Origin: an uncultured Pseudomonadota bacterium
Lineage (GTDB): Bacteria; Pseudomonadota; Gammaproteobacteria; CAJXQU01
DNA: 34,486 bases
NCBI GenBank assembly: GCA_913058255.1
Contig: CAJXQU010000021.1
Span: 1-34,486, forward strand
Direction: 5' to 3'
Shown: positions 1-34,486 of the stretch, in pieces
Layout of the letters: every line of letters begins with the position of its first letter
How positions within the stretch are numbered: position 1 is the stretch's first letter
Notes under the pieces: model-generated
The model's database searches: none
What the model saw: only the letters and a program-made list of their open reading frames with translations
Told to the model about the DNA's origin: nothing
Program-made: the position numbers and the translations under genes

Positions 1-161
1 AGAAAGCCGAAGGTAAATGTGGTGAAGGCAAGTGCGGCGAAAACATGAAGAAAGCCGAAGGTAAATGTGGTGAAGGCAAGTGCGGCGAAAACATGAAGAA
101 AGCTGAAGGTAAATGTGGTGAAGGCAAGTGTGGCGAAGGCAAGTGTGGCGAAAATAAATAA
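1..161 (+). CDS. HvfA-like EGKCG-repeat RiPP precursor (3' end only)
   Basis: This is the C-terminal end of a low-complexity, Cys-rich peptide; the 5' end lies outside the window and the frame opens at base 3. The visible 52 residues consist of a 16-residue unit (KAEGKCGEGKCGENMK) given twice, then a third longer version ending in ENK and TAA. Seven EGKCG motifs can be counted. In the HvfA/bufferin families EGKCG cysteines are modified by an MNIO (DUF692) enzyme with a partner protein, giving thioamide/oxazolone-type groups that bind copper in the periplasm. An MNIO enzyme and its partner lie just downstream (685-2305), which supports the call. A signal peptide would be expected but is not visible. 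The gene ends in its own terminator, so it can be expressed well above the enzyme genes. Family assignment is firm; metal and modification are inferred from family knowledge. Confidence 0.85.
   Translation, partial: KAEGKCGEGKCGENMKKAEGKCGEGKCGENMKKAEGKCGEGKCGEGKCGENK
3..146 (+). repeat. 48-bp in-frame tandem repeat inside the precursor gene
   Basis: Copies at 3-50 and 51-98 are identical at all 48 bases. The copy beginning at 99 differs first by silent changes (GCC to GCT, TGC to TGT) and then continues with an extra GAAGGCAAGTGTGGC unit. The identity at synonymous positions points to recent duplication. The true copy number upstream of the window is unknown. Confidence 0.9.
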
Positions 162-220
162 GCAGACAGAGAGAATGGGACTTTAGCTGAAGCTTGTTCC
201 AACATATGAAAGAAGAATAA

Positions 221-252
221 GGGGTATCCTCAAAAGGGATGCCCGTTTTTTT
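221..252 (+). terminator. Rho-independent terminator after the EGKCG precursor
   Basis: GGGTATCC and GGGATGCCC form a stem (one G-T pair) around a short TCAAAA loop and are followed directly by seven T residues. It lies 60 bases after the precursor stop codon and separates precursor transcription from hvfBC. Confidence 0.75.
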
Positions 253-439
253 ACCTCTCTTAAATATTTTATGTAATTATGAAGGAGAGTTCTTGTCGGA
301 AAAATATAGATGCTCTATCGCATGGTTGCTTCATTGAACATGAGTGGTTAAGTTGAGTTTTGAGGTGGGTTTTCTGATCTTCAAGGTGGTTGCTTATGGC
401 TCTAAGTTTAATAAAAAATACTGAAAGATTGGTATAACA

Positions 440-579
440 ATGCCTAACAAAGGTTCCCTGCAAGTAGTTGCAAGAATGTTTGGAGCAGCTTTTTCGCTAA
501 ATAATTTTGCAGAAGCTATATAGGCGTTGATGGAGACGAAGGCAAATGTGGTGAGAGTATTATAAAAAGTCGATGTTGA
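440..579 (+). pseudogene. Decayed second HvfA-like precursor
   Basis: An ATG at 440 opens a 27-codon reading frame with a signal-peptide-like start (MPNKGSLQVV, then GAAFSLNNFAEA), resembling HvfA leaders, and stops at TAG 521-523. In another frame, 529-579 encodes DGDEGKCGES and ends in TGA, so one intact EGKCG motif survives at 538-552. The leader and the motif are therefore separated by a stop and a frameshift. A further stretch around 622-690 reads GDDDMTKYADGKLGIAK in one frame and may be more of the same remnant, but that is weak. Best read as a dead paralogue of the precursor ending at 161, placed directly before its modification genes. Confidence 0.55.
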
Positions 580-684
580 AAGGTAACAGATAACGTCTTT
601 AAGAATTAGGTAACTTCAGTTACGGTGACGACGACATGACTAAATATGCAGATGGAAAGTTGGGCATAGCAAAGCATAAATCTA

Positions 685-1557
685 ATGATGAACGGTTCTT
701 TTATGGAAAATAGTCTATTTCAAGTACAAGGAGCGGGTCTAGGCCTTAGGCGAGCGTTATTGGATTCGCTGAAGGCTCATATTCCTGAACAAGTTGGTTT
801 TTTAGAAGTTGCTCCAGAGAACTGGATTGATGTGGGTGGGGCAATAGGACGAAAGTTTTCGGCTGTTGCTGAACAAGTTCCGATGACGGCCCATGGCTTG
901 TCTTTGAATATTGGTGGGCCAGCCCCTTTAGATGAACGTTTTTTATATAGGATAAAAAACTTTCTCGATCAATATGATATCCGTGTCTATAGCGATCATT
1001 TAACCTATTGCGCGGATGATGGTCATCTTTATGATTTAATGCCTATTCCTTTTACAGAAGAGGCTGTTCAACATGTCGTAAAACGAATTCATCAAGTTGA
1101 AGAGATCATTGAGCGACCTTTTGTTATTGAAAATGCATCTTACTACGCAGCACCTTCAAATGAACTATCAGAAATTGAGTTTATCAACGCTGTTTTACAA
1201 GAAGCAGACTGCCAGCTTTTGCTTGATATCAATAATATTTATGTCAATAGTATCAATCATCAATATGATTCAGAAGAATTTTTGAAAGCATTACCGAGTG
1301 AAAGAATTGCTTATGCACATATTGCCGGACATTATAATGAAGATATTGATCTGATTATTGATACCCATGGGGCCGATGTGATTGATCCTGTTTGGAAGTT
1401 ATTAGAAGTTGCTTATCAAGAGTTTGGTGTATTCCCAACCTTATTAGAGCGTGACTTTAATATTCCTCCGATGAGTGAACTCGTTGGCGAGGTTGATATG
1501 ATTCTTAATCTACAGCAAAAGTATTTAGGTCAAAAAAATGCCAGTCAACACGCCTGA
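685..1557 (+). CDS. hvfB: MNIO family (DUF692) RiPP-modifying enzyme HvfB/BufB
   Basis: MNIO enzymes are TIM-barrel, multinuclear non-haem iron oxygenases that modify precursor cysteines; MbnB of methanobactin is the founding example. Family motifs appear in order: GAGLGLRR (16-23), EVAPENW (41-47), AHGLSLNIGG (69-78), YSDHLTYC (102-109), VIENASYY (147-154), LLDINNIYVN (179-188), AHIAGH (211-216), DTHG (226-229) and LLERD (253-257). The His, Asp and Glu residues in these motifs are the expected iron ligands. Length (290 aa) is normal. ATG at 685 is used, but ATG at 703 would give the usual short N-terminus; neither has a good ribosome site. The gene overlaps hvfC by 20 bases, so the two are translationally coupled. 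Substrates are presumably the EGKCG peptide ending at 161 and, formerly, the broken copy at 440-579. Confidence 0.9.
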   Translation: MMNGSFMENSLFQVQGAGLGLRRALLDSLKAHIPEQVGFLEVAPENWIDVGGAIGRKFSAVAEQVPMTAHGLSLNIGGPAPLDERFLYRIKNFLDQYDIRVYSDHLTYCADDGHLYDLMPIPFTEEAVQHVVKRIHQVEEIIERPFVIENASYYAAPSNELSEIEFINAVLQEADCQLLLDINNIYVNSINHQYDSEEFLKALPSERIAYAHIAGHYNEDIDLIIDTHGADVIDPVWKLLEVAYQEFGVFPTLLERDFNIPPMSELVGEVDMILNLQQKYLGQKNASQHA

Positions 1558-2305
1558 GTTTATCCAAAAGCAATACGAATTCACTCGCCATTGTCGTGAT
1601 CCGGAGAATAATCCAGCGCCGGATAATATCGAAGATCGGCGAATGGGGGTTTACCGTGATCTGCTTTACAACAATATCGAAAGTTTTATGTCGAATAATT
1701 TCCCTGTTATTCGGGCGATCATGTCGGATGAACAATGGCACCAGTTGATCAGGGAATATTTTTCTAAACACAAAGCCAGCACACCTTTATTTCCAAAATT
1801 ACCTTCGGAATTGGTGCAGTTTTTAGAAAAAGAGTACCCGCTCGATGGTGAGTTCCCTTTCCTGGCAGAACTTGCTCACTATGAGTGGGTGGAGTCTGCT
1901 TTAGCGACAGATATTCGTGATATTAACCTTTCAGGACTGTCGCAGGAGGGAGATCTACTTACCGGAATTCCTGTGGTTAGTGAGTTAATCTGGCATTTGG
2001 CCTATGAGTATCCTGTCCATCAGATCAGTCCGGATTTCTTGCCGAAAGAAAAACCGAGCTCTCAAACTTATTTGGTAGTCTATCGAGATCGGCAAGATGA
2101 TGTTGGGTTTATGGAACTGAACCCAGTGACTGCTAGACTATTGGAATGTCTAATTAATAATGAAAAGGGCTTAACGGGCAAAGCGATCCTGCAGGCGATA
2201 GCTGAAGAATTACAACATCCTCAGCCTGAAGTTGTGATCAATGGTGGGTTAGAGATCTTGCAACAAATGCTGCAGCGCGATGTAGTTCTTGGCATTCGGC
2301 ATTGA
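1538..2305 (+). CDS. hvfC: DUF2063 family partner protein HvfC/BufC
   Basis: This 255-residue protein has the two-part layout of the HvfC/BufC family: an N-terminal DUF2063 helical domain (about 8-105, containing the YRDLLYNNIESFMSNNFP signature) and a C-terminal region with winged-helix character (about 135-250). Family members act as precursor-recognition partners of MNIO enzymes, delivering the leader peptide to HvfB, despite an old annotation as putative DNA-binding protein. The start codon lies inside hvfB, a typical arrangement in these operons. No key region seems to be missing. Function as HvfB partner is inferred from family and context. Confidence 0.87.
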   Translation: MPVNTPEFIQKQYEFTRHCRDPENNPAPDNIEDRRMGVYRDLLYNNIESFMSNNFPVIRAIMSDEQWHQLIREYFSKHKASTPLFPKLPSELVQFLEKEYPLDGEFPFLAELAHYEWVESALATDIRDINLSGLSQEGDLLTGIPVVSELIWHLAYEYPVHQISPDFLPKEKPSSQTYLVVYRDRQDDVGFMELNPVTARLLECLINNEKGLTGKAILQAIAEELQHPQPEVVINGGLEILQQMLQRDVVLGIRH

Positions 2306-2414
2306 TCCAGAAGTAAATATTTTCCAGAATTCCCTCTAAAGTGATACAAATCATGTGATCTAGTCCTCAGATCGTATAAAAAACTTGTGTAAAAAAGGAA
2401 CTTAATTATTCAAG

Positions 2415-2445
2415 CTTGCTTCTAAAACGCTGTATGATAGAAGGA
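2415..2445 (+). promoter_or_regulatory. Possible promoter for the protease/7TM/ATP-grasp operon
   Basis: TATGAT at 2433-2438 is a good -10 match; TTCAAG about 18 bases upstream is a poor -35. It sits in the 150-base gap after hvfC and just before the next gene. Weak motif evidence only. Confidence 0.3.
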
Positions 2446-2495
2446 ACAAAGTTTGTATGCTTGAATTATTTGTAGAAAAGGAAGCACGAAGAAAT

Positions 2496-3092
2496 ATGTT
2501 TGGAAGTGTGAGAAGGGGGATGTTTAGTTGGTTTTTGTTAGTATTGACGGTTAGTTTGACGTCAAACTTAGTTTATGCGAAGTCAAAGGAAAAAGTAAAC
2601 GAGCACCAGTTACAAATCGCCGGTTGGCTAGAGAACGTAGTATTGGAACCTTGGGGGCTCAAGTTACGGGCTAAACTCGATACGGGTGCTAAGACCTCAT
2701 CACTTCACGCAATTAATATCGAACGCTTTAAAAGAAATGGTAAAAGATGGGTTCGTTTTCAGACGGTTGATCCTGATGAAAAAAAACCACTTCCAGCGAT
2801 AGAGACTCCTCTCGTTCGTGATGTCAAAATTAAAAGACATAAAGAGAAAGCGCAATTGAGGCCGGTTGTTGAGATGACCTTTTGTCTAGATGGTCAGGTT
2901 TATCAAAGTGAGTTTAGTTTGATTGATCGTAGCCAGTTTAATTATCAAGTATTGCTTGGTCGGAGGATGTTGCAACAAGGCATCATTGTCGATCCAGCCT
3001 CAACGTACAGCTTAAAGACGACCCACAAAGGGTGTAAAAAATTATTAAACGCTCTGAACAAACAATCAGAAGAACAGTCTGCTGAAAAGTAG
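2496..3092 (+). CDS. Exported retropepsin-like protease (PF05618, RloA-type)
   Basis: The protein belongs to the family long labelled 'ATP-dependent zinc protease' (PF05618, once DUF785), now regarded as retropepsin-like aspartic peptidases. The active-site loop LDTGAKTSSLHA is clear, and the flap-end motif LLGRRMLQQG with the VDP that follows is typical. The open frame extends to ATG 2457, but ATG 2496 gives a proper signal peptide (basic MFGSVRRG start, hydrophobic segment, cleavage after LVYA), so I prefer it; both have only weak ribosome sites. The product should act in the periplasm. It is followed after 18 bases by a 7TM protein and then an ATP-grasp ligase, the conserved trio RloA/RloB/RloC, which suggests a shared job on a peptide or amino-acid ligation product at the envelope. 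The exact substrate is unknown. Confidence 0.85.
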   Translation: MFGSVRRGMFSWFLLVLTVSLTSNLVYAKSKEKVNEHQLQIAGWLENVVLEPWGLKLRAKLDTGAKTSSLHAINIERFKRNGKRWVRFQTVDPDEKKPLPAIETPLVRDVKIKRHKEKAQLRPVVEMTFCLDGQVYQSEFSLIDRSQFNYQVLLGRRMLQQGIIVDPASTYSLKTTHKGCKKLLNALNKQSEEQSAEK

Positions 3093-3110
3093 GCAAACGA
3101 GGAAACACTA

Positions 3111-4661
3111 TTGAGAAACCTTCATGTAAGACTTCTGTCACTTGCATTGATTTTATTTGCCTCAGGCTTAATCTTTTATAAGGTAACAAAGCTTGGGTTA
3201 CCTCTACTTCCTAGTGAAGAAATCGAGGTTTGGAGTGTTGAAGCACGTTTAGGATTTGATCCCAAAGATGTACCGATTAAGGCTCAGCTAACGTTACCAC
3301 GTTCGCCTGAAGGTTACGTTATTGCGGACGAAAATTACGTCTCAGGCAAGTATGGTTTAGCCGTTGAGGATAAAGAAAAAAATCGTATTGCAGAGTGGGC
3401 GGTGCGTAGAGCAAAAGGTGAGCAGGTTCTCTACTATCATTTGCAGTTAGCACGCGATAATAACGAAGATGTTATTGAGGAAATGATAGACAACTCTAAG
3501 AAAAGTAAAGAGAAGATTGTTTTTCCTAAAATACCTGAATACTCAGAGGGTAAGGCCACAGCCGTTAATGCCCTGTTAGAAGAAGTGCGTCAAAAATCAG
3601 CTGATATAAAGACATTTACCCGCGAATTATTGCTTCGCTTTAATTCTAAAACCCCGGATGAGAATGTTCAATTATTGCTGAGTGAGGTTAAGACAGATAA
3701 AGAGCGAGTAAATCTTATACGTGAAGTGTTGGCGGGTGCTCGAATTCCTTCGCGAACTATACACGTATTATTATTACGTGAGGGGATGCGTCATGGGAGC
3801 TTAACACCTTGGATACAGGTGCATAACGAGCAAGAATGGTTGTCATTTAACCCTGGAAATAGTGAACGTGTTATGCCTAAAAATTCCGTGATCTGGCAGA
3901 TGGGTGATAACCCTATTTTTAATGTTGATGGTGGTAAGAATGTAAAGCTCGATTTTTCGATCAGCCGTCATACTCAAGAGCCGCTGCGCTTAGCTGAACA
4001 GCGAGCCCGAAAAATGGGCTCTCGAGCCATGGAGTTCTCTTTATTTAGTTTGCCAGTTGAAACACAGAATGTTTATCGAATACTTTTAATGGTACCGTTG
4101 GGGGCATTTTTGATCGTTCTATTGAGGAACATCATAGGTATTAAAACATTCGGTACGTTTATGCCGATCTTAATCGCCTTGGCTTTTCGTGAGACTGATT
4201 TAGTCTGGGGGATTACACTATTTACCTTGATCGTTGCGCTTGGTTTAGCCATACGTTTTTATCTTGAATATTTACAGCTTTTACTTGTACCTAGGCTCGC
4301 CTCAGTGTTGATCATCGTTATCATCTTAATGACGGTTGTAACGATATTGAGTTATAAATTAGGCTTTGAGCACGGCTTGTCAGTGGCCTTGTTTCCAATG
4401 GTGATCTTGGCGATGACCGTTGAGCGGATGTCTTTGGTCTGGGAAGAACATGGGGCGGGCGAAGCCTTACAACAAGGTGTTGGGAGCTTAGCTGTTGCGG
4501 CACTTGGCTATCTAGTCATGAGTAATGATATTTTGAACCATTTGATTTTTGTATTTCCTGAAGTACTCCTATTAATTCTTGCATTGACCTTACTTTTAGG
4601 TCGATATACGGGTTATCGTCTGACGGAATTGTGGCGTTTCCGCGCTACATTTGGTGACTAG
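3111..4661 (+). CDS. Transglutaminase-fold / 7TM inner membrane protein (RloB-type)
   Basis: The start is TTG at 3111 behind a GAGGA ribosome site; no ATG exists near the N-terminus. Layout: one N-terminal membrane segment (about 8-28), a large periplasmic region with a transglutaminase-like domain (about 150-290, annotated in databases as inactive transglutaminase), and seven hydrophobic helices at the C-terminus (about 325-510). I cannot see a convincing Cys-His-Asp triad, since the domain contains no Cys, so it is probably a binding module rather than an enzyme. Homologues in the same three-gene set have been linked to osmotic stress tolerance; I recall this association from annotation and cannot verify it. 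It is two bases from the ATP-grasp gene, so the two are surely co-translated. Confidence 0.83.
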   Translation: MRNLHVRLLSLALILFASGLIFYKVTKLGLPLLPSEEIEVWSVEARLGFDPKDVPIKAQLTLPRSPEGYVIADENYVSGKYGLAVEDKEKNRIAEWAVRRAKGEQVLYYHLQLARDNNEDVIEEMIDNSKKSKEKIVFPKIPEYSEGKATAVNALLEEVRQKSADIKTFTRELLLRFNSKTPDENVQLLLSEVKTDKERVNLIREVLAGARIPSRTIHVLLLREGMRHGSLTPWIQVHNEQEWLSFNPGNSERVMPKNSVIWQMGDNPIFNVDGGKNVKLDFSISRHTQEPLRLAEQRARKMGSRAMEFSLFSLPVETQNVYRILLMVPLGAFLIVLLRNIIGIKTFGTFMPILIALAFRETDLVWGITLFTLIVALGLAIRFYLEYLQLLLVPRLASVLIIVIILMTVVTILSYKLGFEHGLSVALFPMVILAMTVERMSLVWEEHGAGEALQQGVGSLAVAALGYLVMSNDILNHLIFVFPEVLLLILALTLLLGRYTGYRLTELWRFRATFGD

Positions 4662-4663
4662 AA

Positions 4664-5611
4664 ATGTCATTAATGAATCGTCTCCTGCCTTGGCGCGTTT
4701 TAAAAGCTAAGGGAATAATGGGAATGAATAAGCGTAATGGTGATTATATTGCAGCGTACAACAAACGCTCTCAATACCCATTAGTCGATGACAAGGTGAA
4801 AACAAAACATCTGGCAGAAGCTGCAGGTGTCGCGGTGCCTAAGCTCTATGCTGTCGTTGAGATAGAGAAACAGATCCGTGGGATTGCGAAAAAACTCGAG
4901 CCCTATGATGACTTTGTGGTGAAACCTTCACATGGTAGTGGTGGAGAAGGTATTCTCGTGATCATTGGTCGTGCGCTAGGCGGATATCGTAAAGGCAACG
5001 GTGAGATGATGACGGAGTCAGAGCTTGATCATCATATTTCAAATGTCTTGAGCGGAATGTATAGTCTTGGCGGCTTGCCGGATACCGCTTTGATTGAACA
5101 GCGAGTAGAGTTTGATCCGATCTTCTCTGCTGTTAGCTATCAAGGAGTACCTGATGTTCGTACGATTGTCTTCCGTGGAGTTCCAGTCATGGCGATGATC
5201 CGCCTTCCAACCAGAATGTCAGATGGAAAAGCCAATCTTCATCAAGGTGCAATCGGTGTTGGAATTGATCTAAAAACAGGTAAAACTTTTTCAGGTGTAT
5301 GGCACGAAAAAATTGTAGAACAGCACCCAGATACAGGTGCTTCGATTGTTGATCTGCAGATCCCTCAATGGGATAAAATTCTTGAACTGACGGCACATTG
5401 CTATGATTTAGCAGGGCTTGGTTATACTGGCGTTGATATCGTTCTCGATCGAGATCATGGACCGTTGATGCTAGAGATGAATGCCCGGCCAGGCTTGAGT
5501 ATTCAGATTGCGAATCAATGTGGTTTATTGAAACGTTTAGAAAAAATTGAAGCGTTAGATGATATTCCTGAAAGTATAGAAGATCGCGTGAAGCTAGCTA
5601 AAACTTTATAG
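4664..5611 (+). CDS. RimK-type ATP-grasp ligase (alpha-L-glutamate ligase-like, RloC-type)
   Basis: A cytoplasmic ATP-grasp protein of the family annotated 'alpha-L-glutamate ligase-like'. The ATP-binding glycine loop (VVKPSHGSGGEGILVI, about 87-102) and the Mg-binding C-terminal motif (LMLEMNARPGLSIQIAN, about 268-284, with the expected E and N) are intact, so it should be active. ATP-grasp ligases of this type join an amino acid to a carboxylate through an acyl phosphate. The amine and acid substrates cannot be read from the sequence. The ATG is two bases after the preceding stop. With its upstream partners it forms a ligase, membrane protein and exported peptidase set. Confidence 0.86.
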   Translation: MSLMNRLLPWRVLKAKGIMGMNKRNGDYIAAYNKRSQYPLVDDKVKTKHLAEAAGVAVPKLYAVVEIEKQIRGIAKKLEPYDDFVVKPSHGSGGEGILVIIGRALGGYRKGNGEMMTESELDHHISNVLSGMYSLGGLPDTALIEQRVEFDPIFSAVSYQGVPDVRTIVFRGVPVMAMIRLPTRMSDGKANLHQGAIGVGIDLKTGKTFSGVWHEKIVEQHPDTGASIVDLQIPQWDKILELTAHCYDLAGLGYTGVDIVLDRDHGPLMLEMNARPGLSIQIANQCGLLKRLEKIEALDDIPESIEDRVKLAKTL

Positions 5612-5648
5612 CTCAGTATTTAGTACTTACTGCTCTCATGAGGATATT

Positions 5649-6389
5649 TTAGAAAAGGTTGACGTAAGTCGAATTTTTTCCGTCTTCAGCAAACTCGTGG
5701 ATGAAAGCGACTTGATCGAGTGCTTTCATTTCGTTCATTACCCAACGTTGTCGTTGTTCAAAAAGAGCAGAAGGCGTCGTTGAATTGTAAGGCCTTGGGG
5801 CTAACAAAATGGTCGCTAACAATGCGGACTCATTCTCGCTGAGTTTACTCGCAGGCTTGTAAAAGAACTTTTGGCTTGCCGCTTCAATGCCATACACACC
5901 AGGTGAAAACTCTGCAATGTTCAAATAAATTTCTAAAATTCTTTGTTTATCAAGACTGCTTTCAAGTAGAAAAGTTAACCAAGATTCTAATCCCCCCCAC
6001 GCAATTTGGTCGCTCCATAAAAAGAGGTTTTTTGCAGTTTGTTGGCTGATGGCACTGGTCTCGTGGATACTCGAATCTAGAGGTTGAGTTCTTAGTACAT
6101 GCTTTAATTGATTCACATCAAAGCCAGGGCGAGTTGAGAAGTGCTGATCTTTGGCGGCGATGATGGCTAGAGGTGTACTGACGGACATTTCGTCCCAACT
6201 TTTCCACTCATATTGAACAGAGCTTTGCGGGTTAGAGGCTTTCTGACTCAGCATAAATGATGTAAGCGGTGGATTGAGCCAGTTCATGCTATGGATAAGC
6301 GTAACTGGTGTGATAAAGAAGAGAAAAACAAGAAGAGAAGCTAGGTTGATTATCCAAGCTTGTACGTTTGAAACGAGACCACTTTTCAT
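5649..6389 (-). CDS. mtgA: MtgA-like glycosyltransferase 51 homologue, catalytic residues lost
   Basis: The overall fold and order follow monofunctional peptidoglycan glycosyltransferase MtgA: an N-terminal membrane anchor (about 10-35), then GT51 motifs including ISQQTAKNLFLW, RILEIYLNIAEF and ESALLATILLAPRPYN. However the first motif, normally EDxxFxxHxG, reads KDQHFSTRPG: the catalytic Glu is Lys (residue 80) and the conserved His is Arg (87). The GGST/GAST before ISQQ is ETSA, and the RK of the RKxxE motif is GG, although its Glu is kept. The enzyme is therefore probably unable to polymerise lipid II and may be a scaffold or a gene in decay. ATG 6389 is used; TTG 6404 upstream is in frame but has no ribosome site. 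It converges on the ATP-grasp gene, 37 bases away. Confidence 0.8.
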   Translation of the reverse strand: MKSGLVSNVQAWIINLASLLVFLFFITPVTLIHSMNWLNPPLTSFMLSQKASNPQSSVQYEWKSWDEMSVSTPLAIIAAKDQHFSTRPGFDVNQLKHVLRTQPLDSSIHETSAISQQTAKNLFLWSDQIAWGGLESWLTFLLESSLDKQRILEIYLNIAEFSPGVYGIEAASQKFFYKPASKLSENESALLATILLAPRPYNSTTPSALFEQRQRWVMNEMKALDQVAFIHEFAEDGKNSTYVNLF

Positions 6390-6802
6390 GAATAAGTTTT
6401 CCAATAAGGATTAATTATTATTGAACTGTAAGCTTACATCATGCGTTATTTCAGTGCGAGTTTTTTTTCTAATAAAATCAATAGCTTTTTATTGCTTTAG
6501 AACATTGTTTTCTACCGATGTCAATAGACTGTATTAGTGAATAGATCTATCATAGACATGTTTTTTTAACTGAAGGTTAAATGTGAGAAATTGACCTTGG
6601 TCATTGTTTAAAAACTAGGTGAAAAATAAACGCACTTGATTATTTTTTCGAGTAAGTGGGGGCTATGTCTGTGTTTAAAAAATAGGATAAAGGGGAGGTT
6701 ACTTTGCCGCTATGACACATTTTTAAACAAAATAACTCCTAAAGGACAAGGGGAAAGGCATGGTCATTGCTTTACATTTAAAACTAAAGAGAGAGACTGC
6801 AG
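6390..6802. other. Intergenic control region before the aldehyde dehydrogenase operon
   Basis: About 400 AT-rich bases with no supported gene, serving both divergent units. Two small inverted repeats are visible: TTTAAC/GTTAAA at 6565-6581 (5-base loop) and TGACC/GGTCA at 6592-6603 (2-base spacer). Either could be an operator, but no regulator can be named. Confidence 0.4.
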
Positions 6803-8242
6803 ATGACAAACCATTATCCTTTGATGATTCCTAGGGCGAAGAGCACTGACGGAAAGCTAGATGTTTTTGCTCCATTTGATCGTTCCCTTATCGCTACGGC
6901 AGACACCGCTGATGCAGCTGCCATCGAGACGGCCTTGTCTACAGCAGACTCGCTATATCGAAATAAGCAAGCATGGCTTTCTGTTCCAGAGCGTATCGAG
7001 ATCCTTGAGCGAGCTGCTGAGATTATGCAGCAACGATTTGATGAGCTTGCGATTGAAGCCGCTCGTGAAGGTGGTAAACCACTCAATGATTCTAAAGTCG
7101 AAGTAGCTCGTGCTATTGATGGCATGAAGCTTTGTATTGAATCTTTACGCACCGAAACTGGTGATGTTATTCCTATGGGTATCAATGCCGCGTCGATGGG
7201 ACGCATTGCGTTTACGCGCGCTGAACCCATTGGAGTTGTCGTCGCAGTGAGTGCTTTTAATCATCCTTTGAACTTGATTGTCCATCAAGTTGCACCAGCA
7301 ATCGCAACAGGCTGTCCTGTCATCGTAAAACCTTCTGGTGAAACGCCATTGTCATGTTTTAGGTTCGTAGAAATCATGCGTGAAGCTGGTTTGCCTGAAG
7401 AGTGGTGTCAGGCAGCAACGATCAAGGACCGTAATGTCTCAACCAGTCTTGTCACTGATAGCCGTGTTGGTTTTTTCTCCTTTATAGGCTCTGCACAAGT
7501 CGGCTGGATGTTGCACTCAAAACTAGCGCCAGGTGCACGTGCTGCGCTTGAGCATGGGGGAGTTGCACCTGTTATCGTTGAGCAAGATGCTGATCTTGAA
7601 GACTGTATTCCACTGCTAGCCAAAGGTGGGTTTTATCATGCAGGCCAGGTCTGTGTATCCGTCCAACGGATCTACGCACATGAATCAATTGCAGAAACGG
7701 TTGCAGAGCGTATTGTTACTGAAGCAGGAAAAATGTCTGTCGGCGATCCTACTTTGGCCGAAACAGATATTGGGCCACTGATTAATCCGGGTGAAGTCGA
7801 GCGTATTCATGAGTGGGTAACCGAAGCGGTTGAAGCGGGTGCAAAACTACTCTGTGGTGGTAAGAAGTTGTCAGATACTTGTTATGCACCAACGGTGCTG
7901 GTTAACCCACCAGATGATGTGCTTGTTTCTACGGGAGAAGTATTTGGCCCAGTGGTTTGTGTTTATTCTTATTCAGACACAGAAGAAGCCATTGCACGCG
8001 CGAATGCTTTACCCGTATCTTTCCAAGCGGCAGTGTTTACAAAGAATATAGATAAAGCACTTGAAGCCTATGCAGGGTTAAATGCTTCTGCTGTGATGGT
8101 TAATGATCATACTGCTTTTCGAGTCGATTGGATGCCATTCGCAGGTTTGAAAACGTCAGGACTTGGTATCGGCGGTATTCCTCATACGATGCACGACATG
8201 CAAATTCAAAAAATGATGGTTATCCGTTCACCACAAATCTAG
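6803..8242 (+). CDS. NAD(P)-dependent aldehyde dehydrogenase family protein
   Basis: A full-length (479 aa) ALDH-superfamily enzyme that should oxidise an aldehyde to the acid with NAD(P)+. Catalytic residues are in place: Asn153 (SAFNHPLN), Glu250 (LEHGGVAP, where most families have LELGG) and the nucleophile Cys284 (HAGQVCVSVQRI). The cofactor region with IVKPSGETPLS and FIGSAQVG is also normal. It resembles the lactaldehyde/phosphonoacetaldehyde/non-phosphorylating GAPDH branch more than betaine-aldehyde enzymes, but the substrate cannot be fixed. A purine-rich GAGAGAGA precedes the start. The next gene begins 14 bases after the stop, so this gene and the glutamate-synthase-like protein are one operon. 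Confidence 0.85.
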   Translation: MTNHYPLMIPRAKSTDGKLDVFAPFDRSLIATADTADAAAIETALSTADSLYRNKQAWLSVPERIEILERAAEIMQQRFDELAIEAAREGGKPLNDSKVEVARAIDGMKLCIESLRTETGDVIPMGINAASMGRIAFTRAEPIGVVVAVSAFNHPLNLIVHQVAPAIATGCPVIVKPSGETPLSCFRFVEIMREAGLPEEWCQAATIKDRNVSTSLVTDSRVGFFSFIGSAQVGWMLHSKLAPGARAALEHGGVAPVIVEQDADLEDCIPLLAKGGFYHAGQVCVSVQRIYAHESIAETVAERIVTEAGKMSVGDPTLAETDIGPLINPGEVERIHEWVTEAVEAGAKLLCGGKKLSDTCYAPTVLVNPPDDVLVSTGEVFGPVVCVYSYSDTEEAIARANALPVSFQAAVFTKNIDKALEAYAGLNASAVMVNDHTAFRVDWMPFAGLKTSGLGIGGIPHTMHDMQIQKMMVIRSPQI

Positions 8243-8256
8243 AGAGAGAAAATGTT

Positions 8257-9753
8257 ATGGAACTAGTGAATACTGTGGTTCAAATTGCAGTTGGATCGAT
8301 TTTGTTTTTTATTTTATTTGCTATCGTAACCGTTTTGGTTATGTACATAGTCGATGTGACACAGACAAAGCAAACGATTAGACGCAACTATCCCGTTGTT
8401 GGTCGATTTCGATATTTTTTCGAACACATGGGGCAATTTTTTCGCCAGTATTTTTTTACTATGGATCGCGAAGAGATGCCTTTTAATAGAGCACAGCGAT
8501 CATGGTGCTATCAGGCAGCTAAAAATATGGATACCACGGTTGCCTTCGGTTCTTCTAAAAATTTAAAAGTTCCAGGCACGGTCATTTTTTCTAACTGTCC
8601 TTATCCAACCTTAAAAGAGGATGCTGTAGAACCTGATGTGGTTACCATTGGGGAAAGTTGCAAGATCCCATTTAGAACGGCATCACTTTTTAATATATCT
8701 GGAATGAGTTATGGCGCTCTATCTAAGCCTGCTGTTTTGGCTCTTTCTAAAGGTGCAGCTATGGCGGGATGTTGGATGAATACTGGTGAAGGTGGTTTGT
8801 ACGACTATCATCTTTCTGGAAATGCCGATCTCGTTTTTCAGATCGGAACAGCAAAAAATGGAGTGCGTAATTCAGAAGGAAAGTTATGCGATGAAAAATT
8901 GCGTGAGGTTGCAGCACATGAGCATGTGAGAATGTTCGAGATTAAGCTCAGCCAAGGTGCAAAGCCAGGGAAAGGAGGTATTGTTCCAGCTGCAAAAATC
9001 ACTGAAGAAATTGCTAAGGTTAGAGGAATTAAAGTGGGGCAAGATGCCATTAGTCCAAACCGTCATCCTGATATACGTAACGATGATGAATTGCTCGATA
9101 TGATTGCTCGGATCAAGGAAGTAACAGGAAAACCTGTCGGCTTTAAAGCGGTCATTGGTGGCGCTGCATGGTTAGATTCACTTTTTACAAAAATTAGACA
9201 TCGAGGGATTGAATCTGCTCCGGATTTTATTACGGTCGATGGTGCTGAAGGTGGCACAGGAGCTGCACCATTACCATTGATTGATGATATGGGAATTCCG
9301 CTTGGGGAGTCATTACCTATGTTGGTAGATAAGCTAAATACCTATGGCCTAAGAGGACATATAAAGGTGGTTGCATCAGGAAAGTTGATCACCCCTGGAG
9401 ATGTTGCTTGGGCTCTTTGTAGCGGTGCTGATTTTATAACCTCTGCACGTGGATTTATGTTTTCATTAGGTTGTATCCAGGCGCTACAATGTAATAAAAA
9501 CACCTGCCCAACCGGTATCACTACACATAATAAAAAGTTACAACGCGGATTAGTTCCAGAAGATAAGGCTGTTCGAGTCACTAATTATGTTAATAATATG
9601 GTACATGAGGTTGGGGTCATCGCTCATGCCTGTGGGGTGAAAACGCCTCGACAGCTGAAAAGACATCATGCTCGGGTTGTTATGCCTGATGGATTTTCAA
9701 AACCATTAAATGAGCTGAACCCAGAAGTAGTTCCACTTAAAAGACCTGTCTAA
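8257..9753 (+). CDS. Membrane-anchored FMN/Fe-S glutamate-synthase-like protein
   Basis: The protein matches the FMN-binding, (beta/alpha)8 synthase domain of glutamate synthase (PF01645) as a stand-alone enzyme. An N-terminal hydrophobic helix (about 8-32) anchors it in the membrane, with the catalytic part in the cytoplasm. FMN and substrate elements include the ISGMSYGALS region (about 149-158), the lysine-rich IKLSQGAKPGKGG loop and FITVDGAEGGTGAAP. Cys406, Cys412 and Cys417 (C-x5-C-x4-C, then PTGI) match the 3Fe-4S cluster of GltB. There is no glutaminase or ammonia channel domain, so it cannot be ordinary GOGAT; related proteins include N-methylglutamate synthase subunits of methylotrophs. 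The frame stays open upstream into the ALDH gene, but ATG 8257 with a GAGAGAGA site is the likely start. The reaction is unknown. Confidence 0.82.
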   Translation: MELVNTVVQIAVGSILFFILFAIVTVLVMYIVDVTQTKQTIRRNYPVVGRFRYFFEHMGQFFRQYFFTMDREEMPFNRAQRSWCYQAAKNMDTTVAFGSSKNLKVPGTVIFSNCPYPTLKEDAVEPDVVTIGESCKIPFRTASLFNISGMSYGALSKPAVLALSKGAAMAGCWMNTGEGGLYDYHLSGNADLVFQIGTAKNGVRNSEGKLCDEKLREVAAHEHVRMFEIKLSQGAKPGKGGIVPAAKITEEIAKVRGIKVGQDAISPNRHPDIRNDDELLDMIARIKEVTGKPVGFKAVIGGAAWLDSLFTKIRHRGIESAPDFITVDGAEGGTGAAPLPLIDDMGIPLGESLPMLVDKLNTYGLRGHIKVVASGKLITPGDVAWALCSGADFITSARGFMFSLGCIQALQCNKNTCPTGITTHNKKLQRGLVPEDKAVRVTNYVNNMVHEVGVIAHACGVKTPRQLKRHHARVVMPDGFSKPLNELNPEVVPLKRPV

Positions 9754-10377
9754 GTTTTCTTCAGTTAGATTAGTTGGGGAGCTAACTGTCCTCCTCTGCT
9801 ATGAGTAATTAATCTACCAGGATCCAGGGCGATAAGCATCACATGTTTGGTTCTCATGTGTATCGAGCTTAATCAGAATTGCCCGTGTTTTTTTTATATT
9901 TCGGATGTGGTTTTATAAAAGTTCGAATATCGTTATCAGAGACTAAAAAATAGGATGCTGGTTGTTCGACCAAGCAAGTTTTTAATAAAATTATTGAGTG
10001 GTTCTTGTTAATGTTTTGTCGCTGAGACTTTCAATAATTTTCCCGTGGTATAGGGCGTTTTGTCTATAGATTGTAGTCTTAATTGCCCGGACGTTACTCA
10101 TTAGAACTAAAGCTTAGCGGATCTTAATACTTGGCTAGTAATGCTTAGATCTCCTCGATAAATAAGTACTCTCCATATATTCGACGATGAAGGAAGTCTC
10201 TTTTCTTATTAGGTTTTCATTGTATTTTTAATGGTTGTTGAGTAAATTAGCGGCACTAGAACTGGGTGTTTCAACACTATTTATCAAAACACTGAAACCA
10301 ATTGAGCTACCTGTAGTCTATAAATGCACATGCGTTTTTAGGCTGTCTATAAGCGTGTTCAAAAAAGGAGAATAATA
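9754..10377. other. Long noncoding gap with a bulged hairpin and T tract
   Basis: No gene is supported in these 624 bases. At 9830-9865, CGATA and CACATG pair with CATGTG and TATCG around a 9-base loop (5-base bulge on the left arm); eight T residues follow at 9888-9895. This might end the ALDH operon, although the T tract is 22 bases from the stem. A small inverted repeat CAGTTAG/CTAACTG lies just after the stop codon. The rest is AT-rich leader for the DoxX gene. Confidence 0.4.
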
Positions 10378-10881
10378 ATGAATGCGATCATGTCACTGGG
10401 TTGTTACGTTATACGATTACTAAACTGGTTTGGAGAATGGCTGCCGCAGTTAGCACTAAGAATCATTCTAGCTTGGGAGTTTTGGGAAGCGGGTGTGATG
10501 AAATACAAAGGAGAAAACTGGTTCTCTGCAGATATGTTTCCTTTCCCATTTAGTCTATTGTCGGCAGATATGAATTGGAATATGGCTATGTGGGCAGAGC
10601 TTATTGGTGCCGTTTGTATTCTATTTGGATTGTTTACTCGCTTCGCCACTATTTCACTGATTGTCGTTACGATAGTTGCTATCGCGAGTGTCCATTGGTC
10701 GAGTGAGTGGACAACTTTTTCAGAATTACTTCAAGGTTACTCAATTTCAAATAAAGGTTTCGGTAATTATAAACTGCCACTCTTGTATCTTGTAATGTTT
10801 CTACCTTTGTTGTTTAGAGGAGCAGGTAAGTTCAGTCTTGATCACTTACTGATGTCTCGTTTTGGATATCATAAAGGGTGA
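10378..10881 (+). CDS. DoxX family membrane protein, HvfX-like
   Basis: A 167-residue integral membrane protein with four hydrophobic segments and the DoxX-family features LALRIILAWEFWEAGVMKYKG near the first helix and WAELIGAVCILFGLFTRFA in the middle. A long loop with W-x-S-E-W and a GFGNYKLPLLYLVMFLPLLFRGAGKFSLDHLL end are typical of the DoxX proteins (HvfX/BufD-like) found in MNIO operons. A GGAGAATAATA ribosome site precedes the ATG. In this genome it stands alone, 8 kb from hvfBC, with 600-base noncoding flanks on both sides. A role in the same metal-peptide pathway is plausible from family likeness but not shown; DoxX proteins also occur in other redox settings. Confidence 0.7.
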   Translation: MNAIMSLGCYVIRLLNWFGEWLPQLALRIILAWEFWEAGVMKYKGENWFSADMFPFPFSLLSADMNWNMAMWAELIGAVCILFGLFTRFATISLIVVTIVAIASVHWSSEWTTFSELLQGYSISNKGFGNYKLPLLYLVMFLPLLFRGAGKFSLDHLLMSRFGYHKG

Positions 10882-10936
10882 AAAAAGCTCTCGCTTCACT
10901 TGAAAGATCATTCTGATCTTGATCGCAGCTTAACTG

Positions 10937-10965
10937 ATCAGAGCCCTTAAATTAAGGGCTCTGAT
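10937..10965 (+). terminator. Perfect 12-bp hairpin after the DoxX gene
   Basis: ATCAGAGCCCTT and AAGGGCTCTGAT form an uninterrupted stem with a five-base AAATT loop, 55 bases after the DoxX stop. A proper T tract is missing (TCAACATGTCATTTTA follows), so it may act as a terminator or as an mRNA 3'-end stabiliser. Confidence 0.6.
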
Positions 10966-11485
10966 TCAACATGTCATTTTACCCTTCTTTCAGATATAAA
11001 CCTTTACTCCTCAACACTTTATGGCATCTATTGTGCATATCAAACAATAAGTCTTCTTTATTGTGATTGATCTCTAGTGAGAGAAGATCAATACAAAGAA
11101 CTTTTGGGTAGTTACGTGTTATGTATCTTTAATTTACTCGAAAAATAACCTATATAGGTAAATATTCTGTTGTTAGGTTGAGTGTGCTTACCTGTAACTG
11201 AATAGACTGTCATACCGAAATAAATATACTGCTGAGAGAGGAAATTAACTGCTCAATGCTGCTATAACGAATCACTATACTGTCCTTATTGCTTAGCAAT
11301 AGAGTGTGGTTAGTAGGCGAAGTATGCTGATTCAAGTTTGAGAAATGAATCGACAATATTTATATAGAGCTCATTTCCGGTCAGGTGAAATTTGTAGGTT
11401 TATATGATAAATCCATTCGTAATGTATCTATATCCTCCAGAGTCTAACTTCAAACGAATAAGGAAAGTGAAACGAGTAATTTATA
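10966..11485. other. Noncoding leader region of the hybrid kinase
   Basis: No gene is supported. Visible structures are an inverted repeat ATTGATCT/AGATCAAT at 11066-11092 and a short TATTGC/GCAATA hairpin near 11290. AAGGAAAGTG precedes the kinase start. No promoter could be picked with confidence. Confidence 0.35.
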
Positions 11486-14400
11486 ATGAGAAAGTTTGAA
11501 ATGATGGATGACTTTGGTACTTACTCTAAACCAAAATCTATAAGTAATACTCTCATAAAGTGGTTTTTAATTTTAGGATTATCTCCTCTAATTTTAGTGT
11601 CATTGTTCAGTTATCATCAGGTGAGTCGAAGTTTAGTACAGGTTGCTGAAGAAGAGCTTCAAGAGTCTTCAGAGTTAAGCTCTCGTTTTATTGAGAGCTG
11701 GTTTGAATACCGCTTAATGGATCTCAGGATACAATCGGAGTCATTAGTAAACGCGCATTTACTTGATCAGTTAACAAAAGGGTTCAAACAGAGTAATCAA
11801 CCTTTATCGGAATATGTTAAAAGTCACGATTGGGCAACACGCGTTGATGACTCTGAAATTAATCTTGCCACCATGGTTCGGGCATATGACTATATTTATG
11901 ATCTATTGCTTATTGATAATGAAGGAAATATTCTCTACACGCTGGCTAAAGAATCCGAGCTTGGAACTAACCTCAATAATGGCCTTTACTCCCAAACTAA
12001 ATTTTCTGAGGCTTTCAACAAAAGTAATAATACTGAAAAGATATTGTTTTCAGGTTTAGAACGGTACTCTCCCTCAAACAATATTATTGCAGGGTTTACC
12101 ACAGCACCTATTTTGAATGAGAGTGGAGAAAAAATTGGCGTATTTGCGAGCCAATTACGTTTAGATAGAATTTTCAGTTTATTAATGTCTAAAACTTCGT
12201 TAGATGCTTCATTGAGGCATTACCTTGTAGATAAAAATGGGCTTTTACTTTCACCATTGAGTCAAAAGGGAGAGGATGAGGTGCTGAGAAGGATCGTCGA
12301 TACTGAACAGTTTAATCCCGAAATACAAGGCAAAAAAAATAACAACGAACGAACGATTGTTGAATATGATGGCCCAAGTGGTAAACGGGTTTTTGGTATT
12401 AGTGAAGCTGTAAGATTGAAAGGGGTTGAGTGGAACTTAATCACAGAAATCGATCGTGATGCAATCATGTCTCTTCCTGATTCTATGAAAAGGACGATGA
12501 TATTTTTATCTCTGACGTTATCATTGCTTCTAATTTGTTTAGCCATTTATTTAGCAAAGCGAATCACTCAGCCGATTAAAGAATTAGAAGAAATTAGTAT
12601 GAAAGTTGCTGCTGGTGATATTAATCAGCATGTAGAGGTTCGAGAAAATGATGAAATAGGTCGATTATCGGTTTCATTTAATCATATGTTAAAGATGCGA
12701 GAAATGCATGAGAAATCTCTTGGCCAACGCAGTCAAGAGTCACAAAAAGCTTTGTCTGCGTTAGCGGATCAGAAGTATGCTTTAGATCAACATGCGATCG
12801 TTGCAATTACAGATAGAGGAGGAACGATTACCTTTATTAATGAGAAATTTTCGGAGCTTAGTGGCTATTCCAAAGAGGAATTAATCGGCCAGAATCATAG
12901 AATTTTAAACTCTGGTTTTCATAGCTCAGAATTTTTTACAGATATGTATGTCGCTATTTCATCTGGAAAGGTATGGCAGGCTGAAATTTGTAATAAGACT
13001 AAAGAAGGTGATCTCTATTGGGTCGATACAACCATTGTTCCGTTTATGGGAAATGATGGTCCTGAAAGTTACATTGCGATTAGAACAGATGTTACAGAGC
13101 GAAGAAAAACTGAAGATGATTTGATTGAAGCTAGAATTGAAGCAGAAATGGCAGTCATCGCTAAAGGCGAGTTCCTTGCTAGCATGAGCCATGAGATTAG
13201 AACACCGATGAATGGTGTTTTAGGAATGCTGGGGCTGTTGCTTAATACTAATCTTAATAATGAACAAAAACACCGAGCAAAAATTGCGCAATCTAGCGCG
13301 GAATCGTTGTTGACATTGATTAATGATATTTTGGATTTATCAAAAGTTGAAGCTGGTAAATTAGAGCTGGAGATGATCGACTTCAAGCTCCATGACATGT
13401 TGGGTGGTTTTGCCGAGGCGATGGCTTTGCAAGCACAGAACAAAGATGTTGAGCTCGTGTTAGATTTGACAGCTGTTGATCAAACAATGGTAAAAGGAGA
13501 CCCTAGTCGACTACGTCAAATCCTGACGAACCTAGTAGGCAATGCTATTAAGTTTACAGATGATGGTGAGATTGTTATTCGTGCTGAACTGCGGGAAGCC
13601 AGTGATTCGGATTGGCGGTTGATTGTGTCGGTGACGGACACGGGTATCGGGATCCCAGAAGATAAATTAGAGCTTTTATTTGAATCATTTAGCCAAGTCG
13701 ATGCCTCGACGACGCGTGAGTATGGTGGCACAGGATTAGGGCTCTCTATAGTTAAAAAATTAAGCGCACTGATGGGTGGTGGTATCACCGTTATTAGCCA
13801 AGAAGGTGTTGGTAGCTGTTTTGAATTGAGTGTAGTGTTTAAGAAAAGTGTGGGCTCACATCAAGTGGTTCCTAATGTCGATATGAAATCCCTGAATTTG
13901 CTAGTCGTTGATGATAACAAGACGAACCGTGATGTACTTCGGGGACAGTTTGAATCGTGGGGAGCGAGTGTTATTGAAGCTGAAAGTGGCCAACAAGCAT
14001 TAGAAATCTGTGATGAGCGGGCACAGCAATCGGATATTGATTTTTTTGATATTGCATTACTCGATATGAAGATGCCCGTTATGAACGGTGCTGAATTAGG
14101 ACAGGCACTTAAAAGTGATCAGCGTTACAGTGGTATGAAGTTAGTCATGATGACCTCTATTGGTTGTCAAGGTGATGCGCAGCGTTATGCTGATATTGGG
14201 TTTAGTGCTTACTTTCCTAAGCCAGCAACGACGTCTGATTTATTCGATGCGCTAGCTGTAATCGTTGAAGGTGGGGAAGCGTTAGAAAATGCTCAACCGT
14301 TAGTGACCGGGGATTATTTAAAATCATTGGGAAGAGATGATTTTATTGATGAGCATCGATTTGAATCAACGATTGGTCGCACCGAGTGGCCAAAGAATAG

Positions 14401-15439
14401 TCTCATCTTACTTGTTGAAGATAATCAGATTAATCAAATGGTCGCGACAGGACTTTTAAAAGCCTTTGGGCTTGAAGTCACAGTTGCTAATAATGGAGTT
14501 GAAGCATTAGAGATACTGCGTGATGACAATCGTCACTATTGTCTTGTGTTGATGGATTGTGAAATGCCACAAATGGATGGTTATGAGGCATCTCAAAGAA
14601 TCAGAGCTGCCGGTAGTGGCATTCTATATGAAGCGATCCCGATCGTTGCTATGACGGCGAATGTTATGCAGGGTAATCGTGAAAAATGCATGGATGCTGG
14701 GATGAATGATTATCTGGCAAAACCCATAAATCCAGAGCTTTTATTGGATAAATTGAAAGAGTGGATTTTGAAAAGGCCGAGTCATGTTCAAGAAGCTACA
14801 AATAATAATGTGACTGAAGACAATAAGCTGGCGGTATGGGATGAAAAAACCGCATTGAAGCGAGTCATGGGAGATAGTGTTCTAATAAGCACTGTGCTCG
14901 ATGTTTTCATTAAAGAAAGCCCAGAACGGATTAGATGTTTATTGGCAGCGTTAGAGAGTAATGATTGTGAGCTAGTACGCCAGCTTGCACATAGTCTGAA
15001 AGGTGTTGCCGGTAATCTTGCTGGTGTCTGCTTGGAACACAAGGCTATGCAGATGGAAGCATTTGCTAAAGAGGCAGATATTGAAAAACTTCAGAGACTA
15101 ATGCCTGAGTTACAGCACGCTCATGAAGAACTCTTAAGCTGTTTTAAACAGCACCAAGCGAAATCAATAACTGATGACATAGAGCTAGATCTTGCTTCAA
15201 AATGGAATGTAGAAGAGTTAATCCACCTACTTCGAAATTTAGAACTAAAATTAAATAATAGTGAGTATGTTGAGCCTAAAGAGCTGGAGTCATTAAAGCA
15301 ATTTAGCTTGAGCTTGCAGACAGAAAATCTCATAGGACAATTGATTAGCCAAATTAACCAATTTGATAATAAGAGTGCAATGGAGACTCTCCGAGCAATA
15401 GAAGCCACTGAGGGGGTTGAGCTTCAAATAGAATTATAG
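11486..15439 (+). CDS. Hybrid sensor histidine kinase (Cache-HAMP-PAS-HisKA-HATPase-REC-REC-HPt)
   Basis: A 1317-residue inner-membrane kinase. Domains in order: TM1 (about 22-44), periplasmic Cache-like sensor (about 45-330), TM2 (about 338-358), HAMP (358-410), PAS (about 430-545), HisKA with SMSHEIRTPMNG (phospho-His569), HATPase_c with NLVGNAIKFTDDG, DTGIGIPEDKL and GGTGLGLSI (about 680-790), REC1 with VVDDNKTN and acceptor Asp860, REC2 with VEDNQINQ and acceptor Asp1024, and HPt with LAHSLKGVAGNLAG (His1169). A helical extension of about 85 residues follows HPt. All phosphotransfer residues are present. The start is not certain; a second Met is at residue 6. Only nine bases separate it from the diguanylate cyclase gene, the likely output. 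The signal is unknown; a Cache domain suggests a small extracellular ligand. Confidence 0.9.
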   Translation: MRKFEMMDDFGTYSKPKSISNTLIKWFLILGLSPLILVSLFSYHQVSRSLVQVAEEELQESSELSSRFIESWFEYRLMDLRIQSESLVNAHLLDQLTKGFKQSNQPLSEYVKSHDWATRVDDSEINLATMVRAYDYIYDLLLIDNEGNILYTLAKESELGTNLNNGLYSQTKFSEAFNKSNNTEKILFSGLERYSPSNNIIAGFTTAPILNESGEKIGVFASQLRLDRIFSLLMSKTSLDASLRHYLVDKNGLLLSPLSQKGEDEVLRRIVDTEQFNPEIQGKKNNNERTIVEYDGPSGKRVFGISEAVRLKGVEWNLITEIDRDAIMSLPDSMKRTMIFLSLTLSLLLICLAIYLAKRITQPIKELEEISMKVAAGDINQHVEVRENDEIGRLSVSFNHMLKMREMHEKSLGQRSQESQKALSALADQKYALDQHAIVAITDRGGTITFINEKFSELSGYSKEELIGQNHRILNSGFHSSEFFTDMYVAISSGKVWQAEICNKTKEGDLYWVDTTIVPFMGNDGPESYIAIRTDVTERRKTEDDLIEARIEAEMAVIAKGEFLASMSHEIRTPMNGVLGMLGLLLNTNLNNEQKHRAKIAQSSAESLLTLINDILDLSKVEAGKLELEMIDFKLHDMLGGFAEAMALQAQNKDVELVLDLTAVDQTMVKGDPSRLRQILTNLVGNAIKFTDDGEIVIRAELREASDSDWRLIVSVTDTGIGIPEDKLELLFESFSQVDASTTREYGGTGLGLSIVKKLSALMGGGITVISQEGVGSCFELSVVFKKSVGSHQVVPNVDMKSLNLLVVDDNKTNRDVLRGQFESWGASVIEAESGQQALEICDERAQQSDIDFFDIALLDMKMPVMNGAELGQALKSDQRYSGMKLVMMTSIGCQGDAQRYADIGFSAYFPKPATTSDLFDALAVIVEGGEALENAQPLVTGDYLKSLGRDDFIDEHRFESTIGRTEWPKNSLILLVEDNQINQMVATGLLKAFGLEVTVANNGVEALEILRDDNRHYCLVLMDCEMPQMDGYEASQRIRAAGSGILYEAIPIVAMTANVMQGNREKCMDAGMNDYLAKPINPELLLDKLKEWILKRPSHVQEATNNNVTEDNKLAVWDEKTALKRVMGDSVLISTVLDVFIKESPERIRCLLAALESNDCELVRQLAHSLKGVAGNLAGVCLEHKAMQMEAFAKEADIEKLQRLMPELQHAHEELLSCFKQHQAKSITDDIELDLASKWNVEELIHLLRNLELKLNNSEYVEPKELESLKQFSLSLQTENLIGQLISQINQFDNKSAMETLRAIEATEGVELQIEL

Positions 15440-15448
15440 AGAATAATA

Positions 15449-16330
15449 ATGATAAATAATTCAATGATACTGATCGTCGATGATGAGCCTGCGAATATTC
15501 AAGTGCTTGCAGCATGTTTAAAACATCGATATAGAATTAAAGTGGCCACATCAGGCCAGAAATGTTTTGAAGTGTTGGCAGAGCAGGAGAAGCCAGACCT
15601 GATCCTATTGGATATTGAGATGCCAGGAATGAATGGCTATGAGGTGTGTGAGAAGCTGAAAAAAGGCCCACATGAGTCGATACCAGTCATTTTTGTTACA
15701 GCAAGAGATGCTATTGATGATGAGGAGCGTGGTTTAAATATAGGTGCAGTAGATTACATAACCAAGCCTGTTAGTCCTGCCATCGTTGATGCAAGAATTA
15801 ATACGCACATGCTGATAAAGCATCAACGTGATCTGTTAGAAAAAATGGCACTTCATGATCAGTTAACCGGACTTTATAATCGTTATTATTTACTAGAAGA
15901 AGCCAATCATAAAGTTGCTCTTTCAAGGCGTCATGAATATGAATTAACTTTGTTAATGATAGACATTGATCACTTTAAAGATATCAATGACCAACATGGT
16001 CATCCAACAGGAGATGCTGTTTTAAAAAAAGTTTCAAGCTTATTGATCGAGCTTAATCGCGAAGGAGACATTACGGCAAGGATTGGTGGTGAAGAGTTTG
16101 TCGTCGTGTTAGATCATTGCAATGCTGCGAACGCTGAAATTAAAGCGAATAGCATTCGTGAAAAGGTAGAAGCACTGAAGCCTGATGGAATTAATGTTAC
16201 GGTGAGTATTGGTGTTGCTCAATTAAACGACGATGATAGTGATGGTGGATTTACTGGAATGCTAAAAAGAGCAGATGTCGCTGTTTATCAGGCGAAGGAG
16301 TTGGGACGTAACCGGGTGGTTCTTTCGTAA
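15449..16330 (+). CDS. Response regulator with REC and GGDEF domains (diguanylate cyclase)
   Basis: The protein makes c-di-GMP from two GTP. An N-terminal REC domain (about 5-120) has the acidic pair VDDE, acceptor Asp55 (LLDIEMPGMNG), a TAR motif and a YITKP lysine. The C-terminal GGDEF domain (about 135-293) has the active-site variant GGEEF at 213-217, and LTGLYNRYYL and DIDHFKDINDQHGH upstream. The inhibitory I-site RxxD is present (R204, D207), implying product feedback. The layout is that of PleD/WspR-like regulators with a single REC. It directly follows the hybrid kinase, whose HPt is the likely phosphodonor. Both genes probably share one transcript. Confidence 0.9.
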   Translation: MINNSMILIVDDEPANIQVLAACLKHRYRIKVATSGQKCFEVLAEQEKPDLILLDIEMPGMNGYEVCEKLKKGPHESIPVIFVTARDAIDDEERGLNIGAVDYITKPVSPAIVDARINTHMLIKHQRDLLEKMALHDQLTGLYNRYYLLEEANHKVALSRRHEYELTLLMIDIDHFKDINDQHGHPTGDAVLKKVSSLLIELNREGDITARIGGEEFVVVLDHCNAANAEIKANSIREKVEALKPDGINVTVSIGVAQLNDDDSDGGFTGMLKRADVAVYQAKELGRNRVVLS

Positions 16331-16346
16331 GACTTAGCAATGATAC

Positions 16347-17246
16347 TTAGGGGTTAAGTTTTTGTAATTCGTCACAATCTGCAAAGAATTCAGCTCGACT
16401 TTTGATCATAGGAACACGGGCATCGGCTATGAAATTAATAAGGTTTATGCCCTTTTCAATTAAGCCACGCATGGCGAGACTGGAGAAACGATCGTAATCT
16501 TTTTTCGAACTAGGAAAGTGGGGCTCAAAATTTATAAGTTTTTCTTTACTGGCAATAAAGCGCGGCCAAATCTTAAAGATTGAATTATCTCTTTTCATTG
16601 TTTCAGAAACGAGTTTGGCGACTTCTGTATAGTCGTCTAGCATAGTCATAAATTCTGGTTTATTAGGGCAATCTGCTAGTAGTTTTTTTAACCTAACCGC
16701 GATACTGTCAATTTCATTCATCGCACTCGCAATTTTGATATAACGACTTTTATAAAATTCAGATACAGGCTGTACAAAGGCCTTGAGTGGTTCCCCCCAG
16801 ATTTCATCAAGCCCTTCGGCACCGCTACTATGCTTAACGTATTTTCCAAACTCTAAAGACTCAGTAAAGTATTGTGCAGATAGCTTTCGTAGCGTGTTAT
16901 CCGGGCCAATTTCAATTCCTTTTTCGGCTAGCTCGACACTCACCGTAAAAATATCACTCGCTCGGTTGAACAATGCTCCCGCAAGCATGGCACCATTGAT
17001 GCGCTTTTTATAAGGATCAGTTTCTTCTTCAAACGCTCGTCGAGCATCTTCGAGTTTTTCACCGGGAGTATTGATGCCTTTTTCAGTTAGATGAAAAGCA
17101 CGACGGGTTAACGCCTTGATCAGAAGATGTTTTGTGGCGAGCGTATTTTCAGGAACCTCATAATAACGAATCCAGTACCCATCGTAATAGATACAGGGCT
17201 TGCCATCGAAATCATGTAAGGTTCCATTTTTAAATTCTTCTGTCAT
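16347..17246 (-). CDS. Uncharacterised helical protein
   Basis: I do not recognise this 299-residue protein. It has no signal peptide or membrane helix and is rich in charged, helix-forming stretches. The N-terminus has an aromatic segment (CIYYDGYWIRYYEVPE, about 18-33). LTEKGIN, LAEKGIE and LIEKGIN recur at about 53, 107 and 270, hinting at helical repeats of TPR-like style, though no TPR consensus is clear. It starts 47 bases after the argG stop on the same strand and could be read with argG. ATG 17246 has no clear ribosome site. It converges on the diguanylate cyclase with only 16 bases between stops. A soluble cytoplasmic protein is all that can be said. Confidence 0.75.
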   Translation of the reverse strand: MTEEFKNGTLHDFDGKPCIYYDGYWIRYYEVPENTLATKHLLIKALTRRAFHLTEKGINTPGEKLEDARRAFEEETDPYKKRINGAMLAGALFNRASDIFTVSVELAEKGIEIGPDNTLRKLSAQYFTESLEFGKYVKHSSGAEGLDEIWGEPLKAFVQPVSEFYKSRYIKIASAMNEIDSIAVRLKKLLADCPNKPEFMTMLDDYTEVAKLVSETMKRDNSIFKIWPRFIASKEKLINFEPHFPSSKKDYDRFSSLAMRGLIEKGINLINFIADARVPMIKSRAEFFADCDELQKLNP

Positions 17247-17293
17247 TATCGAAATGGCCGGTTGTCTAATTTCTGTGAGTCACAACTTCTCGC

Positions 17294-18517
17294 TTAGAGT
17301 AGTTTCCGACCTTTTTTACCCGCAATGCGTAAGCGTAAAGCATTTAATTTAATAAACCCTTCTGCATCTTTTTGATCATAAGCACCAGCATCATCTTCAA
17401 AGGTCGCGATATTTTCATCAAACAAGCTGTCATCAGATTTACGTCCAACCACTTCCACATTACCTTTATAAAGTTTCAGGCGCACTGTGCCGTTTACGAC
17501 AGTTTGTGATGCATTGATCATTTGCTGCATTATTTCGCGCTCAGGGCTCCACCAGTAGCCGTTATAGATCATCTTCGCGTAGCGCGGCATTAGCTCATCT
17601 TTTAGATGAGCAACTTCACGATCAAGCGTGATTGATTCAATGGCTCGGTGGGCACGCAACATGATCGTGCCGCCTGGTGTTTCGTAGCACCCGCGAGACT
17701 TCATGCCGACGAATCGATTTTCAACAATATCTAAGCGGCCAATCCCATGTTCACCACCGATACGGTTTAATTCAGTTAATACCGTTGCAGGTGTCATCGT
17801 TTTACCATCAATTGCTGTGATGTCACCATTTTGATAGTTCAGTTCGATATATTGAGCTTGATCAGGTGCATTCTCAGGAGAAACCGACCAACGCCACATG
17901 GATTCTTCTGGTTCATTCCAAGGATCTTCAAGGATGCCGCCTTCGTATGAAATATGCAGCAGGTTAGCATCCATGGAATAAGGTGATTTTTTACCTTGTT
18001 TCATTTCAACTGGAATACCATGAGTTTCGGCATAGGCCATCAGTTTTTCACGGGAGAGTAGATCCCATTCACGCCAAGGTGCGATAATTTTAATTTCAGG
18101 GTTCAGCGCATAAGCACCAAGCTCGAAACGGACTTGATCATTACCTTTCCCCGTTGCTCCATGAGAAACCGCGTCAGCACCGGTGTCATTGGCAATTTCA
18201 ACGAGCCGTTTTGAGATAAGTGGTCGAGCGATGGAAGTACCTAGTAGATATTCACCTTCATAGATTGTATTGGCGCGGAACATTGGGAAAACAAAATCTC
18301 TGACAAATTCTTCGCGCAGGTCATCGATATAAATTTCCTTGATACCCATTTTTTGAGCCTTCGCACGCGCGGGCTCAACTTCTTCACCTTGACCTAAATC
18401 AGCAGTAAAGGTGACGACTTCACAATGATATTCATCTTCCAACCACTTAAGAATGATCGAAGTGTCTAAGCCGCCGGAGTAGGCGAGCACGACTTTTTTA
18501 ACTGAGTTTTGCGACAT
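17294..18517 (-). CDS. argG: Argininosuccinate synthase
   Basis: ArgG joins citrulline and aspartate with ATP to make argininosuccinate, the penultimate step of arginine synthesis. The PP-loop [15 protein letters not shown] (about 12-26) is intact, and later blocks such as [15 protein letters not shown] and [22 protein letters not shown] match the family. Length (407 aa) is typical of the bacterial short type. A GGAAAC site precedes the ATG. No other arginine gene is nearby. It is followed on the same strand by the helical unknown protein. Confidence 0.96.
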
Positions 18518-18565
18518 GTTGGTGTTTCCTGAGATTTCTATGCAGTAAATCCAGCCATTCTGCCT

Positions 18566-19402
18566 TTAGTTGGCGTTTTCGTCCAGATATTCCAGTACAG
18601 ATTGGTAAAAAAGTTGTGGTTGTTCGGCATGTAACCAATGGCCGCAGTCAGGTAAAGTTTGAATGCTTGAATTTGGGAAGTAGTTTTTGATTGCTGCATG
18701 ATGTTCTTCGAGCAGGTAATCTGAGTTTTCACCACGTAAAAATAAGGTTTTTTTCTCGAAGTTTTTATTGGCCGAAATGACCGGAAAGTTGGTGATAATA
18801 GGCATTTGATCGTCAATCGCGGTGAGATTGACTCGCCAGCTAAATTGGACAGCGTTTTTGACGAGGTTTTGTAACAGAAATTGTCTCAACGTAGGCTGAT
18901 CAATATATTGGCTTAAAAACTGATCCGCTTCTGCGCGGTTAGTGATGTGTTCAAGAGGAAGTGCCTTTTGTGCGGCGATGATTTGATCAAACCCATGTTG
19001 ATAATTCACAGGGGCAATATCGGCTACGATCAGGTTTTTTATTCGTTGAGGGTACGCTAGCGCACAATTCATCGCGACTTTACCGCCCATGCTGTGGCCG
19101 ATCAAAATGACTGATTCGTAATTCAATTTATCTAATAATTGAATGATATCTGCCGCCATGTCGGGATAGGCCATGCTATTTGCATGTGGAGACTGACCAT
19201 GGTTTCTTAGATCAACCGTCGTAATCGAATGTTGATCAGCCAGTTTACGGGCAAGTGAGCCCCAGTTTTTTTGTGAGCCAAACAAGCCATGCAGAATCAA
19301 AACCGGCGTTTGATCCGCTGCATAGCTGAGTGTGGTGTGGTTAAGTTCGATGACAGATAACCTTGTATTAACGATGAGTTTGCAACGCTGCAATGCGCAC
19401 AT
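18566..19402 (-). CDS. Alpha/beta hydrolase (YbfF-like esterase)
   Basis: An alpha/beta-hydrolase with oxyanion motif [15 protein letters not shown], nucleophile elbow [10 protein letters not shown] (Ser), and a C-terminal catalytic DCGHWLH (His). The order and length (about 260 residues for the core) match the YbfF-type esterases found in proteobacteria. Substrate is unknown; esters of short acyl chains or acyl-CoA have been reported for relatives. The start is uncertain: the domain begins near [13 protein letters not shown], but no ATG/GTG/TTG lies right there. ATG 19402 is the nearest ATG and overlaps the htpX 3' end by 35 bases; TTG 19393 is an alternative. The gene is probably read from the htpX transcript. 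Confidence 0.85.
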
Positions 19403-20243
19403 CAAGTGGGGGGTGGCTGGAAAATAACTTTCCAAATTTGCCGCCGATAAAACCAAATGCGGTCAATTCTTCCGGCAAAGGTTCGGGGTTTTGTAAAGAC
19501 TGCAAACGCTGTAATGCTGCAATCATTTTTTGTCGACCTGCCAGATCAGCACCACCAATATCAGCACGGAACTCACGTCGACGGCTAAACCACATAACGA
19601 TCATGCTGGCGAGAAAACCGAAGATCATCTCAAAGACAAAGCTAGAAATGTAATAGCCAAAACCGGGGCGTCCACGTTGCTCACCTTTAGACAACACGCC
19701 ATCGACGACATAGCCCGCAACACGGGCGAGAAAGATCACGAAGGTATTTACAATACCCTGTATCAAGGCCATCGTGACCATATCGCCATTCGCAACGTGA
19801 GAAATCTCATGTCCCATAACGGCTTCGGCTTCATCGCGTGTCATGCCGTCTAACAATCCGGTGCTGACCGCAACCAAGGCATTATTCTTATTCATACCTG
19901 TTGCAAAAGCATTGGGTGTTGGTGAGTTAAAAATAGCCACTTCAGGCATGCCTATGCCGGCATCTCGCGCTTGACGAGTCACGGTCTCAACCAGCCATAT
20001 TTCAGTCTCACTAGATGGTTGTTCGATCACCTGCGCACCGACTGATCGCTTCGCCATCATTTTAGACATGGCGAGTGAAATAAATGAACCTGTGATGCCG
20101 ATAACAGCTGACATCACTAATAAACCTTGGTATGGAATGCCGTTGCCTGCCATCATTCGATCAACGCCCAGCAGTCGCATAACCACAGATAAGACCAACA
20201 TGATCGCCATGTTAGTCCCTAGAAATAATGCCATTCGCATCAT
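19368..20243 (-). CDS. htpX: Membrane metalloprotease HtpX
   Basis: HtpX is a zinc metallopeptidase of the inner membrane that removes misfolded membrane proteins together with FtsH. Hydrophobic helices at about 4-25 and 38-58, a zinc motif HEISH (145-149), and two more helices at about 157-210 match the family, as does the 291-residue length. The third ligand region ([13 protein letters not shown]) is also present. The protein starts [11 protein letters not shown], as in homologues. HtpX genes are often under envelope-stress (CpxR) control, but no such box was identified here. It overlaps the downstream hydrolase gene. Confidence 0.95.
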
Positions 20244-20344
20244 AGTAAATACCCTCTCTTAATTATTCTGATGAATTATAAGAGGATATTTTACTAATAT
20301 GAAGGTGAACAGCAGGTAAACCGAAATTTACTTATATCTGTGGG

Positions 20345-21799
20345 CTAAACCGTGATGAGTGTCACCGAGGGTGTATTTAGCTCTGTGTCAGCATGGAAAC
20401 CACGTATCAAGACGATATAATCGCCTTCTTTTGCGCAGCCGGTCTCTTTGGCTATTTGACGTGCTAACTGGTTTGGATGTTGTGTTCCTGCTTCTTTGGT
20501 AAGGATAGGTAAGGTGCCCCATAATAAATTCATGCGGCGATAGATGCGTTCATCAGATGAAATGGCGATCATATGTGCTGCGGGTCTAGCAGAACTAATC
20601 GTCACTGCAGTCACGCCTGTCTGAGAAAGCGTCAGAATGGCTTGAACCTTAATTTGTTGTGCAAGTTCTGCGGTGATATGCGCTACGGCATGGCCAAAAG
20701 GTGAAATATCATAATCACTTAAGTCACGTTCCAAGGCCGAAAAATTATTATCTTCAGACATATAAGCTTCAGTTTGATGGATGATACGTGACATCATTTC
20801 CACGGTTTTAACAGGATACTTTCCGGCGGCTGTCTCTCCCGAGAGCATGACGGCATCAGCGCCTGTGATCACTGCTTGAGATATGTCTGAAACTTCGGCT
20901 CGTGTTGGTTGCGGCGTTTCCATCATTGATTCCAACATCTGTGTAGCAACAATGACGGGGCAGTTATGATCACGTGCCATAGTGATTAGTTTTCGCTGAG
21001 CAACGGGCACTTCTTCAGCGCTTAGCTCTACACCGAGGTCACCACGTGCAACCATCACAGCATTGATCAATTTGATGATTTTTGATGCATTTTTAAGAGC
21101 TTCAGGTTTTTCAAACTTCGCAATAATACCTGCATCGAGATCATTCTCTTTCATCAATTGGCGTAAATCCTGAATGTCCTCTGCTTTGCGTACAAAAGAC
21201 AGGGCGAGAAAATCGACTCCCATATTCAAGGCGAAAATAGCATCTTTTTTATCTTTCTCAGTCAGAGATGGAGCGGAAACTTCAACTCCCGGTAAATTAA
21301 TACCCTTATGATTTTTTAACGTACCACCATGAATAATACGGCAGGTAATTTCTTCTCCATCGATGGCTTCAACTTGCAATTTAAGTTTGCCATCATCCAT
21401 TAAAATAGGATCATTAATTTTAACGTCTTGAGATAATGCTTTGTATTGGGAAGGGATTAAACCAGGCTCACCTAGAATATCGCGCGTTGTTACTGTTACT
21501 AGTTCGTTATCGTTCAGTTCAATCTGATCATTTTTGAATTTTCCAGTCCGAATTTTTGGGCCACAAAGATCCGCAAAAATTGCAACGGGTCGTTTTAATT
21601 GAGAAGAGACTTTCCTGACAATATTGTAGGTAGACTCATGATCGGTATGAGTTCCATGTGACATATTCAGTCGAATAATATCAACACCGGCTTCGAGTAA
21701 TTCATGAATGGTTTTTTCATCATTTGATGATGGACCTAACGTGGCAATAATTTTTGTTCGGCGATGGTTTAACCAGTCGATCTGAGTCTTAATGGCCAT
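20345..21799 (-). CDS. pyk: Pyruvate kinase
   Basis: The enzyme converts phosphoenolpyruvate and ADP to pyruvate and ATP. Diagnostic segments are RTKIIATLGPSS (about 14-25), IIRLNMSHGTH, the catalytic Lys/Mg region IIAKFEKPEAL, and MVARGDLGVELSAEEVPVAQ. Length of 484 residues is of the common proteobacterial type (PykA-like), without the extra C-terminal PEP-utiliser domain seen in Bacillus. ATG 21799 follows an AAGAAGATA site. The 100-base gap to htpX suggests separate transcription. Confidence 0.94.
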   Translation of the reverse strand: MAIKTQIDWLNHRRTKIIATLGPSSNDEKTIHELLEAGVDIIRLNMSHGTHTDHESTYNIVRKVSSQLKRPVAIFADLCGPKIRTGKFKNDQIELNDNELVTVTTRDILGEPGLIPSQYKALSQDVKINDPILMDDGKLKLQVEAIDGEEITCRIIHGGTLKNHKGINLPGVEVSAPSLTEKDKKDAIFALNMGVDFLALSFVRKAEDIQDLRQLMKENDLDAGIIAKFEKPEALKNASKIIKLINAVMVARGDLGVELSAEEVPVAQRKLITMARDHNCPVIVATQMLESMMETPQPTRAEVSDISQAVITGADAVMLSGETAAGKYPVKTVEMMSRIIHQTEAYMSEDNNFSALERDLSDYDISPFGHAVAHITAELAQQIKVQAILTLSQTGVTAVTISSARPAAHMIAISSDERIYRRMNLLWGTLPILTKEAGTQHPNQLARQIAKETGCAKEGDYIVLIRGFHADTELNTPSVTLITV

Positions 21800-21878
21800 A
21801 ATAGCGTATCTTCTTTATGAAATAGGTAGAACTAGATAAGCAGAATCTATGCCATTGAAAATTAAGGTAGAAATAGAT

Positions 21879-22928
21879 CTAAAAGAGGCTGAAAGGTTTG
21901 GCTAAAGGCTCACCTATAAAGATGCCCTGACCGGGCCAAGCGACACTTTTCCAATAAGCCTCGATCAATGTGTCACCATTGAGATAGTGTTGCATGACGA
22001 CGATTGGATGAGGAAATTTTTGCACGAAATTACAAGGCTCTACAACAGCACCATAGCTACCTGTGGCTCCAGCCTCTAACCACCGAAGCGAGCTCATTTG
22101 AGCACTCCCTGTTAAGATGCCTCCAGCTGACGTTAAGTGATCAGCAATGGCTCCGGGATGAAAGTGCAGTGTCTCTAGTTTCTTTACTTTTTTTAGTCCT
22201 GTTATGTAAAAAAGTACATCTTTTTTGTTTTTTAAAGCATTCGTTCTAATTTGCTCAATTGCGAATACTGGATCTAGTCTTTTTCTCAGTAAAGGGTAAA
22301 AGTTGGAACGTACATTTCTATTTTTATCCGTTGTACTTACCAAATAAGCGGTGCCAGAAGGATAAGAAAAATCAGCGGCGACGCCTCTTTTGATCAAGTC
22401 AATACCATTCTTCAAAGAGGTTGCAGCAATCGACATCGTTGGGCGCATGCGATAGTCAGCCCATGGACGATGGCTAAGAGAATTAAAGTAAGGGTTTTTC
22501 TTGGTTGGCTCGCAACCCTTGGCACAAAACTCTGGATCAAACCCCATCGCAAAGGCTGTCGTGATCGACATACAATCAACTCGGAAAGGTGCTATCCACG
22601 TCAGAGCATAGGCCTGCACGTTATAAGGAGTGACTTCATCGACGTGGCTTTTGATGCTGGCAAACTGCTGTCGGGACATGATCTTGTCGCCTGGCGGAAA
22701 GCTAACATAGATGACATTTTCTTTAGGGATCCGACGTTTTGCGACATAATATTCTCCAAGCGTCGCACTGAGCGGATCGGCTTTATTAATGATCACCGCT
22801 AACTCATTTGGCCCTAAAGACGGATGTGATGGTATCCTTTGTTCAAAGCTAAATAGTTCTGCCTGACACGTGAAAGAAAACGTTAGCAAGAATAAAATCA
22901 GTAATTTTGTATAAGGGGCGGGATTCAT
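21879..22928 (-). CDS. TIGR03790 family exported protein
   Basis: The 349-residue protein has a clear N-terminal signal peptide (hydrophobic LLILFLLTFSFT, cleavage after CQA). The body matches family TIGR03790: ELAVIINKADPLSATLGEYY and RRIPKENVI near the start, IDLIKRGVAAD, GTAYLVSTTDKNRNVRS, GSAQMSSLRWLEAGATGSYG and the end motif WPGQGIFIGEPLAKPF. Family members have no known function but are reported to occur only in species that carry exosortase (EpsH), so a PEP-CTERM/exopolysaccharide system probably exists elsewhere in this genome. No PEP-CTERM tail is seen on this protein itself. Its start is only 20 bases from the start of the divergent SDR gene. Confidence 0.82.
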   Translation of the reverse strand: MNPAPYTKLLILFLLTFSFTCQAELFSFEQRIPSHPSLGPNELAVIINKADPLSATLGEYYVAKRRIPKENVIYVSFPPGDKIMSRQQFASIKSHVDEVTPYNVQAYALTWIAPFRVDCMSITTAFAMGFDPEFCAKGCEPTKKNPYFNSLSHRPWADYRMRPTMSIAATSLKNGIDLIKRGVAADFSYPSGTAYLVSTTDKNRNVRSNFYPLLRKRLDPVFAIEQIRTNALKNKKDVLFYITGLKKVKKLETLHFHPGAIADHLTSAGGILTGSAQMSSLRWLEAGATGSYGAVVEPCNFVQKFPHPIVVMQHYLNGDTLIEAYWKSVAWPGQGIFIGEPLAKPFSLF

Positions 22929-22948
22929 AACTTGCTCGAGATAATAGT

Positions 22949-23815
22949 ATGTCGTTCAAAAAAAATAAACAAAATAATAGTTTTAATAATGGTCAAAAAG
23001 CCATTTTAGTCACTGGGGCTTCATCCGGAATGGGCTATAGCGCAGCACATGGACTAAAAGAGAGGGGGTATCACGTTATAGCGACTGTGCGCAAAGAAGC
23101 TGATCGAGAAAGATTAGAAACCGAAGGTCTTGATGTTGTTATGCTCGATCTTGCAAGTTCAGCTTCTATTGCCGAATGTGTTCGACAAACTTTACTGAAA
23201 ACAAATGATCAGATATATGCGTTGTTTAATAACGCTGCGTATGGGCAGCCAGGAGCGGTGGAAGATCTCTCCCGTGATGTTTTACGGCAACAGTTCGAAA
23301 CTAATCTATTTGGAACGCACGAATTAACCAACCTAATTATTCCTATCATGCGCAAACAGAAACAAGGACGAATAATTCAAAATGGTTCTATGTTGGGCTT
23401 GGTTGCGATTGCTCATCGTGGCGCTTATAACGCCAGTAAGTTTGCTTTGGAAGGTCTAAGTGATACGCTCAGATTGGAGTTAAAAGATAGTGGTTTGTTT
23501 GTTTCGATGATTGAACCCGGGCCTGTAGAAAGTCAGTTTCGACAGAATGCACTCGCTGCATTTAAGCGGAACATTGATCTTGAAAGCAGTGTGCATAGAG
23601 AGCTTTATCAAAAAACGCTCGCACGTTTAGAGTCGGTCGGTCCCGTTGTGCCTTTTACATTACCATCTGAATCAATTATGAGTAAGTTGGTTCATGCGTT
23701 GGAAAGCCCTCGACCCAAAAATCATTATTTCTTAACAGCACCAACGCACTTTTTTGCATTTTTGAAAAGAATTTTACCCGACAGAATGTTACAAGCAATA
23801 CTTTCCAAACTATAA
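22949..23815 (+). CDS. Short-chain dehydrogenase/reductase (classical SDR)
   Basis: A classical SDR with cofactor motif TGASSGMG (22-29), an NNAAYGQPG motif, and catalytic YNASK preceded by the Ser of QNGSMLG. The RKEAD after the second strand suggests NADP(H) preference. The N-terminus has about 14 extra polar residues (KKNKQNNSFNNGQ) before the fold. The start has no good ribosome site and sits just 20 bases from the divergent TIGR03790 start. Homologues in proteobacteria are annotated only as SDR oxidoreductases; the alcohol or ketone substrate is unknown. It is followed after 26 bases by the FAH-family gene, which suggests a shared pathway. Confidence 0.88.
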   Translation: MSFKKNKQNNSFNNGQKAILVTGASSGMGYSAAHGLKERGYHVIATVRKEADRERLETEGLDVVMLDLASSASIAECVRQTLLKTNDQIYALFNNAAYGQPGAVEDLSRDVLRQQFETNLFGTHELTNLIIPIMRKQKQGRIIQNGSMLGLVAIAHRGAYNASKFALEGLSDTLRLELKDSGLFVSMIEPGPVESQFRQNALAAFKRNIDLESSVHRELYQKTLARLESVGPVVPFTLPSESIMSKLVHALESPRPKNHYFLTAPTHFFAFLKRILPDRMLQAILSKL

Positions 23816-23841
23816 CGACAAGCTTAAAGCAGGAAGTAATT

Positions 23842-24714
23842 ATGAAACTGGCAACATTTACCCATGAAGGACATACACGAATAGGTGCAGTGGTTGATGA
23901 TGAGATAATTGATACTTCTGACATAGCCAGTTTGCCAAGCGATATGATTTCTTTCTTTAGTGAGGGCGTGTCGGCAAAAGAAAAATTACAAACATTGATC
24001 GACACGGGTGCACATCGACTCTTATTAAAAGATGTGCAGTTAGAAGCCCCCATTCTAAATCCGCAAAAATATTTAGCGATAGGTTTAAACTACGGCAAGC
24101 ATATTGTTGAAACAGGCATGGACAAGCCGGAGTTTCCAACTTTTTTTAATAAACAGACTAGCTGTATCAATCGTCCTTTTGGTGAGATCCATCTTCCCAA
24201 AGTGTCAGAAAAACTAGATTATGAAGGTGAGTTGGCCTTTGTGATCAGCAAGCAGTGTCGGCATGTTCCTAAAGAAAAAGCCCATGAAGTGATCGCTGGA
24301 TTCACCATTGCAAATGATGTCTCAGTACGTGATTGGCAGTTTAGGTCGCAGACAATGACGCTTGGAAAATCATTTGATACACATGGCCCTATCGGACCTT
24401 GGATTGTCACGTCGGATGAAATTGAAGATCCGCATAATTTGAATATTAATGTTTGGATTGATGATGAAAGTCGCCAGTCCATGAATACTAGCGAGATGAT
24501 TTTTAATTGTTATGACATGGTCGAAACCTTATCGACAGCCTTTACCCTGATGCCGGGTGATATTATTTCTACGGGAACAGGTGCGGGTGTCGGTGTGAAA
24601 ATGAAACCACGTGGTTATATGAGAGCAGGGCAGGTGTGTCGGATAGAGATCGAAAATATTGGAGTGCTTGAGAACACGGTGATCAATGAGCCTGATAGCA
24701 CGGTATTGTATTAG
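23842..24714 (+). CDS. Fumarylacetoacetate hydrolase family protein
   Basis: The enzyme belongs to the FAH superfamily, which hydrolyses or decarboxylates C-C bonds in beta-keto or 2-oxo acids with a divalent metal. The core begins at LNPQKYLAIGLNY (about 71) and shows the metal-binding DYEGELAFVI, NDVSVRDWQ, KSFDTHGPIGPW and ISTGTGAGVG segments. The N-terminal 65 residues form the small FAH_N-like cap. Length of 290 aa fits 2-hydroxyhepta-diene-dioate isomerase-like or acylpyruvase-type members. AGGAAG precedes the ATG. It follows the SDR gene in one unit. Confidence 0.88.
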   Translation: MKLATFTHEGHTRIGAVVDDEIIDTSDIASLPSDMISFFSEGVSAKEKLQTLIDTGAHRLLLKDVQLEAPILNPQKYLAIGLNYGKHIVETGMDKPEFPTFFNKQTSCINRPFGEIHLPKVSEKLDYEGELAFVISKQCRHVPKEKAHEVIAGFTIANDVSVRDWQFRSQTMTLGKSFDTHGPIGPWIVTSDEIEDPHNLNINVWIDDESRQSMNTSEMIFNCYDMVETLSTAFTLMPGDIISTGTGAGVGVKMKPRGYMRAGQVCRIEIENIGVLENTVINEPDSTVLY

Positions 24715-24917
24715 TTCGCGGTTATAACTCAACAAGCTTCTGTTCAATATAATAATTTTACAAAAGGTTCTATTAAAGTTTTACACGAGTGTCTACTTTA
24801 TTTTCATAAGATCTATCTCGCCCTCACTTACTGGGGCTGTATTGTAAGTTCTCTAGGACATTTGTACTTGAGGATCAACATCAGCTGCCATTGAGCAGAA
24901 ACCTATTCATGAGAAGG

Positions 24918-24955
24918 TTATGAATATTAAAAAGAGGTATTCTCATTTTAATATC
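24918..24955. repeat. AT-rich inverted repeat between FAH and pentapeptide genes
   Basis: AATATTAAAA and TTTTAATATC pair over nine bases around a 13-base centre in the 245-base convergent gap. It may be a weak bidirectional terminator. Nothing else was seen in this gap. Confidence 0.35.
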
Positions 24956-24959
24956 AATA

Positions 24960-25298
24960 CTACCGATATCTAATCCGAGTTCCATGCTGTAAGGCTAAGC
25001 TGATCTCTTCGGCAGAGACTTCTTTTGGAAAATAAACGCCAGAAAGGTTTGTTTCTGCGAAACTGGCGCCTTCGAGATTCGCCTTTCGAAAATCAATACC
25101 ACGTAGATCAGCCATTCTAAATGTGCAGTCACTGAAATCTAAACCATCGGCGTTTAGCCCACGTAGATCAGTACGGCTTAAATCACAACCGACTAGATCG
25201 CAGATCGAACCAGAAGCTTTCAAAGCGTTAAACTGTTCGATTTGACCTGTCCGTAATAATGTAAACAACGGGCCTTCGGCTATCTTGGGTTTTGCCAT
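24960..25298 (-). CDS. Small pentapeptide-repeat protein
   Basis: A 112-residue protein whose centre (about 35-95) consists of roughly eleven A(D/N)LXX-type pentapeptides, such as CDLSR, TDLRG, ADLRG, IDFRK, ANLEG and TNLSG. These form a right-handed quadrilateral beta-helix. Helical caps flank it on both sides. It is much shorter than Qnr-type gyrase-protecting proteins, so that function cannot be assumed. A GGGAGCAG site precedes the start. It lies 47 bases downstream of mpl on the same strand and may be co-transcribed. Function is unknown. Confidence 0.85.
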   Translation of the reverse strand: MAKPKIAEGPLFTLLRTGQIEQFNALKASGSICDLVGCDLSRTDLRGLNADGLDFSDCTFRMADLRGIDFRKANLEGASFAETNLSGVYFPKEVSAEEISLALQHGTRIRYR

Positions 25299-25345
25299 AA
25301 TACTGCTCCCTCATAAGTTATAAATATGTTGAGTCTAGTTTAGAC

Positions 25346-26713
25346 CTATTTTGATTTTAAGGCATGAATCAATTGTTTGTGAATGCCACCGAAACTACCG
25401 TTACTCATGATCAGAATGTGATCATCAGGTTCTGCGACTGCAACAACGGTTTGGATAATGTCTCCAATACTTGAAAAGATTTGATGTTTATCTTTATCGA
25501 AGGTTTCAAAAGAGTCGTTTAAATTCCAATCCAGATCATCTGGCTGGAAAATATAACTCAGATCAGCATTCGACAATGAATAGGCTAATGATGTTTTGTG
25601 GACTCCCATTTTCATCGTGTTTGAACGTGGTTCGAGAATACTAATAATGCGAGCTTCACCGACATGACGGCGTAATGCTTCCAGTGTTTTTTCGATGGCG
25701 GTTGGGTGGTGAGCAAAGTCGTCGTAAACGGTAACATCATTGATCGTATCCAACAATTCCATTCGACGTTTGACACTTTTAAAGCGGTTTAATGATTCGC
25801 AGGCAACCTTAGGAGTAACGCCTGCATGGCGTGCAGCAGCAACCGCAGCAAGCGCATTTTTAGCATTGTATTCGCCGATCAAAGCCCAACGTACTTCATG
25901 GGTTTCATCATTTAGAGTCACCGAAAAATGACCATAGTCTGATTTAATTGCTTTAAGTGACCAGTCATTTTTTTCAGCATCATCACCAATCGTTTGGGTT
26001 TCTGACCAACAACCTTGCTCAAGCACATCCTTAATATTCGTTTCAACGGATGGATAGATGATTTGACCGGTTTGCGGAACGGTTCTTACCAGATGATGAA
26101 ACTGTCGTTTGATCGCATCGAGATCATCAAAGATATCGGCATGGTCAAACTCCAAATTATTCAGAATCGCCGTACGCGGGCGGTAATGAACAAACTTGGA
26201 ACGTTTATCAAAAAAAGCCGTGTCATACTCATCAGCCTCGATGACAAAAAATGGATGCTCGCCCAAACGCGCGGAGATGCCGAAATTTTCCGCCACGCCA
26301 CCGATCAAAAAACCGGGGTTTAAGTTTGCATCTTCCAAAATCCAAGCCAACATACTGGTTGTGGTGGTCTTGCCATGTGTTCCTGCTACGGCTAAAACCC
26401 ATCTATCTTGCAAAGCATGATCAGCTAGCCATTGTGGACCAGAGGTATAGGGAATACCGCGATCAAGAATATATTCCACCATCGGGTTACCACGCGACAT
26501 TGCATTTCCGATAATGACTAAGTCAGGAGCAGGATCAAGATGCTCGGCTTTGTAGCCCTCAAATAATGTGATTCCGCTTGCTTCGAGCTGATTACTCATT
26601 GGTGGGTAAACATTGGCGTCGGTGCCACTGACTTCATAGCCCAGCTCTCTAGCGATTATCGCTAGTCCGCCCATAAAAGTGCCGCATATTCCAAGGATGT
26701 GAATTTTTTTCAT
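25346..26713 (-). CDS. mpl: UDP-N-acetylmuramate:tripeptide ligase Mpl (murein recycling)
   Basis: Mpl reattaches the recycled tripeptide L-Ala-gamma-D-Glu-meso-DAP to UDP-MurNAc in the cytoplasm. The Mur-ligase layout is complete: an N-terminal Rossmann part beginning IHILGICGTFMGGLA, the P-loop AGTHGKTTTTSML (about 109-121), the central ILNNLEFDHADIF region, and the C-terminal domain with VYDDFAHHPTAIEKTLEALR and LEPRSNTMKMG. The GTFMGG in place of MurC's GIGGxGM is typical of Mpl. Length of 455 residues is normal. It starts 25 bases after the stop of a small membrane-protein gene, so the two are probably one unit. Confidence 0.95.
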   Translation of the reverse strand: MKKIHILGICGTFMGGLAIIARELGYEVSGTDANVYPPMSNQLEASGITLFEGYKAEHLDPAPDLVIIGNAMSRGNPMVEYILDRGIPYTSGPQWLADHALQDRWVLAVAGTHGKTTTTSMLAWILEDANLNPGFLIGGVAENFGISARLGEHPFFVIEADEYDTAFFDKRSKFVHYRPRTAILNNLEFDHADIFDDLDAIKRQFHHLVRTVPQTGQIIYPSVETNIKDVLEQGCWSETQTIGDDAEKNDWSLKAIKSDYGHFSVTLNDETHEVRWALIGEYNAKNALAAVAAARHAGVTPKVACESLNRFKSVKRRMELLDTINDVTVYDDFAHHPTAIEKTLEALRRHVGEARIISILEPRSNTMKMGVHKTSLAYSLSNADLSYIFQPDDLDWNLNDSFETFDKDKHQIFSSIGDIIQTVVAVAEPDDHILIMSNGSFGGIHKQLIHALKSK

Positions 26714-26738
26714 AGATTATTAGTGGTAGATTATGAGT

Positions 26739-27263
26739 TTAAGAAGAAGGCAAAAAGTAGGCTGTTAATTGGAAGAATATTACCGGGTATAAAATGGCTA
26801 TTAGAAAACCTTGTACAAACGAGCAGGCCAATGCGTTGCGTAAAATATGCGCTGTGATGGCAATTTCCCAAGTAAGCAATAGCATCCATAAAAAAAGTCC
26901 TGAAGCCATATCAACATTATGAGTGTTAGCATACTGCAGCATTACCACGACAGGCGCGGCGAAAAGCGAGATCACAATACCTGTTCCAACCTGTGCTCCA
27001 AGTGTTTGTACAAAGCGCATTGGTTTATTATAGAGCCGAAGAATAAATTGAGTAATAATAGCCACTACAGCCAAATTCAATACCACGATAAGGGCTGCAT
27101 CTTTTAAAGGAAGATTGATTAGGTTGAGCAACAAGGCAACAATAGCGGACATGGCAACAATAAAGCCAAGGAAAAAATTAGAAGCAGGTAAATCTTGCGG
27201 TCCTAAGCGGAACAAACAAATCTGCATAAACAATGTGAACAGGGTTTTTATAGAGTCGGTCAT
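26739..27263 (-). CDS. Conserved small inner-membrane protein
   Basis: A 174-residue protein with four or five hydrophobic helices (about 28-48, 55-72, 90-110, 122-142, 148-170). The FRLGPQDLPAS motif near the N-terminus seems to be a conserved signature of this family in proteobacteria, but no function is known to me. Met13 (27227) would put the start just before that motif and is a possible alternative. It lies directly upstream of mpl and divergent from tusD, with only 17 bases between the start codons. A link to murein recycling is conceivable from position alone. Confidence 0.75.
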   Translation of the reverse strand: MTDSIKTLFTLFMQICLFRLGPQDLPASNFFLGFIVAMSAIVALLLNLINLPLKDAALIVVLNLAVVAIITQFILRLYNKPMRFVQTLGAQVGTGIVISLFAAPVVVMLQYANTHNVDMASGLFLWMLLLTWEIAITAHILRNALACSFVQGFLIAILYPVIFFQLTAYFLPSS

Positions 27264-27280
27264 TTGAGCATAGTATACCC

Positions 27281-27637
27281 ATGAAATTCACCATTATCGT
27301 CAATAATGCACCTTATCTGTCACAGTCTTCAGATACGGCTTGTAAGTTTGCGCAAGCATTGCTAGAGCAAGGACATGAGCTGGTACAAGTTTTCTTTTAT
27401 TTTGATGGCGTACTCAATGCCCTCGACAATTCAGAACCCCCACAAGATGATCGGGATGTGATCGAAAATTGGTCAAAACTGGCTGAAGAAAATGAACTGG
27501 ATCTTATTATTTGTTCAAGCGCTGCGCTGCGACGTGGCGTATCAGATAAACTCGCCGTGGGCTTTAAAAGTGATTCGCTTGGCCGATTCAGCAAAGCTGT
27601 CACCCTGTCAGATAGGGTGATCAGCTTTGGAACATAA
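27281..27637 (+). CDS. tusD: Sulfurtransferase TusD
   Basis: TusD is the catalytic DsrE-like subunit of the TusBCD complex, which relays persulfide sulfur from TusA to TusE for 2-thiouridine formation in tRNA wobble position 34. The DsrE fold starts MKFTIIVNNAPYLSQSSDTA, and the conserved active Cys is in LIICSSAALRRG (about residue 79). At 118 residues it is slightly short. ATG 27281 is right for the family, although no ribosome site is visible and the divergent membrane-protein start is 17 bases away. It overlaps or abuts tusC. Confidence 0.92.
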   Translation: MKFTIIVNNAPYLSQSSDTACKFAQALLEQGHELVQVFFYFDGVLNALDNSEPPQDDRDVIENWSKLAEENELDLIICSSAALRRGVSDKLAVGFKSDSLGRFSKAVTLSDRVISFGT

Positions 27638-27638
27638 T

Positions 27639-28001
27639 ATGGAACAGAAAACGTGTCTCTTTATTAATCGCCGCTCACCCTATGGCAGCACTCATGCATC
27701 AGAAGCTTTAGATATGGCTTTCGCACTTTCCGCATTTGAGCATAGGGTTAGCCTTATTTTTATGGACGATGGCGTTTTACAACTAATGCGTGATCAACAA
27801 ACGGAAACTATCGGCATGAAAAACATGTCACCTAGCTTTAAAGCCTGGGAAGACTATGAGATCCAACATCTTTATGTAGAACAAGCATCTTTAGAAACCA
27901 GAGGTATGCAGGCTTCAGATTTGTTACTGGACGTCGAAATTATCGATTCACAACAGCTTGCAAAGGTTATACAAAGCCATCAATTTATTTTTAATAACTG
28001 A
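27639..28001 (+). CDS. tusC: Sulfur relay subunit TusC
   Basis: A DsrF-like subunit of TusBCD. The start CLFINRRSPYGSTHASEALDM and centre LIFMDDGVLQLM match the family. A TTG at 27627 is in frame, but ATG 27639, one base after the tusD stop, gives the normal N-terminus. The gene has no active-site Cys equivalent to TusD, as expected. It lies in the order D-C-B-E. Confidence 0.9.
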   Translation: MEQKTCLFINRRSPYGSTHASEALDMAFALSAFEHRVSLIFMDDGVLQLMRDQQTETIGMKNMSPSFKAWEDYEIQHLYVEQASLETRGMQASDLLLDVEIIDSQQLAKVIQSHQFIFNN

Positions 28002-28015
28002 GTGATGAATTGATC

Positions 28016-28324
28016 ATGCCAACACTACACATCATAAACACATCACCCAATATGCGTACAGCTTTGCAAAGTTGTTTGCGAGTAATGCATGAGGATGACG
28101 GTATTATTTTCATTGAAGATGCTGTAATTTCGGTCAAAAAAGACACACCAATCGCTGAATTAATAAAAGAAAAAATATTAACAGGAAAATGTTTTTTTCT
28201 TAAACCTGATCTAGAGGCTCGTGGTATAAAAGAGGAGAGCATGACTCAAGGAATAAAATTGGTTGATTACAATGGTTTTGTAAAATTAACAATAGAATTT
28301 TATAGAACACAAACATGGAGCTAG
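28016..28324 (+). CDS. tusB: Sulfur relay subunit TusB
   Basis: A DsrH-like third subunit of TusBCD. It begins MPTLHIINTSPNMRTALQSC and has the family's short length (102 residues) with the segment DDGIIFIEDAVISV. A TTG at 28010 is in frame, but ATG 28016 is preferred. It overlaps tusE by ten bases, so translation is coupled. Confidence 0.85.
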   Translation: MPTLHIINTSPNMRTALQSCLRVMHEDDGIIFIEDAVISVKKDTPIAELIKEKILTGKCFFLKPDLEARGIKEESMTQGIKLVDYNGFVKLTIEFYRTQTWS

Positions 28325-28626
28325 AGATTACAAAAGATGGTTTTCTGATCAATAAAGAAGACTGGACAAAAGAAATCGCAGAAAAAATTGCGACGGAAGA
28401 AGGCATAATTCTCACAGAGCAACACTGGGAAATTATTTTTTTTATTCAAGAATATTACGCAGAATATAGCCTCACGCCGATTATGCGAATTTTAGGCAAA
28501 GCGATTAGTAAGAAACTTGATGAAAATAAAGGTAAAAGTCGCTACCTGTATAGCCTTTTCCCTGAAGTGCCGATCAAGCAGGCTGCAAGGATTGCGGGCT
28601 TGCCGAAACCACCGAGCTGTATTTAA
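28315..28626 (+). CDS. tusE: Sulfur relay protein TusE (DsrC family)
   Basis: TusE accepts sulfur from TusD and hands it to MnmA. The protein ends LPKPPSCI with the single conserved penultimate Cys (CysA). The second Cys of true DsrC, about ten residues upstream, is replaced by Ala (QAARIAGLPKP), so this is TusE for tRNA thiolation, not DsrC of dissimilatory sulfur oxidation. The N-terminal DGFLINKEDWTKEIAEKIA and HWEIIFFIQEYY are typical. The length of 103 residues is normal. Confidence 0.92.
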   Translation: MELEITKDGFLINKEDWTKEIAEKIATEEGIILTEQHWEIIFFIQEYYAEYSLTPIMRILGKAISKKLDENKGKSRYLYSLFPEVPIKQAARIAGLPKPPSCI

Positions 28627-28707
28627 GCACACAACTTAAATGTAAAATATTTGTCTCAAAAGCACAAAGTCGAGAAAGTAAACTAGAGTTTCAAGGGAAT
28701 AACCTGA

Positions 28708-29406
28708 ATGACGATCCAAGCCAAACCACTGATAAAACTAATTCTCTTTCTTGTTGTTTGTAGTTTTTCATGCGTACTTTTAGCTCATGGCGTGGATGAT
28801 AATACAAAACTATTTTTACTGAACAACGAAGGCGTCTCGATCATCCCATTTATGTATATCGGCGCTAAGCACATGGTCACCGGTTACGATCATTTATTAT
28901 TTTTAGTGGGCGTTATATTTTTTCTTTATCGACCAAAAGATATCATTATCTATGTAACATTATTTACTATCGGACATAGCTTAACCTTAATGCTTGGTGG
29001 TCTAAACGACATTGCGATTAATGCATACTTGATCGACGCCATTATAGGCTTTTCAATCATCTACAAAGGCTTTGATAATCTTGGTGGTTTTCAACGACTG
29101 TTTGGTTTTCAACCGAATACTAAAATAGCCGTGCTGATCTTCGGCTTATTCCATGGTTTTGGATTAGCCAGCAAAATACAAGAATTTCAGATCTCAAAAA
29201 ATGGCCTGTTCGAAAATTTAGTGGCATTTAATATTGGCGTAGAACTAGGGCAATTTTCAGCATTGATCATCGTATTTATCGCTCTTAGCTATTGGCGTAA
29301 ATATCAAAGCTACCTGCGATTCTCAACCGTTACCAATGCCTTGTTGATGAGCTGCGGCATGATGTTGGTTGGTTATCAAATGGCCGGCTTCATAACGACA
29401 TATTGA
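28708..29406 (+). CDS. HupE/UreJ-type membrane protein
   Basis: The protein has a signal sequence (about 1-26, ending CVLLAHG) followed by six hydrophobic helices. Key motifs are GAKHMVTGYDHLLFLVG (about 52-68), FTIGHSLTLMLGG and LFGLFHGFGLASKI, each with conserved His/Asp in membrane regions. These mark the HupE/UreJ_2 family, linked to nickel or cobalt uptake. In some genomes the same pair with a 'transmembrane anchor protein' lies in heavy-metal gene clusters. The gene starts 81 bases after tusE and 20 bases before the anchor-protein gene. Metal is not determinable from sequence. Confidence 0.85.
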   Translation: MTIQAKPLIKLILFLVVCSFSCVLLAHGVDDNTKLFLLNNEGVSIIPFMYIGAKHMVTGYDHLLFLVGVIFFLYRPKDIIIYVTLFTIGHSLTLMLGGLNDIAINAYLIDAIIGFSIIYKGFDNLGGFQRLFGFQPNTKIAVLIFGLFHGFGLASKIQEFQISKNGLFENLVAFNIGVELGQFSALIIVFIALSYWRKYQSYLRFSTVTNALLMSCGMMLVGYQMAGFITTY

Positions 29407-29426
29407 ACACAATTTAGGATATAAAC

Positions 29427-29975
29427 ATGCCTCAGAAAGACAACGATCAACATCCATTGCTATCAACCGGCAACCTAATAAAGTCCAGTGTTTTGGCCGG
29501 TATTTTTGCTTTACTGATATTAATAACAACCATCCTACCTGCGGAATATGGAATCGATCCAACCGGCATTGGTTTATCTCTAGGCCTCACAAAACTAGCA
29601 AACCCAACACATGCAGAACCTACTCAACCAGCCACTACCGAACAAACGGATGAAACTCAAAAACACATGATCGACATTATCGTCCCTGCAGGCATGGGGT
29701 TGGAATACAAGCTTCATATTGTAAAAGGCGAAAAGGTAAAATATTCATGGCAAACCACCGGTGGAGAGTTATATTTTGATTTACATGGCGAACCCGAAGG
29801 TGACACCACGGGCTACTTTGAAAGTTATGCAGAGAGCACGGTTGATACGATAAAAGGTTTGTTCATCACCCCCTTTGAAGGATCACATGGATGGTACTGG
29901 GAAAACAAAGGCAACACGGATGTTATCGTATCTTTGATGGTAGAAGGCCGTTTTGAAATCATCGGTCTTAAATGA
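29427..29975 (+). CDS. Membrane-anchored periplasmic protein paired with HupE/UreJ
   Basis: A 182-residue protein with one N-terminal membrane helix (about 17-36), a linker rich in Thr, Pro and Gln (about 62-77), and a beta-rich periplasmic domain (about 80-182). The domain has DIIVPAGMGLEYKLHIVKGEKVKYSW, LYFDLHGEP and FEGSHGWYWENKG. It resembles the 'transmembrane anchor protein' often adjacent to HupE/UreJ-like genes. His and acidic residues in the LHGEPEGD and GSHGWYW segments could bind a metal. Function is not established. The ribosome site is weak (TTAGGATATAAAC). Confidence 0.75.
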   Translation: MPQKDNDQHPLLSTGNLIKSSVLAGIFALLILITTILPAEYGIDPTGIGLSLGLTKLANPTHAEPTQPATTEQTDETQKHMIDIIVPAGMGLEYKLHIVKGEKVKYSWQTTGGELYFDLHGEPEGDTTGYFESYAESTVDTIKGLFITPFEGSHGWYWENKGNTDVIVSLMVEGRFEIIGLK

Positions 29976-30009
29976 GATTAATTTTTATTTTAAAAACGAA
30001 CATATTTGC

Positions 30010-30138
30010 TTAAAACGTAGAAAAAAAAGAATTCGTCTTAGAACCTAAAAAAGAGATCGCTAAAACGATCACGATAATCATGGCGGTCAATGCCCATCGA
30101 GCACGTTGGCAGTGTTTGCATTTTTTCTTGTTGTGCAT
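30010..30138 (-). CDS. Possible 42-residue membrane peptide with CxxC
   Basis: This minus-strand frame encodes MHNKKKCKHCQRARWALTAM, then MIIVIVLAISFLGS and a short polar tail. The layout is a basic N-terminus with CxxC, then a single hydrophobic helix of about 17 residues. Such an arrangement is not random-looking, and it lies in an otherwise empty 380-base gap, converging on the anchor-protein gene. The ribosome site is weak. Codon evidence is thin because of the length. Function is unknown; a zinc-ribbon-like or metal-binding membrane peptide would be a guess. Confidence 0.45.
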   Translation of the reverse strand: MHNKKKCKHCQRARWALTAMIIVIVLAISFLGSKTNSFFSTF

Positions 30139-30357
30139 TGTTGTCTTAAATTGTTTAGTGCTGAATATACCTAGTGTACCGTTAAATATCTTTCAAAGTC
30201 ATGCAACGATTCATTTCAAGTAGGTGTCTTTCATGCGAGATTAGTATTTAATTAGACTTTCTTAAGCTAGAGAGTTCTGATGAATTCAGTGAGTTCACGG
30301 AATAATCGGTCATATGTTCTCCTAATCTCTAGAACAGTTTTTCGATGGGTATGAGCA
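30139..30357. promoter_or_regulatory. Upstream region of the MocR regulator and the 42-residue peptide
   Basis: A divergent, noncoding stretch between the small minus-strand frame and the MocR-type gene. MocR proteins usually control themselves or a divergent gene from such a region, but no direct repeat of convincing length was found. Confidence 0.3.
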
Positions 30358-31848
30358 ATGCAAATTTCAATTAAGTTAGATTTCCAAAGTGATGAATCGT
30401 TACAAAATCAGATATTTGAGGCGATCCGTTTACAGATACTAAGCGGTCAGTTAGCTCCTGCATTGTTATTGCCTTCTACGCGAGTTTTGAGTGAGCAGCT
30501 AGGTGTTTCTCGAAATACGACGGTTCTTGCGTATGATCGACTGATTGCCGAAGACTACATTTATTCACGCAAGACAATTGGTACATTTGTTAATGATAGT
30601 TTGCCTGAGAATTCTTTAACCTTATCGAATAGGGCTAGTCTCAGTAATAAAAAGATCAATGAAAGAGCCGAGAGGCATTTTGAACGTAATCCGGTGGTCT
30701 TTACTGGACGCGTCCAAGATCTTAACAATCCGAATAGAGAGAAATTAGATATTGATTTTTGGGTCGGTCGGCCTGATCCTGATTCTTTTCCAACTAAGAG
30801 CTGGAGAAAAATCATAAATCAAATACTCCCGTTTTCTGGATCTGAAATGACGAAGTATCATGATCCTGCCGGTATATATGAACTACGAAAATCGATAGCG
30901 AATCACCTTCGTCCTTCAAGAGGTATTGATGCCGAACCTGATCAGGTTATCGTTGTGAATGGTAGCCAGGAAGGATTAAATATCATTTCGCGTTTGTTGA
31001 TCAAACAAAACTCTCCAGTCGTGGCTGAGTGTCCTTGTTATCAAGGAGCTGCTTATGTTTTTGAAAGCTACGGAGCAAAAATTCATCCTGTTAATGTTGA
31101 TGAAAAAGGTTTGGATGTCGGTTTACTCCCTGACGAGCCGATTAGCTTGGCTTATGTGACGCCATCACATCAGTACCCAATGGGAGCCACTTTGTCGTTA
31201 AAGCGACGTATTGGTTTACTCGACTGGGCTAAGAGCACAGGGGCTTATATTCTTGAGGACGACTACGATAGTGACTTTCGACATAAAGGCTCACCTTTAA
31301 CCGCGCTTGCTGGGCAAGATCCACATGGCTGTGTTATTTATATGGGAACGTTTTCAAAGTCCCTTGGTGCAGGTTTACGGCTCGGTTATCTTGTCGTACC
31401 TAAAGAATTAATTGAACCTGTCAGAATGGCCAAAGCAAGAATTGATAATGGTTCTGCTTGGTTACAACAAGCGGTCTTGGCTGAATTTATTAGTAGTGGA
31501 GCATATACAAAACATTTACGTCGGATCAGGAAAATTTATTTAAGTCGTCGTGATTGTTTAGTGGAATCATTAGAGAAATATTTTGGGAAAGTGCAGCTCT
31601 TGGGGTTAGATGGAGGGATGCATCTTATTTGGAAGCTTCCAAAACACTTACCCAGCTCAGTTGAAATGAAACGAATATCTGAAAGTGTTGGCGTTGGTGT
31701 TTACACATTGAAAACGGGTGCTGCACATAACTTTGAGATAAGTGAATATAGCGAAAGAACGCTAATGATTGGTTACTCATCAACACCAGAGAAGCTTATT
31801 GAAGAAGGAATATCAAGGATTGCAAAATCTTTAGAAAATATTATATGA
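30358..31848 (+). CDS. MocR-type GntR regulator with aminotransferase domain
   Basis: A 496-residue fusion of an N-terminal GntR winged helix (about 10-80; LPSTRVLSEQLGVSRNTTVLAYDRL) with a fold-type I aminotransferase domain (about 130-490). PLP-binding features are VVNGSQEGLNIISRLL, LEDDYDSDFRH and the Lys of MGTFSKSLGAGLRLGY, all intact. MocR regulators sense PLP or amino-acid-derived effectors and control genes such as pdxST, gabDT or taurine/ectoine catabolism. Which one this is cannot be told: no dedicated catabolic target remains beside it, only decayed DNA downstream. A perfect hairpin follows the stop codon. Confidence 0.9.
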   Translation: MQISIKLDFQSDESLQNQIFEAIRLQILSGQLAPALLLPSTRVLSEQLGVSRNTTVLAYDRLIAEDYIYSRKTIGTFVNDSLPENSLTLSNRASLSNKKINERAERHFERNPVVFTGRVQDLNNPNREKLDIDFWVGRPDPDSFPTKSWRKIINQILPFSGSEMTKYHDPAGIYELRKSIANHLRPSRGIDAEPDQVIVVNGSQEGLNIISRLLIKQNSPVVAECPCYQGAAYVFESYGAKIHPVNVDEKGLDVGLLPDEPISLAYVTPSHQYPMGATLSLKRRIGLLDWAKSTGAYILEDDYDSDFRHKGSPLTALAGQDPHGCVIYMGTFSKSLGAGLRLGYLVVPKELIEPVRMAKARIDNGSAWLQQAVLAEFISSGAYTKHLRRIRKIYLSRRDCLVESLEKYFGKVQLLGLDGGMHLIWKLPKHLPSSVEMKRISESVGVGVYTLKTGAAHNFEISEYSERTLMIGYSSTPEKLIEEGISRIAKSLENII

Positions 31849-31851
31849 ACA

Positions 31852-31874
31852 ACTAATAAGTAATACTTATTAGT
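31852..31874 (+). terminator. Hairpin just after the MocR-type gene
   Basis: ACTAATAAGT and ACTTATTAGT form a perfect ten-base stem with a three-base AAT loop, three bases after the stop codon. No T tract follows (CTCGTTG), so termination is plausible rather than certain. Confidence 0.5.
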
Positions 31875-31973
31875 CTCGTTGAATCTATTCCTATTGGAAT
31901 AATATCACCCTAAAAAGATAGAATGAAATTCTAGGAACATAGTTAACTTCTAGAAAAAATTATTAACGTATTT

Positions 31974-32009
31974 CTACATAGTACTTAAAATATTAGCATT
32001 AGTATTCAT
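31974..32009 (-). other. Eleven-codon frame behind a very strong Shine-Dalgarno
   Basis: On the minus strand AGGAGGAGGT lies one base before an ATG, which opens MNTNANILSTM and then TAG. Such a strong site in noncoding DNA is unusual. It may be a leader peptide or the preserved 5' end of a decayed gene. Confidence 0.3.
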
Positions 32010-32078
32010 GACCTCCTCCTAAGTTGCTCTTGAATATAGAGCTATAACTTGAAGTATTATTGTATCGTTTGTAATGAT

Positions 32079-32110
32079 ATCGGCATGGGTCGTTAAAACC
32101 CCATGCCGAT
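32079..32110. terminator. Perfect 11-bp hairpin in the decayed region
   Basis: ATCGGCATGGG and CCCATGCCGAT pair without mismatch around a ten-base loop. It lies 13 bases past a minus-strand TAA at 32124-32126 that ends a coding-like remnant, and so resembles that gene's terminator, although no T tract follows on that strand. Confidence 0.5.
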
Positions 32111-32123
32111 CCTGTCTCTATAT

Positions 32124-32250
32124 TTATTTGATTTTATGGGAACTATCTTTAACAAGATGAAAACCTGCTGGACCTAACGAATTCCCCCATGATGGCACCA
32201 TTGGTATCAATAGAAACTATAGAGTTGGCCCTTCTGTTAGTCCAGTGAAC
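32124..32250 (-). pseudogene. Unidentified decayed coding remnant
   Basis: In minus-strand reading one frame gives VHWTNRRANSIVSIDTNG then AIMG, and a neighbouring frame continues WGNSLGPAGFHLVKDSSH to a TAA at 32124. The two look like parts of one C-terminal sequence split by a frameshift. I do not recognise the family. The hairpin right after the stop adds support. Low confidence. Confidence 0.25.
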
Positions 32251-32292
32251 ATTTAATATCATTCTGAACGAAACTAAAGTTGAGATTGATAC

Positions 32293-32746
32293 ATGCATGC
32301 TCACTACCTACAACATGTTCCATTTGAAGATCTTGAAAATATGGAACCACTTCTAATCGCAGTAGGCTACGTGTGTGTTACGTCCATCCAGTTTTATCAA
32401 ACTAGAAACTGCCTTATCTCAACACGTTATTGATTTATTAACAGTGTTAGCTGGGCGGATGAGTGCAAATTAGCTTATCTTTTATGTAGTAAGTTTAGAT
32501 AAGTCTGTATTCGGTATTTGTTTAGGCGTTCAGTTTATCGCTGGCTCAATGGGATTAAATATTATTCAACATCAAGTGAATGACGTTGGTTGGTTTCCGT
32601 TTGAAGGATTCAATAACAGAGATGAATTAACCTTTAGTTTTGCTCTTGGTTTTAAAGCCTTTTACTGGCTAATGAAATGTATTTACCCTCCCAACAAAAT
32701 ATTGGAAAAATATTGTTATCTAATCAGTAAATACGAGGATAGTTAG
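32293..32746 (+). pseudogene. Broken class I glutamine amidotransferase
   Basis: The start MHAHYLQHVPFEDLENMEPL (32293) matches the N-terminus of stand-alone type 1 glutamine amidotransferases (GMP synthase-like, PF00117). That frame stops at TGA 32431-32433. In the next frame, from 32432, DLLTVLAGRMSAN then TAG corresponds to the family's MGGPMSxN block. The same frame later gives SVFGICLGVQFIAGSMG with the nucleophilic Cys (about 32500-32550), then VGWFPFEGFN and FKAFYWLMKC (family: FHWHGETF), ending early at 32746. A frameshift, at least one stop and loss of the C-terminal His-Glu part show that it is dead. The piece from 32549 should not be called an independent gene. It lies three bases upstream of the LysR gene. 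Confidence 0.7.
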
Positions 32747-32749
32747 GGT

Positions 32750-33625
32750 ATGGAACTCCGACAGTTGCGTTACTTGGTGGCTATAGCAAAGGAGCAAAAT
32801 GTAAGTAGGGCTGCAAAACTTTGCTTCGTTTCTCAACCAGCATTGACCCAACAAATACATAAACTTGAAGAAGAGCTGAATATTTCCTTACTGGTAAGGC
32901 GAGGGCGTGGAATTGCTTTAACGTCTGCAGGGGAAAGGTTGACTAAGCACGCAAGACAACTAACTAGAAAAGTAGATGAGATTAAAAATGAATTTAGTCA
33001 ATTGGATAAAAATAATATCCATTACATTAAAATTGGTGTCGTTCCCGAACTATTAAAACTCGGCCAAGATGTTATTGACTCTAAGCCTGTCGTTAAAAAT
33101 AAACGATTTAAAATAAAGATGATCAAAATGACTGACGATCAAATTGATTATGAATTGCGTCGTGGAATGATAAATGCTGCTATTACGACAAAGGTTCCTA
33201 AGTTAAAGGACGCTATTTCGATACCGACTATTCTAGAAAAAATAACACTTATAACATCTAAGTCAAATGAGTTATCTAGAGTGGACTCTGTGTGTATTAA
33301 ATCGCTTTTAAATGAACCGTTAGTTATGCTTCACGAAAGTTTAAGTTCAAGAACGTATTTCAATAACTATTTAGAAAGCAATCACATAAAGTTCAAAGTG
33401 ATGATTGAGGTTAGTTCGATTTCTGAACTTGTGGAAGTAATAAAAAATTCTAATTTTATTTCTTTTTCCCCAAATGGAAGGATCGTGAATGATTTCAGTA
33501 ATGATGTTTCTTCAACTCCGCTTAGTGATAATTTTTTTAGAGAAAACTATTTATGCTGGGGTGAAAGTGATAATGATTCTGATAAAATAAAATGCCTAGA
33601 AAAATATTTTCACACAACTCTTTAA
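32750..33625 (+). CDS. LysR-type transcriptional regulator
   Basis: A 291-residue LysR protein with the N-terminal winged helix (about 1-60; LRQLRYLVAIAKEQNVSRAAK, VSQPALTQQIHKLEEELN, LLVRRGRGIALTSAGE). The effector domain (about 90-290) is recognisable by position but diverged and rich in Ile, Asn and Lys. The closest named styles are CysB/CynR-like, but no effector can be given. It is read toward xoxF and lies 318 bases upstream, so it is a candidate regulator of methanol oxidation; LysR genes next to xoxF are not the classical MxbDM/MxcQE control, which makes the position notable. TTAGGGT precedes the ATG. Confidence 0.88.
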   Translation: MELRQLRYLVAIAKEQNVSRAAKLCFVSQPALTQQIHKLEEELNISLLVRRGRGIALTSAGERLTKHARQLTRKVDEIKNEFSQLDKNNIHYIKIGVVPELLKLGQDVIDSKPVVKNKRFKIKMIKMTDDQIDYELRRGMINAAITTKVPKLKDAISIPTILEKITLITSKSNELSRVDSVCIKSLLNEPLVMLHESLSSRTYFNNYLESNHIKFKVMIEVSSISELVEVIKNSNFISFSPNGRIVNDFSNDVSSTPLSDNFFRENYLCWGESDNDSDKIKCLEKYFHTTL

Positions 33626-33943
33626 AATCAAGTTAATTTCATCTGACAGGCTGATTTTTCATAAGTTTTTCTTATCAATTAAGATGCAGGATAATCAATT
33701 AGATTTAACGCTTCTAAAAGCATAAGTTTTAATCTCATAAGTTTCATAAATAATAAAAATAAGCATGAGGTTAAAACTATGAGCTATTTAATACTTCAAC
33801 AATCAAAAGCCTCTGCCTAACCTTAGCTATGATCTCACTAAACAAAAAATAATTTTAGTTCAATGAACCTTTTAGGTCTCGGGTTTACTTTGATATATAA
33901 AATATAGAGACTAAAATAGTAAATAAAATATAAGGAGGTAGTC
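33626..33943. promoter_or_regulatory. lysR-xoxF intergenic control region
   Basis: No gene is visible. An imperfect inverted repeat (13 of 14 bases) pairs AGTTTTAATCTCAT at 33725-33738 with ATGAGGTTAAAACT at 33765-33778, with 26 bases between. It could be a regulator site or a lysR 3' hairpin. A TATATAAAATATAG stretch near 33892-33907 is a possible -10 region for xoxF. Confidence 0.4.
33931..33939 (+). promoter_or_regulatory. Perfect Shine-Dalgarno of xoxF
   Basis: TAAGGAGGT is fully complementary to the 16S rRNA 3' end and lies four bases before the xoxF ATG. It fixes the start and signals very high expression, as known for methanol dehydrogenases. Confidence 0.85.
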
Positions 33944-34486
33944 ATGAGAAAATCATCGTTAAATCGATGGCTTCTAGCAGGTGCCGCACTAACCATGTCA
34001 GCATCAGCAATGGCTAACGAAGAGTTACTTAAGTTACAAGAAGATCCAAACTACTGGGTTATGCCCAGTGGTAACTATGCTGGGTGGCGTTATTCTGAGT
34101 TGAAGCAAATCAACAATCAGAATGCTCATCAAATACAGGCTGCATGGACATTTTCAACCGGTGTCCTGCGTGGTCATGAAGGTGGGCCTTTAGTCTTACC
34201 TCCAAGATCCACGGGGCTAGATGGAGATACTCTGTATATTCATGCGGCTTTTCCAAATAATGTTTTTGCAATTGATCTCGATACATTAGAGATTATTTGG
34301 GAATACGTGCCTATCCAAGATTATAACGAAACCGTCCCAGTTATGTGCTGTGACACAGTTAACCGTGGTCTAGCTTATGGTGATGGCAAAATATTCCTGC
34401 AGCAGGCTGACACTAATCTAGTGGCAATTAATGCTAAAACAGGAGAGAAAGTGTGGTCTGTTAAAAATGGTGATCCTAAAAAAGGT
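33944..34486 (+). CDS. xoxF: PQQ-dependent methanol dehydrogenase, XoxF type (5' part)
   Basis: The first 181 residues are visible; the gene runs off the right edge. A signal peptide (about 1-24, cleaved after SAMA) sends it to the periplasm. The mature start ([18 protein letters not shown]) and blocks such as [25 protein letters not shown] and [13 protein letters not shown] match PQQ quinoprotein alcohol dehydrogenases. The adjacent Cys135-Cys136 pair forms the disulfide ring near PQQ. Sequence style favours XoxF (lanthanide-dependent) over MxaF, but the diagnostic extra Asp near the metal lies outside the window. [11 protein letters not shown] segment after GGPLVL looks longer than in common XoxF proteins. 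It oxidises methanol, passing electrons to a cytochrome c. Confidence 0.87.

Follow-up and report, generated by a model that had tools for sequence, protein, structure and literature searches.

The window, a stretch of 34,486 nucleotides from an uncultured bacterium of the Pseudomonadota, very probably carries an Hvf-type (oxazolin/captophorin) metallophore locus that descends from an ancestor with two precursor genes, in which the second precursor gene (hvfA2) has decayed, hvfX has become remote through an insertion, and the hvfX gene has later come to be one of a short clade. The locus is of a known kind with a variant layout. The window corresponds to contig C21 of a 2.78 Mb assembly of 33 contigs that is about 96% complete (G000), and base 1 is the end of that contig. 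We compared it with two congeneric genomes, referred to here as the sister species (G001 and G002); searches at family and order level returned the same three genomes only (the window's own genome, G001 and G002). Gene identities were established using Pfam and NCBIfam profile models with their curated cut-offs, and layouts were compared across 82 HvfB loci, which were chosen by HvfB similarity and are not a random sample. The features of the locus are as follows.

3..161, + strand: hvfA1, C-terminal 52 codons with seven EGKCG motifs, 5' part cut by the contig end (NF050137, 75 bits, cut-off 19.5)
222..251, + strand: intrinsic terminator of hvfA1, a 9-pair stem followed by a T-run (hairpins at the matching place in G001 and G002)
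440..662, + strand: hvfA2 pseudogene with leader remnant (440-493), EGKCG core (523-567) and tail (603-662) (shuffle tests, intact sister copies, alignment)
685..1557, + strand: hvfB, MNIO enzyme, start at 685 or 703 (NF003818, 429 bits, cut-off 360)
1538..2305, + strand: hvfC, DUF2063/RRE partner protein (NF050145, 302 bits, cut-off 142)
2457..5611, + strand: rloA-rloB-rloC-like genes for a retropepsin-like protein, an inactive transglutaminase membrane protein and an ATP-grasp ligase-like protein (family matches)
5649..6404, - strand: mtgA, monofunctional transglycosylase (TIGR02070, 200 bits)
6803..8242, + strand: aldh, aldehyde dehydrogenase, 11 bases before glu (PF00171; adjacency also in G001 and G002)
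8254..9753, + strand: glu, stand-alone glutamate-synthase-like FMN domain protein with a C-x5-C-x4-C motif (PF01645, 287 bits)
10378..10881, + strand: hvfX, DoxX family, short clade (NF050144, 141 bits, cut-off 80; tree)

The products of hvfB and hvfC were called intact in the initial annotation, and both are indeed full length and well above the cut-offs of their models (429 bits for NF003818 and 302 bits for NF050145). A distant DNA search with hvfB in phages gave no match. One locus in the comparison set, L093, comes from a record whose title is Klebsiella pneumoniae MAG; its HvfB sits on a long branch and clusters with the HvfB proteins of uncultured environmental Gammaproteobacteria, and the species name of that record looks doubtful. 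The far end of the window (33944-34486) holds the start of a PQQ-dependent methanol/ethanol-type dehydrogenase that is cut by the contig end and suggests alcohol oxidation or methylotrophy.

A surviving precursor and the remnant of a second one

The visible part of hvfA1 (3-161) encodes the last 52 residues of the precursor, with seven EGKCG motifs, and passes the HvfA model NF050137. It is followed by a terminator-like hairpin (222-244; nine pairs, folding z = -3.5) and a T-run, and hairpins occur at the equivalent place after hvfA1 in the sister species (z = -4.1 and -4.0), so that all three genomes have one. This agrees with the initial annotation, which had described an EGKCG-repeat precursor with a terminator of its own and had proposed that the precursor can be made in excess of its enzymes. 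The conserved terminator would let precursor transcripts exceed enzyme transcripts, and it predicts more precursor than enzyme transcript; fall-through beyond it could put hvfA1 and hvfBC on one transcript. No promoter could be assigned to hvfBC, promoter-like sites being as frequent in shuffled sequences, and no copper-responsive site for hvfBC was assignable in the sequence.

The 5' end of the window's hvfA1 is off the contig, and a search of the two ends of each remaining contig did not recover the missing part. In G002, where the copy of hvfA1 has a signal-like leader, the gene lies beside lysS; in the window's genome lysS is intact on contig C4, the gene after it is of the methyl-accepting type, and nothing beside it resembles hvfA more than shuffled sequences do. 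Since all three congeneric assemblies break within the hvfA1 repeats, the truncation most likely reflects a limit of assembly rather than biology. Repeats of the EGKCG type break short-read assemblies, and such precursors are thus easily truncated or missed in metagenome-derived genomes.

The comparison with related genomes that the initial annotation had proposed identified a second intact precursor gene (hvfA2) directly before hvfB in both G001 and G002. Three segments of the window match these intact copies: 440-493 matches the leader (2 of 500 shuffles were as good), 523-567 the EGKCG core and 603-662 the tail (0 of 500 shuffles as good in either case). The segments are colinear with the intact copies, but each lies in a frame of its own, and stops occur at about 521 and 577. 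A single EGKCG is left, as the initial annotation had noted for its decayed second precursor, and the final segment with two cysteines (KDPAVCGTFSAAKCSV) is absent from the remnant. Several separate lesions of this sort argue against a single sequencing error, and on sequence grounds the remnant is a true pseudogene derived from a second precursor gene. The lone EGKCG and the leader match, which by itself was reached by 2 of 500 shuffles, might raise the suspicion of intergenic DNA that never held a precursor and resembles one by chance, but the three segments follow the expected order in the syntenic position, core and tail beat 500 of 500 shuffles, and the intact precursor at exactly that position in both congeners practically refutes this explanation.

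The intact second precursors (L020 8225-8674 and L021 445-786) share a conserved two-cysteine tail, KDPAVCGTFSAAKCSV.HLK, which matches no Pfam family and is found in no other precursor of the comparison set.

Which of the two genes was lost can be read from their distances to hvfB. Elsewhere the end of hvfA and the GxGLGLR motif of HvfB are separated by a median of 52 nt (51 precursor-hvfB pairs); the corresponding distance is 60 and 65 nt for hvfA2 in G001 and G002, and 569-804 nt for hvfA1. Given these distances and the terminator after hvfA1, the window's species has lost the canonical, operon-coupled precursor and retained the one that ends in its own terminator. The comparison set offers hardly any tandem hvfA genes: among 79 loci there is one doubtful case (L096). 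The earlier proposal that a two-precursor ancestor was reduced to one is supported, because both sister species keep two intact precursors. A metallophore locus that loses its enzyme-coupled precursor and keeps the uncoupled one offers a natural test of precursor-enzyme stoichiometry.

The remote HvfX and the block beside hvfC

As the initial annotation had stated, the HvfX-like DoxX protein is encoded about 8 kb from hvfC (10378-10881) and outside the operon; it scores 141 bits with NF050144 (cut-off 80), and searches of the assembly with the HvfX model and with the protein itself turned up no other HvfX. Presence of HvfX in the hvf operon is a frequent, not obligatory trait, so its absence from the operon here does not exclude the window from the Hvf type. 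Of the 37 loci that extend about 9 kb to either side, 18 have HvfX within 350 bases and 3 within 2.6 kb, and the remaining 16 have none in that range. The expectation that the genes A, B, C and X usually share an operon therefore holds for only about half of the loci. Nor is the remote HvfX a peculiarity of the window: G002 shares the layout, its HvfX lying about 6.5 kb beyond hvfC, and glu and hvfX are still neighbours.

Four relatives in the comparison set (L040, L064, L076 and L081) have the order prfB-lysS-hvfA-hvfB-hvfC-glu-hvfX-antiporter. Both ends of this string occur in G002, prfB-lysS-hvfA1 on one contig and glu-hvfX-antiporter on a second, and there rloABC and aldh follow hvfC ahead of glu. 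The order rloABC-mtgA-aldh-glu is seen in the window and in G001, and mtgA is missing from the G002 block. Across the 82 loci, rloABC was found at an hvf locus in the window's genus only. Because the relatives show hvfC-glu-hvfX directly and G002 has the same two ends plus the block, rloABC-(mtgA)-aldh appears to have been inserted between hvfC and the old glu-hvfX pair before these species diverged, which would account for the remote hvfX. No HvfX was found in the G001 assembly, possibly since its contig ends inside glu. On this account an old insertion, and not decay, would explain why the genes look scattered.

In the window's genome the hvf locus is no longer in the lysS neighbourhood, and the gene after hvfX encodes a hybrid histidine kinase, not an antiporter. 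This large kinase (11486-16330), which adjoins hvfX, comprises Cache, HAMP, PAS, HisKA, HATPase, two receiver and Hpt domains; after it comes a response-regulator protein whose C-terminal half resembles a diguanylate cyclase.

A tree of 52 HvfX proteins separates a short clade (10 rows, 100/100 support), which holds the window's protein, from a long clade (100/100 support), which holds that of G002. The glu genes that adjoin the short (window) and long (G002) hvfX are close orthologues (82% identical). The gap between glu and hvfX is 625 bases in the window and 118 in G002, and no remnant of a long-clade HvfX above shuffles was found in the 625 bases. The short hvfX beside glu may be explained by replacement by a distant homologue or by differential loss of alternate copies, and the data fit either. 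It is quite improbable that the window's short HvfX is a second, independent copy and that the ancestral long hvfX still resides elsewhere in the genome. Short and long HvfX do form separate, fully supported clades and the assembly is only about 96% complete, but searches of the genome with the HvfX model and with the protein itself recovered one copy only and the 625-base gap holds no trace of a long one.

The glutamate-synthase-like neighbour of hvfX

The glu product (499 residues) matches the PF01645 region only, and among solved structures large chains of glutamate synthase come nearest to it. We rejected its identity as a complete glutamate synthase large subunit (GltB) with an amidotransferase domain, since only the PF01645 region is present. 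Every glu copy that reaches the relevant region has the C-x5-C-x4-C motif, which in glutamate synthase binds a [3Fe-4S] cluster. A paralogue of glu in the same genome (L139 9748-11298, on G000 contig C4) has CDGSH iron-sulfur domains before its glutamate-synthase domain.

We detected glu in 16 of the 82 HvfB loci, and in nearly all of them it adjoins hvfX or hvfC and is read in the same direction. Explaining where it occurs takes about 10 changes on the HvfB tree, at least six of them forced by well-supported branches, and because of this the pairing of glu with hvf genes appears to have been gained or lost repeatedly. The nearest plasmid-borne kin of glu are 62-65% identical and mostly have no hvf genes alongside; the copy on a Thiothrix plasmid has a DUF692 and DNA-binding-domain pair about 3 kb away.

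Two readings of glu have to be weighed, and the stronger of them, which we hold at slightly less than an even chance, is that glu is unrelated to the peptide, belongs to a metabolic module with an aldehyde dehydrogenase and an acetolactate-synthase-like enzyme, and stands beside hvf by chance. A role in metabolism only has to be taken seriously because the kin on Leisingera plasmids (62-64% identical, without hvf genes) sit with such genes: an acetolactate-synthase-like gene in both records and an aldehyde dehydrogenase in one of the two. An acetolactate-synthase-like gene is also next to glu in L069, L101 and L104, and aldh adjoins glu across the window's genus. On the other hand, most hvf loci with glu lack these enzymes and place it, in the same orientation, immediately between hvfC and hvfX or next to them, and the roughly 10 changes on the HvfB tree imply a pairing that has arisen or been lost repeatedly.

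The other reading, which we consider tentative and rather unlikely, is that glu and HvfX might form an undescribed redox module of hvf clusters that supplies electrons for the iron cofactor, keeps the cysteines reduced while the thiooxazoles form, or acts on copper at the membrane. In the passages of PMC13419390 that bear on this, the activity of HvfBC in vitro depends on added reductant and the natural source of reductant is not named; a neighbour with flavin and iron-sulfur features would be an attractive candidate donor because of this need for reductant. Glutamate synthase is unmentioned in the main text of the MNIO survey and the captophorin paper (PMC13097082), to which this comparison extends. 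HvfX was still termed uncharacterized in a 2026 preprint. If the redox reading is true, this recurrent neighbour could be the missing source of reductant or a partner of HvfX.

Predicted function and comparison with known systems

In characterised relatives, HvfBC convert EGKCG cysteines to copper-binding 5-thiooxazoles, to which the products of the HvfA type have been reassigned, and the product is thought to be periplasmic (PMC13097082 and PMC13419390). In the window, HvfB and HvfC would most likely convert the EGKCG cysteines of HvfA1 to copper-binding 5-thiooxazoles before export, and the modified HvfA1 may serve as a periplasmic copper buffer. The old and the new assignment of the HvfA product are alike in mass, both being four-electron oxidations of Cys, so that a mass shift alone cannot separate the old assignment from the 5-thiooxazole; by the criteria of PMC13097082 the latter is identified by a mass lower by some 4 Da for each modified Cys together with an absorbance near 305 nm and alkylation by iodoacetamide.

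The ancestor of the genus would have had hvfA1 with its own terminator and hvfA2 directly before hvfB-hvfC. The rloABC-(mtgA)-aldh block would have entered before the species diverged, and the hvfX beside glu would have become one of the short clade later, by replacement or differential loss. With hvfA2 decayed in the window's species, hvfA1 is, as far as the DNA tells, the only precursor remaining in the locus, and the enzymes would have to act on HvfA1, whose transcript would be largely separated from that of hvfBC by the terminator. One might instead see the whole hvf system as decaying, with hvfA2 gone, hvfA1 perhaps broken past the contig edge, and hvfB and hvfC as passengers: one precursor is a pseudogene, a distant homologue has taken the place of hvfX, and the locus no longer lies in its ancestral position near lysS. 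We regard this as improbable, as HvfB retains all 90 near-invariant columns in an alignment of 82 homologues, HvfB, HvfC and HvfX are full length and above their curated cut-offs, and the visible hvfA1 keeps seven EGKCG motifs and its terminator. The reading we prefer is that of an Hvf-type locus whose enzymes would now depend on HvfA1.

Bufferins (BufA1/BufA2 with BufB and BufC) involve the same enzyme superfamily and probably have the same role as copper buffers. In contrast to them, the window's precursor is of the EGKCG type, and its HvfB reaches 263 bits on the BufB model (NF050167, cut-off 310) versus 429 on the HvfB model (cut-off 360), so we rejected the identification as a bufferin (BufABC) locus; the hvfA1 fragment matched none of the NCBIfam bufferin models. 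A separate bufferin locus is present in the same genome (L008 1154-3104, on G000 contig C1 at about 596.6-598.6 kb), with BufA2, BufB and a BufC-like protein that are over or near the cut-offs of their NCBIfam models.

Fontiphorin (fonABC) and other captophorins (PMC13097082) have EGKCG repeats that an MNIO modifies together with a PME1/DUF2063 partner. The window's layout differs from theirs by the terminator and pseudogene before hvfBC and by the remote hvfX, and its product is a predicted one. The hvfABCX operon of nontypeable Haemophilus influenzae (oxazolin, now 5-thiooxazole), as described in PMC13419390 and PMC13097082, shares the EGKCG-repeat precursor, HvfB, HvfC and HvfX with the window, where each of the four matches or exceeds the NCBIfam model made for this system, the locus is known from its genes and the modification is predicted. 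Unlike the Haemophilus influenzae system, the window has its surviving precursor set off from hvfBC by a terminator and a pseudogene, and its hvfX, of the short clade, lies 8 kb away behind rloABC-mtgA-aldh-glu.
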